NCBI RefSeq assembly: GCF_000384415.1
Contig: NZ_ARVU01000001.1
Location: forward strand, 372,001-436,000
DNA length: 64,000 nt
Direction: 5' to 3'
From: Cycloclasticus pugetii PS-1
Lineage (GTDB): Bacteria; Pseudomonadota; Gammaproteobacteria; Methylococcales; Cycloclasticaceae
How positions within the stretch are numbered: position 1 is the first letter of the stretch; each line of letters starts with the position of its first letter. The translations under genes and the position numbers were made by a program. The notes below the pieces were generated by a model. It was given only the letters and a program-made list of their open reading frames with translations, was not told the DNA's origin and searched no databases. Of the stretch, positions 1-64,000 are shown piece by piece.

Positions 1-567
1 GGCTTGTCTGGGGCGGAGTTTTTAGCCGGTATTCCCGGCACAATGGGTGGTGCGTTAGCTATGAATGCTGGTGCATTTGGTGGTGAAACATGGGCGTTAG
101 TTAGTAAGGTTGTTTTGTTGAATCGGCACGGGGATTTAATAGTACGCGATGCGGATGATTTTGACGTGGGCTATCGCTCAGTATCACTGGCTGATGATGA
201 GTGGTTTGTAGCGTGTTATTTAGATATTCCTCAAGGTGGCAATAAAGAAAGTCGTGAAAAAATACGTCAGTTATTGGCTAAACGTTCACAAACACAACCT
301 ACAAATGTTCCTAGCGGTGGATCTGTTTTCAAAAACCCTGAAGGAGACCATGCGGCGCATTTAGTTGAAATAACAGGCTTGAAAGGTTATCGAATTGGCG
401 GTGCGCAAGTATCAGAGAAACATTCGAACTTTATATTAAATACAGGTCATGCCACGGCTAAGGACATTGAACGTCTCATTGAATATGTCAAAGGTCAGGT
501 GCATAAAAATCAGGGTGTTTTGCTTGAAACAGAAGTTCGTATTATCGGTGAGGAAAAGGCGCAATGA
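1..567 (+). CDS. murB: UDP-N-acetylenolpyruvoylglucosamine reductase MurB, C-terminal part
   Basis: C-terminal 188 residues of the FAD/NADPH enzyme that reduces UDP-GlcNAc-enolpyruvate to UDP-MurNAc in cytoplasmic peptidoglycan precursor synthesis. The frame is open from base 1, so the N-terminal FAD-binding part is outside the window. Visible are the GIPGTMGGALAMNAG flavin-binding loop, GGSVFKNP with the catalytic serine, SEKHSNFI, and LETEV near the end with the catalytic glutamate. The stop overlaps the ddl start as ATGA, indicating translational coupling within the division and cell-wall cluster. Identification is firm; only completeness is limited by the window edge. Confidence 0.95.
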   Translation, partial: GLSGAEFLAGIPGTMGGALAMNAGAFGGETWALVSKVVLLNRHGDLIVRDADDFDVGYRSVSLADDEWFVACYLDIPQGGNKESREKIRQLLAKRSQTQPTNVPSGGSVFKNPEGDHAAHLVEITGLKGYRIGGAQVSEKHSNFILNTGHATAKDIERLIEYVKGQVHKNQGVLLETEVRIIGEEKAQ

Positions 568-1502
568 GCACTATTCAATCCGCTAAATCTTTTGGCAAGG
601 TTGCTGTGGCAATGGGTGGGCATGCTGCTGAGCGTGACATTTCATTATTAAGTGGTGAGGCCGTTTTGTCGGCCCTTAAATCACAGGGGGTTGATGCGAT
701 TAAGTTTGATACGGCAGCCTCTGACATCATGGAGTTAAAAGAAAAAGGTATAGACCGTGTTTTTAATATTATGCACGGGCGTGGTGGAGAAGATGGCCAA
801 TTGCAAGGTGCTTTAGAACTAATTGGCATTCCCTACACAGGGAGTGGTGTATTGGGGTCTGCATTGGGCATGGATAAGTTAAGAACAAAAAACTGTTGGC
901 TGGGTGCTGGGCTTCCAACACCAAAATGGATGGTGCTAGAAAAAGAATCCGATATAGATGCATGCGTAGTTGCGCTAGGTTTTCCAGTCATGGTTAAACC
1001 AGCGCTAGAAGGCTCTAGTTTGGGGATGGCAAAAGCAAATACCATAGAGCAGCTTCGTGAAGCGTATAAAAAAGCAATGAAATTTACCTGTGATGTTATG
1101 GCAGAGCAGTGGGTTGAAGGAGCAGAGTACACCGTGGCTGTACTAGCAGATAAAGCGTTGCCAGTGATTAGATTGGAAACCCCTAATGAGTTTTATGATT
1201 ACGAAGCGAAATATCAGGCAGAAACAACTCAATACCATTGCCCCTGTGGGCTAACTGCTGAACAAGAACAAGCCTTACAACACTTATCGATTAAAGCCTT
1301 TAAGTTGTTGGCTGCTGAAGGTTGGGGGCGCGTTGATTTAATGTTAGATGCACAAGGTAAGCCGCAGTTATTAGAAATAAATACGGTACCTGGAATGACC
1401 GACCACAGCTTAGTCCCAATGGCCGCAAAACAGGCAGGTATTGATTTTAATACATTAGTTTGGCAGATATTGGAAACCAGCTTTGCGAAGGAGGGGGCAT
1501 GA
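564..1502 (+). CDS. ddl: D-alanine--D-alanine ligase
   Basis: ATP-grasp ligase of 312 residues, the usual length, that joins two D-alanines for the peptidoglycan stem peptide in the cytoplasm. The N-terminal GGHAAERDISLLSG motif, the MHGRGGEDG loop, the ATP-binding KPALEGSSLGM segment and the metal-binding EINTVPGMTDHSL end are all present and in order. ATG overlaps the murB stop and the TGA overlaps the ftsQ start, so murB-ddl-ftsQ are probably translated from one message. This placement is the classic ddlB position in the cluster. Confidence 0.97.
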   Translation: MSTIQSAKSFGKVAVAMGGHAAERDISLLSGEAVLSALKSQGVDAIKFDTAASDIMELKEKGIDRVFNIMHGRGGEDGQLQGALELIGIPYTGSGVLGSALGMDKLRTKNCWLGAGLPTPKWMVLEKESDIDACVVALGFPVMVKPALEGSSLGMAKANTIEQLREAYKKAMKFTCDVMAEQWVEGAEYTVAVLADKALPVIRLETPNEFYDYEAKYQAETTQYHCPCGLTAEQEQALQHLSIKAFKLLAAEGWGRVDLMLDAQGKPQLLEINTVPGMTDHSLVPMAAKQAGIDFNTLVWQILETSFAKEGA

Positions 1503-2290
1503 AGAGTGTGATGATTGATTTGCTTCAGCAAAATGAAGTGTTGGTTAAAAAGAGCGTTCTTTCTCTAATAGTAGCGATTGTTGTATGGCAGTTCGTTAGC
1601 TGGTTAATGCAACCAAGCACGATGCCCATTAAACAGGTGCGTATCGGTGGTGAATTAAATTATGTGACAGCTGAGGATATTTCAACATCGTTATCAGCAT
1701 TAGTTGATACCGGGTATTTCGCGATGAATAGCAGTGAAATTGTTAAACACGCGACGGCCTTACCCTGGGTGAATAAAGCAACAATTAGGCGTGTGTGGCC
1801 AGATACTATTGTGTTGACCTTGGTGGAACAAAAGCCTGCTGCGATTTGGAATAAAACGGCCTTGCTGAATACACAGGGCGAGGTATTTAAACCGGTATTT
1901 GATAAAAGCTTAGAAACATTGCCAAGTTTATCAGGCGTGGAGACGAGTAGTCAGGCGATACTTGAAGAATATAGAAAAGTTAATAACGCAATAAAAAGCA
2001 CGGGTATTCAAGTCAGCAAATTGAGTTTAGCAGAGCACGGTAGTTGGTCGGCAGTAATGAGCAATGGCATAAAAGTAAGTGTGGGTCATCAGTCGCCTGA
2101 ACAGGCAATTGGTAAATCATTAAGGTTATTGGCATCGCTGGAAGGCAGTTTGATAGATCAGCTTGCGAAGGTGGATTTGCGTTACCCAAATGGGGTGTCC
2201 GTACAGTGGAAAGACGGTTATAAATTTGCTGACCGGGTTGAGCAAATAGCCGCATTAAAATTGAAAAAGGATCAGCCAGTTAAAGGCTAA
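1499..2290 (+). CDS. ftsQ: Cell division protein FtsQ
   Basis: Bitopic inner-membrane divisome protein of 263 residues that links early (FtsA/Z) and late (FtsB/L/W/I) division proteins. It has a short cytoplasmic tail, one membrane segment at about residues 19-37, a POTRA-like domain starting near IKQVRIGGELNYVT, and the FtsQ beta-domain with LPWVNKATIRRVWPDT. The open frame extends 13 codons upstream, but ATG 1499 overlaps the ddl stop (ATGA) and gives the normal short N-terminus, so it is preferred. FtsA follows after five bases. Confidence 0.95.
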   Translation: MKSVMIDLLQQNEVLVKKSVLSLIVAIVVWQFVSWLMQPSTMPIKQVRIGGELNYVTAEDISTSLSALVDTGYFAMNSSEIVKHATALPWVNKATIRRVWPDTIVLTLVEQKPAAIWNKTALLNTQGEVFKPVFDKSLETLPSLSGVETSSQAILEEYRKVNNAIKSTGIQVSKLSLAEHGSWSAVMSNGIKVSVGHQSPEQAIGKSLRLLASLEGSLIDQLAKVDLRYPNGVSVQWKDGYKFADRVEQIAALKLKKDQPVKG

Positions 2291-2295
2291 GAACA

Positions 2296-3525
2296 ATGAA
2301 GAAAAACAGTGATAAGAATTTAATTGTTGGTTTAGATATAGGTACATCTAAAGTGGCGGCCATTGTGGGGGAAATAACCCCAGATGGAACGATTGATGTC
2401 ATCGGTATCGGAACCAATAGTTCGCGAGGTTTGAAAAAAGGCGTGGTGGTTAACCTCGAGTCTACAGTGCATTCAATTCAACGCGCTGTAGAAGAGGCTG
2501 AGTTGATGGCGGGGTGTCAAATTCACTCAGTATTTGTGGGGATAGCAGGCAGTCACATCAGTAGCTTGAACTCCAGTGGCGTGGTGGGTATTAAAGAAAG
2601 CGAAGTGATTCCATCAGACATAGAGAGAGTGATTGATGCGGCAAGGGCAGTGGTTATTCCTGCGGATCAAAAGATTCTTCACATCATGCCACAAGAATTC
2701 ATTATCGATGGACAAGAGGGCATTAAAGAGCCTGTTGGAATGGCGGGCATCAGGCTGGAAGCAAAAGTACATATTGTGACCGGCGCAGTGAGTGCAGCGC
2801 AGAATATTATTAAATGTGTAAGGCGTTGTGGTTTAGAAGTAGGCGATATCATTTTAGAGCAGCTGGCATCGAGCAGTTCGGTGCTCACGGATGATGAAAA
2901 AGAACTGGGCGTTTGTTTGGTTGATATTGGTGGTGGCACGACGGATATTGCAGTTTTTTGTGATGGCTTTATTCGCCACACCGCGGTTATTCCAATTGCC
3001 GGAGACCAAGTTACTAATGATATCGCTGTTGCATTACGGACGCCTACCCAGCATGCCGATGAAATTAAGTTGAAATATGCATGTGCGCTGACTCAATTAG
3101 TTCAAGAGGACGAAATGATTGATGTGCCAAGCATAGGCGATCGGCCGGCACGAAAAATTTCACGTGGAAATTTGGCTGAAATTATTGAGCCTCGCTATGA
3201 GGAATTAATGATGCTTGTACAGGCTGAGCTGAGGCGCTCGGGCTACGAGGACATTGTTGCCGCAGGGATTGTGCTAACGGGCGGCAGTGCAAAGGTAGAG
3301 GGATTGGTTGAATTGGCAGAAGAGGTATTCCACATGCCCGTTCGCCTGGGTTATCCGCAGTATGTGTCTGGTTTAAGCGAGGTGGTTCGTAATCCGATAT
3401 ATGCAACCAGTGTTGGGTTGTTGTTGTTTGGGCAGCAAAATAGTGTGGCAAGTGGTGGAGAGGTGAAAAATGGTTTTGAAGCTATGTGGGAAAAGATGAA
3501 GAGCTGGTTTCAAGGTAATTTTTAA
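2296..3525 (+). CDS. ftsA: Cell division protein FtsA
   Basis: Actin-like ATPase of 409 residues that tethers FtsZ filaments to the inner membrane. Phosphate-1 loop VGLDIGTSKVAAIVG, phosphate-2 LVDIGGGTTDIAVF and the adenosine motif LTGGSAKVEG are visible. The 1C subdomain lies between them, and the C-terminus ends in an amphipathic helix (MWEKMKSWFQGNF) of the kind used for membrane targeting. It lies between ftsQ and ftsZ as in almost all gammaproteobacteria. Nothing in the sequence is unusual. Confidence 0.97.
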   Translation: MKKNSDKNLIVGLDIGTSKVAAIVGEITPDGTIDVIGIGTNSSRGLKKGVVVNLESTVHSIQRAVEEAELMAGCQIHSVFVGIAGSHISSLNSSGVVGIKESEVIPSDIERVIDAARAVVIPADQKILHIMPQEFIIDGQEGIKEPVGMAGIRLEAKVHIVTGAVSAAQNIIKCVRRCGLEVGDIILEQLASSSSVLTDDEKELGVCLVDIGGGTTDIAVFCDGFIRHTAVIPIAGDQVTNDIAVALRTPTQHADEIKLKYACALTQLVQEDEMIDVPSIGDRPARKISRGNLAEIIEPRYEELMMLVQAELRRSGYEDIVAAGIVLTGGSAKVEGLVELAEEVFHMPVRLGYPQYVSGLSEVVRNPIYATSVGLLLFGQQNSVASGGEVKNGFEAMWEKMKSWFQGNF

Positions 3526-3574
3526 CGATAAATAGAGACTTTAGTATTTAGATTAACAAGATAGGGGAATTGAT

Positions 3575-4741
3575 ATGTTTGAATTAATGGATGCACATAC
3601 ACAAAATGCAGTAATTAAAGTCATTGGTGTTGGCGGTGGCGGTGGCAATGCCGTGAATCACATGGTTAATAGTGCAATAGATGGTGTGGAATTTATTTGC
3701 GCCAACACAGATGCGCAAGCTCTAAAAGACACACCAGCTAAAACGGTATTGCAGTTAGGTAATAATAGTACAAAAGGCTTGGGTGCAGGCGCGAACCCTG
3801 AAGTGGGCCGTCAAGCAGCGATTGAAGATAGAGAGCGAATTCAAGAAGTAATCGTCGGTTCTGATATGGTCTTTATCACAGCAGGAATGGGTGGTGGAAC
3901 AGGGACAGGTGCTGCGCCAATAGTGGCCGAAATAGCAAAAGAAATGGGTATCTTAACAGTAGCTGTAGTGACTAAGCCTTTCCCATTTGAAGGCAAAAAA
4001 AGAATGTTATTGGCAGAACAAGGGATAGAGGAATTAGCACTTCACGTTGATTCATTAATTACTATTCCGAATGAAAAGTTATTGCACGTACTGGGCAAAG
4101 AAATGAGTCTGCTAAATGCCTTTAAAGCGGCGAATGATGTTTTGCTAGGCGCTGTACAAGGGATTGCAGAATTAATAACCTGCCCTGGCTTGATTAATGT
4201 CGACTTTGCTGACGTTAGAACTGTTATGTCAGAAATGGGTGATGCGATGATGGGAACAGGTAATGCAAAAGGAGAATCTAGAGCACGCGAAGCTGCAGAA
4301 GCGGCCATTCACAGCCCCTTGTTAGAAGATATCAATGTACAAGGCGCTCGCGGTATTTTAGTGAATATCACGGCTGGATTAGATATGTCTATAGGTGAAT
4401 TTGAAGAGGTCGGTCAAGCGATTAGAGATTTTGCATCGGATGATGCGAATGTCGTTGTCGGTACGGTTATTGATCCTGATTTGTCAGACGAAATGCGAGT
4501 AACTGTTGTTGCAACTGGTTTAGGTGGCAAGGCAAAAGTGGCTGAAGAACCAACGCCGATTGTTCAAGTGAAAAGAGAAGCCATTAAAACGGCTGACCTG
4601 AAGGAAGAGGATTTTGATATTCCAACAATCATGCGTGATGGAAAAGCGGAAATGGCGGATCAAAAAACCAGTGGTATAGATAATACCTTAGACCCTGCTT
4701 ATTTGGATATACCTGCGTTTTTAAGAAGGCAAGCCGATTAG
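3575..4741 (+). CDS. ftsZ: Cell division protein FtsZ
   Basis: Tubulin-like GTPase of 388 residues that polymerises into the Z-ring. The [11 protein letters not shown] start, the tubulin signature [13 protein letters not shown], the T7-loop region and a full C-terminal conserved peptide ([11 protein letters not shown]) that binds FtsA, ZapD and other partners are present. A GGGGAA ribosome-binding stretch sits a few bases before ATG 3575. A zapD gene, encoding an FtsZ-bundling partner, occurs about 8 kb away in the pilus operon. Confidence 0.98.
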
Positions 4742-4753
4742 TTGAGACCGTGA

Positions 4754-4788
4754 ACCGCCCTTGGATATTGAAATGTGTTGAGGGCGGT
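4754..4788 (+). terminator. Hairpin after ftsZ, possible terminator
   Basis: ACCGCCCT (4754-4761) pairs with AGGGCGGT (4781-4788) across a 19-base loop just after the ftsZ stop. It is GC-rich but lacks a clear T-run, so it may be a weak or Rho-assisted terminator or an mRNA-stabilising hairpin. Confidence 0.4.
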
Positions 4789-4829
4789 AAAATAACTGAG
4801 TACGTGGCAATGCATGGCTTATTGTTAAA

Positions 4830-4859
4830 TTGCAAAATGTGTTAATATCCCGCAATAAT
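4830..4859 (+). promoter_or_regulatory. lpxC: Candidate lpxC promoter
   Basis: TTGCAA at 4830-4835 and AATAAT at 4854-4859 are separated by 18 bases in the AT-rich 160-base gap ahead of lpxC. This is a loose sigma-70 match. A separate lpxC promoter is known in Escherichia coli, which supports the idea but not these exact bases. Confidence 0.25.
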
Positions 4860-4901
4860 GACAATAAAAATAAATTGAATTTATCTGCTTGGGAGTTTTA
4901 A

Positions 4902-5816
4902 ATGATTAAACAACGAACGCTGAAAAACGTGATTCGTGCTACGGGTGTTGGTTTACACAGTGGCGAAAAGGTTTATTTAACGTTGCGCCCTGCAGGCGTC
5001 AATGCCGGTATTGTTTTTCGCAGAATAGATTTTGACGAAGCAGTCGTTATTCCAGCAAAAGCAGAAAATGTAGGTGACACACAATTATCAACCACCTTGA
5101 TACAAGGTGACGTACGAGTCTCTACTGTTGAACACTTGTTGTCGGCCATCGCTGGATTGGGTATTGATAATATTTACATTGATTTAAGTGCTGCTGAGGT
5201 GCCGATCATGGATGGCAGTGCAGGCCCGTTTGTCTTTTTACTACAATCGGCTGGTATAGAAGAACAAAACGCAGCGAAACGCTATATTCGTATCAAAAAA
5301 GAAGTCCGAGTAGAGGATGGCGATAAGTGGGCGAGCTTTGTCCCTTTTGAAGGCTTTAAGGTCGGGTTTAGTATTGAGTTTGATCACCCAGTATTTAAAT
5401 CGCGTACACAAGAGGCGATTATTGATTTTTCTTCAACTTCATTCGTTAAAGAGATAAGCCGTGCACGTACCTTTGGTTTTATGAAGGATATTGAAATGTT
5501 ACGTCAACGCAACTTAGCGTTGGGTGGAAGCATGGATAATGCCATTGTCGTCGATGATTTTAGAGTCTTAAACGAAGATGGCCTGCGTTATGAAGATGAA
5601 TTTGTGAAACACAAAATTTTGGACGCTATTGGTGACCTATACTTACTAGGGCATAGCTTGATTGGTGAGTTTCATGGCCATAAATCGGGGCACGAGCTTA
5701 ATAATAAGTTATTAAGAGAGTTGTTGGTTCAAGAGGATGCTTGGGAAGAAGTAACGTTTGAAGAAGATGACCAATTCCCTATTTCATATATAGAGCCATT
5801 ACCTGCGGGTGTTTAA
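4902..5816 (+). CDS. lpxC: UDP-3-O-acyl-N-acetylglucosamine deacetylase LpxC
   Basis: Zinc enzyme of 304 residues that makes the committed step of lipid A synthesis. [17 protein letters not shown] carries the first zinc histidine. [16 protein letters not shown] carries the second histidine and the zinc aspartate, and [14 protein letters not shown] carries the general acid/base histidine. GGGAGTTTTAA precedes the ATG. It follows ftsZ as in the standard cluster and is convergent with dciA, with one base between the stop codons. Confidence 0.97.
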
Positions 5817-5817
5817 A

Positions 5818-6258
5818 CTAAGATAGCTTGTTTTTTTGTAGTGTCTTGATGAGTTTATTCATGGAATGGGTTAACGAGTCTGCCTGTTCTGAATCGTTGG
5901 CTTCTGTAAGACACTTCAATGTATGACTGGATGGCGATTTAGGCAAAAGCGGTGTTTTTGCTGTGTGCTTAGATAGCACTTTAACCTTTAAAGTACGAAC
6001 CCGTTCACCAAAGTAATTTGATAAGGCGTTTAGAATAGGTTGGCGTAGATACAGTAGTTTTGAAGCCCAGACAGAAGAGTCGGTGAATAAGATTACCGTG
6101 TTTTTACTGGCGGTGACATGCAAACAATGAGCTGCCAAATCTTCAGTTATTGATCGTTGAACAAGACGCAGAAGTGTTTTTTGTTGATGTAAGCTTTGCT
6201 GAATATGCTGTAAACCATTCAAGGATGACTTGTTGTTTTTGAAAGGTTGTTTAAACAT
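5818..6258 (-). CDS. dciA: DciA (DUF721) replicative-helicase loader
   Basis: 146-residue DUF721 protein. Proteins of this family (DciA) load or help load the DnaB helicase in bacteria that lack DnaC/DnaI. The N-terminal fold is visible as AAHCLHVTASKNTVILFTD and SSVWASKLLYLRQPIL, followed by a basic, low-complexity C-terminal tail. Its place beside lpxC and secA is the usual DciA location in gammaproteobacteria. Family assignment rests on this pattern and context; the function is known for relatives and not shown here. Confidence 0.8.
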   Translation of the reverse strand: MFKQPFKNNKSSLNGLQHIQQSLHQQKTLLRLVQRSITEDLAAHCLHVTASKNTVILFTDSSVWASKLLYLRQPILNALSNYFGERVRTLKVKVLSKHTAKTPLLPKSPSSHTLKCLTEANDSEQADSLTHSMNKLIKTLQKNKLS

Positions 6259-6285
6259 ATGTTGTTAAGATAAAAAATAAATAAT

Positions 6286-7197
6286 ATGCAAATTATACTG
6301 TTAACAAAAGGTAAAAAGAAAACCATCAACTTTTCTGCGATCCAGCAAAAAGTTATCTATGGGTTACTTGGTAGCTTTATTCTATTACTAGCAGTTTATT
6401 GGTATATGCCATCGGTGACCGAAGTTAGGTTAACCGAACAATCAGGGAAGGTATCTCAAGAGTTATTAACCCAGCGAATAGAGCTGGAAAGAGTGCGCGA
6501 GAAAACTCAAAATACGCTGGATAACCTTGCCTTACGAGTTGGGCAAATGCAAGCACAATTGACGAGGCTGAATGCGGTTGGTGAACACCTTGTTAAGAAG
6601 GCTAATTTAACGGCGTCAGAATTTAATTTTGACGAATTACCAGCTATCGGCAGTGCAGATTTGCCGGACTCAGCAGAAAGTTTTACAGAAAACCAATTGC
6701 TGCATGATATTCAAGTACTCGATAAACAGTTATCTTTACGCGAAAAACAATTAACGTTATTGGGTGTTTTTTCGGCAAATAAAGAGTTGTCTAAAGAGGT
6801 TCGCCCAGCAGGGTTACCAGTCGCAAAAGGATGGTTGTCATCGTATTACGGTTACCGAGCAGATCCATTTACTGGCAAGAAAAAATTCCACCATGGTGTC
6901 GATATTGCAGGCAAGACAGGGACCAGTGTTTTAGCCGCTGCATCTGGCTTGGTGACCTACGCGGGGAAAAAAGGCGGTTATGGTTATTTAATTGAAATTG
7001 ACCATGGCTCAGGGTACGTCACCCGCTATGGGCATAATAAGGAAATAGTGGTCAAATTAGGCGATGTCGTTAAACAAAATGATGTTATCGCTAAAATGGG
7101 GTCAACGGGTCATTCTACCGGGCCACATGTTCACTTTGAAGTAATGCGCAACGGTAAGAAGGTGAATCCTCGTAAATACCTGTATTCTTCAAGCTAA
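6286..7197 (+). CDS. Membrane-anchored M23 (LytM-type) metallopeptidase
   Basis: 303 residues: a membrane anchor at about 23-41, a long coiled coil (about 50-165) and a C-terminal M23 domain. Zinc ligands His202 and Asp206 (HHGVDIAG) and His281/His283 (GPHVHFEV) are all present, so it is predicted to be an active peptidoglycan endopeptidase in the periplasm, not a degenerate EnvC/NlpD-type activator. M23 genes often sit between lpxC and secA in gammaproteobacteria. The start is only 27 bases from the divergent dciA start, so its promoter should lie inside or overlapping dciA. Confidence 0.88.
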   Translation: MQIILLTKGKKKTINFSAIQQKVIYGLLGSFILLLAVYWYMPSVTEVRLTEQSGKVSQELLTQRIELERVREKTQNTLDNLALRVGQMQAQLTRLNAVGEHLVKKANLTASEFNFDELPAIGSADLPDSAESFTENQLLHDIQVLDKQLSLREKQLTLLGVFSANKELSKEVRPAGLPVAKGWLSSYYGYRADPFTGKKKFHHGVDIAGKTGTSVLAAASGLVTYAGKKGGYGYLIEIDHGSGYVTRYGHNKEIVVKLGDVVKQNDVIAKMGSTGHSTGPHVHFEVMRNGKKVNPRKYLYSSS

Positions 7198-7336
7198 GGC
7201 AGTACTTACTCCTACGTCCTTTTACATTCTGATTTAAAGCGTTATGAATAGGGCTTGAATGGGCCTAAAAAGCAGGTTTCAGTGAACCATATGCGGTATC
7301 ATTTGGTTTTTCGTTTCACACTAAAGTTTATTTGTA

Positions 7337-9991
7337 ATGATTTCAAATATCGTAAAGAAAGTTTTTGGTAGTCGTAATGATCGGTTGGTAAAAGCAAAAC
7401 AAAAAACCGTTAAAAAAATTAATGAGATTGAAGCATCAATCAGTGCCTTAAGTGACACTGAGTTGAAAGCGAAAACGGATGAATTTCGTGCTCGACTTGA
7501 ACAAGGTGAAACACTCGACGCATTAATCGTTGAAGCGTTTGCAGTGGTTAGAGAAGCTGGTGTTCGCGCCTTAGGCATGCGTCATTTTGATGTGCAGCTA
7601 ATTGGCGGGATGGTGCTTCATGATGGACGCATCGCCGAAATGAAAACCGGTGAAGGTAAAACACTGGTTGCCACGTTATCAGCCTATTTGAATGCATTGC
7701 CCGGTAAGGGCGTTCATATGGTGACAGTGAATGATTACTTGGCTGAACGTGATTCACAATGGATGGGGCAGTTGTTCGCCTTCTTAGGCATGACAACGGG
7801 TGTGATCGTCAATTCGATGAGCCCTGAACAGCGACGCGAAGCCTATGCAGCAGATATTACATACGGCACTAATAATGAGTTTGGCTTTGATTACCTTCGA
7901 GACAATATGGCATTTGGTGTCGAAGACAAGGTTCAACGTGAGCTGCATTACGCGATCGTTGATGAGGTTGATTCAATCTTAATTGATGAAGCAAGAACAC
8001 CACTGATTATTTCAGGCCCAACAGATGATAAAAGTGATTTATATATCAAGCTTAACGAGTTGGTAAAAGACCTTACAGAAGAGGTTGAGTCGCAAGAGGG
8101 TGGTGAGTACACCGTTGATGAGAAGTCGAAACAAGTCTTTTTGACAGAGTTAGGCCATGAAAAAATTGAAGAACTACTGACCAGTAGCGGCCTATTAAGT
8201 GAAAATGAAAGCCTATACGATGCCACTAATATTGGGTTGATGCATCATGTATATGCTGCATTACGAGCCAGTGCGCTGTATCACAAAGATGTCGATTACA
8301 TTATTCAAAATGGTCAAGTGGTTATTGTTGATGAGTTTACTGGAAGAACAATGCCGGGCCGGCGCTGGGGCGAGGGGCTTCATCAAGCAGTAGAGGCAAA
8401 AGAAGGCGTTAAAATTCAAAGTGAAAACCAAACGATGGCGTCTATTACATTCCAAAATTATTTTAGGATGTATGACAAATTATCGGGAATGACCGGTACT
8501 GCAGACACCGAAGCATTTGAGTTTCAACAAATTTATGGTTTGGAAGTTATTGTTATTCCAACACACCGTGGGATGGCGCGTGAAGACGCCGGGGATCTTA
8601 TTTATTTAACAGCGAAAGAAAAATACGAAGCGGTTATTGAGGATATCGAAGATTGCTACCAACGAAAGCAGCCAGTATTAGTGGGTACAACCTCTATTGA
8701 AGTTTCTGAATATATATCGTCCAGCCTAACCAAGAAGAAGGTGCCTCATGAGGTGCTTAATGCTAAACAGCATGAACGTGAAGCACAAATTATTGCCAAT
8801 GCCGGTGCTTTAGGGGCGGTCACTATTGCGACTAATATGGCCGGACGAGGGACCGATATTGTTTTGGGTGGCAAGAGCGAAGACGAGTCATCTGAAGTAT
8901 GGCAAAAAAAGCATCAGGCAGTACTAGATGCCGGTGGTCTCCGTGTAATTGGTACAGAAAGGCATGAGTCGCGCCGGATAGATAATCAGCTAAGGGGCCG
9001 GTCAGGGCGTCAAGGTGACCCTGGTGCAAGTCGTTTTTACTTATCGTTAGAAGACAGCTTAATGCGAATTTTTGCCTCAGAACGTGTATCTGGTTTGATG
9101 CAAAAACTGGGTTTAGAAAAAGGTGAGTCGATTGAGCACCCTTGGGTGAGTAAAGCGATTGAAAATGCTCAACGTAAAGTAGAAGGGCATAACTTCGATA
9201 TTCGTAAGCAACTTCTTCAATACGATGATGTGGCGAATGATCAACGTCGAGTGATTTATGATCAACGTAATGAAATTATGGAGGCATCAGATATTGCCGA
9301 TACTATTGTTTCTATACGTGAAGATGTCGTTAACCAATTAATTGATGTGTATATTCCAGCACAATCAATCGAAGAGCAATGGGATATTGCAGGCTTACAG
9401 GCTGCTCTTGAGGATGAGTTCTCCTGCAAGCTTAATATTCAAGAGCTATTAGATACAGATGATAGCTTGCATGAAGACAGTCTGCGCGAGCTAATCCTAA
9501 AAACAATCAGCGATGACTATGCAAAAAAAGAAATATTAGCAGGTGCAGAGGTGCTTCGGCACTTTGAAAAATCGGTGATGCTGCAAACATTAGATTCGTT
9601 GTGGAGGGATCACTTAGGTGCGATGGAACATTTAAGACAGGGTATTCATCTACGTGGTTATGCACAAAAAGATCCGAAACAGGAATATAGACGCGAGGCC
9701 TTTGAGCTCTTCACATCGCTATTAGATACATTAAAAAGAGATGTTGTTCAGTTGGTAACAAAGGTCCAAGTTCGTGCAGAAGAAGATGTTCAAGCCGTTG
9801 ATGAGCAACGTCGTATTCATCAAACCATGGAATACAAGCATGATGATGCAAATGCCTTAGGTGAAGAAAAGAACGATGAGCAAGCCGACAAGGCACAGCC
9901 TTTTAAACGTTCGGATAAAAAAATTGGCCGGAATGACCCTTGCCCATGCGGTTCTGGCAAGAAATTTAAACAGTGCCACGGCAAGCTGTGA
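7337..9991 (+). CDS. secA: Preprotein translocase ATPase SecA
   Basis: 884-residue motor that drives unfolded preproteins through SecYEG. Walker A ([13 protein letters not shown]), the [15 protein letters not shown] Walker B/DEAD region, the helicase motif [17 protein letters not shown] and the C-terminal zinc tail [15 protein letters not shown] that binds SecB and phospholipid are all seen. No secM-like arrest peptide is found in the 139 bases upstream, as expected outside enterobacteria and relatives. Confidence 0.98.
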
Positions 9992-10084
9992 GGCTACGTT
10001 AAGCGCTCGTTTGAGTAAGGTGGCTTTTTATAGTCTAAGGGCTACTTAACTTTATATCTATAACTGTTTATTAGGAGCTTAATC

Positions 10085-11305
10085 ATGCCTGTAGGCGGAA
10101 CTGTCCCTTTAGAATTAAAAGCAATATCAGGTGTTCGCATTGGCACCGCATCAGCGGGTATTTCACAAACTGTACGTGACGACCTAACGCTATTTGAACT
10201 GACTGCGCAAACACAGGTTGCGGCTGTTTTTACAAAAAATAAATTTTGTGCAGCGCCCGTTACAGTGGCTAAAAAACATTTAGCCGAAGACTCTCCACGT
10301 TATCTACTGATTAATTCAGGCAATGCAAATGCTGGTTTGGGCGGCGCAGGTTTGTTGACAGCGCAAACATGCTGTGCAGAACTTGCAAGCAAGGTGAATG
10401 CTAAAGAAACACAGGTATTACCGTTTTCAACAGGAGTGATTGGTGAACCGTTACCAGTAGACAAGCTTGTAGGTGGTTTGCAAACGGCAGTAGATACCTT
10501 AAGCGAACAGCATTGGCAAAAAGCGGCTGTAGCCATTATGACAACCGATACCTGTGAAAAAGGCTGCTCTCGTACATTGCAGTTGGATGGCACAGAGGTC
10601 ACCATAACGGGCATTGCAAAAGGCTCAGGCATGATAAGGCCAGATATGGCGACGATGCTATCTTATGTTGCGACTGACATGCCGATTGGCAGAAAAATCC
10701 TCGAGGTTATGCTGAAGGAGGCTGTGGATGTCTCTTTTAACAGTATTTCGGTAGATGGTGATACGTCAACAAACGATGCTGTCGTATTAATGGCAACCGC
10801 AGCGGCTGATATAGAGCCGATTGAGACGCAAAGTGATAAACGGTACCCAGTGTTTTTAGCAGCATTAAAACAGCTGTGTAGTTATTTGGCCGAAGCAATT
10901 GTAAGAGATGGAGAGGGCGCTACAAAACTAATAAACGTTCAGGTTGAACAAGCTTATACAGCAAGTGATGCAAAGGAAGTGGCTTATACGGTTGCGCATT
11001 CACCATTAGTGAAAACCGCCTTTTTTGCCTCAGACCCTAATTGGGGGAGGATTCTAGCCGCCGTAGGTAGAGCGAACATAGCAACAATAAATGTTGATGC
11101 GGTTTCAATTTACTTAAATGATATTTGTATTGTTAAGGCCGGTAAGCGTTCAGCTGACTATACTGAAGAGCAGGGCCAAAAGGTTATGAATCAAGAAGAA
11201 ATTTGTGTTCGTATTTGTCTGGCTCAAGGAGACTGTTCATCCCGTGTATTAACTTGCGATTTATCTTACGATTACGTCAAAATAAATGCTGAGTACCGCT
11301 CATAA
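10085..11305 (+). CDS. argJ: Bifunctional glutamate N-acetyltransferase / ornithine acetyltransferase ArgJ
   Basis: 406-residue ArgJ, which recycles the acetyl group from N-acetylornithine to glutamate in arginine synthesis. The self-cleavage site lies in KGSGMIRPDMATMLSY near residue 190, where the Ala-Thr bond is cut and Thr becomes the nucleophile. SVDGDTSTND and DPNWGRILAAVGRA are also conserved. The protein starts MPVGG with TTAGGAGC just ahead. Whether it also makes acetylglutamate from acetyl-CoA cannot be told from sequence alone. Confidence 0.95.
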   Translation: MPVGGTVPLELKAISGVRIGTASAGISQTVRDDLTLFELTAQTQVAAVFTKNKFCAAPVTVAKKHLAEDSPRYLLINSGNANAGLGGAGLLTAQTCCAELASKVNAKETQVLPFSTGVIGEPLPVDKLVGGLQTAVDTLSEQHWQKAAVAIMTTDTCEKGCSRTLQLDGTEVTITGIAKGSGMIRPDMATMLSYVATDMPIGRKILEVMLKEAVDVSFNSISVDGDTSTNDAVVLMATAAADIEPIETQSDKRYPVFLAALKQLCSYLAEAIVRDGEGATKLINVQVEQAYTASDAKEVAYTVAHSPLVKTAFFASDPNWGRILAAVGRANIATINVDAVSIYLNDICIVKAGKRSADYTEEQGQKVMNQEEICVRICLAQGDCSSRVLTCDLSYDYVKINAEYRS

Positions 11306-11332
11306 AGTATTAGACATAGTATTGATATACAG

Positions 11333-12268
11333 ATGTTAAAGGTAGCGGTCGGGGTTATAAAAAATCAATACAATGAGGTGCTGATTAGTAAGCGCTCTAA
11401 GAAGGCGCATCAAGGTGGCTTGTGGGAATTTCCGGGTGGTAAAGTCGAAGAAGGCGAAAAGACTGAAGACGCGTTAAAAAGGGAGCTACTAGAAGAGTTA
11501 AATATAGAGGTGTTAACGGCAGTTCCCTTTATACAGGTGAAGCACGATTATAACGATATAGGTGTGTTGCTTGAGGTGTACCTGGTTGAAAGCTTTCAAG
11601 GCAAGGCATGTGGAATGGAAGGTCAACCGATTAAATGGCTTGCGATCGATTCGTTAGACAAAAGCTCATTTCCTGCAGCAAACAAGGCGATCATCGATGC
11701 GTTGAATTTACCTCGGTATTATCCAATTGTTGATGAGTCTATAGGCGCAGAAGAAGAGATGTTAAGCCATTTAAAGACCTTAATATCAGGCGGGTATACG
11801 ATGATTCAATGGCGAGCAAAGTCGCTTAATAAGAGTGGCTTTAAACACTTAGCTGAGCAAGCGATGGCTCTTTGTAAACGTAACAATGTTCGTTTATTTA
11901 TTAATAGCAGTATGACTGATGCATTAGAGATGAATGCTGAGGCGATACACTTAAGTGTTAACGAGGTGCTAGCTATGAAAAATAAAGCCAGTTCACTGGA
12001 AGGTGTTTTGCTGGCCGCCTCTTGCCATAATGAACAAGAACTAAAAGCAGCAAAGGAACTGGGAGTATTATTTGCCGTGTTATCACCTGTATGTGCAACA
12101 CAAACGCATATAGGCATGAAGCCTTTAGGCTGGCCGCAGTTTAAGTCGTTAAGTGAGGCTGTGCCGCTACCTGTTTTTGCTCTAGGGGGTGTAGGGCCAG
12201 AAACGTTAGATAAAGCGCTGTCAAATGGTGCTTATGGTGTGGCTGGTATAAGAGCATTTGGCAGGTAA
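11333..12268 (+). CDS. MutT-type Nudix hydrolase fused to a ThiE-like domain
   Basis: 311-residue fusion. Residues 1-125 are a MutT-like Nudix domain with GGLWEFPGGKVEEGE and RELLEEL, expected to hydrolyse 8-oxo-dGTP or similar. Residues 130-311 form a thiamine-phosphate-synthase-like TIM barrel (MIQWRAKSLN, INSSMTDALE, LLAASCHNEQEL, FALGGVGPETL). The classic GVHLGQ-type phosphate/Mg segment reads AIHLSVNEV, so TMP synthase activity is doubtful. Fusions of this type are known in gammaproteobacteria near secA/argJ; the role of the second domain is unclear. Convergent with yacG. Confidence 0.88.
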   Translation: MLKVAVGVIKNQYNEVLISKRSKKAHQGGLWEFPGGKVEEGEKTEDALKRELLEELNIEVLTAVPFIQVKHDYNDIGVLLEVYLVESFQGKACGMEGQPIKWLAIDSLDKSSFPAANKAIIDALNLPRYYPIVDESIGAEEEMLSHLKTLISGGYTMIQWRAKSLNKSGFKHLAEQAMALCKRNNVRLFINSSMTDALEMNAEAIHLSVNEVLAMKNKASSLEGVLLAASCHNEQELKAAKELGVLFAVLSPVCATQTHIGMKPLGWPQFKSLSEAVPLPVFALGGVGPETLDKALSNGAYGVAGIRAFGR

Positions 12269-12291
12269 CAGTCAATGCCCGTGGGCAAAGC

Positions 12292-12480
12292 TTAATGTTC
12301 GAACAGTTGGTCGTCCTCAGCTGGGTGTGCTTTTTCTCCAGCAATTGCATGTTTTTCTGAAGCCCATTCCCCTAAATCAATTAATTTACAGCGCTCACTG
12401 CAAAAAGGTTTAAAGGTTGAGGCTTCATTCCAAGGCACGGCTTTGCGGCAAGTAGGGCAGTTAACGGTTTGTGTTTTCAT
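12292..12480 (-). CDS. yacG: DNA gyrase inhibitor YacG
   Basis: 62-residue zinc protein. Cys4 zinc ligands appear as CPTC and CSERC ([24 protein letters not shown]), followed by the [12 protein letters not shown] helix. The family binds GyrB and inhibits gyrase. Last gene of the pilB-pilC-pilD-coaE-zapD-yacG operon, one base after zapD, the usual arrangement. Confidence 0.93.
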
Positions 12481-12481
12481 T

Positions 12482-13249
12482 TTAGAGTTGGCAGATACTT
12501 AATGTAAAACGAATGTCTTCATCTATTTGACTGGGTCTTTCTGTTTCAAGGGGCAACATAAAGCGGACTGTAAAGCGGTGCTTACCACCACTGATTTCAG
12601 CAAAATACTCAGAGGAAAGGTTTAAAGAAACCCGAAGTAAATGAACCGGATGGTTAGTATCCAAGCTTTGTTGGTAATAGCCAGCACGTGCAATTTTTTC
12701 GGTCGGCATGGCGCTATAGCGAATAAATTGCAGTAATAGCGAGATAGATTGCCGAATTGGTGTGAGATGAGCGGTCCAGTGTTGTATCTGCTCGCGACGA
12801 ACGCTTAATGGCTTATTAAGCCAAAAATGGTAAGCTGGCAGGTCAAAATCGCAGGTACCACCAGGGATACTGTTGCGCTGTGATAAGCACTTTAATAAGT
12901 CAACTTGCCCTAAGACCTGATCAATTCTTCCGCTAGATGTTAAAAGCTGGCGGTTTAATGAATTGAGTTGGTCAATGCTTTGCTCTAGTTTTTCGCGGTC
13001 TACTTTTGGGTTTTTAGCAAAAATGACAAGGCACTTTGTGTGTCGTTCAATTTCTTTTGTAATTTCATTTCTTAGATCTGTTCTGCTTGAGATGGTAAGA
13101 ATATCAAGTAAACAACTCAGCTCTGCTCTGTTTTGCCATTCTCCGTCATGTTGAGAAAAATGTAACATTTGCTCGAATAAATCCTCTAGCCGCAAAAAGG
13201 TGCGGATACGTTCACTAAGAGGTAGTTCGTAAGTGATCTGTTCAGACAC
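12482..13249 (-). CDS. zapD: Cell division protein ZapD
   Basis: 255-residue member of the ZapD (DUF1342) family, a cytoplasmic protein that crosslinks FtsZ protofilaments through the FtsZ C-terminal peptide. The start [18 protein letters not shown] is characteristic, as are the mostly helical N-terminal half and the beta-rich C-terminal half ([19 protein letters not shown]). It sits between coaE and yacG, its standard position. Confidence 0.93.
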
Positions 13250-13289
13250 AAGTAATAGATAAATCCTAAAACGTTTATTTTGCAGGATA

Positions 13290-13895
13290 TTATTTGGTTT
13301 TTCCAGCGCTCATTTCTAAGTAGACGTTATGTAGCTGCTCTACTTTTTTTTCTAGACTATTTAATGACCCAACATTGGTGATAATATCATCAGCCTGACT
13401 GAGGCGGAATGCGCGGGTACATTGAGCGTTCATAATTGAGTTAATCATAGAATCACTCAGTTGATCGCGTGCTTTAACGCGTTTAATTTGAGTGGCTTCT
13501 GGGCAATCAATGACCAAGATGCGGTCAATGTTTGCTTGGTGCTTGGTTTCTAGTAGAAGAGGAATACTTAAAATACCATAAGGATAGTCAAAGCTAGCCA
13601 AGGTTTGGTACATGGTTTTGTAAATAATGGGATGGAGTATGGATTCTAAGGTTTCTTTTTTGCTGGGGTTGTTAAAAATTAAATCACGTAAGTAGTCCCT
13701 ATTTAGTGCACCACTCGGTAAAAGAATGGAATTCCCAAAGGCTTGTTGCAGCTGGAGGAGGGCGGGTTGTCCTGATTGTACAATGGTGTGGGAGATAATA
13801 TCTGCATCCACCACGGGGACGTTTCTTTTTTCGAACAATTGGGTGACAGTCGATTTGCCACAGCCAATACCCCCCGTTAAACCAATGGTTAACAT
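13290..13895 (-). CDS. coaE: Dephospho-CoA kinase
   Basis: 201-residue P-loop kinase that phosphorylates the 3'-OH of dephospho-CoA, the last step of coenzyme A synthesis. P-loop GLTGGIGCGKSTV at residues 5-17, VVDADIISH binding aspartate, and the lid region RVKARDQLS are seen. Follows pilD by six bases in the same operon. Pantothenate genes panB, panC and panD are also in this window (55-59 kb). Confidence 0.96.
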   Translation of the reverse strand: MLTIGLTGGIGCGKSTVTQLFEKRNVPVVDADIISHTIVQSGQPALLQLQQAFGNSILLPSGALNRDYLRDLIFNNPSKKETLESILHPIIYKTMYQTLASFDYPYGILSIPLLLETKHQANIDRILVIDCPEATQIKRVKARDQLSDSMINSIMNAQCTRAFRLSQADDIITNVGSLNSLEKKVEQLHNVYLEMSAGKTK

Positions 13896-13901
13896 ACGAT
13901 G

Positions 13902-14777
13902 TTATAAGCCGACAAACTGGAGGTAAGTTAGGTTAATTTTTTCGCCCCAGATCAACGCAATAAACGCGGCAATAGATAAATAGGGGCCAAATGGTATGGG
14001 TATGTTCTTATCTCGTCCGTGAATAATGATGAGTGTTATTCCAATGATTGCACCAGCTAAAGCAGATAACATAATGACCAGAGGTAACATTTTCCAGCCC
14101 AATAAAGCGCCAATAGCGGCAAGTAGCTTAAAGTCACCGTAGCCCATCCCTTCTTTACCGGTGATTAATTTAAATAACCAAAAAACTGACCAAAGACTAA
14201 GGTAACCGGCAAGTGCGCCGATGAGTGCGGTTTTAGGTGTGATGAAAATTTCAAATAGGCTGATGGATAACGCAAACCATAAAAGTGGAAGGGTGATAGA
14301 GTCGGGCAATAGTTGAGTGTCAAGGTCTATCAATGTTAGGCAGATTAACGCCCAGGTAAATAATAAAGCGACGCACATTTGTAACGACACGCCAAACTGT
14401 ACGGCAATGAGAAGCGACAAAAGAGCAGTGATTAACTCGACGGCGGGGTATCTCATTGAGATAGCTTGTTGGCAGTTTTTACATCGCCCTTGTAGAAATA
14501 AGTAACTCAAAACGGGAATGTTTTCGAGTGCGCTAATAGGGTGTTGGCAAGAAGGGCAGCGTGAACGCGGTTGCGATAAATTAAAGGCCGCTGGTGAAGG
14601 ATTATTTGTATCTTCTTGCTCAAGAAAGGCGAGGCATTCTTGGCGCCAAGCATTTTGTAACATGATGGGTAGCCGATAGGCGACAACATTAAGAAAGCTA
14701 CCAACCAGAAGCCCTAGTAAGCAAACGGTTAAATAGAATAAAAAGGGGTTTTGTTCAAGCGCTTGGATAATGCTCAT
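13902..14777 (-). CDS. pilD: Type IV prepilin peptidase / N-methyltransferase PilD
   Basis: 291-residue polytopic inner-membrane aspartyl protease that cleaves prepilin leaders and N-methylates the new N-terminus; it also serves type II secretion pseudopilins. The cytoplasmic loop has two CxxC pairs (RCPSCQHP, RCKNCQQAI) and a PAVE motif. The catalytic aspartates lie in LIDLDTQLLPD and in GMGYGDFKLLAAIG (the GxGD motif). About eight hydrophobic segments. Operon with pilC upstream and coaE downstream. Confidence 0.96.
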   Translation of the reverse strand: MSIIQALEQNPFLFYLTVCLLGLLVGSFLNVVAYRLPIMLQNAWRQECLAFLEQEDTNNPSPAAFNLSQPRSRCPSCQHPISALENIPVLSYLFLQGRCKNCQQAISMRYPAVELITALLSLLIAVQFGVSLQMCVALLFTWALICLTLIDLDTQLLPDSITLPLLWFALSISLFEIFITPKTALIGALAGYLSLWSVFWLFKLITGKEGMGYGDFKLLAAIGALLGWKMLPLVIMLSALAGAIIGITLIIIHGRDKNIPIPFGPYLSIAAFIALIWGEKINLTYLQFVGL

Positions 14778-14806
14778 GTAAGACGGTTAAGCCGTTAGGT
14801 GTATTA

Positions 14807-16027
14807 TTAAAAAACAGACCCTAACATAAAGATAGGCAGGTACATGGCAACAATTAAACCACCCACTAAGATACCGAGAATAGCCATAATTAAGGGTTCA
14901 ATAAGGCTAGATAAGGAATCCACAGCGTTGTCGACCTCTTCTTCATAAAAATCAGCCACTTTACCAAGCATGCTTTCGACCGAGCCTGCTTCTTCGCCAA
15001 TAGCGACCATTTGCACAACCATATGAGGGAAAAGGCCTACATTTTTCATGGCTTGTTGTAATTGGATGCCGGTCGCCACTTGTTCTCTCATTTGTAAAAC
15101 GGCTTCGGAGTAAACAATGTTTCCGGTTGCCCCTGAAACAGACTCTAGTGCTTCTACTAAGGGTACGCCAGCAGCAGACATGGTGGACAACGTTCTAGCA
15201 TAACGAGCAATGGCTGCTTTGTTCATGATGTCGCCAATAATTGGCATTTTCAGTATCATTCTATCGAGCAGGTGGTTAAATTTACGTGAACGTTTTTTAA
15301 CTTGCATTAGAACAAATACAACACCGCCCATTATGCCAAAGACAGCCCACCACCACTCTTGCATAAAACGAGACAGTTCGACGACCATTTGTGTAAACGC
15401 CGGTAAATCTGCACCAAAGCCGCTAAATAAGCTTTCAAACTGAGGCACCACAAAAATCAATAAGATTGCGGTAACAATAACGGCCACTACTAATACTGAA
15501 ATAGGATAGGTAAGGGCTTTTTTGATTTTAGCTTTTAAGCTTTCTGTTTTTTCTTTATATTCAGCAATTTTGACAAGTAAATCTTCGAGAATACCGGCAT
15601 GTTCGCCAGCTTCTACTAAATTACAAAATAGCTCATCGAATTGAAACGGGTATTTTCCTAAACTTTCAGCGAGTGTTGACCCGCCCTCAATGTCTGATTT
15701 AATGTTGGCAAGCATATCTTGCATGGCAGGCTTTTCGTGCCCTTTGCCAATAATATCAAAAGATTGTACTAATGGAATGCCGGACGCCATCATGGTTGCT
15801 AATTGACGGCTGAAAACCGCGATATCTTTAGGAACAATTGGTTTTTGACCCATGCTACCAAAAAGTGCTTGAGGCTTTTTCTTAACCTTAATAGGGCGAA
15901 TCCCTTGACGCCTCAGTTCTGCTTTAACAAGGGCATCACTTCGGGCATTTATTTCCCCTTTGCTGCGGTTGCCTTTATTGTCGGTTCCTTCCCAAATATA
16001 GGTAATTTTTGATGCACTAGATGCCAT
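14807..16027 (-). CDS. pilC: Type IV pilus inner-membrane platform protein PilC
   Basis: 406-residue GspF/PilC-family protein with two copies of the T2SF domain (about 70-195 and 275-400), each ending in membrane segments. DIAVFSRQLATMMASGIPLVQ and RYARTLSTMSAAGVPLVEAL are the paired repeat signatures. It forms the platform on which PilB acts to extrude pilin. It lies five bases downstream of pilB. Confidence 0.96.
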   Translation of the reverse strand: MASSASKITYIWEGTDNKGNRSKGEINARSDALVKAELRRQGIRPIKVKKKPQALFGSMGQKPIVPKDIAVFSRQLATMMASGIPLVQSFDIIGKGHEKPAMQDMLANIKSDIEGGSTLAESLGKYPFQFDELFCNLVEAGEHAGILEDLLVKIAEYKEKTESLKAKIKKALTYPISVLVVAVIVTAILLIFVVPQFESLFSGFGADLPAFTQMVVELSRFMQEWWWAVFGIMGGVVFVLMQVKKRSRKFNHLLDRMILKMPIIGDIMNKAAIARYARTLSTMSAAGVPLVEALESVSGATGNIVYSEAVLQMREQVATGIQLQQAMKNVGLFPHMVVQMVAIGEEAGSVESMLGKVADFYEEEVDNAVDSLSSLIEPLIMAILGILVGGLIVAMYLPIFMLGSVF

Positions 16028-16032
16028 AATGT

Positions 16033-17742
16033 TTAATCTTTAGTGATTCGGTTTATTTCTTCTATGCTGGTAATACCAGCGATGACCTTTTTAAAGCCAG
16101 ACTCCCTGAGTGTTAAAACGCCCTCTTGTGCAGCTTGTTCTTCAAGTTCAGTTGTTAAACCACCTTTAATGATAAGGTTTTCCATGGCTTCAGAAACAGG
16201 CATCACCTGGAAAATGCCAATACGGCCCTTATAGCCGTTAGTGCAATGATCACAGCCTACAGCCTTGTAAGTTGTTAATCCTTCAGCTTCTTCAGGGCTA
16301 AAGCCTTCTTTGATTAATAACTCTGTTGGTAATGTCTCTTCTTTTTTACATTTATCGCATAGTTTTCTTGCTAAACGTTGCGCCATAATTAATAACACAG
16401 ATGCTGCAATATTGTAGGGTGGAACGCCCATTTGGTTTAAACGGTTTAAGGTTTGTGGGGCATCGTTTGTGTGTAATGTAGATAGAACAAGGTGACCGGT
16501 TTGTGCGGCTTTAACAGAAATTTCAGCGGTTTCAAGGTCTCGAATCTCACCGACCATGATTATATCTGGATCTTGGCGTAAAAAAGCTCGAAGCGCTTCA
16601 GCAAAGGTTAAGCCAGTTTTTGGGTTTACGTTGACTTGGTTAATACCCGATACAGTAATTTCAACCGGGTCTTCAGCTGTTGAAATGTTGATGTTTGGGT
16701 CGTTTAATAAGTTAAGCGCGGTATAAAGGCTAACGGTCTTACCACTACCGGTAGGTCCTGTCACCAAAATCATACCGTATGGCTTTTTGATAGCGGTTAG
16801 AAAAGCTTCCTTTTGAGTTTCGTCAAACCCAAGTTGCTCAATACCGACTTGTGCGCTGGTTGGGTCTAAAATACGCAGCACGATTTTTTCACCATATAGA
16901 GTAGGGCAAGTATTAACACGGAAGTCGATGGCCCTTTTTTTCGATAAAGCCATTTTAATACGACCGTCCTGTGGAATACGGCGTTCTGAAATATTCATCC
17001 GCGACATCACCTTAATTCGTGATATCAGTTTGTTTGAGATATTAACTGGTGGTGAAGCAATTTCTTTTAAAATACCATCTTGCCGAGTTCGGATTCTAAA
17101 ACTTTTCTCATACGGTTCAAAATGAATGTCTGATGCACCTTTTTTAATGGCATCCAATAAGATTTTATTAACAAATCGCACAACGGGTGCGTCATCAATT
17201 TCACTGTCAAGATCGTCAACCGGTTCTGCATCGGGGTCATCGAAATTGATATTTTCAAGGTCGTCATCCAATAAGTCACTCATGGATGTATCTTCATCAT
17301 CCATGGCGGTGTCAATAACACGTGCTAACTTATCCTCTTCAACAAGAATGGCTTCGGTGCTCATCCTTGTTTGGAACTTTATTTCATCAAGCGCTTGAAG
17401 GTTAGTCGGGTCAGATACGGCAACAAACAGCTTATTGCCACGTTTAAATATCGGTAATGCATGGTGTTTACGAACTAATTTTTCGTCAACAATACCTTTG
17501 GGAATAACGTCCTTGCTCAGTGCTGTAATATCAAATAATGGAACGCCAAACTCTTCAGAAGCAGAAAGAGCAATAATTTGACTATCTAAAACTTTTTTCT
17601 CTACAAGAAAGCTAACAAAAGGTCTTTTCTTTTTATAAGCCTCCTCAGAATATTTGAGTGCAACGTCTTCAGTAATTAGACCGTCTAAGACCAATCGTCT
17701 TGCTAAGCCACCTAAATAAAATTTTTCGCCGGATACAGCCAT
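16033..17742 (-). CDS. pilB: Type IV pilus extension ATPase PilB
   Basis: 569-residue hexameric ATPase powering pilus extension. It has an N-terminal MshEN-type domain, an acidic linker near residues 160-185, Walker A (VTGPTGSGKTVSLYTAL), Asp box, Walker B (DPDIIMVGEIRDLETAE) and His box (TGHLVLSTLHTNDAP). A zinc-binding pair CDKCKKEE/CDHCTNGYKGR is present. It is the first gene of a minus-strand operon with pilC and pilD. No pilA pilin gene is beside it, unlike Pseudomonas. Confidence 0.96.
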   Translation of the reverse strand: MAVSGEKFYLGGLARRLVLDGLITEDVALKYSEEAYKKKRPFVSFLVEKKVLDSQIIALSASEEFGVPLFDITALSKDVIPKGIVDEKLVRKHHALPIFKRGNKLFVAVSDPTNLQALDEIKFQTRMSTEAILVEEDKLARVIDTAMDDEDTSMSDLLDDDLENINFDDPDAEPVDDLDSEIDDAPVVRFVNKILLDAIKKGASDIHFEPYEKSFRIRTRQDGILKEIASPPVNISNKLISRIKVMSRMNISERRIPQDGRIKMALSKKRAIDFRVNTCPTLYGEKIVLRILDPTSAQVGIEQLGFDETQKEAFLTAIKKPYGMILVTGPTGSGKTVSLYTALNLLNDPNINISTAEDPVEITVSGINQVNVNPKTGLTFAEALRAFLRQDPDIIMVGEIRDLETAEISVKAAQTGHLVLSTLHTNDAPQTLNRLNQMGVPPYNIAASVLLIMAQRLARKLCDKCKKEETLPTELLIKEGFSPEEAEGLTTYKAVGCDHCTNGYKGRIGIFQVMPVSEAMENLIIKGGLTTELEEQAAQEGVLTLRESGFKKVIAGITSIEEINRITKD

Positions 17743-17841
17743 GTTAAATCGATTAATTTCCTATAGTTAGTACATAATAAACGATACTTTAACTAATATT
17801 AGTAGAAAATAAGGTTTAATGCAGTAAATTACAGTGTAATT

Positions 17842-17874
17842 ATAAAAAAACTGGTCACTCTCGGTTTGAGAGTG
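17842..17874 (-). terminator. Terminator-like hairpin upstream of pilB, reading leftward
   Basis: CACTCTC (17856-17862) and GAGAGTG (17868-17874) form a perfect 7-bp stem with a five-base loop. Read on the minus strand it is followed, after five bases, by a run of seven Ts (17843-17849). It lies about 100 bases before pilB with no minus-strand gene upstream in this window, so it could be an attenuator in a pilB leader, the end of a small RNA, or a relic. Confidence 0.45.
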
Positions 17875-17988
17875 GCTAATGATTGAATTTCTGAAGGTGT
17901 AATATAGTTTCATAAACCGATAGGGCTATGGTCTATATTTGGAAACATTGTGGTTAGGGTTTTAACGTTGAGTGTTTATAGTAGTTCT

Positions 17989-18016
17989 TTCACACCTACT
18001 CATATATTTTTAAAAT
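17989..18016 (+). promoter_or_regulatory. Candidate promoter of the glycan operon
   Basis: TTCACA (17989-17994) and TAAAAT (18011-18016) are spaced by 16 bases in the AT-rich region 22 bases ahead of the wbpB-like start. The 295-base gap 17743-18037 otherwise holds only the hairpin described separately; no open frame or tRNA-like fold was seen. Confidence 0.3.
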
Positions 18017-18037
18017 AAATTATGGAAACACAAGTAA

Positions 18038-19093
18038 ATGCATAGTTATACAAAGGTTAACGGGAGGAAAATTCGAATAGCTATTATTGGTTGTGGTCGA
18101 ATTTCAAAAAATCACTTAACTGCTATTGAAAAGCATTCTTCTGAGATGGAGTTGGTAGCGTTATGTGATACTAATAGTGAAATACTTGAGCAATACATTT
18201 CAATATATAAGGTGTGTGGGTATAGCAAAATGGCTGAGTTATTAGAGGTTGAGCAAGTAGATGTTGTTGCTCTTTGTACACCAAGTGGCCTACATGCAGA
18301 ACAAGCAAAAATAGCAGCTAAATACGGAGTAAATGTAATAACCGAAAAGCCGATGGCAACGCGTTGGCAAGACGGTGTGAGCATGGTAAAGGCTTGTGAT
18401 CAGGCAGGCGTATATTTATTTGTTGTAAAACAGAACCGTCGGAACTCTACTTTACAGTTGTTGAAGCGAGCCATTGAAGAAAAACGTTTTGGTAAAATCC
18501 ATATGGTTCATATCAATGTATTTTGGACAAGGCCACAGTCATATTATGACCAAGCAAAATGGCGTGGTACTTGGGAATTTGATGGAGGCGCCTTTATGAA
18601 CCAGGCCAGTCATTACGTTGACCTTTTTGATTGGTTAATTGGCCCTATCGATAAGGTTCAAGCCATGATGAGCACAACGCGTGATATTGAAGTAGAAGAT
18701 ACCGGTGTGATGAATGTTCGTTGGCGAAGCGGTGCGTTAGGTTCAATGAGTGTCACTATGCTGACATACCCTAAAAACATGGAAGGTTCCATCACTATAT
18801 TGGGTGAGAAAGGTAGCGTTCGTATTGGTGGAGTGGCTGTGAATGAGATACAACATTGGGAGTTTGATGAGCCTAAAGAGTATGATCAACAAGTAAAAGA
18901 GGCTAATTATGACACATCCTCTGTGTATGGTTTTGGCCACCCGCTGTATTACAAAAATGTGGTTGATGTATTACGGGGCATAGAAGAACCAGAGACAGAT
19001 GGTAGAGAAGGGCTAAAATCGCTTGAGGTGTTGATAGCTGCTTATCTGTCAGCACGGGATGGAAAAACAATCTCGCTACCCTTGGAGTATTAA
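18038..19093 (+). CDS. wbpB: Gfo/Idh/MocA dehydrogenase, WbpB/WlbA-like
   Basis: 351-residue NAD-dependent sugar dehydrogenase. The Rossmann motif [16 protein letters not shown], the substrate/cofactor EKPMATRW motif and [20 protein letters not shown] agree with the WbpB/WlbA group. That group oxidises the 3-OH of UDP-GlcNAcA, using 2-oxoglutarate to recycle NADH. First gene of the glycan operon, followed by acetyltransferase and aminotransferase genes in the wlbA-wlbB-wlbC order of Bordetella. The precise substrate is inferred from this neighbourhood. Confidence 0.88.
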
Positions 19094-19100
19094 TACATAT

Positions 19101-19688
19101 ATGGATATTACAATACACGAAACAGCTATTATCGATACAGGTGCGCAAATAGGTAAAGGCTCACGCATTTGGCACTGGGTACATGTGTGTGGCGGTGCGA
19201 AAATTGGAGAAAATGTATCACTTGGGCAAAATGTTTTCGTAGGCAATAAAGTGATTATTGGTAACCATTGTAAGGTTCAAAATAATGTTTCTATTTACGA
19301 TAATGTCACCTTGGAAGCAGGTGTTTTTTGTGGGCCGAGTATGGTATTTACCAACGTATATAACCCCCGTTCGTTGGTTGAAAGAAAAAATGAGTATTTG
19401 GACACACTTGTAAAAAAAGGCGCAACCTTAGGTGCTAATTGCACCATAGTATGTGGTGTAACGATTGGGCAATTCGCCTTTATAGGGGCAGGTTCAGTCA
19501 TTACCAAAGATATAAAATCTTACGCACTGATGGTAGGCAACCCCGCAAAGCAAATTGGTTGGATGAGCGAATACGGCGAAAGGCTTGATTTACCTCTACA
19601 TGGTGAAGCTAAAACAACGTGCCCTCATACACAAACGGAGTATCAATTAAATGCCAATAGGGTTAGCGTGGTTAAGGTTGTCGAATGA
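19101..19688 (+). CDS. wbpD: Hexapeptide-repeat N-acetyltransferase, WbpD/WlbB-like
   Basis: 195-residue left-handed beta-helix acetyltransferase: repeated hexapeptides ([42 protein letters not shown]) and the [17 protein letters not shown] end. WbpD/WlbB acetylates the 3-amino group of UDP-GlcNAc3NA. ATG 19101 ([12 protein letters not shown]) is preferred over the in-frame start at 19059, which lies inside the preceding gene. The stop overlaps the aminotransferase start as ATGA. Confidence 0.88.
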
Positions 19689-20791
19689 AAATTGACTTTG
19701 CAAACCTTCAGCACCAATACCAGCTGTATAAAAAAGAAATTGATGCGAATATCCAAAAAGTACTTGATAATTCAAATTATATTATGGGTGAAGAGGTGCA
19801 ACGGCTTGAACGGGAATTAGAGCAATTCACCCAAGCGCAGCATGCTATCACCTGTTCAAGTGGTACAGATGCTTTATTGTTAGCGCTAATGGCAATAGAC
19901 ATACAACCTGATGATGAAGTCATAACAACATCATTCAGTTTTATTGCAACAGCAGAAACAATAGCCTTGATGAAAGCCAAACCTATTTTTGTAGATATAG
20001 AGGAAAGCACCTTTAATATTGATGCCAGTAAAATCGAAGAGGCTATTACATCTAAAACAAAAGCGGTTATGCCGGTAAGTCTTTATGGGCAACCAGCCGA
20101 TATGGACGAAATTAATGCCATCGCAAAAAAACATAATTTAAAGGTTATTATTGATGGAGCGCAGTCATTTGGTGCAACATATAAAGAGCAAGCAGAAGCT
20201 CATCATTGCGATATATATACCACTAGTTTTTTCCCCTCTAAACCGCTCGGTTGTTATGGTGATGGGGGCGCGGTTTTCACCAATAATGATGAATACGCCG
20301 AAAAAATAAAAATGCTGCGAGTACATGGCCAAAGTGAACGCTATCATCATAAATACATTGGTTTAGGTGCGCGGTTAGATACAATTCAGGCAGCGGTTTT
20401 ATTGGCCAAGTTGCCCCATTATGCGGATGAAATAAAAGCTCGGCAGGCAGTGGCGCAGAAATATAGTAATAACTTAGAAAGTATCGTGGCGACGCCAAGT
20501 GTAAAAGAAGATCGTACTAGTGTTTGGGCGCAATATACCGTACGTGTAAAAAATCGTGAGGAACTACAAAATAAACTAAAAAATGAAGGTGTTCCAACGG
20601 CCGTTCACTATCCCCTGCCGCTTCACTTGCAAGCGTGTTTTCAATATCTTAATTTGGAGCGAAATAAGTACCCAGTTGCTGATGAAGTATCAGAAGAAGT
20701 TGTTAGCATGCCGATGAATTCATTTATTCAAAATGATGAGGTCATGTACGCTATAAGTAGCGCAATATTGCATGTTAATTTAAGTAGCTGA
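19685..20791 (+). CDS. wbpE: DegT/DnrJ/EryC1/StrS aminotransferase, WbpE/WlbC-like
   Basis: 368-residue PLP sugar aminotransferase. The PLP lysine lies in [29 protein letters not shown] and [11 protein letters not shown] are cofactor motifs, and the C-terminal [13 protein letters not shown] is typical of this fold type I group. With the WbpB- and WbpD-like enzymes it would convert UDP-3-keto-GlcNAcA to UDP-GlcNAc3NA using glutamate. It overlaps the preceding gene by four bases. Confidence 0.9.
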
Positions 20792-20800
20792 GGGGGCTAG

Positions 20801-21910
20801 TTGAAAAAATTCATTTTTGGAAGGTGTTATAAATTTTCTTGTCATGAAGACGTTGAAGACATGTTGGTAGAGACTGTAGGCCTTTATCAAGACATAGATG
20901 ACGAGCCAGAGGTTTATGTAACGATAAAGATTAATCAAGACTTCGAAGAGAGCTTACTTACTAGAAACCCTGCTATACATGCTAGAACAAATCACGGGAT
21001 GGTTACTTCATTTGGCAAGCATGTAGTGAATTGGCTTTTTGACGATGATGGATTTTTACACATAGACTTATATTATAACGAACCTAAAGGTTATATAAGC
21101 CTAATCAATAAGCTAATATCGATAGAGTACTCTTCAAGAATGGAAAGTTTTTTACAAGTACTATATGAGTTAGTGTTAGTACCTTCGGTGTATTTTTTTA
21201 GTGAGAAATCTATGCCGGTTCACGCCGCATCACTTAAAGTTGGGAGCAGGTGTGTTTTGCTTGCAGGCACTGGTGGTGTAGGAAAGTCATCAGCAATGTT
21301 AGCGTTAAAAGAAATAGAGGGCGCTGCTTTCATTAGTGATGATATCGTTACGGTTTCAAAAAACAGGAAGGCTTTTGGTAATATGGCTTGGCCAAAAATT
21401 TATGGTTATAACTGTGTTGGTAATGATGTCAAAAAAGAACTCCTATCAGGCCGCTCATGGCTGGACAGAATTCAATTTAACTGTCTTAATTACATGAATC
21501 CAAGCCGGGTAAGAAGAAAAATATCACCACTTAGGCTTTTCAATGAAGTTTCCACTAGTGGAGCTGAAATTACTGATGTTTTGTATTTATTTCGTGAGAA
21601 TGTCCATGAGGTGAAAGTTTCAAAAATGCAGTTAGATGAGACAATACTATTAACAATTGAGGTTTTGTTGGCGGAGTATGGAATTTTTCATAATCATCTT
21701 TATTGGGAGAAGTATAACTCGATTGCAAGGGGGCTAAGTCCAGTTTTAGATTTAGAAGTGGTTAAAAAAAACTGGGTAGAGGTTCTTTCTCGAGCGTTTA
21801 GTGAGGCGCGTATTTTTAAAATATCAATACCATTGGATTATGACCATAAACAGTATATGAAGGAAATAGAAAAGTTATTTTCCAGTGCTTCTTTTTATGA
21901 AGAAAAATGA
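20801..21910 (+). CDS. HPr-kinase-like P-loop protein
   Basis: 369-residue protein of unrecognised function. The N-terminal ~135 residues match nothing I know. At 139-181 it shows the layout of HPr kinase/phosphorylase-related proteins: MPVHAASL, the P-loop AGTGGVGKSSAML (155-167), and AAFISDDIVTV with the DD pair. The start is TTG 20801 with a strong GAGGGGG ribosome site before it. It sits between the sugar aminotransferase and the flippase and overlaps the flippase. No PTS HPr is nearby. A kinase acting on a sugar, lipid carrier or protein is possible; no substrate can be named. Confidence 0.7.
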   Translation: MKKFIFGRCYKFSCHEDVEDMLVETVGLYQDIDDEPEVYVTIKINQDFEESLLTRNPAIHARTNHGMVTSFGKHVVNWLFDDDGFLHIDLYYNEPKGYISLINKLISIEYSSRMESFLQVLYELVLVPSVYFFSEKSMPVHAASLKVGSRCVLLAGTGGVGKSSAMLALKEIEGAAFISDDIVTVSKNRKAFGNMAWPKIYGYNCVGNDVKKELLSGRSWLDRIQFNCLNYMNPSRVRRKISPLRLFNEVSTSGAEITDVLYLFRENVHEVKVSKMQLDETILLTIEVLLAEYGIFHNHLYWEKYNSIARGLSPVLDLEVVKKNWVEVLSRAFSEARIFKISIPLDYDHKQYMKEIEKLFSSASFYEEK

Positions 21911-23246
21911 AAAAATGCGTGCTACTCAACAATCTGGGGTATTTTTTAATATAAAAAAAACTTTAAAACGACATGTGTTAAGTATATTGGTTCAGGCCGT
22001 AACAATAATAGTTGTCGCTAAGTTTTATGGGCCTGAAGGCAATGGTATATATGCTTTGGTTTTATTGCTTCCTCTTACTTTAGCGGGTTTTTTGAGTCTA
22101 GGCTTTGAGTCATCGAATGTTTACTTCCTTAGTCGTAAGCAATTTAATATCAATACCGCCTTTTATTCCAATGTTTTGTTTGGGTTTATTGTTTCAGTTT
22201 CTGGGTTAGGTTTGGGAAGTATGGCTCTTGCGGGCAACACTGAACTTTTTTTCCCAAAAATAAATTCCAGTCTACTCTGGGTGTCGTTGATTTCATTTCC
22301 AGCAATTTTAATGCAAAAGTTATTAGCTAGTATTTTGCAAGGACTACAAAAATTTGATCAGTTCAATATAGCTCTTTTAGCTTATCCATGTTGTTTGTTT
22401 TTGTTTATTATAGTCATAGTTCTTTTTAAGCTTGATAATATTGCTTATTTGATTGCAGCAAGTTCATTTAGTGCTTACATGTCATTGGCTGTAACTTTTT
22501 TTTTAGTAAGAGCTAAATTGATTAGTGAAAAACCAGTGAATGTTCGGAAATATATTTTAAGAGCTATCAATTATGGTTATAAGGTACATGCTTCAAATAT
22601 ACTTAGTCATATAAATTATAAAGCTGATTTGTTTCTACTTAATATCTTGATGAACCCCTTATCTGCAGGTGTTTATGTGGTTGCAGTTCAAATTAGCGAA
22701 AGGTTATGGTTGGTTTCACAGGCAATCTCAACAGTTCTTTTTCCTAAATTGTCATCGATGTCTGGTGATGAATTTGGTAGAAAAGAAGTAACTGCAGTTT
22801 TATTTAGGATTGTGTTTTATATTACGATGATAGGCAGTGTTGTTTTATCGATATCATCCTGGGTGATAGTAGAACTACTTTTTGGAGTTGAATACATTGG
22901 CGCAGTTATTCCACTTTTGGTTTTACAGCCAGGGGTGGTTGCGTTAGCAGTTTCAAGATTAATTGCTAACGATACTGCGGCAAGAGGAAGACCGGAGTTG
23001 AATGCATACTCTTCAGTTATCGTTGTTGTAGTGAATGTCATAGCGAATATTTTACTAATACCGGTATTTGGTCTAACTGGTGCGGCTCTAGCAACTTCAT
23101 TAGCATATGTGGCGAACTTGATTTTTCGATTGGCCGTATACAAAATGTTAACTAACTGTGAACTTCGGGTTTTTTGGGTGCCCCAGATGCAAGACTTAAT
23201 ACATCTGAGGTATTTGTTTGGCCCTCAGCCACGAAGTAGCTCTTAA
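21897..23246 (+). CDS. Polysaccharide/oligosaccharide flippase (Wzx-like)
   Basis: 449-residue MATE/MOP-superfamily membrane protein with about 12 hydrophobic segments. The first begins after KKTLKRHVLS and is followed by VVAKFYGPEGNGIYALVLLL, typical of RfbX/Wzx proteins that flip undecaprenyl-linked repeat units to the periplasm. Start choice is uncertain: GTG 21885, ATG 21897 and ATG 21915 are in frame and overlap the previous gene. AT-rich codon use resembles the other middle genes of the cluster. No Wzy polymerase was recognised near it. Confidence 0.85.
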   Translation: MKKNEKMRATQQSGVFFNIKKTLKRHVLSILVQAVTIIVVAKFYGPEGNGIYALVLLLPLTLAGFLSLGFESSNVYFLSRKQFNINTAFYSNVLFGFIVSVSGLGLGSMALAGNTELFFPKINSSLLWVSLISFPAILMQKLLASILQGLQKFDQFNIALLAYPCCLFLFIIVIVLFKLDNIAYLIAASSFSAYMSLAVTFFLVRAKLISEKPVNVRKYILRAINYGYKVHASNILSHINYKADLFLLNILMNPLSAGVYVVAVQISERLWLVSQAISTVLFPKLSSMSGDEFGRKEVTAVLFRIVFYITMIGSVVLSISSWVIVELLFGVEYIGAVIPLLVLQPGVVALAVSRLIANDTAARGRPELNAYSSVIVVVVNVIANILLIPVFGLTGAALATSLAYVANLIFRLAVYKMLTNCELRVFWVPQMQDLIHLRYLFGPQPRSSS

Positions 23247-23255
23247 ATTTGCTAG

Positions 23256-24464
23256 ATGTCTAAATTATTCTTTCTTACAAGCACCTTTCCTTTTTTACCA
23301 GGAGAGCAGTTTATTGAAACTGAAATAAATTACTTAGCTGGTATTGGTTATGAAGTGATTTTGATGCCCTTAAAAAAAGGGCACAAAATAAGAAACTTTC
23401 CTAGCAACATTAAGCTAGATTTAAGGTTAGTATGCAGTAGTGAGTTTTCTCTTGTTAAGTTCATTAAGTTATTAGCCTCAAAGTATTTATACTCTGAAGT
23501 TTTTTTAAAGCCTAGTACTCTATTTTCAAGAAATAAATTATTAAAGACGCTGCGCTATATTTATGTTGGTGAGAATATTGCTCGGGAATTGGCAAGTTGT
23601 TTCGATAACTTGAATAACTCAAAGGTTCTTATTTATAGTTATTGGGCCAATGAAAGTGCTTTTTCTGGGGCTATTCTTAAAAAAAGATTTCCGAGTATTA
23701 GAGCTGTAACTAGGTGTCATAGATTCGATTTGTATAGGGAGCGAAACAAAGGTGGTTTTATGCCGTTGGGCATGAGCTTTTTAAAGGAGCTTGATGCCAT
23801 TTTTCCTTGCTCTTCAGATGGAGCCAAGTACGTTGTTAAAGAATATAATGTGCCGCCTAATAAAGTTATTACTGCACGGCTAGGAACTTTAGATTACGGT
23901 CATGGAAAAGGCTTTAATGAAGCTGGGAAGTTTCATATAGTGTCTTGTTCGTATTTGGTACCAGTTAAAAGAGTTCATTTAATTATAGAGGCTTTAATGT
24001 TTTTACAAGGTAGTATGAATCTCACATGGACTCATATTGGTGGGGGGAGGCTTGAAAATGATTTGCAAAAGATGGCGCGAAGTAAGCTTGATAAAGTCGA
24101 AGTGAAATGGATGGGTGAAATATCTAATCATGAAGTAGTAAATTTTTTTAAGGATGAGAAGGTTGACTGCTTTATCAATGTGAGTTCAAGTGAAGGCATC
24201 CCTGTGTCGATCATGGAGGCAACTTCTTTTGGTATTCCTACCGTAGCTTTAAATGTCGGGGGGGTAGGGGAAATAGTTAACGAGAGAAATGGGATGCTAT
24301 TAGGACAAGTTGCTACACCACGTGAGATTGCAGTAGCAATAACGAGTATTGACAATAAAAACTCTGTTCAATTTCGAAGGCAAGTGAAGGAGGTTTGGGA
24401 TGAACGATATAATGCAGATAAAAACTATGTTCAATTTCAAGCTATGTTAGCGACGTTTCTTTAA
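23256..24464 (+). CDS. Glycosyltransferase family 4
   Basis: 402-residue GT-B glycosyltransferase. The N-terminal half starts LFFLTSTFPFLPGEQFIETE. The C-terminal half carries the donor-binding E-x7-E motif as EGIPVSIME, followed by ATSFGIPTVALNVGGVGEIV. ATG follows nine bases after the flippase stop. It probably adds one sugar to the lipid-linked repeat unit at the cytoplasmic face of the membrane; donor and linkage are unknown. Confidence 0.85.
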   Translation: MSKLFFLTSTFPFLPGEQFIETEINYLAGIGYEVILMPLKKGHKIRNFPSNIKLDLRLVCSSEFSLVKFIKLLASKYLYSEVFLKPSTLFSRNKLLKTLRYIYVGENIARELASCFDNLNNSKVLIYSYWANESAFSGAILKKRFPSIRAVTRCHRFDLYRERNKGGFMPLGMSFLKELDAIFPCSSDGAKYVVKEYNVPPNKVITARLGTLDYGHGKGFNEAGKFHIVSCSYLVPVKRVHLIIEALMFLQGSMNLTWTHIGGGRLENDLQKMARSKLDKVEVKWMGEISNHEVVNFFKDEKVDCFINVSSSEGIPVSIMEATSFGIPTVALNVGGVGEIVNERNGMLLGQVATPREIAVAITSIDNKNSVQFRRQVKEVWDERYNADKNYVQFQAMLATFL

Positions 24465-24480
24465 ATAGTGGTGTCAAGCG

Positions 24481-25578
24481 TTGAATGTAATCAAAGTTAT
24501 AACAATCATAGGGGCAAGGCCCCAATTTATAAAAGCATCTGTAGTATCTCGTGCGTTTAAGCACTGCTGCGAAGATATTGTGGAAGTTCTTGTTCATACC
24601 GGCCAACACTACGATGACAATATGTCGAAGGTATTCTTTGATGAGCTAGGTATCTCCAAGCCCGATTACAATTTAGGTGTGGGTGGTGATTCACATGGCC
24701 AAAATACAGGCCGTATGATAGAGAAAATCGAAGACTTATTACTGGTTGAAAAGCCGGATTGGGTGTTGGTGTACGGTGATACTGACAGTACATTAGCAGG
24801 CGCATTGGCAGCGGTTAAGTTGCATATACCTGTAGTACATATAGAAGCTGGGCTACGATCATTTAATCGGAGTATGCCCGAAGAGGTTAACCGAGTTTTA
24901 ACAGATCATATCGCAACCTTATTGTTTGCTCCAACTGAGCTTGCGGTGAGTAATCTAGTAAATGAGGGCAATGAGGGCATTGAACGCTCCAAAATTCACC
25001 TAGTAGGTGATGTTATGTATGACGCTGCCTTATATTTTTATAAAAAGGCTGAGCAGAAAAGTAAAATTTTAGAGACATTGAAGCTAAGTTCAAAAGAATA
25101 TGTTTTGGCTACAATACACCGCCAAGAAAACACGGATGATAAGCACCGACTGTCATCTATTATTAATGGTTTGTCGCAATCTTCAGTGCCTGTTATTTTG
25201 CCCTTACACCCCAGAACAAAAAAACAATTAAACTTATTTGGTATTAATATTGGAACGCCTATTCAGGTGGTTGAGTCAGTGGGTTATTTGGATATGATAA
25301 TGCTGGAAAAGAACGCTAGAGCAATAGCAACTGATAGTGGAGGAGTCCAGAAGGAAGCTTATTTTTATCAAGTGTCTTGTGTAACCTTAAGAGAAGAAAC
25401 CGAATGGGTTGAGTTGGTTGAACAGGGGGTTAACCATTTAGCAGGTTATGATGAGAATATTATTACAAAATCAATGACAGCTAAGTTTCCTCATACATGT
25501 AAGAAAGATCTATATGGTGATGGGAGCGCAGCGCACAGAATTGTAAATGAAATCTTATTTACTTATTTAGTGGGTTGA
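24481..25578 (+). CDS. wbpI: UDP-N-acetylglucosamine 2-epimerase family, WbpI/WlbD-like
   Basis: 365-residue non-hydrolysing UDP-sugar 2-epimerase. ITIIGARPQFIKAS, TGQHYDDNMS, GDTDSTLAGALAA, HIEAGLRSFNRSMPEE and TDSGGVQKEAYFYQV are the family signatures. WecB would fit equally by motif. WbpB, WbpD and WbpE homologues in the same operon make WbpI/WlbD (UDP-GlcNAc3NAcA to UDP-ManNAc3NAcA) the likelier role. The start is TTG 24481, because no ATG gives the conserved N-terminus. Confidence 0.85.
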   Translation: MNVIKVITIIGARPQFIKASVVSRAFKHCCEDIVEVLVHTGQHYDDNMSKVFFDELGISKPDYNLGVGGDSHGQNTGRMIEKIEDLLLVEKPDWVLVYGDTDSTLAGALAAVKLHIPVVHIEAGLRSFNRSMPEEVNRVLTDHIATLLFAPTELAVSNLVNEGNEGIERSKIHLVGDVMYDAALYFYKKAEQKSKILETLKLSSKEYVLATIHRQENTDDKHRLSSIINGLSQSSVPVILPLHPRTKKQLNLFGINIGTPIQVVESVGYLDMIMLEKNARAIATDSGGVQKEAYFYQVSCVTLREETEWVELVEQGVNHLAGYDENIITKSMTAKFPHTCKKDLYGDGSAAHRIVNEILFTYLVG

Positions 25579-25660
25579 GTTTGCATTGTACTCATCGAAA
25601 TAGTTAGCGGCTTATTTATGTGTAACTTGGTTTACAGAGTCCATTAAAAGGAGTGGTTCC

Positions 25661-26734
25661 TTGCATATAATTTATGTTGTGGACGCAGACTTAAGTTCAT
25701 CGCTTGGGGTGGCTAAGAAAATAGCTTCTCAAATTGAATTATGGAGAAACTATGGGAATACGGTTGAATGCTTCTGTATTAGTGAGAATTGTTATTCAGC
25801 CAATATAAAACGAGTAGAGTTTTCAAGGCTAAAAGCAAGGTTTATACCAATGGTGCTAAAGCGATATCTTAACCGAGTTCTCGCGTACAAAAAGATACAG
25901 GACTATATTGAAAATACAAAACCAGATTTACTTTATGTTAGGCAAAGCATTTGGGTTCCTCAGTTTGGTAGAATGTTATTGAAGGTACCGAGCGTTATAG
26001 AGCTTAATACGAATGACCTTCTAGAAAAGCGTACCTTGGGTTTTCTTTCATGGCTTTATTGCAAGCTAACCCGAGAGTTGCTAATAAGGGCATCGTCAGC
26101 TTTTGTTGCTGTTTCGAATGAGATTGCTGAGCCCTATGTTAAATATGGGAAGCCCATTATTACTGTTTCTAATGGGTTTAAAGTATTAGCGACTGAGAAT
26201 AATCCAATAGACAAAAGAAAACGGGTTCAATTTATTTTTGTGGGCTCACCTAGTCAGTCATGGCAAGGGACTGATAAAGTATTGCGGCTTGCATTGATGT
26301 TTCCAGAATTTGATTTTCATGTAGTTGGTGAGGTATTGGATGGGGTATTGGAAAATGTCTTTTATCATGGGTTTAAAACAGGAGATGCACTTTCTGACTT
26401 ATATTCCAAGATGAACATTGGGATTGGTACTTTAGCGTTACATAGAAAAGGTATGAAAGAGGCTTCACCACTAAAAGTGCGTGAATACTTAGCATATGGG
26501 TTACCTGTGATACTAGGTTATAAGGATACTGATGTTGATGGAAAAGATTTCGTGTTAAATATTGGGAATTACGAATTAAATGTTAATGAGAATAAACAGC
26601 AAATAACTGACTTTGTTAATGAGTGGTCTGATAGGCGAGTAGATCAAGAACAAGTTATACAGCTCATTGATTGGGAAATGAAAGAGCAGCGAAGATTGAA
26701 GTTCTTCGAAAGTATAATCAAAAGTGCACTCTAG
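25661..26734 (+). CDS. Glycosyltransferase family 4-like protein
   Basis: 357-residue GT-B protein. An N-terminal MHIIYVVDADLSSSLGVAKK segment leads into the acceptor domain. The C-terminal half has a degenerate E-x7-E motif (EASPLKVRE) followed by YLAYGLPVILGYKD. The start is TTG, seven bases after AAAAGGAG, a near-perfect ribosome site that decides it. An 82-base gap separates it from the epimerase. Acceptor and donor unknown. Confidence 0.8.
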   Translation: MHIIYVVDADLSSSLGVAKKIASQIELWRNYGNTVECFCISENCYSANIKRVEFSRLKARFIPMVLKRYLNRVLAYKKIQDYIENTKPDLLYVRQSIWVPQFGRMLLKVPSVIELNTNDLLEKRTLGFLSWLYCKLTRELLIRASSAFVAVSNEIAEPYVKYGKPIITVSNGFKVLATENNPIDKRKRVQFIFVGSPSQSWQGTDKVLRLALMFPEFDFHVVGEVLDGVLENVFYHGFKTGDALSDLYSKMNIGIGTLALHRKGMKEASPLKVREYLAYGLPVILGYKDTDVDGKDFVLNIGNYELNVNENKQQITDFVNEWSDRRVDQEQVIQLIDWEMKEQRRLKFFESIIKSAL

Positions 26735-26742
26735 GTATTTAA

Positions 26743-27750
26743 ATGATTAAAATACTAAGCCCAATTGCTAGAGGTAATGGTGCGTATATAGTTCATAAAA
26801 ACATAGAAGACCACGTAAGTGGTTATAAAGTCTTATCATATAGCCCTTGGATTACTTTGTTTCCACCAAGTGTATTTCCAATAGGGCGAAACTTAAAAAA
26901 CAACATTATTCATACAAGCCCTGACTATGCCTGTTTTAATAAAAAAAAAGGTGTTCCTCTAATTTTGACATTCCATAACTATGTGTTGGATAAGTATATG
27001 CGCCCTTATAGTAGTTTTTCTCAGAATATTCACTATCAAGCAAATTTAAAATGGTTTACAAAAAGGTCGGTCAGATATGCGGATGAAATAACAGCAGTAA
27101 GTAAATTTACGGCGTTATTGGTCCAGCAAGAATTAGGGATAGAAAAGAATATTAGAGTTATCTACAACGGGGTTGATGAGCGTAAATTTAGACCGGTTAA
27201 AGGGGCTCAACATAGGAGCGAAAGCATTAAAGTGCTTTTTAGCGGGAATTTAACGACTAGGAAAGGCGCCCAGTGGTTGTTGCCGATTCTTGAAAGGCTT
27301 AATCCAAATGTTGAAATAATGTATACATCTGGTTTACGTGGCTTGGGTGCATTATCGAATCACCCCCGTTTTGTAAATGTAGGAAAGGTTCCTTATGAAG
27401 GTATGCCGCATTTATATCAATCAGCAGATCTATTGTTATTTCCGACTGTAAGGGAGGGGCTTCCCCTGGCAGTACTAGAGGCAATGTCATGCGGGCTTCC
27501 AGTTGTTGCGACAAATTGTTCATCATTACCCGAACTAATAGACGAAGGGAAAGGTGGGTTTTTATGTAGTTTAGGTGATACCGATGAATTTGCCGAAAAA
27601 ATTAATTTATTGGCTGAAACTGAGGATTTACGTAAGGAAATGGGTGGGTACAACCGAGTTAAAATTGAAAGGAGTTTTACTCAAGGTCAGATGGTTTTAA
27701 AGTATCAGCAATTATTTGATGAAGTAGCTCAAAGAAGCCACTCTTTATAG
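26743..27750 (+). CDS. Glycosyltransferase family 4
   Basis: 335-residue GT-B glycosyltransferase, starting MIKILSPIARGNGAYIVHKN. A Rossmann-type donor domain follows VLFSGNLTTRKGAQWLLPIL. The E-x7-E motif is EGLPLAVLE in PTVREGLPLAVLEAMSCGLP. It starts eight bases after the previous glycosyltransferase and so shares its message. Specificity unknown. Confidence 0.87.
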   Translation: MIKILSPIARGNGAYIVHKNIEDHVSGYKVLSYSPWITLFPPSVFPIGRNLKNNIIHTSPDYACFNKKKGVPLILTFHNYVLDKYMRPYSSFSQNIHYQANLKWFTKRSVRYADEITAVSKFTALLVQQELGIEKNIRVIYNGVDERKFRPVKGAQHRSESIKVLFSGNLTTRKGAQWLLPILERLNPNVEIMYTSGLRGLGALSNHPRFVNVGKVPYEGMPHLYQSADLLLFPTVREGLPLAVLEAMSCGLPVVATNCSSLPELIDEGKGGFLCSLGDTDEFAEKINLLAETEDLRKEMGGYNRVKIERSFTQGQMVLKYQQLFDEVAQRSHSL

Positions 27751-27780
27751 TTAATGATTGGGAATATTTAGGAATTTGTT

Positions 27781-28491
27781 TTGGATAGAAATAAAGAAGA
27801 GCAAAATATCAAAGAATTCTATGATAGCGTTTATTATAAGGAGATAACTCACAGTGTTAAAGTATCCTCTTACCAGTTACGTCTTGCAAAAAAGCTAGGC
27901 GTTGTTGCAAATGATAATGTGCTTGATGTCGCTTGTGGCACAGGTGAATTTTTACGTGCTTGTGGTGTCCTTGGAGCCAAAGTTAGTGGAGTAGACTTAT
28001 CTGATAAGGCCATTAATTCTTGTAAGGCTGTTTTACCTTATGGTGAATTTCACTCTTGTTCGGCGGAAAGGTTGCCGTTTGAAAATGATAGTTTTGATGT
28101 GGTTACTTGCCTAGGTTCACTTGAGCACTTTATTAACCCAGTTGAATCTTTAAAAGAGATGGTTCGTGTTGCGAAACCAACGGCAAAGTTTGTCATTTTA
28201 GTTCCGAATAAAGACTTTCTAACCCGTAAATTGAGGTTGTATAGTGGTACGTATCAAGTAGATGCTAAAGAGGAGGTTAGGACGCTTGATGAATGGAATG
28301 ATTTGTTTATTTCAGCGGGAATTGTTGTTAATCATCGTTGGAAAGATTTACATGTGGTTTCGTTTTCTTGGATTTTGTTAAATGGTTGGAGGTCCATGTT
28401 GCCTCGCCTTTTTCAAGCATTAGCCTTATGTGTATGGCCTTTAAAATGGCAGTACCAAGTTTTTCACTTAGCATCTATTAAAAAGTTTTAG
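27781..28491 (+). CDS. Class I SAM-dependent methyltransferase
   Basis: 236-residue methyltransferase of the UbiE/COQ5-like fold: motif I VLDVACGTGEFLRACG, motif II acidic VSGVDLSDKAI, and VTCLGSLEHFINPVES. TTG start with an AGGA site about ten bases upstream. As last plus-strand gene of the glycan operon it may methylate a sugar or cap the chain; a lipid or quinone substrate cannot be excluded. Convergent with the minus-strand glycosyltransferase pair, 16 bases away. Confidence 0.82.
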   Translation: MDRNKEEQNIKEFYDSVYYKEITHSVKVSSYQLRLAKKLGVVANDNVLDVACGTGEFLRACGVLGAKVSGVDLSDKAINSCKAVLPYGEFHSCSAERLPFENDSFDVVTCLGSLEHFINPVESLKEMVRVAKPTAKFVILVPNKDFLTRKLRLYSGTYQVDAKEEVRTLDEWNDLFISAGIVVNHRWKDLHVVSFSWILLNGWRSMLPRLFQALALCVWPLKWQYQVFHLASIKKF

Positions 28492-28507
28492 AGTAGAATT
28501 AAGCTGC

Positions 28508-29581
28508 TTAACGAGAAGGGTTTGTATTAATAAGGTTTTCTTTGTAACGCATAGCAATTCGTGACCACTCAAAATTCTCAAGGCAGTGTTTGGCGACACG
28601 ATTACTAATTATTTGTTGGTCTTTTTTTAGTAACGCTTTTTTTTCTAAAATAAGGCTTCTAAATGCATCTGCGTTTAAGGGCTCAACTAACCAGCCATTT
28701 TTGTTTTCTTGTATTGCGTCTTGAATACCTTCCAAATTGGATGATATGGACGGTAAGCCGCAAAGGCCGGCCTCTAATTGAGTGATGCCAAAGCCTTCAA
28801 CATCGTTTTTTATTGGGATGTTTGCTTGTATAAATAAATCGCTGTGGGTGAATAGGGTTTCTTTTAATTGATTATCGACTTCTCCCAATAAATAGACATT
28901 GTTGTCTAAGTGTAATTTTTTTATTAAGGAGCTGATCTTATCTTTATTAGGCCCATCACCAGCAATGAGGTAAATGATGTCTTTTGGCAAGTGAACCATG
29001 ACGTTCTTTATAAACCAGTGAGCGCCTTTTCTTTCTACTAAGCGGCCTAATGAAAGTAATGTAAATTTATTGTCTAAATTTATTTGTAGGCGCTGTTGTA
29101 GTTTTCTTTTTGATAGCGGAATGATGGCAGACTTTTCTACACCATTAGGGATGACTGAAATTTTTTCGGCTGGAATACCCGCACTTATAGCGATATCTTT
29201 TGTGGAATGGCTGACAGCGATAAAGAAATCAATTTTCCTGAAAAAAAAGCAGATCCAAATTTTTTGATAAACAGGGTTATCCCAAGTAATATCTAGCCCA
29301 TGTAAAATGCAACTGACGGGCTTATTAGAAAACAACTTAATGAACCAGCCCACAATAGCTGCAACACCATCTCCGAGTAAAACTTGATCTGCTTTTCTTA
29401 TTTTAATTAAACCGGTAATGATGGCCCACGGTATAAAGAAAGGGAGTGCCTTTTTGCCAAACCGATTAATAATCGTTCGGCATGTTATCAAGTTAGAGAG
29501 GTGGCGAGCTAAGGCTTCGTTTTGATTCTCAATGCCACCTATGGTTGGTGGGTGAGCCCTAGATATAAATAGAAGGTTCAT
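28508..29581 (-). CDS. Glycosyltransferase family 4
   Basis: 357-residue GT-B glycosyltransferase. FISRAHPPTIGGIENQNEAL is the acceptor-domain glycine-rich loop, SVIPNGVEKS the hinge, LLSLGRLVERKGAHWFIKN the donor-domain start and EGFGITQLE the E-x7-E motif. Encoded with the GT2 gene (16 bases upstream) on the minus strand, facing the main glycan operon. It probably serves the same or a related surface glycan. Confidence 0.87.
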   Translation of the reverse strand: MNLLFISRAHPPTIGGIENQNEALARHLSNLITCRTIINRFGKKALPFFIPWAIITGLIKIRKADQVLLGDGVAAIVGWFIKLFSNKPVSCILHGLDITWDNPVYQKIWICFFFRKIDFFIAVSHSTKDIAISAGIPAEKISVIPNGVEKSAIIPLSKRKLQQRLQINLDNKFTLLSLGRLVERKGAHWFIKNVMVHLPKDIIYLIAGDGPNKDKISSLIKKLHLDNNVYLLGEVDNQLKETLFTHSDLFIQANIPIKNDVEGFGITQLEAGLCGLPSISSNLEGIQDAIQENKNGWLVEPLNADAFRSLILEKKALLKKDQQIISNRVAKHCLENFEWSRIAMRYKENLINTNPSR

Positions 29582-29597
29582 TGTGTTCAGAGAAAAG

Positions 29598-30479
29598 TTA
29601 CCGATGGCCTTCTTTTTCAGAGTTTCTATAATGTAACGATGATATTTGCTCAGACAATATTCCCATTAAAAAAATAAATACGGAAGCGACGTACAAAAAT
29701 AAACTGCCATTGCTGAATGTGCCTGAAGATAGATAGCTGTCAATATGATTGATGACCCCGCATAGGAAACAAAAAGCACTAGTGGGTAAAAATAAACGCA
29801 TGGGTGAGAAAAGTGCGCCAATTTTTAAGATAATAATAAAGAAGCGTAAGCCATCTTTTAGTAGCTTTATTTTGCTTTTGCCTTCACGCTTTCCTGCTTT
29901 AATAGGAATATAGGCGACCGGTAAGGCTGAACGGAAGAATGCCATGGTCGAGGTGGTGGGGTATGAGAAGCCATTAGGTAAAAGGTATAAAAACTTTCTG
30001 AAATGGTTTGCTCGAACCGCTCTAAAGCCCGACGTGAGGTCTTCTATTTTATGGCCGGTCATAAAAGAAGCCAGTTTATTAAAGACGGCGTTACCTAACA
30101 GCCTTTTGGTTGATGCATGAGAGCCTGATTGCCGAGCACCAATAACCATGTCATAACCTTCGGCCAATTTAGATAATAACCGTTGGATATCGTCTGGGTT
30201 ATGTTGTCCATCAGCATCCATAAAAACAATAATGTCTCCGGAGGCATTTCGTGCGCCCGTTTTAATGGCTGCCCCGTTACCTAACGGGTGGGGGTGGGAG
30301 ATAACTTTTACGCCATGTTGTTCGCAGATGGCTTTAGAGGCATCTGTTGAGCCATCATCAATAACTAAAATTTCAGCCGTTGGTTGTGCTGATTTTAATT
30401 GGGGTAGCAAGGCTTCAAGGTTTTCTGCCTCATTTAAACAGGGCATTACAATGCTGAGAGTAGGTGTGTTTTTTACCAT
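29598..30479 (-). CDS. Glycosyltransferase family 2, polyprenyl-phosphate type
   Basis: 293 residues: an N-terminal GT-A domain with SIVMPCLNEAENLEALLPQ, VIDDGSTD and the metal-binding DADGQHNPDD. Two C-terminal membrane segments follow (MRLFLPTSAFCFLCGVI; LFLYVASVFIFLMGIL). This layout is that of DPM1/GtrB-like enzymes that load a sugar on undecaprenyl phosphate. ATG 30479 (MVKNTPTLS) is chosen; the frame is open 33 codons further, but that extension has no family-like sequence. First gene of a two-gene minus-strand unit. Confidence 0.86.
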   Translation of the reverse strand: MVKNTPTLSIVMPCLNEAENLEALLPQLKSAQPTAEILVIDDGSTDASKAICEQHGVKVISHPHPLGNGAAIKTGARNASGDIIVFMDADGQHNPDDIQRLLSKLAEGYDMVIGARQSGSHASTKRLLGNAVFNKLASFMTGHKIEDLTSGFRAVRANHFRKFLYLLPNGFSYPTTSTMAFFRSALPVAYIPIKAGKREGKSKIKLLKDGLRFFIIILKIGALFSPMRLFLPTSAFCFLCGVINHIDSYLSSGTFSNGSLFLYVASVFIFLMGILSEQISSLHYRNSEKEGHR

Positions 30480-30699
30480 GTTTAAACCGTTAAAATTAAT
30501 TATAAGTTTAATTGTCTCATATTTTTTATTAGGACGTGCTTTGTCTAAATAGGCAGAAGATTTATGCTTGCTTAGCAAGAGTTCTATTTGACGCTAATTT
30601 AATGCCCCTATTCTGGTTTCTTTAATCGTAAGGACTTTAGCAATAAGGTATTAGGGGGTGTTAAAATGTGTTTAATTTATTTGACCTTAGGAGTATTAA

Positions 30700-30906
30700 A
30701 TGAAGCAAGATGATGGATTAGCACCTTCTTTTTGGCAAATGGTAGGCAGTACAATGTTGTCATTTTTGGGGGTTTCTAAAGAGTCACGAAGAAGGCGAGA
30801 TTTTCAATATGGAAACCCTAAGGTGTTTATTGTGACTGGGTTTATCTTGGCCTTGTTGTTTATTTTTGCTGTGTTAGGCGTTGTTAAAATGGTATTGCCT
30901 AGCTAA
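30700..30906 (+). CDS. Small DUF2970 membrane protein
   Basis: 68-residue protein with a soluble N-terminus (SFWQMVGSTMLSFLGVSKES), a basic RRRRDFQYGNP linker and one membrane segment (about residues 44-65). This is the pattern of the DUF2970 family, whose function is not known. TTAGGAG lies six bases before the ATG. Single gene, convergent with valS. Confidence 0.8.
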   Translation: MKQDDGLAPSFWQMVGSTMLSFLGVSKESRRRRDFQYGNPKVFIVTGFILALLFIFAVLGVVKMVLPS

Positions 30907-30946
30907 ACCGATGAAGAATGACCGGCCTAGCTAGTTAATAAGACAG

Positions 30947-33712
30947 TTATAGGGTGGCGATCTTCTCTTTTTGATCGTTTAAATTGCTAAGTTTTGAGGT
31001 AATATCGAGCTGTTTTGCTCTTTCTTTTTCTATAACGGCAGCGGGTGCTTTGTCGATAAAAGAAGCGTTTGATAATTTACCGCTGATGCGTGATGCCTCT
31101 TTTTCAAGCTTTTCAATTTCTTTATTTAAGCGTTCTAGCTCGGCATTTTTATCAATTAGCCCAGCCATTGGTATTAGCACTTGCATATCACCGACTAGAG
31201 CAATAGCAGATTGTGGTGCTTCATCTGCTGCGTTTAATGTGGTGATGGATTCTATACGTGCTAGTTTTTCCAATAATAAACGATTATCTGTAAGACGCTG
31301 TTGGTCTTGTTCTGAACAGTGGTTTAACAGTACCGGTAATGGCTTACTAGGGGGGATATTCATTTCGCCGCGAATTTGACGAATGCCCATAACGAAATCC
31401 ATTACCCATTGCATATCACTTTCAGCAGCGGCAGATATTTTACTGTCATCGGGCTTTGGGTAGGCCTGTAGCATAATGGTATCGCCCGTTTTGCCTGCCA
31501 GTGGTGCTATTTGCTGCCAAATTTCTTCGGTAATAAATGGCATCAGCGGGTGTAGTAAGCGCAGCACAGTTTCTAGCACACGAATTAAGGTTTGGCGAGT
31601 TCCCCGTTTTTGTTCGGCTGAACTATTGTCATCAAGCAAAATTGGTTTTGATAACTCTAAGTACCAATCACAGTATTCATTCCAAAGGAACTCATACAGC
31701 GATTGCGCGGCTAAGTCGAAGCGGTATTTTTCGATAGAGGCAATAACGTTGGCTTCGGTTTTTTGTAAACGAGATTTGATCCATTGATCTGGCAAGCTGT
31801 AAATACAAGGTTCGTTGGTTAAACCCGTGTCTTCGCCTTCGGTATTCATTAGCACGTAGCGAGTAGCATTCCACAATTTGTTGCAGAAATTACGGTTGCC
31901 TTCAATTCGGTTTAAATCGAATCGAATGTCGCGCCCAGTCGAGGCCAGTGAGGCAAAGGTAAAACGTAGTGCATCGGTGCCAAAAGAAGGGATGCCATCG
32001 GGGAAGTGCTTACGGGTATCTTTCTCGATTTTAGCAGCCATTTTTGGTTGCATAAGGCCTTTTGTACGCTTTTCAAGTAAGTCATCTAGCGTAATGCCGT
32101 CGATTAAATCAATCGGGTCCAGTACGTTACCTTTGGATTTGGACATTTTTTGCCCTTCCGCATCGCGCACTAAGCCGTGAATGTATATTTCTTTAAATGG
32201 CACATCGTCCATAAACTTCAAGCCCATCATAATCATTCTGGCGACCCAGAAGAAGATGATGTCGAAACCGGTAACGAGTACACTGGTGGGGTAAAAAGTA
32301 TCAAGCTCAGGTGTTTTATCGGGCCAGCCAAGGGTAGAGAATGGCCATAATGCGGATGAGAACCAAGTGTCTAATACATCTTCATCTTGTGATAATACAA
32401 GGCTATCGGCTAGGTTGTTTTTTTCACGGACTTCGGCTTCATTGCGGCCAACATATATGTTGCCACTCTCATCGTACCAAGCGGGAATTCTATGGCCCCA
32501 CCAAATTTGACGAGAAATGCACCAGTCCTGAATATCGTTCATCCAGTTGTAATAGGTTTTATCCCAGTTTTCAGGTACAAATTTAATTTTGCCGCTTTTA
32601 ACCGCTTCAATAGCAGGTTTTGCCAGCGGTTTGGCCTTAACAAACCATTGGTCTGTTAACAAAGGTTCAATGATCACCCCTGACCGATCGCCACGAGGCA
32701 CCATGAGTTTATGGTCATCAATTTTAGCTAATAAGCCTAAATCATCCAAATCTTGTACGATTTGTTTACGTGCTGCCACGCGATCCAAGCCACGGTATTT
32801 TTCTGGCATCTCATCATTGATGCTGGCGTCAACGGTGAAGATGTTGATTAACGGCATATTGTGGCGTTGACCCACCTCATAATCGTTAAAATCGTGAGCA
32901 GGGGTTATTTTTACACAGCCAGTGCCAAATTCTGGGTCTACATAATCATCGGCAATAACTGGGATTTCACGTTTACATAAAGGCAACGCGATCATTTTGC
33001 CAATAAGGTGTTGGTAGCGTTCGTCAGATGGGTGAACGGCGACACAAACATCGCCTAGCATGGTTTCTGGGCGGGTCGTTGCAACCACAAGTTCACCGCT
33101 ACCATCGGCTAATGGATAGCGCATATGCCACATATGGCCTTGTTCTTCTTGCGAAATAACTTCAAGGTCGGATACCGCAGTGTGTAATTTAGGGTCCCAG
33201 TTAACCAGGCGTTTACCGCGATAAATGAGCCCTTCTTCATGTAGTTTTACAAACACTTCGTTAACCGCTTTAGACAGCCCTTCGTCCATGGTGAAACGCT
33301 CGCGCGACCAATCTAGGGAGGTGCCCATGCGGCGTAATTGCTTAGTGATGGTGTTGCCAGATAATTCTTTCCAATCCCAAATGCGCTCAACAAATTCTTC
33401 GCGGCCTAAGTCGTGGCGAGTTTTACCTTCTGCGTTTAATTGGCGTTCAACCACCATTTGGGTCGCAATACCGGCATGATCACTACCGGCTTGCCATAGG
33501 GTGTTGTGTCCTTGCATACGATGGTAACGCGTTAGTGAATCCATGATCGTGTCTTGGAAAGCATGCCCCATGTGTAAGCTACCGGTAACATTGGGCGGCG
33601 GTATCATAATGCAATAGGCGCTATCGCCTCCTTTGGGTTCGAAGTAACCTTGTTCTTCCCATTGGCGATACCAGCGAGATTCTATGTCATGCGGGGCGTA
33701 TGTCTTATCCAT
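30947..33712 (-). CDS. valS: Valyl-tRNA synthetase
   Basis: 921-residue class I aminoacyl-tRNA synthetase. HMGH signature in [13 protein letters not shown], editing domain with [22 protein letters not shown] loop as [15 protein letters not shown], anticodon-binding domain and a C-terminal coiled coil. It normally follows holC directly (pepA-holC-valS); here 613 bases that include an inverted-repeat element intervene. Confidence 0.98.
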
Positions 33713-33858
33713 CGTGTGTGTTCGGTGTTGATTTTTAAAGGCGGTATTATAACTTTGTTGGAGAGGGTGGGGTTGTTGGTAAGCAAGTTTTTAGCTTAAT
33801 GATATTTTACAAGAAGAAGGTTTGTTAGTTTTCCTTAATACGTAATGTTTATAGTTTT

Positions 33859-34316
33859 TCGCTGTCGCGAGGACGTTCATTTCTTTTGTTCACCCAAAAG
33901 TAACGAACCAAAGAAAAGGGTGCCCTAATATCAGTAAATTAACAGTTTTCGGGCTCGCAGGTAAACTCGCTACGCTCAGAGAACCTGCTTACTTATCCGA
34001 AAACAGCTAATTTACTTGCGAGATAAAGGGACGGTAAATCTAGAGCCATATCTGAACCGGTCTTGATTTTAATATCCCCTTTTGCTCTCACTGAAAAACT
34101 AAGCATTAAAATAGAGCGTTCTAATGTGGCTGTTTGAGCCTGTTTTGTAGGCGAGTTCCACAGTAGCTATTTTAGTGATTGGTTTTGAAGGAACCCTTCA
34201 GGGTGAAAGCATTTGGGTGGCATTTTTCTGGTTATTCTTTTGTTGTTACTGACAAAAGAGTAACTCGGCCTTTAGGGCGAAACTTTAACTAGAAATGAAC
34301 ACTCTAGCGACAGCGA
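33859..34316. repeat. 458-bp non-coding element with imperfect terminal inverted repeats
   Basis: The 26 bases at 33859-33884 and the reverse complement of 34291-34316 match at 22 positions (both start TCGCTGTCGC and end GTTCATTTCT). Internal stem-loops are CTTTTG/CAAAAG (33883-33900) near the left end and CTTTTGT/ACAAAAG (34237-34258) near the right end. An 82-bp interrupted palindrome lies at 33934-34015. No open frame of useful length exists. It lies in the 613-base gap between valS and holC and begins nine bases after the holC stop. A MITE-like or dispersed intergenic repeat is the best reading; similar CTTTTG/ACCAAAGAAAA motifs recur between genes in proteobacteria, by my recollection. 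The rest of the gap (33713-33858) shows nothing clear. Confidence 0.6.
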
Positions 34317-34325
34317 TAATAAGAA

Positions 34326-34748
34326 TCAAATTTTATGCGTCTGCAGTCGATACCCTCTGCTCTTATAAAACTTAAACCGCTCCCGTCCTGCTTGTTTAAT
34401 TGATTCATTTTGATTAACAAGCTCAGCAAATCGTTCAAACCGAGCAAAACAATCGGGTGTTTTCTCAGTAAGGTTAATTAGCACGTCGTGAATATCTAAC
34501 GGGTCACCAGTGTGGTTAATGTACACTGGGTGGTTGGCGCACTTTGTTGGGTCCATAGTATGTGGTACAAAACTGGTGGGCGAGAAGGACCAAAGCAAGT
34601 CATCCACTGTCTTGGATTGTTGTTCTGAATCGGTATGAATATACACGCGATGACCCTGTTTGCTAGCTTTTTGAGCTAGCCGACAGGCAAAAAGGTGCTG
34701 TGCATCAGGGGTGTCATCTGGCAGTACATAAAAGTCGATTCTGGTCAT
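34326..34748 (-). CDS. holC: DNA polymerase III chi subunit HolC
   Basis: 140-residue chi subunit that links the clamp loader (through psi) to SSB on the lagging strand. The start TRIDFYVLPDDTPDAQHLFA, SFVPH and the C-terminal GRERFKFYKSRGY resemble the family at normal length. It lies 15 bases after pepA. The gene appears intact although the repeat element ends nine bases past its stop. Confidence 0.93.
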   Translation of the reverse strand: MTRIDFYVLPDDTPDAQHLFACRLAQKASKQGHRVYIHTDSEQQSKTVDDLLWSFSPTSFVPHTMDPTKCANHPVYINHTGDPLDIHDVLINLTEKTPDCFARFERFAELVNQNESIKQAGRERFKFYKSRGYRLQTHKI

Positions 34749-34763
34749 TTTGTAATGGCTTGT

Positions 34764-36251
34764 TTAACAGCGATCCAATATAAATTGGCTTAGCATGTGA
34801 ACAGGGCGACCAGTTGCGCCTTTATCCGTACCCGATTTCCAGGCAGTGCCGGCAATGTCTAAATGAGCCCATTTATAATCTTCGGTAAAGTGTGACAAGA
34901 AGCAGGCTGCGGTAATAGTGCCACCAGCAGGGCCACCAATATTAGCGAGATCGGCGAAGTTACTTTTTAGCTGGGGTTTGTATTCATCCCACAGTGGTAA
35001 TTGCCATGCTTTGTCATTGGCTTTAATGCCAGCGTCTAGCAATTCGTTAGCCAATTTATCGTTATTGCCTAGTAAGCCGGTGGCATGTTTTCCTAACGCG
35101 ACTACACAAGCGCCAGTTAAGGTAGCAATATCAATGACTACTTCAGGTTTAAATTTAGCAGAGTAGGTGAGTGCGTCACATAAAATTAAACGTCCTTCTG
35201 CATCAGTGTTTAAAATTTCAATGGTTAGACCGGCCATGCTGGTAACGATATCACCAGGTTTGTTGGCATCACCATCGGGCAGGTTTTCTGATGATGGAAC
35301 AACGCCAACTACATTGATGGGTAAATTTAATTCGGCGCACATTTGAATCACGCCGAAGACACTTGCACCACCGCACATATCGTATTTCATTTCATCCATA
35401 CCGGATGAGGGTTTTATGGAAATTCCACCGGCATCAAAAGTGAGGCCCTTACCAACCAGAACGATGGGTTTTTGAGAACTTGGGCCACCTTTATGTTCCA
35501 TAGTAATGAGCTTCGCCGGTTGGCGAGAACCCCTAGAAACAGATAATAATGAGCCCATTCCTAGTGCTTCCATTTTGGCTTCATCTAAAATGGTTATTTT
35601 AAGCGATGCGTGTTGTTTGCCAAGTTCTTTTGCTGTCTCAGCTAAGTAGCTTGGGGTGCAAATATTACCGGGTAAATTGGCTAATTTTTTTGCGCTGTCA
35701 ATGCCATTAGCGATACTCGAGGCGGTGTCTGCAGCACTGTTGATCATTTTTGCAGTGTAATCATCGGTATGCCATAGTTGGCATTTTTCTAATATGTTGG
35801 CATCGGGCGCGGAGGTTGTGAGCGTATCGGTGTATTGGTAAAGTGCTTCACGAGACTTCAATACTAACTGACGAACTTTCCAGTTGATATCTTTACCGCT
35901 AACTTCAACAGCTAATAATGTAGAGCAAACAGCCTTAATCGGTAAGTTTTTAAGCGAGTTGATGCTTTCGCTGATGGCCTTTGTGTAATCTTCCGCTGAG
36001 GTGTTGCCTTGCTCGCCAAAACCGACAAGAAGCACACGCTTTATTTTGCTGCTGGCAGGCATTTGAAGTAACAGTGTATTGCCCGCTTTGCCAGAAGCGT
36101 CACCTTGTTTTAAAACGGCAGCTATTTGTCCATCATGGGCTTGGTCGAAGTGGGTGGTTATTTCAAGCTGTTTACCTTTACTGAAAACGGGCAAAAGAAG
36201 GCAAGGAGTTGAAAGTTTATCGATTGACCCTGTTTTTGAAACGAATTGCAT
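34764..36251 (-). CDS. pepA: Leucyl aminopeptidase PepA
   Basis: 495-residue M17 dizinc aminopeptidase that removes N-terminal residues; in Escherichia coli it also acts in Xer recombination and as a regulator. Metal and catalytic residues are in VGKGLTFDAGGISIKPS, YDMCGGASVFG and the NTDAEGRL signature. ATG 36251 (MQFVSKTGS) is chosen: AGAGG precedes it and the upstream extension has no family likeness. Divergent from lptF over about 110 bases, so promoters for both must lie there. Confidence 0.95.
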   Translation of the reverse strand: MQFVSKTGSIDKLSTPCLLLPVFSKGKQLEITTHFDQAHDGQIAAVLKQGDASGKAGNTLLLQMPASSKIKRVLLVGFGEQGNTSAEDYTKAISESINSLKNLPIKAVCSTLLAVEVSGKDINWKVRQLVLKSREALYQYTDTLTTSAPDANILEKCQLWHTDDYTAKMINSAADTASSIANGIDSAKKLANLPGNICTPSYLAETAKELGKQHASLKITILDEAKMEALGMGSLLSVSRGSRQPAKLITMEHKGGPSSQKPIVLVGKGLTFDAGGISIKPSSGMDEMKYDMCGGASVFGVIQMCAELNLPINVVGVVPSSENLPDGDANKPGDIVTSMAGLTIEILNTDAEGRLILCDALTYSAKFKPEVVIDIATLTGACVVALGKHATGLLGNNDKLANELLDAGIKANDKAWQLPLWDEYKPQLKSNFADLANIGGPAGGTITAACFLSHFTEDYKWAHLDIAGTAWKSGTDKGATGRPVHMLSQFILDRC

Positions 36252-36360
36252 GCGGATACCTCTGAATGATAAGTAATGTTTTTGTTTGGCTTTTCCGTTA
36301 GGATACGACACCATAACTCTATGGATTTATGTGCCTAACTATAAGCCAAATACACTGTTG

Positions 36361-37467
36361 ATGTCTGCGTTTAAATTAAAAATTATTGATCGATTGCTAG
36401 TGACTCAAATTAGCAAAATGATGTTAGGGGTCATGACGGTGTTGACGGTTATCTTATTGAGTCAGCGATTGGTTCGTTTGTTTTCTAAGGTTACAGCCGG
36501 TGAGTTGTCCGCTGATGTTGTGTTGTCATTAGTTGGCTTTAACCTGTTGCTATTGATGATTAAAATTCTACCGGTGGCTTTGTTGTTGTCGATATTACTG
36601 GTGTTAGGCCGGATGTATCGAGACCATGAAATGACGGCACTGTTCTCGTCAGGTATAGGCTTAACTCAGATCTATCGTGGAATATTTATTTTTGTTGTCC
36701 CTTTATTCGCTTTAACGATATACCTCTCATTAGTAACAGCCCCAACATTAATGCAAGCGATTGAGCGAGTGAAGACAAGCGATCAAGCTAACTTAGATAT
36801 TCGCGGCATTACGGATGGGCGCTTTAATGAATACAGTCGTGGCGACTTGGTTTTTTATGTTGAAAAAATAACCAGCGACGACAAGATGTTGAACGTATTT
36901 ATACAAAATCGTCAGCATGGCAAGTTGGGGATTACCTCATCGAAAAGTGGCGAAATAAAGGTGGACCCTGTCACAGGCGATCGTTTTATTATTCTAAAAG
37001 ACGGTAACCGTTATGAAGGCGTGCCGGGCCAAGCAGATTATAAAATTACCAAATTTAAGGAATACGGTGTTGTAGTGGCGGAAAAGTCGTCAGCACAGGT
37101 GTCATTTGGTACCAAAGAAACCTCTACTATTCAGTTGATGGCGATGAAGTCGCCTAGAGCAATCAGTGAACTGCAAAAGCGTTGGTCTGTGCCGTTGGCC
37201 TTAATAACATTTGCCTTATTAGCAGTACCCATTAGCCGTGTATCGCCACGTGCAGGAATGTATGGGAATTTATTAACGGCTTTGCTGATCTATATTGTGT
37301 TTGAAAACTTCATGAGTTTATCGCACTCGTGGTTAGTAAAAGGGGTAACGGCACCTTGGTTTGGCATATGGTGGGTGCATCTACTGCTAATAGGTGTTAC
37401 AGCAATTATGGTGGTTAATATGCACGGTGTTAGCTATGTTAAAAAGAAAGTGATGTTTAAAAGATGA
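36361..37467 (+). CDS. lptF: LPS export permease LptF
   Basis: 368-residue inner-membrane subunit of the LptB2FG ABC transporter that extracts LPS for transport to the outer membrane. It has three N-terminal membrane segments, a periplasmic beta-jellyroll (about 135-260) and three C-terminal segments. ATG 36361 (MSAFKLKIIDRLLVTQ) gives the normal LptF N-terminus; the 25-codon upstream extension has no membrane or family features. The stop overlaps lptG as ATGA. Confidence 0.94.
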   Translation: MSAFKLKIIDRLLVTQISKMMLGVMTVLTVILLSQRLVRLFSKVTAGELSADVVLSLVGFNLLLLMIKILPVALLLSILLVLGRMYRDHEMTALFSSGIGLTQIYRGIFIFVVPLFALTIYLSLVTAPTLMQAIERVKTSDQANLDIRGITDGRFNEYSRGDLVFYVEKITSDDKMLNVFIQNRQHGKLGITSSKSGEIKVDPVTGDRFIILKDGNRYEGVPGQADYKITKFKEYGVVVAEKSSAQVSFGTKETSTIQLMAMKSPRAISELQKRWSVPLALITFALLAVPISRVSPRAGMYGNLLTALLIYIVFENFMSLSHSWLVKGVTAPWFGIWWVHLLLIGVTAIMVVNMHGVSYVKKKVMFKR

Positions 37468-38528
37468 AGGTCGTTAATAAATACATAGCCGTAGAAATGT
37501 TAAAAAGCACGGCGGTGGCGGTGCTTTTTTTGTTATCACTGGTATTGGTCATTACGTTTGCCGATGAGCTAGACGATATGGGCAAAGGTCAATATGGTTT
37601 AGTTGAGATTTTTAAGTACTTGGCATTAATTGCACCGCGTAATTTTTATGAATTACTGCCTTCGGCGGCTCTGTTGGGCGCTTTGATTACCTTAGGTGGA
37701 ATGGCCAATAATTATGAATTAACCGCTATGCGAGCGGCAGGGATTAGTCGTTGGCAAATTATTTTTTCTGCATTGCGTGTCGGCATGATATTGATGGTAG
37801 TTTCTTTACTGGTTAGCGAAGGGGTGGCACCGGTATCTGAACAAGCGGCTCAAATGCTAAAGTTTACGGCTAAAAATGAACAAGTAGCGTTGAGAACGAA
37901 ATATGGCTTTTGGACGCGAGATGGTGATACGTATTTAAATATCCGTGAAATTTTAAACTCAGCTGAACTCAAAGACGTCAGTATTTATGAAATGACGGAT
38001 ATGAACGAGCTAAAGTATGCAACGCATGCAAAGACCGCTAGTTTTATTGATAATAAGTGGGAGTTAAGCGGCGTTGAGCAAACCACCATTAATGATGCCG
38101 GTGTAAAAGTTGCCTTGTCTGATTCGGCAAAATTAGACTCGTTATTAGACCCTGGTTTGCTTGATGTTATTGTTGTTAAACCAGAGCGTTTATCTATCAT
38201 GGGCTTAGCCAGTTATATCAACTTTTTAGACAATAACGGGCAAGATGCTACGCATTTTATTGTTGCGATGACCAGTAAATTAATTCGGCCTTTTGTAATT
38301 CTGGTTATGCTCTTGATTGCCATCCCGATGGTGTTAGGGGTAAAGCGAGCAGGTAGTACTGGCACGCGAATTTTAATCGGTGCGTTAATTGGAATAGGGT
38401 TTAATTTGGTTGATAGACTGTTTGGAAATATTGGGGTGTTGTACGGTTTAAACCCAGTTATCGCTGCATCGCTGCCGTTTTTCTTGGCATTATGTATATC
38501 AGCCTTCACCATCCGGCGAATGGGCTGA
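37464..38528 (+). CDS. lptG: LPS export permease LptG
   Basis: 354-residue partner of LptF with the same layout: membrane segments at about 12-32, 60-80 and 100-120, a periplasmic jellyroll, and three C-terminal segments (RPFVILVMLLIAIPMVLG and onward). VNKYIAVEMLKS is the usual cytoplasmic coupling start. It overlaps lptF by four bases. Its last 30 bases overlap the convergent RDD gene. Confidence 0.95.
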   Translation: MKVVNKYIAVEMLKSTAVAVLFLLSLVLVITFADELDDMGKGQYGLVEIFKYLALIAPRNFYELLPSAALLGALITLGGMANNYELTAMRAAGISRWQIIFSALRVGMILMVVSLLVSEGVAPVSEQAAQMLKFTAKNEQVALRTKYGFWTRDGDTYLNIREILNSAELKDVSIYEMTDMNELKYATHAKTASFIDNKWELSGVEQTTINDAGVKVALSDSAKLDSLLDPGLLDVIVVKPERLSIMGLASYINFLDNNGQDATHFIVAMTSKLIRPFVILVMLLIAIPMVLGVKRAGSTGTRILIGALIGIGFNLVDRLFGNIGVLYGLNPVIAASLPFFLALCISAFTIRRMG

Positions 38529-38954
38529 AGGCTCCTTTTCTACCCAAATTAAACGACTATTTGAGGCGATGTCATGCCAGCTCAGCCGATCTTTATTGAC
38601 GAGTATCCACAAAACACCAAGGCCAAGAACCCCCCAAGACAGAATGGCCATTGTGAAACGTATCAAGGCTTGTCGCCAGCTAATATTTTGGCCTTTGTTA
38701 TTAGCTATTTTTAACTTCCAGGCGAGCAACCCCAGCGTTTGACCACTTTTAGTCCAAAACCAGCCATAAAATAAGAAGCTGACCGACAAGAGGTACAGCG
38801 AATATAGCCATGAGTTTGGTTGAAATAAATGACTATCTTGAAAGGGAAGCAATACTAATGTCGCTAAAAATAAGATGGCAATCAGTAATAGCGCATCATA
38901 AATGATGATCGCTAACCGTCTTAGCAGACCAGGTGGCTTTGTTAAATCAGGCAT
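38499..38954 (-). CDS. RDD-family membrane protein
   Basis: 151-residue RDD protein. RRLAIIIYDALLLIAILF carries the first R and D, GQTLGLLAWKLKI the central loop, and RFTMAILSWGVLGLGVLWIL the last helices; WHDIASNSRLI closes the domain. Some RDD proteins act in Na+/H+ exchange, but most have no known role. Convergent overlap of 30 bases with lptG; next to bepA in the same direction. Confidence 0.88.
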   Translation of the reverse strand: MPDLTKPPGLLRRLAIIIYDALLLIAILFLATLVLLPFQDSHLFQPNSWLYSLYLLSVSFLFYGWFWTKSGQTLGLLAWKLKIANNKGQNISWRQALIRFTMAILSWGVLGLGVLWILVNKDRLSWHDIASNSRLIWVEKEPSAHSPDGEG

Positions 38955-38973
38955 GGGGTGTTATATAGATTGG

Positions 38974-40470
38974 TTACAGTAGTTTGGGTGCCCTAAGTTC
39001 GGCTTGAAGTTGATTAATACGGTTTTCAATTTGGCTGCTTAAGTAAAAATTATTATTAGCGGCTCGTAAGGCTTGTTCAAGCTGGATAATAGCGTCTTTG
39101 GTTAACCCAAGCGAGTAAAAGTACTCAGCCTTATATTGGAAACCTCGTACTGGGTTGTTAACCTGGCCGTAAGCGATGGAAAGGAGGTCGTACACATTGG
39201 GTGTCGGTTCGTAATTTTGTAGGTCCTCATTGAGGTTCGTTAAGGCCTGTTGCGGTTTACCATTGTGTAATAGAACCATGGCATATAATAAATTAACCGC
39301 GCGGCTTTGAGGGAATCGTTGTTTGCCCTGATCAAGTAACGCCAAGGATTGCTGCGGCTTATTGTCACGGTATTCATTCAGAGCGAGGGCCGTTAAATAA
39401 TGGAGTTGGGTGGGGTTTTGCTCTGTCAGCGTAGAGAGAATGTCGCGTGCTTTTTCAAATTGCCTATCCTTCATTAAGGCGAGTGCAAGGCCATAACGAG
39501 CCGCCTCTTTAATTTTTGTAATGCCTTGTGATGATTCATCCTTTAAGGCGTTTATTAACTCGCCGGTTAAGTTTTGTGGGTGTTTGTTAACGCGAATTTT
39601 CATTCGAATTAAACGAAAATCTTGGGAGTCCTCAACTTGTTTATAAGGGAATTTTTCCGCACGTGCAGCGGTGTCCGAGATACGCGAAGCGGGCGCTGGG
39701 TGAGTGAGCAGAATTTCAGGAATTTTTTGACCGTATTGGGTGGTCGCCGTTTGAAGTCGACCAAAGAAAATCGGCATGCTTCTAGGGTCAAAGCCAGCAG
39801 CGGCAAGGTTTTGTACACCTACTCGGTCGGCTTCAGCTTCATGACTTCGCGTAAAATTAATTTGTTGTTGCACTTGCCCAGCTTGTACCGCCAAAACAGC
39901 GGCTGGGCCAACACCTGGAACAGTTACGCCTAAAACGACGGCGGCAAGCATAGCCGCTGCGCTGGGCATCGACATTTGACTGGCTGATTCAATAGCGCGC
40001 TGTAAATGCTGTTGGGTAACGTGGCCAATTTCATGAGCAACGACTGACGCTAATTCGCTTTCAGATTCAGCCGCTAAAATAAGTCCAGTGTTTAGTCCGA
40101 TATTAGCATCGGGGCCTGCAAACGCATTGATTCGATCATCTTGCACGACAAAGAAATTAAATTGTCGGTCAGGTTGTTCGCTGAATTTTGCGACCCTGTC
40201 ACCAAGTTGTTGTGCGTAGTCATTGATTTCTTGGTCGTTACTGAGTGGAACCCTTAGTCGAATGCTCCTAAGGAATGCTTTACCAAGTTTCTTTTCAAGT
40301 TCACCTGAAATGATGATATTTGATGTATTACCAATGTCGGGTAATTTAATTCGGTCATTAGCTTGGCTATTTTTAGACCAAACAAAGGCGCTACTCGCAA
40401 TAATGCATGTAAAACTTGAGGCGATTAGTACGGTAAGAAAACGACGCATGATATTATGATATTTGTTCAT
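38974..40470 (-). CDS. bepA: Periplasmic M48 metalloprotease/chaperone BepA (YfgC)
   Basis: 498 residues: signal peptide (about 1-37, ending SQA), M48 peptidase domain with AHEIGHVTQQH (zinc HExxH at 146-150) and EAEADRVG supplying the third zinc ligand. C-terminal tetratricopeptide repeats follow (about 300-495). BepA matures or degrades outer-membrane proteins such as LptD, which fits the neighbouring lptFG. ATG 40470 is chosen over an in-frame TTG at 40503; ATG 40449 is also possible. Confidence 0.92.
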   Translation of the reverse strand: MNKYHNIMRRFLTVLIASSFTCIIASSAFVWSKNSQANDRIKLPDIGNTSNIIISGELEKKLGKAFLRSIRLRVPLSNDQEINDYAQQLGDRVAKFSEQPDRQFNFFVVQDDRINAFAGPDANIGLNTGLILAAESESELASVVAHEIGHVTQQHLQRAIESASQMSMPSAAAMLAAVVLGVTVPGVGPAAVLAVQAGQVQQQINFTRSHEAEADRVGVQNLAAAGFDPRSMPIFFGRLQTATTQYGQKIPEILLTHPAPASRISDTAARAEKFPYKQVEDSQDFRLIRMKIRVNKHPQNLTGELINALKDESSQGITKIKEAARYGLALALMKDRQFEKARDILSTLTEQNPTQLHYLTALALNEYRDNKPQQSLALLDQGKQRFPQSRAVNLLYAMVLLHNGKPQQALTNLNEDLQNYEPTPNVYDLLSIAYGQVNNPVRGFQYKAEYFYSLGLTKDAIIQLEQALRAANNNFYLSSQIENRINQLQAELRAPKLL

Positions 40471-40508
40471 AAGCCGTTTTAGTGTAATTGAGTTTAAATG
40501 CAAGTTAA

Positions 40509-40901
40509 ATGAAAATCTCTATTCAGATCAATGCAAGTCCCTACCAATATCAAGCAGCGGATACGGCGTGGCACTTTATTGAAGCGGCGATTGCCAGTGG
40601 GCATGACATATACCGGGTGTTTTTTTACCATGATGGCATTTTTAATGCCTGCCGTGATTCACGCCCACCGGGTGATGAAAGGGATATTGTAAAAAGGTGG
40701 ACGGCCTTACAAGCAGAAAAAGGTGTGGATTTAGTAGTGTGCGTTTCATCAGCGCAGCGAAGAGGGTTGCTTGAAAAAACTGTCGCTCACAAAGTATCGG
40801 GTTACGAAAATGCCTTGGCGGATGGGTTTCGAATTGCAGGGTTAGGTTTGTTAATGGAGTCGGTTATTGAGTCGGACCGTCATGTTACTTTTGGGGCTTG
40901 A
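40509..40901 (+). CDS. tusD: Sulfurtransferase subunit TusD
   Basis: 130-residue DsrE-family subunit of the TusBCD complex, which relays persulfide sulfur from TusA to TusE for 2-thiolation of tRNA wobble uridine by MnmA. MKISIQINASPYQYQAADTA and the active cysteine in DLVVCVSSAQRRGLLE are seen. First gene of tusD-tusC-tusB-tusE. The gap to the divergent bepA is under 40 bases. Confidence 0.94.
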   Translation: MKISIQINASPYQYQAADTAWHFIEAAIASGHDIYRVFFYHDGIFNACRDSRPPGDERDIVKRWTALQAEKGVDLVVCVSSAQRRGLLEKTVAHKVSGYENALADGFRIAGLGLLMESVIESDRHVTFGA

Positions 40902-40902
40902 A

Positions 40903-41259
40903 GTGAAAACGCTATTTTTTATTTTTAATAAAGGGTTTCATGGAAATGTGCGAGGTCATGAGTTTTTAGATATGGCATTAATGGCGGCGGCTTTTGACCA
41001 AAAGGTTGTTATCTTGTTTGAAGGTGAAGCTGTGAATGCCTTAGTTAAAAACCAGCAGCCTGAAAATATTGCCTTAAAAAACATGACACCTATATTAAAG
41101 GCCTTGCCGTTATATGATATTAATGACGTGTTTGTTGAAAAAGAGTCAATGGATCAATGGGGCTTAGTGAAGGAACAGCTGACCATTGAAACTACGTTGG
41201 TTTCTCGCCATGAGGTGGTTGAACAACTTAATGCAGCACACCATGTATTCAGTATCTGA
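40903..41259 (+). CDS. tusC: Sulfurtransferase subunit TusC
   Basis: 118-residue DsrF-like subunit of TusBCD. TLFFIFNKGFHGNVRGHEFLD and PLYDINDVFVEKES match the family. GTG 40903 is chosen: it follows the tusD stop directly, has GGGG upstream and gives the same length as the Escherichia coli protein. The open frame extends 12 codons into tusD from a TTG but that is unlikely. The stop overlaps the tusB start by one base (TGATG). Confidence 0.92.
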   Translation: MKTLFFIFNKGFHGNVRGHEFLDMALMAAAFDQKVVILFEGEAVNALVKNQQPENIALKNMTPILKALPLYDINDVFVEKESMDQWGLVKEQLTIETTLVSRHEVVEQLNAAHHVFSI

Positions 41260-41549
41260 TGTTATATATTGTTAATAAAAGAACCGAGGCCCTAGACAGT
41301 TGCATTGAAAGAGTGATGTCAAATGATGTTGTCTTATTAATTGAAGAAGCTGTTTTAGCTACGGTCATTACAAAGCCACCGTCCATTTTATCTAAACCTA
41401 TCGATCAGGTTCAGATCTATGCGTTAAGCCCTGATATGAAAGCGAGAGGCATTGATGTTAACCGCTGCTATGAGCATATTCGGTATGTTGATTATGCAGG
41501 CTTTGTTGAGTTAGTAGAAAATAATAATCCTGTTAGGTCTTGCTGTTGA
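41259..41549 (+). CDS. tusB: Sulfurtransferase subunit TusB
   Basis: 96-residue DsrH-like third subunit of TusBCD. MLYIVNKRTEALDSCIERV, DVVLLIEEAVLA and the C-terminal YVDYAGFVELVE are typical. One-base TGATG overlaps on both sides imply tight translational coupling. It ends in CC. Confidence 0.92.
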   Translation: MLYIVNKRTEALDSCIERVMSNDVVLLIEEAVLATVITKPPSILSKPIDQVQIYALSPDMKARGIDVNRCYEHIRYVDYAGFVELVENNNPVRSCC

Positions 41550-41866
41550 TGTTAGTGCAGTTAAAACGCGATGAATATGGCTTTTTGCAGAATAGAAGCG
41601 ACTGGAGCGAGGCCGTGGCTGAGGCAATGGCGAAAGAAGATGAGCTATTACTGACGCCATTGCATTGGGAAATTATTCATTTTGCGCAAGCATACTACGA
41701 TGAATTTAATCACCAACCTAATGCGCGATTATTTGGCCAAGCGATCAAGAAGAGATTGGGCGCTGAAAAAGGGTCGTCTATTTATTTATATAAATTATTT
41801 CCAAACGGACCATTAAAATACGCCAATAAATATGCGGGGTTACCTATTCCACCTTCATGCATATAA
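41549..41866 (+). CDS. tusE: Sulfur carrier TusE (DsrC family)
   Basis: 105-residue DsrC/TusE protein that accepts persulfide from TusD and passes it to MnmA-tRNA. DEYGFLQNRSDWSEAVA, LTPLHWEIIHFAQAYYDEF and GLPIPPSCI, with the conserved penultimate cysteine, are present. A second cysteine ten residues earlier, as in dissimilatory DsrC, is absent, so the tRNA-thiolation role fits. ATG 41549 overlaps the tusB stop (TGATG); a TTG nine bases upstream is also in frame. Confidence 0.93.
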   Translation: MLVQLKRDEYGFLQNRSDWSEAVAEAMAKEDELLLTPLHWEIIHFAQAYYDEFNHQPNARLFGQAIKKRLGAEKGSSIYLYKLFPNGPLKYANKYAGLPIPPSCI

Positions 41867-41876
41867 AGACGCTGTA

Positions 41877-42269
41877 TTAATCCGTTTGTTTAAATCGGTG
41901 AATTTGCCGTCGCTGTTTTTTATTAGGCCTTTCAGAGCGGGGCATAGAGGCGTTCATGTCTTTATTGAGTGCTTTCAGCGCTTGACGTTGTTGAAGGCTT
42001 TCATCGCTTTCTTTGTACAAAAGGACGGCTTCTTTGGCGGGGCGACGTTGAGGGTTTAAGCCGACAATCTTAACCGTCCATTGATAACCAGCCTTATGGA
42101 TTTGCAGGCTATCATCAATGCGAACTTCTTTACTGGGTTTGCTTCGTTGACCATTGAGGTGGATTTTTCCACCTGAAATCGCTTCGGTGGCGAGCCGTCG
42201 TGTCTTAAAAAAACGAGCAGCCCATAACCAAGTATCTAAACGCTGTTTTGTTAGAACGTTTTCAGTCAC
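41877..42269 (-). CDS. hslR: Heat-shock protein 15 (S4 RNA-binding) HslR
   Basis: 130-residue S4-domain protein. RLDTWLWAARFFKTRRLATE and GGKIHLNGQRSKPSKEVR form the RNA-binding fold, and the C-terminal tail is very basic (KKQRRQIHRFKQ). HslR rescues 50S subunits carrying stalled nascent chains. It lies seven bases downstream of grxC. Confidence 0.93.
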   Translation of the reverse strand: MTENVLTKQRLDTWLWAARFFKTRRLATEAISGGKIHLNGQRSKPSKEVRIDDSLQIHKAGYQWTVKIVGLNPQRRPAKEAVLLYKESDESLQQRQALKALNKDMNASMPRSERPNKKQRRQIHRFKQTD

Positions 42270-42276
42270 TAGATAA

Positions 42277-42528
42277 TTAAGCGAGTAACTCGTCTAGTTT
42301 TCCGCGACTTTCTAAATCGTAAATTTCTGTGCAATCACCAACGTGTTTGTCACCATTAAAAATTTGCGGAACGGTAGAGCGCTGACTTTTTTGTATCATC
42401 TCAGCTCTTTTGTTTGGGTCATTCGCAATGGAAATTTCAGTAAATGGAATGTTTTTATTATTTAACAAACGTTTAGCCTGAGTGCAATAAGGACATAAAG
42501 AAGAAGTGTATATAGTGATCTTGGACAT
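42277..42528 (-). CDS. grxC: Glutaredoxin 3
   Basis: 83-residue dithiol glutaredoxin with active site CPYC (SLCPYCTQAKRLL), cis-proline TVPQIF and GDCTEIYDL. It reduces disulfides using glutathione. First gene of a two-gene unit with hslR; divergent from the cytochrome pair. Confidence 0.95.
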   Translation of the reverse strand: MSKITIYTSSLCPYCTQAKRLLNNKNIPFTEISIANDPNKRAEMIQKSQRSTVPQIFNGDKHVGDCTEIYDLESRGKLDELLA

Positions 42529-42566
42529 AGGAGGTCGATAGCGTTAAATTAATTTCAGTTAATTTT

Positions 42567-42591
42567 AACAGATTTGGAAGGGAAATCTGTT
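42567..42591. promoter_or_regulatory. Perfect 9-bp inverted repeat between grxC and cytochrome genes
   Basis: AACAGATTT (42567-42575) and AAATCTGTT (42583-42591) are perfect inverted arms around GGAAGGG. There is no T-run on either side, so an operator for a dimeric regulator is more likely than a terminator. It lies about 40 bases before the grxC start and about 90 before the cytochrome start. Confidence 0.35.
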
Positions 42592-42683
42592 GGATTAACG
42601 GGTTTATGCTAGCGCTATGGGCCTGTTTTCAGTAGAATCACGGGATGTTGAAGAATTAATAAAATCATAGAGAGAAAGAGTCA

Positions 42684-43001
42684 ATGAAGCGATTATTAGT
42701 AAGTTTATTGGTGTTGGGAATGGCGTTTTCTGTAACGGCAAACGCAGCGGGTGATGTTGCCGCTGGAACAATTAAAGGGCAAACCTGCCTTGGTTGTCAC
42801 GGTGTGGAAAATTACAACAATGCGTATCCAACCTATCATGTGCCAAGATTGGGTGGTCAGCATGCTGGCTATCTGGTAACTGCCATGAAAGCCTATAAAA
42901 ACGGTACACGCACTCATGCCACCATGCATGGTAATGTGGCTGATTTATCAGAGCAAGATATGCAAGATATTGCGGCATATTTTGAGCAAGACGGAAAATA
43001 A
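42684..43001 (+). CDS. Single-heme c-type cytochrome (half of a c4-like protein)
   Basis: 105 residues: signal peptide (about 1-21, ending ANA), heme site CLGCH and a distal Met within THATMHGNVADLSEQDMQDI. The GGQHAGYLVTAMKAYKNGTRT run is the conserved cytochrome c4-type domain core. Periplasmic electron carrier, predicted to pass electrons to a terminal oxidase. It is followed after 30 bases by a second cytochrome of the same type. Confidence 0.93.
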   Translation: MKRLLVSLLVLGMAFSVTANAAGDVAAGTIKGQTCLGCHGVENYNNAYPTYHVPRLGGQHAGYLVTAMKAYKNGTRTHATMHGNVADLSEQDMQDIAAYFEQDGK

Positions 43002-43031
43002 ACGTTAATATTAAAGATCACGAGGAAGAAA

Positions 43032-43361
43032 ATGAAACAATTAAATAAGATGATTTTTACCGTATTGCTTACTGTGGTATCTGTCAGTGCTATAGCAGCG
43101 GGTGATATTCAAGCAGGCAAAGAAAAGTCAACAGCCTGTGCAGCATGCCACGGTGTAAGTGGGGTGAGTGCTAGCCCGATGTTTCCTACTATTGCTGGGC
43201 AACATGCAGATTATATGGTCCATACGTTAAAAGGATATCAATCGGGGCTACGTAATGACCCTATTATGCGAGCTTCAGTTGCAGCGCTGACTGAAGAGGA
43301 TATCGTTGATTTAGCAGCTTATTTTGCCAGTCAAGAAGGCTTGAAAACACTGAAAAAATAA
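43032..43361 (+). CDS. Single-heme c-type cytochrome (second c4-like half)
   Basis: 109 residues with a signal peptide (about 1-22), heme site CAACH, the conserved IAGQHADYMVHTLKGYQSG, and Met in DPIMRASVAALTEED as likely sixth heme ligand. It resembles the preceding gene and one domain of diheme cytochrome c4. GAGGAAGAAA precedes the ATG. The pair ends at a strong terminator. Confidence 0.93.
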   Translation: MKQLNKMIFTVLLTVVSVSAIAAGDIQAGKEKSTACAACHGVSGVSASPMFPTIAGQHADYMVHTLKGYQSGLRNDPIMRASVAALTEEDIVDLAAYFASQEGLKTLKK

Positions 43362-43380
43362 AACTTAAATTAAAAATTAG

Positions 43381-43422
43381 TAGATACAAAAAACGCGCAT
43401 TCTTGCGCGTTTTTTGTATCTA
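43381..43422. terminator. Long bidirectional terminator
   Basis: A perfect 19-bp inverted repeat (43381-43399 with 43404-43422) around TTCT, with a GCGCG core flanked by six As on one side and six Ts on the other. It works as a Rho-independent terminator in either direction and ends the cytochrome transcript. Confidence 0.92.
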
Positions 43423-43441
43423 TAAAATATAAGGATGGATA

Positions 43442-43807
43442 ATGAGTCAAGACGTTAGCGTGAAACTTAAGCACAATAATGATGGGAAGCTCATAGAGGA
43501 ATGTGAATACCTCGGTGAGGTTATGCATGGAAAGCGAACAATTTGGCACCCCTCTGGCGTGAAAATTTCTGAAACAGATTTTATTCAAGGTGTTATGCAA
43601 GGCCATCATACATCATGGTATTTAACAGGGCATATTGCACTAACAGCAACTGTTGCACAGGGTAATTATCATGGCCTCTTTACTGCGTATTGGCCAAACG
43701 GCGAAATGCGTGAACAAGGTCATTTTGATAAGGGGGAGCGAACGGGTGTGTTTAAATCTTGGTCTGATAATGGTGAACTATTAGCTGAAAAAAACTATGA
43801 TCAATAA
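43442..43807 (+). CDS. MORN-repeat (YwqK-like) protein
   Basis: 121-residue soluble protein built of MORN-type repeats: GEVMHGKRTIWHPSGVKISE, GVMQGHHTSWYLTGHIA, GNYHGLFTAYWPNGEMREQG, GERTGVFKSWSDNGELLAE. No signal peptide. The repeats resemble those annotated as YwqK-like antitoxins, but no toxin gene is adjacent, so no such role is claimed. ATG follows AAGGATGGATA. It starts 20 bases after the long terminator, so its promoter must overlap that hairpin or lie very close. Confidence 0.78.
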   Translation: MSQDVSVKLKHNNDGKLIEECEYLGEVMHGKRTIWHPSGVKISETDFIQGVMQGHHTSWYLTGHIALTATVAQGNYHGLFTAYWPNGEMREQGHFDKGERTGVFKSWSDNGELLAEKNYDQ

Positions 43808-43900
43808 AATTCCGTTGTAGCCATTTTCTGGTAAAGGGCGAAAAAAAAGCATACAATGATGCAACGCAATAAAATGATTAATTAAATTGGAGGCGGGCAA

Positions 43901-45625
43901 ATGGATGATAAATCCCCACAAGAAATATTTGAGAAAATGGCGGAAAAAGGCCATAACATGTTTAAAGATTTTTCAGCGGCGGAATCAAAAGAAATGTTGT
44001 CTCAGTTTGGTAATGCATGGAATACAATTGTTACACGTGCCATGGAGAGTCCTGAAGAGTGGGTGAAAACGATGTCTGGTTTTTACCAAGATCAATTTAA
44101 CCTCTGGATTAATATGTTTAATCCAGCAAGTCAATCTACAGTTCATCCAGAGCGCGGCGACCGTCGTTTCTCAGGTGATGAATGGGAAGAAAGCCCCGTT
44201 CATAATTACTTGAAGCAGTCCTATTTATTATCGAGCCGTTGGCTAACAGGCTTGGTTGAAAACTCAACGCTGGATGAGAAAACTAAGCAAAAGTGCGATT
44301 TTTACACGCGCCAATTTATTGATGCGATGTCGCCATCTAATTTTGCCTTAACGAACCCAGAAGTGTTGAAAGAAACCATAGAGTCTAATGGTCAGAATTT
44401 GGTTGCAGGGCTTGAAAACCTAATGTCTGATATAGATAAAGGGCGTATCAGCATGACCGATGAGTCAAAGTTTACATTAGGTGAAAACTTGGCGACTACA
44501 CCCGGCTCGGTGGTGTTTGAAAACAAGCTGATTCAATTGGTTCACTTTAAGCCGATGACTGAGAAAGTGAATGAGCGTCCTATTTTAATTATTCCGCCAT
44601 GCATTAATAAATATTATATTCTTGATTTGTCTGAACATAATTCATATGTTCGTTACTGTTTAGAACAAGGCAATGATGTTTATATTATCTCTTGGAGAAA
44701 CCCAGATGAGTCCTTGGGTGATGTTACTTGGGATGAATATATTTCTGTTGGGACAATACCTGCTATTGATGCAGTGAAAGAAATTTCTGGTGCGAAGAAA
44801 ATCAATGCGGTTTCTTGGTGTATAGGTGGCACGATGTTAGCGACAACAATGTCTGTGTTGGCTTCAAAACGCAAAAAGCCAATAGCAACAGCAACATTTT
44901 TTACAACCTTATTAGATTTTTCTGACCCGGGCGAATTGGGTGTATTTATCGATGAGTCACAGGTTCAACAACATGAACACAAATTAAAAGAAGGCGGTGT
45001 CATGCCGGGTAAGCAACTAGCATCAACCTTTGCAATGCTACGTGCGAATGACCTTGTATGGAGTTATGTTGTTAATAACTACCTAAAAGGTAAAACGCCA
45101 CCTCCATTCGATATTTTATTTTGGAATGGTGATTCAACTAATATGACATCTGCGATGTACACATGGTATTTGCGCAATATGTATTTAGAAAATAATTTGG
45201 CAAAACCGGGTGGTGTTGAACTTTGTGGTGTTAAGGTTGATTTAGGGAAGATTGATTGTCCTGTGTATTTCTTGTCGGCTATTGAAGATCATATTGCTCC
45301 GTGGAAAACTACGTTTATTGGTACAGAGTTGGTTAAATCTGAGTCGATAGAATTTGTTTTGGCGGCAAGTGGTCATGTGGCGGGTGTTATTAACCCTGCG
45401 AGTAAAAACAAACGTCATTTCTGGAAAGACGGTGAGCTGGGTAAAGGGCCTGAGCATTGGTTAGAGTCAGCGGAGGAAGTGCCAGGAAGCTGGTGGCCAC
45501 ATTGGGATGCGTGGTTGAAAGCTAATGGTAATAAAACAGTAGATGCCCCCTCTCAATTAGGGACAGATAAATACCCAGAGTTAGAACCTGCACCGGGGTC
45601 ATTTGTTATGGCGAAAGCCAGTTAG
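43901..45625 (+). CDS. phaC: Class I poly(3-hydroxyalkanoate) synthase
   Basis: 574-residue PHA synthase, which polymerises 3-hydroxyacyl-CoA on the granule surface. It has an N-terminal class I domain and an alpha/beta-hydrolase core with catalytic Cys307 in AVSWCIGGTML, the aspartate of EDHIAPW and the histidine of ASGHVAGVINP. The residue two before Cys is Ser where Gly is usual. GGAGGCGGGCAA precedes the ATG. A thiolase lies 3.5 kb downstream; no phaB reductase or phasin was recognised in the window. Confidence 0.93.
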   Translation: MDDKSPQEIFEKMAEKGHNMFKDFSAAESKEMLSQFGNAWNTIVTRAMESPEEWVKTMSGFYQDQFNLWINMFNPASQSTVHPERGDRRFSGDEWEESPVHNYLKQSYLLSSRWLTGLVENSTLDEKTKQKCDFYTRQFIDAMSPSNFALTNPEVLKETIESNGQNLVAGLENLMSDIDKGRISMTDESKFTLGENLATTPGSVVFENKLIQLVHFKPMTEKVNERPILIIPPCINKYYILDLSEHNSYVRYCLEQGNDVYIISWRNPDESLGDVTWDEYISVGTIPAIDAVKEISGAKKINAVSWCIGGTMLATTMSVLASKRKKPIATATFFTTLLDFSDPGELGVFIDESQVQQHEHKLKEGGVMPGKQLASTFAMLRANDLVWSYVVNNYLKGKTPPPFDILFWNGDSTNMTSAMYTWYLRNMYLENNLAKPGGVELCGVKVDLGKIDCPVYFLSAIEDHIAPWKTTFIGTELVKSESIEFVLAASGHVAGVINPASKNKRHFWKDGELGKGPEHWLESAEEVPGSWWPHWDAWLKANGNKTVDAPSQLGTDKYPELEPAPGSFVMAKAS

Positions 45626-45680
45626 CGTTAAGTTTTATTGAAGCTTCACCTGACAACTTAGCTTAGCTATGTGATTATAG

Positions 45681-45707
45681 AAGCCACCGTTTATACGGTG
45701 GCTTTTT
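45681..45707 (+). terminator. Rho-independent terminator after phaC
   Basis: AAGCCACCGT (45681-45690) pairs perfectly with ACGGTGGCTT (45695-45704) around TTAT and runs into five Ts (45703-45707). Confidence 0.92.
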
Positions 45708-45738
45708 CATGTGTAAAAAAGAAACGATTGGAGTGGTT

Positions 45739-45933
45739 ATGAAATCCCCTTGTGTCAGGCAGTGTACGTTAAATGAAAACGACATGTGTCTTGGCTGTGG
45801 GCGAATGCTTGGTGAAATCACATCATGGGTATCTTTTTCGGAGCAAAAACGTACTGAGGTTATGACGCAGTGTCAGAATCGTTTGCAGGCATTAAAAACA
45901 TGGAAGCCGAGTTTAGTCGACCAAAAGAAGTGA
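45739..45933 (+). CDS. DUF1289 small cysteine-rich protein
   Basis: 64 residues with the DUF1289 signature: SPCVRQCTLNENDMCLGCGR, then TSWVSFSEQKR. Four cysteines (CxxxC, CxxC) suggest metal or Fe-S binding; the function is not established. ATG 45739 has TTGGAG just upstream and gives the normal N-terminus; an in-frame ATG at 45709 would start in the phaC terminator tail. Confidence 0.87.
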   Translation: MKSPCVRQCTLNENDMCLGCGRMLGEITSWVSFSEQKRTEVMTQCQNRLQALKTWKPSLVDQKK

Positions 45934-46030
45934 GGTGGCTAGTAAATGAATTAACCCTCAATAGGCCCTTGATTACCTAAACCTTAGGGGTAAACTAATT
46001 GACTTATATAATATAGATTGGAGGGTTTGC

Positions 46031-46414
46031 ATGAATGCCGAAAAAGTTGTTTTCAGTTTCTTTATTGTTTTAGCACTGACACTGAATTTTGGTTTTTTTC
46101 TGGGTAAGTTGGGCAACCCAACAGACCATAATATCTATGTGCTATTCGCTACAATTTTCGTTAACCTTGTTGCGATGGGCTTGAAACTGGGAGATCGTTC
46201 GCAAGTGGGTGCTGTTTTATTGTCGACAAGTATAGTCGCTAATTTACAATTACTTGCAGGGGCCTTCGTGTGGGGTTATGTAACACAAATTTCAGAGACT
46301 GGATTGACGGCAGACAATACCTCAGTGATTGTTTCATTATCAGGTGGTGCATTGGTTGCTAACATTGTTTCTGTGGTGATGTTAGTGTCAGAAACACTTA
46401 TGTCACGACGTTAA
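46031..46414 (+). CDS. Small polytopic membrane protein (DUF6394-like)
   Basis: 127 residues with four hydrophobic segments (about 8-26, 36-52, 58-80, 98-122). The start EKVVFSFFIVLALTLNFGFF and KLGDRSQVGAVLLSTSIVANL resemble proteins I know as DUF6394, usually coded next to TrkA-domain potassium channels. Eleven bases before that channel gene and surely cotranscribed. GGAGGG precedes the ATG, and a TATAAT-like box lies at 46007-46012. Function unknown; a channel accessory subunit is plausible. Confidence 0.7.
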   Translation: MNAEKVVFSFFIVLALTLNFGFFLGKLGNPTDHNIYVLFATIFVNLVAMGLKLGDRSQVGAVLLSTSIVANLQLLAGAFVWGYVTQISETGLTADNTSVIVSLSGGALVANIVSVVMLVSETLMSRR

Positions 46415-46424
46415 AAGTACGACT

Positions 46425-48158
46425 ATGTCAGGCTCATCACTGGGTAGAGTATCGTTCATCGTGCTGCGCCATATGCGCACACCGATTATTATTTTTATAT
46501 CTGTGTATGCTTTGTGCATTTTAGGGATGGTGTTAGTGCCCGGTCTGCCGGACGCAAATGGCCAAACGACGTATATGTCATTTTTCCATGCGTATTATTT
46601 CCTTGCGTATACCGCTACAACAACAGGGTTTGGGGAATTACCTAGGCCCTTTAGTGATGCACAAAGAATATGGGCAATTTGCTGCTTATATATTAGTGTT
46701 ATTACTTGGCTGTATACGGTTGGGAAAATAATTTCTTTATTAAAGAATCCCTATCTATATTCGGCTTTTGCTGAAGAGAAGTTTATACGAGCGGTTAGAA
46801 AAAAAAGCAGAGATTATTATTTGGTGTGTGGCTTTGGAGATACAGGCAGTCTCTTATTGCGTGGTTTGACCAATGCAGGCTTTTCCGCGGTTGTTTTAGA
46901 GTTGGACAATGAACGTATTAAAGCGCTCGATTTGCGTAACTATAAATCCAAGGTATTGGGGCTTTGCGCAGACGCAACGGTACCGCGCTATTTGCTAGAT
47001 GCTGGTATTGAAAGGGATAAGTGTATCGGTGTCTTAATTTTGTCCAATGATGAAGAAGCTAATTTAAAAGTAGCTGTGTCGGCGAGAATATTAAGGCCTG
47101 ATATTAAAATTATTTGTCGTTCAACCTCCGCAGAAAATGAGAGTGAAATTTTAGCCATTGGTGGGGACACGCATGTTGTTGATCCATTTCGTGTTTTTGC
47201 AAGTTACCTCAGCTTAATCATTTATAACCCCACCGTACATACATTGAATGAATGGATGTCAGGAGAGCCAGGGGCAACATTGGATCGCAATATTTGCCCA
47301 CTGAAAGCAGGTCGGTGGATTTTGTGTGGGCATGGTCGGATGGGGCAAATTGTTTATAAGAAACTCTGTGAAAAAGGGATTGATCTGACGGTAGTCGAAC
47401 CACTGGTTGAAAATGTTGAGGAGATTGCCGATCACGCTGTCTTAGGAAGAGCAAACTTAGAAAACTTAAATAAAGCAGGGTTGAAGGGCTGTGTGGGTTT
47501 AGTCGCCGGTACAGACAACGATACGTTCAACTTAAGCATGGTACATCAAGCGAATAGGGAAAACCCATCGCTGTTTTCTATCGTCAGGCAAAACAGACAT
47601 GTTAACGAAGTGCTGTTTAAAAAAGCAGATGTAGACTATATTTTGCAACCCAGTTTAGTCATCGCTCGAATGGTTTTATTTATGCTGATGGCGCCATTAT
47701 TGAAATCCTTTTTTGCACACCTTAGGTTATTGTATGAGAATGACCCCTCAAAACTTGCAGATATAACCAATAGACTCGCAATAGAGGTAGGCGGCAATTT
47801 TCCAGCCATCAGGACGTATATTCTTGATAAGAAAACAGCCCCTGCGGTGTGTGCCAAGCTATCAAATAATGGCGAGGTTAGTTTAGGTGATATTTACAAA
47901 AAACCATCGAACAGAGAAAATGCGTTAAAAATGGTTCCGTTGGTTCTTCGTCGGGGGAAGGTGATTAAAGTATTACCTGCCAATGATTTGCAGTTAAGAG
48001 TGAATGATGAAATATTATTTTGTATGCAGCCAAAAGAAAAAATATTTCTAGAGTCTAACTTGTCCAATAGATATACCCTAGAGTACTTGTTAACAGGGAA
48101 AGATCCAGCGCGAGGTTATTTGTTTAAATGGCTGGAAAGAAAAAACATAGTGAGTTAA
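46425..48158 (+). CDS. Two-TM potassium channel with two RCK (TrkA-N/C) domains
   Basis: 577 residues. TM1 (about 20-38), a pore loop with the selectivity-filter-like TATTTGFGE (63-71), and TM2 (82-103). An RCK1 domain starts at DYYLVCGFGDTGSLLLRG (NAD-type GxGxxG variant), RCK2 at RWILCGHGRMGQIVYKK, and a TrkA-C-like C-terminus follows (about 505-550). It resembles MthK/Kch-type ligand-gated K+ channels. GFG replaces GYG in the filter, a known variation. Confidence 0.88.
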   Translation: MSGSSLGRVSFIVLRHMRTPIIIFISVYALCILGMVLVPGLPDANGQTTYMSFFHAYYFLAYTATTTGFGELPRPFSDAQRIWAICCLYISVITWLYTVGKIISLLKNPYLYSAFAEEKFIRAVRKKSRDYYLVCGFGDTGSLLLRGLTNAGFSAVVLELDNERIKALDLRNYKSKVLGLCADATVPRYLLDAGIERDKCIGVLILSNDEEANLKVAVSARILRPDIKIICRSTSAENESEILAIGGDTHVVDPFRVFASYLSLIIYNPTVHTLNEWMSGEPGATLDRNICPLKAGRWILCGHGRMGQIVYKKLCEKGIDLTVVEPLVENVEEIADHAVLGRANLENLNKAGLKGCVGLVAGTDNDTFNLSMVHQANRENPSLFSIVRQNRHVNEVLFKKADVDYILQPSLVIARMVLFMLMAPLLKSFFAHLRLLYENDPSKLADITNRLAIEVGGNFPAIRTYILDKKTAPAVCAKLSNNGEVSLGDIYKKPSNRENALKMVPLVLRRGKVIKVLPANDLQLRVNDEILFCMQPKEKIFLESNLSNRYTLEYLLTGKDPARGYLFKWLERKNIVS

Positions 48159-48190
48159 ACGTGTTTATAGTATAAAGATAGTAGCCCTGC

Positions 48191-49057
48191 TCAAACGATA
48201 AAGCTGTTTGGTTCGGCTTTATCAAGCCATTGTTCAATTGAATGAATATCAGCATCATTCATGAGTGCTGGAGAGTGGGCTGTATTCGGTATTTCTAAAA
48301 ACTCAGCGTTAGGGTGTTGTTCAAGCATTTGTTCAGTTGTTGAGCGTGCTAACAGGTCAGAGTTTTCGCCGCGAATAATCAAGGCTCGCTGCTGAATATT
48401 ATTCCATATAGGCCATAAATCGATATCCTCAATGGGCTGATGGTTAAAGGCGAGAGAAATATCGGGGTCATAATTAAGCGTTATTTGCCCATTATCTAAT
48501 TTCTTTTGCCCATAACGTAACAAATGCTTCCATTGTTCATCGCTTAGGTCTCCAAAGCCAGCGTAGGTGGTTCGCATATAGTTCTCAAGCTCTTGGGCTG
48601 TATCATAATAAGGTAGTTTGCCAACATAGTTAGCGATACGAATTAAGGCGGCCTTAGGGATAAACGGGCCAACATCATTGAGGATTAACGATTTAATGGG
48701 TGAGTTTTCCAACGAGGCGAGCATCATGCCTAATAGGCCACCCATTGAGGTGCCTAGCCAATCAATTTTGTTGGCACCTGTTCGAGCAATAATCATTAAA
48801 GCATCTACGATATATTGTTTGTAATCATAGGCTGATTTATCGTTTAACCAATCACTTTCACCACGGCCGGGTAAATCAAAACAGATGACTCTACGTTCAG
48901 TAGATAGTTTATTAGCCAGTGCATCAAAATCATGCTTGTTACGTGTTAAACCATGCGAACAAACAAGAATATTAGGGTTATCTTTGTTACCCCAATCGGT
49001 GTAAGCAAGGTGGTGTAAGCCTTCAGTGGAACAGCTAGTAAGGTATTGAGTTTTCAT
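48191..49057 (-). CDS. Alpha/beta hydrolase
   Basis: 288 residues with the hydrolase fold: oxyanion region CSHGLTRNKHDF, nucleophile elbow WLGTSMGGLLG (Ser), acid in IIRGENSDLLA and histidine in NTAHSPALM. The CFDLPGRGESDW strand is typical of lipase/esterase-like enzymes. ATG 49057 (MKTQYLT) is preferred; an in-frame ATG lies at 49087. Substrate unknown. Its neighbours (PHA synthase, thiolase) allow an acyl-ester role but do not prove one. Confidence 0.83.
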   Translation of the reverse strand: MKTQYLTSCSTEGLHHLAYTDWGNKDNPNILVCSHGLTRNKHDFDALANKLSTERRVICFDLPGRGESDWLNDKSAYDYKQYIVDALMIIARTGANKIDWLGTSMGGLLGMMLASLENSPIKSLILNDVGPFIPKAALIRIANYVGKLPYYDTAQELENYMRTTYAGFGDLSDEQWKHLLRYGQKKLDNGQITLNYDPDISLAFNHQPIEDIDLWPIWNNIQQRALIIRGENSDLLARSTTEQMLEQHPNAEFLEIPNTAHSPALMNDADIHSIEQWLDKAEPNSFIV

Positions 49058-49139
49058 GTTATTTGATGATTTATTGTTGCGATGCATCTATAATCGAACT
49101 GTTGTTTTATAAAGCATAACCTAAAATTTGGAGAGAAGC

Positions 49140-50327
49140 ATGAGTGAAGTAAGAGAGGTTGTCGTACTAAGCGCTGTCAGAACTGCGATTGGTGATTTTG
49201 GTGGAAGTTTAAAAACCGTAGAGCCGAGCACCTTAGCGGCCATTACGCTCAAGGAAAGTGTTGCCAGATCAGGTATTGAACCTGCAGAGGTTGGTATGGT
49301 GGTGATGGGTACGGTTGTTCCTGAAGAAGAGAGGGCGCCTTATACTGCTCGTATTGCACAAATTGAAGCGGGTATTCCTTGTGAAACATCTTGTGTTGCG
49401 GTCAACAGGCTCTGTGGCAGTGGTATGCAAGCTATTGTGGATGCTGCGCAAGGGATTATGCTAGGTGATTATGACGTTGCCATTGGTGCCGGTGTTGAAT
49501 CAATGAGTAACTCCTTGTACGCCTTACCTGGCGCTCGTTGGGGGCAAAAAATGGGTGCTGGTCAAATGATTGATTTAATGATCTCCGCATTAACTGATCC
49601 ATTTGGAACAGGTCATATGGGGATGACGGCTGAAAACTTAGCAGATAAATACAATATTTCTCGAGAAGACCAAGACGCATTAGCCGTAACGAGTCATCAA
49701 AATGCAGCGCGTGCACAAGCAGAAGGTCGTTTTGATAGTCAAATTGTTCCAGTAGAAATTAAAACGCGTAAGGGTGTGACGGTCTTTGATAAAGACGAGC
49801 ATGTTCGTCCTGATATCAGCGTTGAGAAGTTATCTGGTATGCGCCCAGCCTTTAAGAAAGACGGTAGCATCACAGCGGGTAATGCATCGGGCATTAACGA
49901 TGCGTCGTCTGCAATGGTATTGATGGCTAAAGAGGCAGCAGAAGCGCGTGGTTTAAAACCGATGGCAAAATTAGTGGCTTACTCCCATGCTGGTGTTGAA
50001 CCAGAAATTATGGGGATTGGCCCTGTACCTGCTGTTGAGAAAATTTTAGCGGCAACAGGTTTGACGATTGGCGATATTGATGTGTTTGAGGTGAATGAAG
50101 CGTTTGCTGCCCAGGCGTTAAGCGTTTGTCGAGAACTTGACCTTCCAATGGATAAGGTGAATGTTAACGGAAGTGGGATTTCATTAGGTCACCCAATCGG
50201 GGCATCTGCAAATATTATTGTTGTAAAAGCACTGCATGAATTAGAGCGTGTTCAAGGCAAATACGCATTGGCTACTTTGTGTATTGGTGGTGGGCAAGGT
50301 ATTGCGACTCTTTGGGAACGCATGTAG
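49140..50327 (+). CDS. Acetyl-CoA C-acetyltransferase (thiolase)
   Basis: 395-residue thiolase. Nucleophile Cys92 in VNRLCGSGMQA, VNEAFAAQALSV, the GSGISLGHPIGAS histidine motif and LCIGGGQG with the second cysteine are all present. It condenses two acetyl-CoA (PHB synthesis, as PhaA) or cleaves 3-ketoacyl-CoA. GGAGAG just before ATG 49140 decides the start over the upstream in-frame TTG 49128. phaC lies 3.5 kb away, so a biosynthetic role is likely but not certain. Confidence 0.92.
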   Translation: MSEVREVVVLSAVRTAIGDFGGSLKTVEPSTLAAITLKESVARSGIEPAEVGMVVMGTVVPEEERAPYTARIAQIEAGIPCETSCVAVNRLCGSGMQAIVDAAQGIMLGDYDVAIGAGVESMSNSLYALPGARWGQKMGAGQMIDLMISALTDPFGTGHMGMTAENLADKYNISREDQDALAVTSHQNAARAQAEGRFDSQIVPVEIKTRKGVTVFDKDEHVRPDISVEKLSGMRPAFKKDGSITAGNASGINDASSAMVLMAKEAAEARGLKPMAKLVAYSHAGVEPEIMGIGPVPAVEKILAATGLTIGDIDVFEVNEAFAAQALSVCRELDLPMDKVNVNGSGISLGHPIGASANIIVVKALHELERVQGKYALATLCIGGGQGIATLWERM

Positions 50328-50342
50328 TTTAATAGCGTTAGA

Positions 50343-50377
50343 CATAAAAAAACGGGCTCTAAGCCCGTTTTTTTATG
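50343..50377. terminator. Bidirectional terminator between thiolase and ispH
   Basis: A perfect 16-bp inverted repeat (50343-50358 with 50362-50377), core CGGGCT/AGCCCG, loop CTA. Seven As on one side and seven Ts on the other allow termination from both convergent genes. Confidence 0.92.
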
Positions 50378-50391
50378 CTCTAAAAAGAACA

Positions 50392-51329
50392 TTATTTTTG
50401 TAGAGCTTTAGGTAAGGAAAATGTTACTTTTTCTTGAATACCAGGGGTTTCAAGAGCTGTTTCACCACCCCAGCATTTAAGTTGATCGATGACTCGTTGA
50501 ACGAGTTCTTCAGGTGCGGAGGCTCCCGCTGTTACGCCGATACTGTGTACGCCTTCTAGCCAACGCTTATCAATATCCCTGAGCCATCAATCAGGTAAGC
50601 AGGCTTGCCAAGTTTTTCAGCAATTTCGCGAAGCCTGTTTGAGTTTGAACTATTCGGTGAGCCAACGACTAATACTAAATCTGATTTTTCGGCGAGTTCT
50701 TTGACCGCATCTTGGCGGTTTTGTGTGGCATAACAAATATCGCTTTTTTTAGGACCAGTAATATGTGGGAATTTATCACGTAAAGCATCAATAATTGAAC
50801 TGGTATCATCCATTGAAAGGGTTGTCTGTGTCACATAGGAAAGCCCTTTATTTGCTGGTATTTCTAATGACTCTACATCCTCAGGGGATTCTACGAGGAT
50901 AATTCGAACATCTGGGTTTTGTTGTTCATAGCGTCCCATTGTGCCTTCTACTTCTGGATGGCCTTTGTGTCCAATGAGGATAACGCAACGGCCTTTTTTT
51001 GCATTACTAACAACTTCCATATGGACTTTAGTTACCAAGGGGCAGGTCGCATCAAAAACATTTAATTGACGGCGTTTTGCTTCGTCTTCTACTGCTTTAG
51101 AGACGCCGTGAGCGCTAAAGATAACAGTTGAGTCATCGGGGACTTCGTTAAGCTCTTCAACAAAAATGGCGCCTCTTTTCTTTAAATTCTCTACCACAAA
51201 ACGGTTATGTACGACTTCGTGTCGAACGTATATGGGTGAACCGAGTAATTCAAGTGAGCGCTCGACGATCTCAATGGCACGGTCAACACCGGCGCAGAAA
51301 CCACGAGGATTAGCTAAAAATATTTGCAT
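50392..51329 (-). pseudogene. ispH: 4-hydroxy-3-methylbut-2-enyl diphosphate reductase IspH, frameshifted
   Basis: Fe-S enzyme of the last MEP step to IPP/DMAPP. The first 250 residues are intact, with Fe-S cysteines in [21 protein letters not shown] and SDICYATQ. Near 50577-50580 the frame breaks: the uninterrupted reading stops at 50556 after GSGILISVG. The next frame continues [20 protein letters not shown] and on to a stop at 50392. Adding one base (for example GAGGAT for GGGAT) restores 312 residues, the normal length. The lost part includes the substrate-binding serine of TAGASAPE. Since ispH is usually essential, an assembly error is a real possibility. Confidence 0.85.
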
Positions 51330-51896
51330 TTACTGCTTACCTTTTTCTGGTTGGCGATTTTTATCCCAGAGGATTTCTGATTGGCCGTCTTGGCGGGCCA
51401 GTACTCGGCATAAAACGAATAATAAATCGGATAGTCTGTTGAGGTATTTTATAACGGGTGGATTGATTTTTTCTTCTCGCATTAGGCGCACAACAATTCG
51501 CTCAGATCGCCTGCATACGGTTCTTGCAATATGGCAGCTTGCTGCTGCGAGATTACCACCGGGTAAAATAAACTCTTTTAAGGCGGGTAGTGTTGCATTA
51601 TGTTCGTCTAGAACTTTTTCGAGCAAATCCGTGTGGCTGTCGTTGATAGCGCTATAGCCTGGCACGCATAATTCGCTGCCTAGGTCAAAAAGATCGTGTT
51701 GTATGTCCAGCAGTTGATCGGCTATCTTTTTTTCTATGCCGAAGGCAATCACTAGGCCAATTTGACTGTTCAATTCGTCAACAGTGCCATATGCCTCAAC
51801 ACGTAGTGAGTCTTTATCTACCCGAGTACCATCGCCTAAGCCAGTGGTGCCAGCATCACCAGTTCGGGTGTAAATTTTAGAAAGCCGATGTCCCAT
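51330..51896 (-). CDS. PduO-type cob(I)alamin adenosyltransferase
   Basis: 188-residue ATR. KIYTRTGDAGTTGLGDGTRV is the ATP-binding motif; VEAYGTVDELNSQIG, FILPGGN and CRRSERIVVRL, with the active-site RRxER, complete the family set. It adds the 5'-deoxyadenosyl group to cob(I)alamin. The ATG is directly followed downstream by ispH (stop and start adjacent), so the two are cotranscribed. The B12 user is not in this window. Confidence 0.93.
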   Translation of the reverse strand: MGHRLSKIYTRTGDAGTTGLGDGTRVDKDSLRVEAYGTVDELNSQIGLVIAFGIEKKIADQLLDIQHDLFDLGSELCVPGYSAINDSHTDLLEKVLDEHNATLPALKEFILPGGNLAAASCHIARTVCRRSERIVVRLMREEKINPPVIKYLNRLSDLLFVLCRVLARQDGQSEILWDKNRQPEKGKQ

Positions 51897-51899
51897 AAA

Positions 51900-52379
51900 T
51901 TAAAGTAGAGCCTTTTTTGAAAGAATAATGCCATCCTCGTCTGCATAAAGGTAGTGGCCAGGGTTAAAAGTGACGCCAGCAAAGGTGACAGGAATGTTTT
52001 TATCTCCCCAGCCCTTTTTAATACTTTTTAGAGGGTTGGTTTGTAATGCACGTACTCCAATAGGCATTTTATTTATATCAACGGAATCTCGAATGCAGCC
52101 ATAGATAATGACACCACTCCAGCCATTTTGGTGCCCCATTTCAGCAAGCATGTCGCCAAGCAAAGCGCAACGTAAAGAACCCCCACCATCTACGACTAAA
52201 ACATCGCCGTTTACTTTTTGGGATAGCATTTCACGAACGAATACATTGTCTTCGAAGATTTTTACCGTTTGAATAGTGCCATTAAAGGTTTTATGACCAC
52301 CAAAAGACTGAAACATGGGGGTCGCAATCTGCAGGTTATCTGAATAGTCATCACATAGGTCTGCTGTTTTAAAAGTCAT
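51900..52379 (-). CDS. rraA: RraA family protein (aldolase-like or RNase E regulator)
   Basis: 158-residue RraA-fold protein. MTFKTADLCDDYSDNLQI and FGGHKTFNGTIQTVKIFEDN resemble Escherichia coli RraA, an inhibitor of RNase E. The D-x20-R-D motif of 4-hydroxy-4-methyl-2-oxoglutarate aldolases is intact here (GDMLAEM to GCIRD), whereas Escherichia coli RraA lacks the final D. Either function is possible. ATG 52379 fits the family start; an in-frame ATG at 52412 is less likely. Three bases before the adenosyltransferase. Confidence 0.85.
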   Translation of the reverse strand: MTFKTADLCDDYSDNLQIATPMFQSFGGHKTFNGTIQTVKIFEDNVFVREMLSQKVNGDVLVVDGGGSLRCALLGDMLAEMGHQNGWSGVIIYGCIRDSVDINKMPIGVRALQTNPLKSIKKGWGDKNIPVTFAGVTFNPGHYLYADEDGIILSKKALL

Positions 52380-52646
52380 GATTTTTAACTCGTAGAGTAT
52401 ACTTTTAAGCATTATAAACCAGTTCTTTTTATCAGCAGAGATACTTTGTATCGAGTGTGATAAATATGAGGGGCTCTTTTTGGAGAAAGCACATGAAAGC
52501 TAAATGATTAGGTTATGATATTTGACTAAGAGTGTTTTTTATACGAATGGGTATAGCAATGCAGTTAACAATAGATTCGTTAAGCGTAAAAGAAAGGAAA
52601 ACACAGAAATTGAAAGGGGGGTATTTTGTCGCGTTGAACAGACAGG

Positions 52647-53078
52647 CTAATGCCTATGTTGTACCCAATTACTAGACCGACGGTCTGAATGTGAACGTCG
52701 ATCTGATACTTCTTCAAACCTAATACTGCCACGGCGGTCATTAGTTCTGCGGCGCTGATAAACGGGCCTTCTTTTTTCGACTAAACCCACATGTTTACAA
52801 TGGCATATTTTTTTTGAGCAGTCGTCTAACGGCAAGGCGGGAACGCTATTGATAGGGAAGTGCTTTTTACGAAGGGCTAGAACAGAGGTGCAGCAATTTT
52901 TTTCATCGCGGGGTTCAATATAAAAACCCCAGTATTTTTTTGAATCAATCATTGATTGAATTCGCTGTTGTTGACGTTCTGTCGAGGTGTTTGCTTTTGA
53001 AGAGGTGTGTGGTGTTTTCTTTTTGTAGTAAACGAGTGCTAACACCACTAATGTAAGAAGAATGAAAGCTAATAACAT
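52647..53078 (-). CDS. Conserved membrane-anchored CxC/DRR protein
   Basis: 143 residues: an N-terminal membrane segment (about 2-18), a lysine-rich linker, then a compact domain with KNCCTSVLALRKKHFP, LPLDDCSKKICHCKHVG and a tail of repeated DRR (NDRRGSIRFEEVSDRRSHSD). The pattern of cysteines and DRR resembles an unnamed family of small proteobacterial proteins that I recall; I can assign no function. Four or more cysteines suggest a metal site. The 234-base gap after it (52413-52646) holds little beyond a possible short plus-strand frame. Confidence 0.65.
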   Translation of the reverse strand: MLLAFILLTLVVLALVYYKKKTPHTSSKANTSTERQQQRIQSMIDSKKYWGFYIEPRDEKNCCTSVLALRKKHFPINSVPALPLDDCSKKICHCKHVGLVEKRRPVYQRRRTNDRRGSIRFEEVSDRRSHSDRRSSNWVQHRH

Positions 53079-53162
53079 AGGCGAAGCCCCGTTAACTAAA
53101 GAGGTACAATTATATGATCTTTAATGGAGAGTGCAAATTTTTAAAATACTTTGCATAGTAAT

Positions 53163-53924
53163 ATGAAATTAATCAGGATTATATTGTTATTACTGATCCT
53201 TTTTTTTGTCGCTTTTTATAGCAAATTGCAACGTCTTGATACCATGGCTTGGATTAAACCATTAGAGGTATCTATTTACCCTATTAATGCTGGCGGGGAC
53301 GTATTAACAGGTCAATATATTAATGCCTTAACGGCTCAAGACTTTCTCAGTCTAAATCAGTTTTTCAAGGTGCAATGGGCGACATATAGGGAATTTGATG
53401 CGGACCCTATCGTTATCACACTAAAGCCAGAAATCATGCAGCAACCACCCTTTCCACCAACAGATGGTAATATATTAAAGGTGATTTTCTGGAGTCTACG
53501 CTTACGGTTTTGGTCATACCAACAGGCTGTCGATAGTCATAGAAACACAGTGAATATTTTTGTGCGTTATCATCCAGTCAATGCTAATCAGCCGTTAGCA
53601 CATTCGTTGGGTTTGCAAAAAGGTTTGATTGGCGTGGTCAATGCGTATGCTTCAGCTGAGTATGATGAGCAGAATAATTTGGTTATTGCACATGAGTTAT
53701 TGCATACAGTGGGCGCGTCGGATAAATATAGTTTAACAACGGGGCAGCCGAGTTACCCAAGTGGTTTTGCATCACCTAATCTGCGCTATCGTCAGTCAAA
53801 GGCCGAGATAATGGCGGGTAAGATTCCAATCAATGAAGACGAGTCAATTATGCCAGAGTCGTTAAAACAATCTGTGATAGGTGTAGAAACAGCGAGAGAG
53901 ATAGGGTGGATTAACGCTAATTGA
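53163..53924 (+). CDS. Membrane-anchored putative zinc metalloprotease (HExxHxxGxxD)
   Basis: 253 residues: a single N-terminal membrane anchor or uncleaved signal (about 4-19) and an extracytoplasmic domain. HELLHTVGASDKYS at 177-190 is a zinc HExxHxxGxxD motif like that of metzincins that use Asp as third ligand. Met217 in KAEIMAGKIP is placed as a possible Met-turn. I do not recognise the family. ATG 53163 is chosen over an in-frame TTG at 53151. A stand-alone gene, divergent from the CxC/DRR protein. Confidence 0.65.
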   Translation: MKLIRIILLLLILFFVAFYSKLQRLDTMAWIKPLEVSIYPINAGGDVLTGQYINALTAQDFLSLNQFFKVQWATYREFDADPIVITLKPEIMQQPPFPPTDGNILKVIFWSLRLRFWSYQQAVDSHRNTVNIFVRYHPVNANQPLAHSLGLQKGLIGVVNAYASAEYDEQNNLVIAHELLHTVGASDKYSLTTGQPSYPSGFASPNLRYRQSKAEIMAGKIPINEDESIMPESLKQSVIGVETAREIGWINAN

Positions 53925-53996
53925 TGAGATAAATCATGGATTGATATAAGCCATTAATATAAGGTAATAGACAATTAGAATAAAAGGGGTTGTATT

Positions 53997-55040
53997 ATGT
54001 TTTTTCAAGAATTAAATAATATCAACTGTAAGACATATTTAATAGCGGACTTAGATGCTGGGCAGGCCGCTATCATTGACCCGGTTGATAGCTATATAGA
54101 TCGCTACCTTGCGATATTAGCCTATCACCGCCTTACATTAAAATTTGTCGCAGATACGCATACGCATGCCGACCATCGTTCAGCCTGTACAGCCCTTAGG
54201 CGATTAACGAACTGCCTTGTGATGATGCATGAGCTATCACCACAACCAACAGTAGATAAGCGCTATATTGATGGTGATGAGTTAACGGTTGGTAATATAC
54301 ATATTAAAGTGCTGCATACCCCCGGGCATACTCCAGATAGCGTTAGTTTCTATGTTAATGATGACAGGGTTTTAACGGGCGATGTTATTTTGATCCAAGG
54401 CACAGGGCGGTCAGATTTTGCTGGTGGAAATGCTGGTGATCAATATGACTCTATTACGGATAAAATTTTTACTCTGCCTGATAAAACCTTGTTATTCCCT
54501 GCGCATGATTACCGTGGCAATACAGAAACAACGGTTGGTTTAGAGAAGGCATCAAATCCGCGAATAGCGGGGAAAACGCGCGAGGAATATATCGAGATTA
54601 TGGATAATTTGAACCTGCCACTTCCTGAAAAAATTCAAGAAGTTTTACAGATCAACCAAAGCGAGGTCGATGATGACCTTATTAAATTTCCAATGATTGC
54701 AGAGTTAAATCAAGTATTACAAATGGAACCCGCCGCGGTAAAAAATCGACTCGAAGAAACAGCCGATAACTGCGTAATTATTGATGTAAGAGAGGACTCT
54801 GAGTTCACTGGTGAGCTTGGGCATATAGCCGGTAGTCGTTTAATTCCAATGCGCTCATTACCTAAAGTAATAGAAGACTTGGAGCCACTTAAAAAGAAAG
54901 AAGTTATCCTAGTGTGTCGGTCAGGCGCTAGAAGTACGACTGCAGCCGCCATTTTAAAAGGGCTGGGGTTTCATAATGTTAAGAATATGAAAGGTGGCAT
55001 GCTGGCGTGGAATAAGCTTGCGTTTCCAGTTGAGCGATAA
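53997..55040 (+). CDS. Persulfide dioxygenase-rhodanese fusion
   Basis: 347 residues. The metallo-beta-lactamase-fold domain (1-180) carries THTHADH (54-60), HTPGHT with His111, and GDVILIQGTGRSDF with Asp129, the iron ligands of ETHE1-type persulfide dioxygenases. The C-terminal rhodanese (about 235-345) has catalytic Cys307 in VCRSGARST. Fused proteins of this kind oxidise glutathione persulfide to sulfite, and the rhodanese half can form thiosulfate. Separate gene ending at a terminator shared with panD. Confidence 0.9.
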   Translation: MFFQELNNINCKTYLIADLDAGQAAIIDPVDSYIDRYLAILAYHRLTLKFVADTHTHADHRSACTALRRLTNCLVMMHELSPQPTVDKRYIDGDELTVGNIHIKVLHTPGHTPDSVSFYVNDDRVLTGDVILIQGTGRSDFAGGNAGDQYDSITDKIFTLPDKTLLFPAHDYRGNTETTVGLEKASNPRIAGKTREEYIEIMDNLNLPLPEKIQEVLQINQSEVDDDLIKFPMIAELNQVLQMEPAAVKNRLEETADNCVIIDVREDSEFTGELGHIAGSRLIPMRSLPKVIEDLEPLKKKEVILVCRSGARSTTAAAILKGLGFHNVKNMKGGMLAWNKLAFPVER

Positions 55041-55112
55041 CCGTTAAAGAACCTATTAAAAAGCAAATTGGTCGCTTATAGGCTTAAGTACAAGTTGTTT
55101 ATTAGGCATAAA

Positions 55113-55140
55113 AAAACCCGGTGAACTCTCACCGGGTTTT
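55113..55140. terminator. Bidirectional terminator
   Basis: AAAACCCGGTGA (55113-55124) pairs perfectly with TCACCGGGTTTT (55129-55140) around ACTC. It lies between the convergent persulfide dioxygenase and panD genes, with A- and T-runs on both sides. Confidence 0.92.
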
Positions 55141-55156
55141 GATTAATATGTTTGAA

Positions 55157-55537
55157 CTATGCTGCCTGCACAGGAATGGCGTTTTTTGTTTCTTTAACGC
55201 CATTATTATCGTCAAGGTATACCAGGCAAGGTTTAAAGGTAGCCAGTTCTGCTTCGCTGTATTCTGAATAAGCGCAAATAATTAAAATATCGCCTTCTGT
55301 TGCGCGACGTGCAGCCGCACCATTAACAGAAATAATACCGCTGTTATCTTCTGCTCTAATAGCATATGTAGTGAAGCGTTCGCCATTATTAACATTATAA
55401 ATGTCAATTTGTTGGTACTCACGAATACCTGAAAGATCGAGTAGGCTTCCATCAATAGCACAGGATCCTTCATAATGAAGTTCGCTGTGAGTTACAGTAG
55501 CTCTATGTAACTTTGTTTGTAACATCGTAGAACGCAT
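55157..55537 (-). CDS. panD: Aspartate 1-decarboxylase PanD
   Basis: 126-residue pyruvoyl enzyme that makes beta-alanine for pantothenate. [20 protein letters not shown] is followed by SCAID, where the Gly-Ser bond is self-cleaved to give the pyruvoyl group. [19 protein letters not shown] is conserved. Separated from panC and panB by the MscS-type channel gene; all are on the minus strand. A 123-base gap separates panD from the channel gene, so panD may have its own promoter. Confidence 0.96.
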
Positions 55538-55660
55538 AAAAATAAGCTAGATTGACTAAATAGGAGGGGAATTATGCCTCATATGTCGTTTTTCATCAAC
55601 AATAATGTGCATATGCAATAATTCTTTATAAATCATAGGGCTATAAAATTCAAATATTCG

Positions 55661-57409
55661 TTAGAACTTTACTGGCGGGGGTTTATTGTCTGGGTCTATC
55701 GATTGAGAAACAATGTCTTTTGCAGAGCGTTTGAATTGTTCTGACAGTGTATTTATAGAAGAGTCAGAAGGGACTGTCGTGCTTTCTTTGCTATTGTCAG
55801 CTACATCGTTTGGCGTTAATAAATGTAAGGTTTGTGTTGGGAATGCAATGTCAACATGCTGTGCTTTTGCCAGACGTAATATATCTAATAGAAAACGTTG
55901 ACGCTCTCGTAATTCGGTACTCCAATCAGGCGTTTCCCAAAAGACATAAACAAGAACATCTAGCGAAGAGGCGCCCAGTGAATTGAGGTAAACATGAAAA
56001 TAATCTTTTCTCATGTATGGGTGCAGTCTAATAATTTCTCTTACACCCTCGCAGAAGGCTTCAATTTTATCGGGAGGTGTATCGTACGTTAAGGCTACGT
56101 TACAGCTAAGTCGGCGATAGCGGCGCTGCCCCATATTGTCGACCTTTGCATTGATAAAAATAGCATTAGGCAACGTAATAAGGGAATCATAAAAGGTGCG
56201 TATTTTGGTGCTTCGTAACCCCACTTCTTCGACACTGCCCTCGATATCGTTAACGATGATCCAATCGCCATTATGGAAGGTTTGATCGAGAATAACCGTG
56301 ATCGAGCCGAATAAGTTTTGTACGACGTCTTTTGCAGCCAGAGCAAATGCTAAACCGCCAAGGCCTAAACTAGCCAGTAGGCTTGAAACGTTCAAATTTA
56401 AATTAGAAGCAATAAAGGTAATGCCTATGACAGTGACGAAAACTTTTAATGTTTTTCTAATAAGAGGAACAAGAACATCATCTACTTTATTGTCAGTTTT
56501 GCTGGCTTGGTAATGTAAATAGAGAGTGACGAAATCAACCAGTCTATAAGCACCCCAAACACCCGCAATGCCTGCGAGAACTTTAACGGCAACCAATAAA
56601 ATAACCATTGCCTGTTCTGGCAGTGCAAGGAGGTTTAAACCAGCCCACCAAATAGCAGCCATGGCGAGCATCGCCAACGGCCTAAGCATATCTTCAGGTG
56701 CTTCTTTGAAGGCCGGCGTCTTAGTTTTTCTGCGGAAATTTAACACCATTAATTGCAGTGAGAAAGCGGCAACTTTGTCAGCGATAACGCCGAGCGCGAT
56801 AGACAATAAAACCCCTAACCATTTCCAATTTTCAAGCAAGAAAGAGCGCGTTTTAAGGGTGTCGGGTAATTGCCGACGAAATTGAATATGCCAAGGAATA
56901 AACTGTGCGTTTTGATCCTCAACTTTTAGGGTTTTTTTAGACGCTAGTTGGTCAATAATGTTGGGGAGCGATGAAAGCGTTTCTTGGCTAAACAACCAAC
57001 GATCATTGTATGACTTAACAATACTGATAGTGTCATTTTTGTATTGAGCAAAGACGTAGGGAGCGCCTGATTTATTATCTGGAATGTTCTCAAGCTTTAC
57101 GATGCGGGTTTTATCAATGGCTTCAAGTAACATCCATGCTAGGTCACGGCCTTTTTCATCTCGAACCAGTGGGTTGATAGCTGATAAATCTAGTGTGCTG
57201 ATGGCCTTATTAATTTTTTCTGGCTGACCACGTTTAATATCATTCATGCTGTGCAAGAATGTTGAAAAAGTATCCCTTGGCGAACTAAGGCCTAAGGCTT
57301 CTGCGCTGACCACCTGATGGTCATTGTCATTCTCTGTAGAGTCAGCGTTTTCTGCAAAGCAAAGGCTGGTGTTGAGAAGAAGTATAAGGGTCAGTAACGT
57401 ATATTTCAT
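55661..57409 (-). CDS. MscS-family mechanosensitive ion channel
   Basis: 582 residues: signal peptide (about 1-19, ending CFA), a periplasmic domain (about 20-195), then five membrane segments. The pore helix is SLLASLGLGGLAFALAAKDV with the downstream FGSITVILDQTFHNGDWI beta-domain and GSVEEVGLRSTKIRTF. It relieves hypo-osmotic stress. Larger than Escherichia coli MscS because of the periplasmic part. Twelve bases after panC in the same direction. Confidence 0.92.
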   Translation of the reverse strand: MKYTLLTLILLLNTSLCFAENADSTENDNDHQVVSAEALGLSSPRDTFSTFLHSMNDIKRGQPEKINKAISTLDLSAINPLVRDEKGRDLAWMLLEAIDKTRIVKLENIPDNKSGAPYVFAQYKNDTISIVKSYNDRWLFSQETLSSLPNIIDQLASKKTLKVEDQNAQFIPWHIQFRRQLPDTLKTRSFLLENWKWLGVLLSIALGVIADKVAAFSLQLMVLNFRRKTKTPAFKEAPEDMLRPLAMLAMAAIWWAGLNLLALPEQAMVILLVAVKVLAGIAGVWGAYRLVDFVTLYLHYQASKTDNKVDDVLVPLIRKTLKVFVTVIGITFIASNLNLNVSSLLASLGLGGLAFALAAKDVVQNLFGSITVILDQTFHNGDWIIVNDIEGSVEEVGLRSTKIRTFYDSLITLPNAIFINAKVDNMGQRRYRRLSCNVALTYDTPPDKIEAFCEGVREIIRLHPYMRKDYFHVYLNSLGASSLDVLVYVFWETPDWSTELRERQRFLLDILRLAKAQHVDIAFPTQTLHLLTPNDVADNSKESTTVPSDSSINTLSEQFKRSAKDIVSQSIDPDNKPPPVKF

Positions 57410-57421
57410 GGTTAATAATGC

Positions 57422-58273
57422 TTATGAGCGGTTAACGTATATGTTGTCGATTAGCCTTGTTGAACCCAGAAAAGCCGCTGCAAGAATAATAATTTCTTTA
57501 TCGTTTTCAGTGGCGGGCCTAAGTTCGCTGCGCTGATAAATTTGTAGGTAGTCGGGTTTAAAACCAGCTTCGATTAAGTCTGTTATGGCATGACTTTCTA
57601 GGCTATTTAAATCATGGTTTCCTTCAATAATTTCTTGTTTAATGGTCTGTAAAAGTTGATGAAGACGAGGGGCTATTCGTCGCTCTTTTTCAGATAAGTA
57701 ACCATTACGAGAACTCATGGCTAATCCATCAGGTTCTCTAACGATTGGTTTTCCGATAATCTTGATGGGGATATTTAAGTCATTTACCATACGACGAATA
57801 ACGGCCAATTGCTGATAATCTTTCTCACCAAATATAGCAATGTCAGCACGGGTAATGTTAAACAATTTGGACACAATGGTGGTCACCCCATCAAAATGCC
57901 CGGGTCGTGAAGCGCCACATAAAACTTGGGTCATATTGGGAACGTGTACGTGGGTTGTTTGATCGCCTCCTAACGGGTACATTTCATCAATGTTGGGTGC
58001 AAAAAGAATGCTTGTATTGAGCGCATCAAGCTTGTCGCAGTCATCTTGAAAGGTACGCGGGTAGCTATCTAAGTCTTCGTTGGCACCAAATTGTGTAGGG
58101 TTAACGAATAAGGTTACCACAACGATATCAGCGTGTTGTTGAGCAGTTTTAACCAACGCAAGGTGCCCTTCGTGTAAGTTCCCCATGGTGGGTACGACAG
58201 CAATTTTTTTATTTGCTTGCCGGTGTTTATGGAGGGCGTTTTGTAATTCTTTAATGGTTGCTACAACAAGCAT
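57422..58273 (-). CDS. panC: Pantothenate synthetase PanC
   Basis: 283-residue enzyme that joins pantoate and beta-alanine with ATP. VPTMGNLHEGHLALV (HxGH), FGEKDYQQLAVIRRMV and AMSSRNGYLS (KMSKS-like) are present. It follows panB by two bases. The panB and panD products supply its two substrates, and coaE elsewhere in the window completes the route to CoA. Confidence 0.96.
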   Translation of the reverse strand: MLVVATIKELQNALHKHRQANKKIAVVPTMGNLHEGHLALVKTAQQHADIVVVTLFVNPTQFGANEDLDSYPRTFQDDCDKLDALNTSILFAPNIDEMYPLGGDQTTHVHVPNMTQVLCGASRPGHFDGVTTIVSKLFNITRADIAIFGEKDYQQLAVIRRMVNDLNIPIKIIGKPIVREPDGLAMSSRNGYLSEKERRIAPRLHQLLQTIKQEIIEGNHDLNSLESHAITDLIEAGFKPDYLQIYQRSELRPATENDKEIIILAAAFLGSTRLIDNIYVNRS

Positions 58274-58275
58274 AG

Positions 58276-59088
58276 TTAAAACGAGTGTTCTTCTGCAGGG
58301 AATGTTTTATTTTTTACAGCTTCAACATAGGCGTTAACGGCGGCTGAAACATTACCTGCCTCAAGCATAAAATCCTTACTAAAGTTGGGGCGTTTACCAG
58401 CAGTAATATCCAACATATCATAGCTGACCAAGACTTGCCCGTCGCACTCAACACCTGCGCCAATACCGATAATAGGGATACTAACAGAGGCGGTAATTCT
58501 TTTAGCTAAGGATGAAGGAATGCACTCAACAACAATTGCACTGGCACCGGCTTGTTCAAGACACTTAGCGTCTTCAATCATTATGTTTGCCTGTGTGTCA
58601 TCCTTACCTTGGACGCGATACCCGCCTAATTGGTTGACCGACTGTGGTAATAACCCAAGGTGTCCGCAGACGGGAATGCCCTGATCGACAATATGTTGCA
58701 CACTGTCGAGAATTTTTTGGCCACCTTCAAGCTTAACCATATTGGCGTAGCCTTGCTGCATTAAAATAGCTGCATTATCAACCGCTGTATGAGGATCGGG
58801 GTAACTCATAAACGGTAGGTCAGTGACCAACAGAGCGCGTTCTAAGCCGCGTGAAACGATTTTTGAGTGATAAGCCATTTCTTCTACTGTAACAGGAACG
58901 GTGCTTGACTGGCCCTGGACAACCATGCCGAGTGAGTCGCCAACCAGTACCATTTCAACGCCCGCTTTATCAAGAATATGCGCAAAACTGGCATCATAAG
59001 CGGTAAGGCTGACAATTTTTTCGCCACGTTTTTTCATGGTGAGTAAGTCGGTATTGGTGATTTTTTTATGGCTTGAATGTTGGCTCAT
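58276..59088 (-). CDS. panB: 3-methyl-2-oxobutanoate hydroxymethyltransferase PanB
   Basis: 270-residue Mg-dependent enzyme that adds a hydroxymethyl group from methylene-THF to alpha-ketoisovalerate. SLTAYDASFAHILDKAGVEM, VGDSLGMVVQG, GGYRVQGKDD and IGIGAGVECDGQVLV are family motifs. It lies 18 bases after the deoxynucleoside kinase gene and two bases before panC. Confidence 0.96.
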   Translation of the reverse strand: MSQHSSHKKITNTDLLTMKKRGEKIVSLTAYDASFAHILDKAGVEMVLVGDSLGMVVQGQSSTVPVTVEEMAYHSKIVSRGLERALLVTDLPFMSYPDPHTAVDNAAILMQQGYANMVKLEGGQKILDSVQHIVDQGIPVCGHLGLLPQSVNQLGGYRVQGKDDTQANIMIEDAKCLEQAGASAIVVECIPSSLAKRITASVSIPIIGIGAGVECDGQVLVSYDMLDITAGKRPNFSKDFMLEAGNVSAAVNAYVEAVKNKTFPAEEHSF

Positions 59089-59106
59089 GTCGATCTCAAA
59101 AAGGGG

Positions 59107-59772
59107 TTATAAAATGGGTAAGGGGTTTAAATAGTGGCGACCTGCGCGTGTAGAGCAGATGTGTTTTAGCAGTTGCTCGTAGTCCTCATCGTTATCAACA
59201 GGGTTGATGTCGCTTGCGTTGACGATAAGTAAGGGCCCTGAATCATAATGATGGAAAAATTCAGTGTAAGCATTGGAGAGTTTTTGTAGGTACTCTCCGC
59301 TGATATTCTTTTCGTGCTTAATGCCGCGTTTTCTTATTCTAGATTGTAAAGTATTAACGGGGGCTTGTAAGTAGACGACCAAGTCGGCTTTTGTTGTTTG
59401 TATGGCAAGTGATTGATACATTTGATCATATAATTTGTACTCTTCATCCGTTAGGGTGAGCTTCGCAAATAAACGATCTTTTTCGAGCATAAAATCAGCC
59501 ACAACACCTGTTGAGAAAAGCTCATTTTGGCTTAATTCGTTCCATTGTTTTGCTCGTTCCGTTAAAAAATGCAGTTGAACGGGTAATGCGGATTGGTTGG
59601 TGTGCGTATAGAAATGTTCTAAAAAGGGGTTTTCATCGGCTTTTTCCAGCGCGAGGTCGCACGAAAAACTTGCTGCAAGTTTTTTCGCTAAGCTGCTTTT
59701 GCCGACGCCAATAGGGCCTTCAACAGCAATGAACTTGGGTGGGTGAGCGGTTTCTAAAGTGTGATTATCCAA
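59107..59772 (-). CDS. Deoxynucleoside kinase family protein
   Basis: 221 residues of the dCK/dGK fold. P-loop FIAVEGPIGVGKSSLAKKL, the ERAKQW-type substrate region, an acidic FMLEKDRLFAK (the DRS-like motif is altered) and the arginine-rich lid SRIRKRGIKHEKN are seen. Genes like this are common between folK and panB in gammaproteobacteria. Substrate (deoxyguanosine, deoxyadenosine or other) cannot be set from sequence. Confidence 0.87.
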   Translation of the reverse strand: MDNHTLETAHPPKFIAVEGPIGVGKSSLAKKLAASFSCDLALEKADENPFLEHFYTHTNQSALPVQLHFLTERAKQWNELSQNELFSTGVVADFMLEKDRLFAKLTLTDEEYKLYDQMYQSLAIQTTKADLVVYLQAPVNTLQSRIRKRGIKHEKNISGEYLQKLSNAYTEFFHHYDSGPLLIVNASDINPVDNDEDYEQLLKHICSTRAGRHYLNPLPIL

Positions 59773-59842
59773 GGTTTAATGCTTTCTATGAGTGAGGAGA
59801 GAACTTTGCACGATACGACGATATGTTTCAAGCCATCATCGG

Positions 59843-60346
59843 TTAAATTTTGGCTGAATCGAGACGTGTGGGTGCGCTGTCATTCAACTTGTCTATTAAG
59901 GTTTGAACAGGGCCTAAGGTAGGGATGTTGAGATCTTTGTTGAGTTCAATTAATGGGTATAAAACAAAAGCTCTAGAAGCGATCCCAGGGTGAGGGAGTG
60001 TCAGTTCTGGGTCTTGAGAAACCAGTGCATCATAAAGCAATATATCTAAATCTAATGTTCTTGCGCCCCAACGCCCCGAGTCCCGTGTTCTACCGTGTTG
60101 ATTTTCGATGGCTTGTAATGAAGTTAATAGCTCATAGGGCGTAAGCGAGGTACTGATTTTAGCCACAGCATTAGTGTAGTCAGGCTGATCTTGAGGCCCC
60201 ATCGGAGGCGTTTGGTACAAGCTGGAGACCAACTCAAGCGAGCAGTTTTTTAGTTGCTTAAGGCGCTCAATAGCAGTTAGTACTTGTTGCGTAGGGTTTG
60301 ATAAATTGCTACCCAATCCAATATAGGCGGAAACAGAGTGTTGCAC
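59843..60346 (-). CDS. folK: 2-amino-4-hydroxy-6-hydroxymethyldihydropteridine pyrophosphokinase
   Basis: 167-residue HPPK, which pyrophosphorylates the pterin for dihydropteroate synthase. AYIGLGSNLSNPTQQV, LETPPMGP-like YQTPPMGPQDQPDYTNAV and RWGARTLDLDILLYD with the Mg-binding aspartates are present. It lies one base after pcnB. Confidence 0.95.
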   Translation of the reverse strand: MQHSVSAYIGLGSNLSNPTQQVLTAIERLKQLKNCSLELVSSLYQTPPMGPQDQPDYTNAVAKISTSLTPYELLTSLQAIENQHGRTRDSGRWGARTLDLDILLYDALVSQDPELTLPHPGIASRAFVLYPLIELNKDLNIPTLGPVQTLIDKLNDSAPTRLDSAKI

Positions 60347-60347
60347 G

Positions 60348-61652
60348 TTAAAGCTCAGTGTTGTTTGGTTTAGGGGGCTTCTTGCGTGATTTTCTTTTAT
60401 GTTTGAACTGATTGGGCCGTGTCATTAGCTTTTGTTCAGTAGGGTCTAGTGTTTGGATATGAGTCCACCAATCGGCAATTTTTTCATCCACCTCTCCGTA
60501 CTGCGCCCTTAATAGCATAAAATCATAAGCCGCACGAAAGCGCGGATGTTCTAAAAAGCGCAAACATCGCACGCCAATTTGCTTATGAAAGCGTGGTTGC
60601 AAAGCCCAAACCTCACGCATGGGTGTGGTCATCCGCTTTGGGATAGCTAGTCGGCTAACCTGGTGTGCAATGACTTCATTGGCTGCTGCATGAATGGCCT
60701 GCGTATCACTACTGAATGATGACCTGTTTTGTTCAATAAGCCGGCGGACAGGTTCCCAGAGCAAGGTGGCCAATAAAAAATAAGGGGTGACGTGTTGCTG
60801 ATTCTTTAAGCGGGTTTCTGTGTTGCTCATGGCTTGTTTAAGAAGTCCAAGTGGTTTATCAGAAGTAGCTTTTTTAAGACATAAGTCGGTCTGCGGGAAA
60901 AGCGCTTCAAACAGACCATATTGACGGAGTGCGTCGAAAATTTGATTTGCGTCTGTATTGAGGAAAAGTTTGAGTGTTTCATCATACAAACGAGCAGAAG
61001 GAATATCTTTTAGCAACGGTGCCATTTCTAGCATAGGTGCGGCGGTGTCGTTTTCTATTTGAAAGTTTAACTTTGCTTGAAACCGAACAGCGCGAAGGAG
61101 CCTTACCGGGTCTTCTTTAAAGCGGGTGATAGGGTCGCCCATTAGCCGTAAGACTCTATTTTGATGGTCTTTAATGCCGCCAACGTAATCAATAACGGTC
61201 TTTTTCTTAGGGTCTAAATACAGCGCGTTAACGGTAAAATCACGGCGCCAAGCATCTTCTTCTAAGGTTCCATAAACATTATCACGCAATAGGCGGCCAT
61301 CTCGATGAGCATGGCTGTCATTTTTATCGTGTTTAACGTGAGGCCCGCGAAAAGTCGCTACTTCAATAATATGGCGACCAAAATGAATATGTGCGAGCCG
61401 AAAACGGCGGCCAATTAATCGGCAGTTTTTGAATAGCGCTTGGACTTCTTCAGGTTCGGCATTGGTGGAAACATCGAAGTCTTTAGGGTGTAGTCCTAAT
61501 AATAAGTCGCGAACACAACCGCCAACTAAATAAGCTTCAAAGCCTGCTTTAACCAAGCGGTCAGTAATTGAAACAGCGTGGCGGTCAAGTTTATCGGCAG
61601 ATAAACCGAGTTCGTGTAATGTGTAAGTGGTTGGTTTATGTTGAGTTAACAA
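60348..61652 (-). CDS. pcnB: Poly(A) polymerase I PcnB
   Basis: 434-residue class II nucleotidyltransferase that adds A-tails to mRNAs and sRNAs for decay. LVGGCVRDLLLGLHPKDFDV holds the GG and the two catalytic aspartates. RRFRLAHIHFG, the RRDFTVNALYLD third-aspartate region and RFKEDPVRLLRAVRFQ follow. A basic C-terminal tail (KHKRKSRKKPPKP) is typical of PcnB over a tRNA CCA-adding enzyme. The pcnB-folK order is conserved. Confidence 0.95.
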   Translation of the reverse strand: MLTQHKPTTYTLHELGLSADKLDRHAVSITDRLVKAGFEAYLVGGCVRDLLLGLHPKDFDVSTNAEPEEVQALFKNCRLIGRRFRLAHIHFGRHIIEVATFRGPHVKHDKNDSHAHRDGRLLRDNVYGTLEEDAWRRDFTVNALYLDPKKKTVIDYVGGIKDHQNRVLRLMGDPITRFKEDPVRLLRAVRFQAKLNFQIENDTAAPMLEMAPLLKDIPSARLYDETLKLFLNTDANQIFDALRQYGLFEALFPQTDLCLKKATSDKPLGLLKQAMSNTETRLKNQQHVTPYFLLATLLWEPVRRLIEQNRSSFSSDTQAIHAAANEVIAHQVSRLAIPKRMTTPMREVWALQPRFHKQIGVRCLRFLEHPRFRAAYDFMLLRAQYGEVDEKIADWWTHIQTLDPTEQKLMTRPNQFKHKRKSRKKPPKPNNTEL

Positions 61653-61806
61653 ATTAGTTTTTAATGTAGTCAGTAGTCAATGATTAGGTTCTTGATGAAC
61701 AATTGTATTGTAACGTATATTAGCAATAGGGTTGTTTTGCGTTATTTTTGCCATTTCTAAGCGTTTTGGACGTGCTAAAGAATGCCTGTATAACGGGTAT
61801 GTGTTT

Positions 61807-62238
61807 TTATAAGTCCGGGTCGATGAGCTGTTTAAACTCCTTAGGCATGGCGCTTATTTTTTTCTTATGGTAATCCATAAACAGTAAGCCTGTCTTCGCA
61901 GTGGCAATAATGGTTTCCCCGTTATTCTTACTGACTTGATAGAGCATATTGAAGCCGCAACGGCTTGGGTCTTCTATGGCAATGTCGATGTTTAGCTGGT
62001 CAGGGTGAAAAGCTTCAGCTTGGTAGCAGATAGATAAGTCGGCCATGATGATGCCCAAGCCAGCAATGTTTGACTCTTGCATACCAACGTGAATAAAAAA
62101 TTGGGCGCGAGCTTCATGCAACATTGAAATGAGTTTGTCATGTGCTAGATGCTGGCCATAATTAATATCGCCGATGCGCACAGGTAACGTACAACTGAAT
62201 AAGGTGTGTTCTGGGTACGTGATAGATAATCTGGTCAT
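61807..62238 (-). CDS. Acyl-CoA thioesterase (hot-dog fold, 4HBT-like)
   Basis: 143-residue hot-dog protein. VRIGDINYGQHLAHDKLISM is the 4-hydroxybenzoyl-CoA thioesterase-like active-site region with the catalytic Asp, IMADLSICYQAEAFHPDQL follows, and the C-terminal strands are present. It probably hydrolyses a small or medium acyl-CoA. Divergent from the EamA gene; a 154-base gap to pcnB shows nothing I can name. Confidence 0.82.
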   Translation of the reverse strand: MTRLSITYPEHTLFSCTLPVRIGDINYGQHLAHDKLISMLHEARAQFFIHVGMQESNIAGLGIIMADLSICYQAEAFHPDQLNIDIAIEDPSRCGFNMLYQVSKNNGETIIATAKTGLLFMDYHKKKISAMPKEFKQLIDPDL

Positions 62239-62323
62239 GTCGCCCTCAATATTGATTGGTGATTCACATTATAGAGGAGCATTATGTAATGCTATATTGT
62301 ATTTTTATAAATGGGCCAAGAAT

Positions 62324-63208
62324 GTGAATAAATTATTATCTTCTGCATGGGTTTTATTGATCTTAATAGTGATTATTTGGGGGGTAAATTGGCCGATTAT
62401 AAAAATTGGTTTAAGGTCGATAGATCCCCTTTGGTTCGCGGCTGCACGATTGGGTATAGCGCTGGTTACTATTTCGGTTTTACTTTTATTCTTGGGACGT
62501 TTAAAGCGGCCGCATCGGCAGGATATTCCTATTGTTTTAGGTGTCGGGGTGATGCAGTTTGCTGTCTTTGTAACCTTAATAAATATGGGCTTAACTGAGG
62601 TGAATGCTGGAAGGGCCGCGTTACTGGCTTATACCACGCCATTGTGGGTGACGCCTGGCGCCTATTTTGTTTTAAAAGAACCGGTCTCGCGAATAAAGTT
62701 GGTCGGGGCAGCTGTTGGAATTTGCGGTCTATTAATTCTGTTTAACCCCTTAGGTTTTGATTGGAATGATGCCTCGGTGGTTAAGGGCAATATATTATTG
62801 CTAGTGGCGGCGATGGTTTGGGCAATATCTATTTTGCATATTAGACAACATAAATGGAAAGGCAGTGTGCTGGAGTTAACGCCCTGGCAAATTATGGTGG
62901 CTTTACTGATCGTGGTGCCCTACGCTTGGTTTTCTAATACACAAGCTGTTGTTTGGAGTGCTGAGCTGGTGCTTATTTTGTTATATAACGGCATGCTGGC
63001 GACGGCGCTGGCTCAATGGGCATCCATAAGGGCAACGCAAATTTTACCGGCGATGACTGTTTCGCTAGGTTTGCTAATGGTGCCATTAATGGGGATATTA
63101 TCGTCAACCATATGGCTTGGTGAGCCGTTTACCATGACTTTAGGGCTAGGAGCGGCGCTTATTGTCGGGGGGTTGCTGTTGCAAATTAATTTTAGGAAGC
63201 AGCGATAA
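62324..63208 (+). CDS. EamA/DMT-family transporter
   Basis: 294 residues with ten predicted membrane segments in two EamA repeats: the first at VLLILIVIIWGVNWPIIKIG, the second at NILLLVAAMVWAISILHIRQ. Drug/metabolite transporter superfamily; substrate unknown. GTG 62324 (VNKLLSSAW) gives the usual short N-terminus before TM1. The open frame runs 50 codons further upstream into the divergent thioesterase gene, which is unlikely to be translated. Confidence 0.83.
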   Translation: MNKLLSSAWVLLILIVIIWGVNWPIIKIGLRSIDPLWFAAARLGIALVTISVLLLFLGRLKRPHRQDIPIVLGVGVMQFAVFVTLINMGLTEVNAGRAALLAYTTPLWVTPGAYFVLKEPVSRIKLVGAAVGICGLLILFNPLGFDWNDASVVKGNILLLVAAMVWAISILHIRQHKWKGSVLELTPWQIMVALLIVVPYAWFSNTQAVVWSAELVLILLYNGMLATALAQWASIRATQILPAMTVSLGLLMVPLMGILSSTIWLGEPFTMTLGLGAALIVGGLLLQINFRKQR

Positions 63209-63210
63209 AC

Positions 63211-64000
63211 TTAACGCTGCGGGGTTTTGGTTACTGATGAGCTGATGGTGTGTGCTTCAATAAACACGCGTTTAACAGGCGGATATTTTTGTTTGATTTG
63301 CAAATCCATGTTGGCAATGGTTTGTTCTAGTTGTCCAGTTGATAGGTCGTCTTTAAAGTTGACGTTTAGCGTCGCTATAATGAAGTCTGGCCCCATATGC
63401 ATGGTGAGTAATTCATGAATCGACTCAACAGTGTCATAATGACTAACAATACGTCGAATATCACTGACTAACTCTGGATTAGCACTTTCACCGATCAATA
63501 AACTTTTAGTTTCGTAAGCAAGCCAAATGGCAGTTCCTGCTAGAATTAAGCCAATAATGACAGAGGCGATACCATCGAATAATGGGTTGCCAGTGTAATA
63601 AGAGGCGGCTATGCCTAGAAAGGCAATCAACAGGCCGAGCATGGCAGCAGAGTCTTCAAATAATACAACAAACATAGACGGGTCTTTGCCACGCTGTACG
63701 GCTTCAAGGTATCCCCATTTGCCCTTGCTGCGAGTGAATTCATTTAAGGCAAAAAACCATGCGACACCTTCAAAAACGAAGGCTAGGCCTAAGACCCAAA
63801 AGCTTAGCGTTGGGTCGCCCATTGGTGTGGGGGCAATAATATGGTGAATACCTTCATATATAGAAACACCCGCGCCAACCGCAAAAATAAGGATGGCGAC
63901 GACAAAGCTCCAAAAATATATTTCTTTGCCGTAACCGAAAGGGAATTGTTTGTCAGCAGGTTGTTTGGCCTTTTTTAAACCGTGTAACAGTAGCACTTGG
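63211..64000 (-). CDS. Cation diffusion facilitator (CDF) transporter, N-terminus cut off
   Basis: C-terminal 262 residues of a CDF transporter; the frame runs off the right edge (reading Q-V-L-L-L-H-G at the boundary), so TM1-2 are missing. FPFGYGKEIYFWSFVVAIL, membrane segments, and a cytoplasmic domain with VSHYDTVESIHELLTMHMGP are visible. It probably exports Zn2+, Co2+, Mn2+ or Fe2+ in exchange for H+; the metal cannot be set from the part seen. Convergent with the EamA gene, two bases apart. Confidence 0.88.
   Translation of the reverse strand, partial: QVLLLHGLKKAKQPADKQFPFGYGKEIYFWSFVVAILIFAVGAGVSIYEGIHHIIAPTPMGDPTLSFWVLGLAFVFEGVAWFFALNEFTRSKGKWGYLEAVQRGKDPSMFVVLFEDSAAMLGLLIAFLGIAASYYTGNPLFDGIASVIIGLILAGTAIWLAYETKSLLIGESANPELVSDIRRIVSHYDTVESIHELLTMHMGPDFIIATLNVNFKDDLSTGQLEQTIANMDLQIKQKYPPVKRVFIEAHTISSSVTKTPQR

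Follow-up and report, generated by a model that had tools for sequence, protein, structure and literature searches.

The window, a stretch of 64,000 nucleotides, carries valS and holC on the minus strand, and the 613-bp spacer between them holds a 464-bp element bounded by inverted ends. Pfam confirmed both neighbours named in the initial annotation (HolC and valyl-tRNA synthetase), and in agreement with the lack of a coding frame claimed there, the ORF list of the window held no ORF of at least 60 aa overlapping 33856-34319. The 26-base ends that had been described (33859-33884 and 34291-34316, matching at 22 of 26 positions in inverted orientation) were reproduced; the best 26-mer match in 200 dinucleotide shuffles of the spacer was 19, and none of the 200 reached 22. 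When extended, the ends run from 33856 to 33884 and from 34291 to 34319, with 24 of 29 positions identical in inverted orientation, and the distances first given as 146 bases to valS and nine to the holC stop are here corrected to 143 from the valS start and 6 from the holC stop. The reported CTTTTG hairpins were found close to either end of the element. Folded as single-stranded DNA, the element had a z-score of −7.3 against its own shuffles, none of 100 being as good. The features of the locus are as follows.

30947..33712, minus strand: valS (PF00133)
33746..33751, minus strand: TATAAT, likely −10 box of valS, outside the element (conserved in 15 of 16 junctions)
33856..34319, no strand: whole element, two inward-pointing arms, gene-less, 464 bp (end match, second copy)
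33856..33884, plus strand: left 29-base end, the outer end of arm A (inverted-end match, genus pattern scan)
33856..34034, plus strand: arm A, structured, 179 bp (alignment A1, n = 19 arms; paired changes 20/44)
33875..33908, plus strand: terminal hairpin of arm A, TTTCTTTTG...CAAAAG (arm A alignment)
33923..34030, plus strand: long hairpin of arm A with CCC-GGG closing (arm A alignment, covariation)
33963..33979, plus strand: conserved loop of arm A, AAACTCGCTACGCTCAG (almost invariant in the arm A alignment)
34066..34290, minus strand: arm B, structured, 225 bp (alignment A2, n = 12 arms; paired changes 29/60)
34231..34264, minus strand: terminal hairpin of arm B (arm B alignment)
34291..34319, minus strand: right 29-base end, an A-arm outer end joined outside arm B (inverted-end match, copy comparison)
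34326..34748, minus strand: holC (PF04364)

The TATAAT box precedes valS in 15 of the 16 junctions of the genus that could be read through to valS, empty and filled alike (the exception is G010); where there is an insert, the box sits between it and valS. A consensus scan did not flag this box, so its assignment as the valS −10 box rests on conservation. The suggestion that the element supplies a terminator or promoter was not supported: within the element, the same scan picked up nothing resembling either on the coding (minus) strand, and promoter-like sites in the region occurred at the level of chance (3 found, 2.3 expected). Because the box is kept and the scan was negative, the element does not appear, judging from the sequence, to have taken over expression.

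Two structured arms under pairing constraint

Arm A runs from its outer end through the CTTTTG hairpin and the spacer AACCAAAGAAAAGG into the long CCC-GGG hairpin with its near-invariant loop; arm B follows a similar plan but differs in sequence in the aligned copies. The outer 29 bases of an A arm stand outside arm B, which explains the matching ends seen at the window element, and because its right end is therefore a copy of the arm A outer end set on a different arm, the element is not a simple two-ended palindrome. The arm A-end pattern was present in 15 of the 18 genomes of the genus and its reversed control in none.

Changes on both sides of a base pair were seen at 20 of the 44 pairs of arm A (19 arms) and at 29 of the 60 pairs of arm B (12 arms). 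The covariation score of arm A was 0.253 vs 0.074 in shuffles, with none of 500 shuffles reaching 0.253, and slid controls gave 0.031-0.048. We conclude that the base pairing of both arms is under strong constraint. Nearly all of the alternative pairs in arm A were Watson-Crick, with few G-U, a bias that suggests, at the level of sequence, a better fit to folded DNA than to folded RNA. A search of 33000-35000 against Rfam, at E up to 5, returned two matches, both under the gathering scores of their families. By eye, a further small hairpin module (AAGGCATAAGTCTCA and variants) lies within or beside arms in several species (L023, L035, L038, L027).

Copies of the element and the junctions they occupy

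The copies that the mobile-repeat reading called for were found both in this genome and in its relatives. Searching the complete genome (a single contig of 2.38 Mb) at the DNA level returned one other full copy, at C1:2279591-2280004, which is 80% identical to the window copy over 428 bases; the remaining genome matches were short and weak. With genes named by reading their translations, this second copy lies between rsmE and an ORF adjoining gshB. That ORF, of 196 aa (L019 3938-4528; C1 2278937-2279527), has no Pfam or PADLOC match. As only two copies were found in the genome and these are 20% apart, there is no sign of recent movement within it. At E ≤0.001 the element matched 43 of 100 relatives, including 15 of the 17 other genomes of the genus; outside the genus most matches were short, and many covered a core of ∼46 bases. 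The phage and plasmid collections, from which close neighbours of the window may be missing, gave no match to the element. In G013 (L328 6200-6270), two arm A outer ends stand face to face with almost nothing between them, forming a tiny palindrome.

holC was found in 17 of the 18 genomes of the genus (G003 had no holC match), and the predicted empty junctions exist: in 7 of the 17 (G014, G005, G013, G012, G004, G009, G015) the holC-valS spacer is empty, at 80-85 bp. Arms of the family occupy the spacer in 9 (G000, G001, G017, G011, G008, G016, G002, G006, G007); in G007 the spacer exceeds 1.5 kb, valS lying beyond the fetched holC stretch, and the arms were seen from the other side, at L022. 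The spacer of G010 is filled by a YoeB/YefM toxin-antitoxin pair (Pfam). This pair lies at L056 2166-2674, in a spacer with neither arm nor TATAAT box. Sister genomes differ in what they carry: in a tree of holC and pepA, in which 7 of 14 inner branches are weak and G006 has under half of the columns, G015 (empty) pairs with G016 (arms) at support 99/98, and G006 (arms) with G010 (toxin-antitoxin pair) at 100/100. Starting at holC, one meets the arms in the order B-A in G000 and A-B in G011, which implies either two insertions or a flip of the element. At the second junction, the survey of 16 rsmE-gshB loci, 5 of which stop short of gshB, left 11 measurable spacers: 3 empty (91-92 bp), 4 with arms and 4 with other inserts. 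We conclude that the holC-valS spacer is a place of repeated insertion in this genus. No clear target duplication was seen there by eye, the element ends not being exact. In the one filled/empty comparison of close relatives, that of G011 and G007, only one flank matched, and ∼95 bases beside the end were also unmatched.

Identity between G000 and G001 was 94.8% in the element, 82% in pepA, 81% in holC and 91% at the start of valS, and G001 has, in addition, another element and a further fragment of the holC 3′ end. G001 thus looks like an importer, by recombination, of foreign holC-element-valS DNA. The further holC fragment is located between the two elements (L055 2279-2336).

Inward arm pairs and the genes between them

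A scan of named genomes with the core pattern gave at least 120 stretches. The 80 titles among the matches listed were nearly all of Beta- or Gammaproteobacteria or just of Proteobacteria, with one labelled Deltaproteobacteria, and core carriers among these matches included Polaromonas, Acidovorax, Thiobacillus, Methylobacter and others. A 20-base motif of the conserved arm A loop of the window copy, which lay outside the core search pattern and was looked for in the expected stretch, was present with at most 4 mismatches in 18 of 107 named-genome arms among the matches listed and in none of 107 outward controls. It was seen in none of 43 order-level arms, although these have the core in common, which weakens any claim that the arms are alike throughout.

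Of the cores in named genomes among the matches listed, 49 had 2 kb or more to either side; an inverted partner lay inward in 30 of these and outward in none. Outward inverted pairs were likewise absent over all loci among the matches listed, a result that says little for the order-level loci, as these were trimmed mainly on the inward side. Close pairs (<700 bp) accounted for 41 of 120 named loci among the matches listed and 4 of 39 order-level loci, wide pairs (0.7-6 kb) for 11 of 120 and 11 of 39 (22 of 159 in total), and no inward partner was present at 68 of 120 and 24 of 39, the order-level count being 39 of 40 because cores without a nearby hairpin half were filtered. At 23 of the 68 partnerless named loci among these matches, less than 700 bases of inward room was available. 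Short matches define the wide pairs at L287 (one of 30 bases), L256 (37 and 34 bases) and L305 (43 and 65 bases).

Among the matches listed, 20 of the 22 wide pairs enclosed a plausible ORF when the ORF lists were read by eye; L270 and L280 had no convincing gene inside. The genes at L215, which we take to be purK and a Sua5-like gene, are probably host genes, and this locus is taken as two separate elements, although the totals of 22 wide loci and of 20 with ORFs both include it. Anti-phage systems were matched by PADLOC at two loci: Septu PtuA (6e-162) with PtuB beside it (2e-97) at L305, and a retron II-A reverse transcriptase (5e-121) with its NDT partner (1e-82) at L273. Other cargo included a RelA/SpoT protein matching PDC-S33 (3e-104) at L164, a protein at L193 whose first 140 residues match PDC-S64, an interrupted AAA gene at L276, the two pieces of which match the AriA and GajA models moderately or weakly only, and a number of proteins that are small or look secreted and that had no family match. 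By count, enrichment of the cargo in defence genes was not shown: PADLOC matches at E ≤1e-10 occurred at 6 of 21 cassette loci vs 4 of 20 neighbouring control genes, one of the four control matches hitting the PolA part of its model and possibly being DNA polymerase I. The strength of the matches did differ, the best cassette match being 6e-162 and the best control match 3e-51.

ORFs also stand between arms within the genus, at L099 (two ORFs with A arms on either side) and L320 (one ORF). The two ORFs of L099, in G008, lie between inverted A arms and one of them matches PDC-S59; in G011, the ORF is lipoprotein-like and lies between arm B and an A end, and its close relative G007 lacks this ORF at the one matching flank. 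G008 also has a tandem pair of A arms separated by 555 bp (L099 2814-3545), in an apparently duplicated stretch beside a RAYT gene. The inward pairing of arms, together with the ORFs between wide pairs elsewhere, identifies the window copy as a cargo-free member of the inverted-arm family.

Nature of the element and candidate mobilising enzymes

The dispersed copies and empty junctions bear out the claim of a mobile or dispersed repeat made in the initial annotation, which had missed the wider family, the two distinct arms and the genes between arms elsewhere. With good confidence, we interpret the window element as a small, gene-less form of a non-autonomous mobile element that has long, inward, foldable arms as its ends and that entered just after the holC stop, upstream of what is likely the valS promoter. 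The folded arms, perhaps as single-stranded DNA, would be recognised by a trans-acting enzyme, which would move whatever stands between them, and homologous recombination between copies may spread the elements further between strains. More tentatively, the element could be the empty version of a not yet named class of gene cassettes without a transposase in Beta- and Gammaproteobacteria. Two long folded DNA arms, selected for pairing, would serve there as the mobile ends of units with one or two accessory genes, including whole anti-phage systems, and these units would be moved in trans by some enzyme via folded single strands; no name for the inverted-arm family was found in the open-access literature searched. 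If so, one arm signature would mark a large set of proteobacterial mobile cassettes, easily overlooked because they carry no transposase. The arms would then offer an easy way to search for accessory genes and possible defence genes (here Septu and retron II-A lie between arms), and they raise the question of which enzyme recognises them.

Mobile insertion cassettes and TIMEs carry genes between inverted ends without a transposase, the ends coming from known transposon families. Some members of the present family also hold genes between inverted ends without a transposase; unlike those cassettes, no known transposon was found with these arms, and the window copy holds no passenger gene. REP and BIME repeats are palindromes of 20-40 bp with a GTAG or CGTC tag, often in >100 copies and flanking a RAYT gene, whereas the arms here measure 179 and 225 bp, have two genome copies and show no tag by eye, and the RAYT loci of this genome are armless. 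MITEs are short and gene-less, with inverted ends, and are dispersed in intergenic DNA (PMC10969869). The window element shares these properties, with dispersed intergenic copies and empty sites, and it departs from that description in that its family has two different long structured arms and ORF-bearing members, and no parent transposon was found in the loci inspected. RAYT genes flanked by long inverted repeats were described by Di Nocera et al. 2013 (PMC3733652), and the TIRtrons and TIR repeats resemble our arms as long inverted-repeat families of bacteria, some of them self-complementary; our arms differ in not being RAYT-linked as a rule, in having two types and in enclosing other cargo, with no gene in the window copy. 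BRE, a mainly intergenic repeat of Polaromonas, Acidovorax, Rhodoferax and Bordetella, resembles the arms in its intergenic place and its hosts but differs in being about 90 bp long and often tandem, a comparison made by description (PMC3110155). We conclude that the window copy behaves as a MITE would, and its larger relatives as mobile insertion cassettes would; we assign it to neither class, because neither a target duplication nor a parent enzyme was found.

Alternatively, the window element could be a decayed MITE of the ordinary sort, derived from a classical insertion sequence whose ends were 29 bases long. Its size, its ends, its lack of a gene and its dispersed copies would all fit, but the whole arm is conserved rather than the ends alone, arms A and B differ, the two ORF-bearing pairs inspected in the genus (L099, L320) hold no transposase, and the ORFs of the wide pairs L273 and L276 that we take to be insertion-sequence transposases accompany other genes; we therefore consider this origin rather unlikely. 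It is also conceivable, but less probable, that the element spreads only through homologous recombination of the flanking genes, its arms being a structured spacer kept for a function in the transcript, such as RNA hairpins or mRNA stability. Both copies in this genome do lie just downstream of a gene (holC, rsmE), and the second holC 3′ fragment of G001, beside a 95%-identical copy, looks imported. Against this stand the copies at unrelated sites within one genome and the bounded units with ORFs inside, and the Watson-Crick bias of the arm A alternative pairs suggests DNA rather than a transcript.

A non-autonomous element moved in trans, which we prefer, leaves the question of its enzyme, for which the RAYT (Y1) transposases were the obvious candidates. 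The arms would then be REP-like or TIR repeats moved as REPtrons or TIRtrons, in the sense of Di Nocera et al. 2013 (PMC3733652), a possibility to which we give the least credence. RAYT genes are common (86 of 101 genomes searched, with two in this genome), and at L276, L304, L287 and L348 inverted matches enclose RAYT-like ORFs; the Pfam RAYT scores of L276 (19.1) and L304 (18.2) are below the 23-bit family cut-off, and the L287 pair is a 30-base match. In G008, one RAYT gene lies ∼82 bp outside an arm. Against a general link, neither of the two RAYT genes in this genome has an arm within 1.5 kb, the core was absent from all 29 RAYT loci examined in relatives, with flanks of as much as 1.5 kb, no RAYT ORF was found in the 120 named core loci among the matches listed, and the RAYT of L276 has an inverted repeat of its own and looks like nested cargo. 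RAYT as mobiliser, to which the RAYT ORF next to L042 and the case of G008 had first pointed, is thus not supported. Among the loci inspected, no transposase with these arms as its own ends was recognised, and no mobilising enzyme for the arms was found.

A cassette-type RAYT was present in 35 of the 101 genomes and in none of the 18 of the genus. In a check that skipped loci of <3300 bases (26 of 30 and 18 of 30 kept), flanking inverted repeats were found at 24 of 26 cassette-type loci, and 1 of these 24 contained the core. The RAYT at these 26 loci is of a type beginning MGRSRY (L346-L375), and its inverted repeats, mostly of 30-90 bases and near the gene, give a TIRtron-like arrangement.
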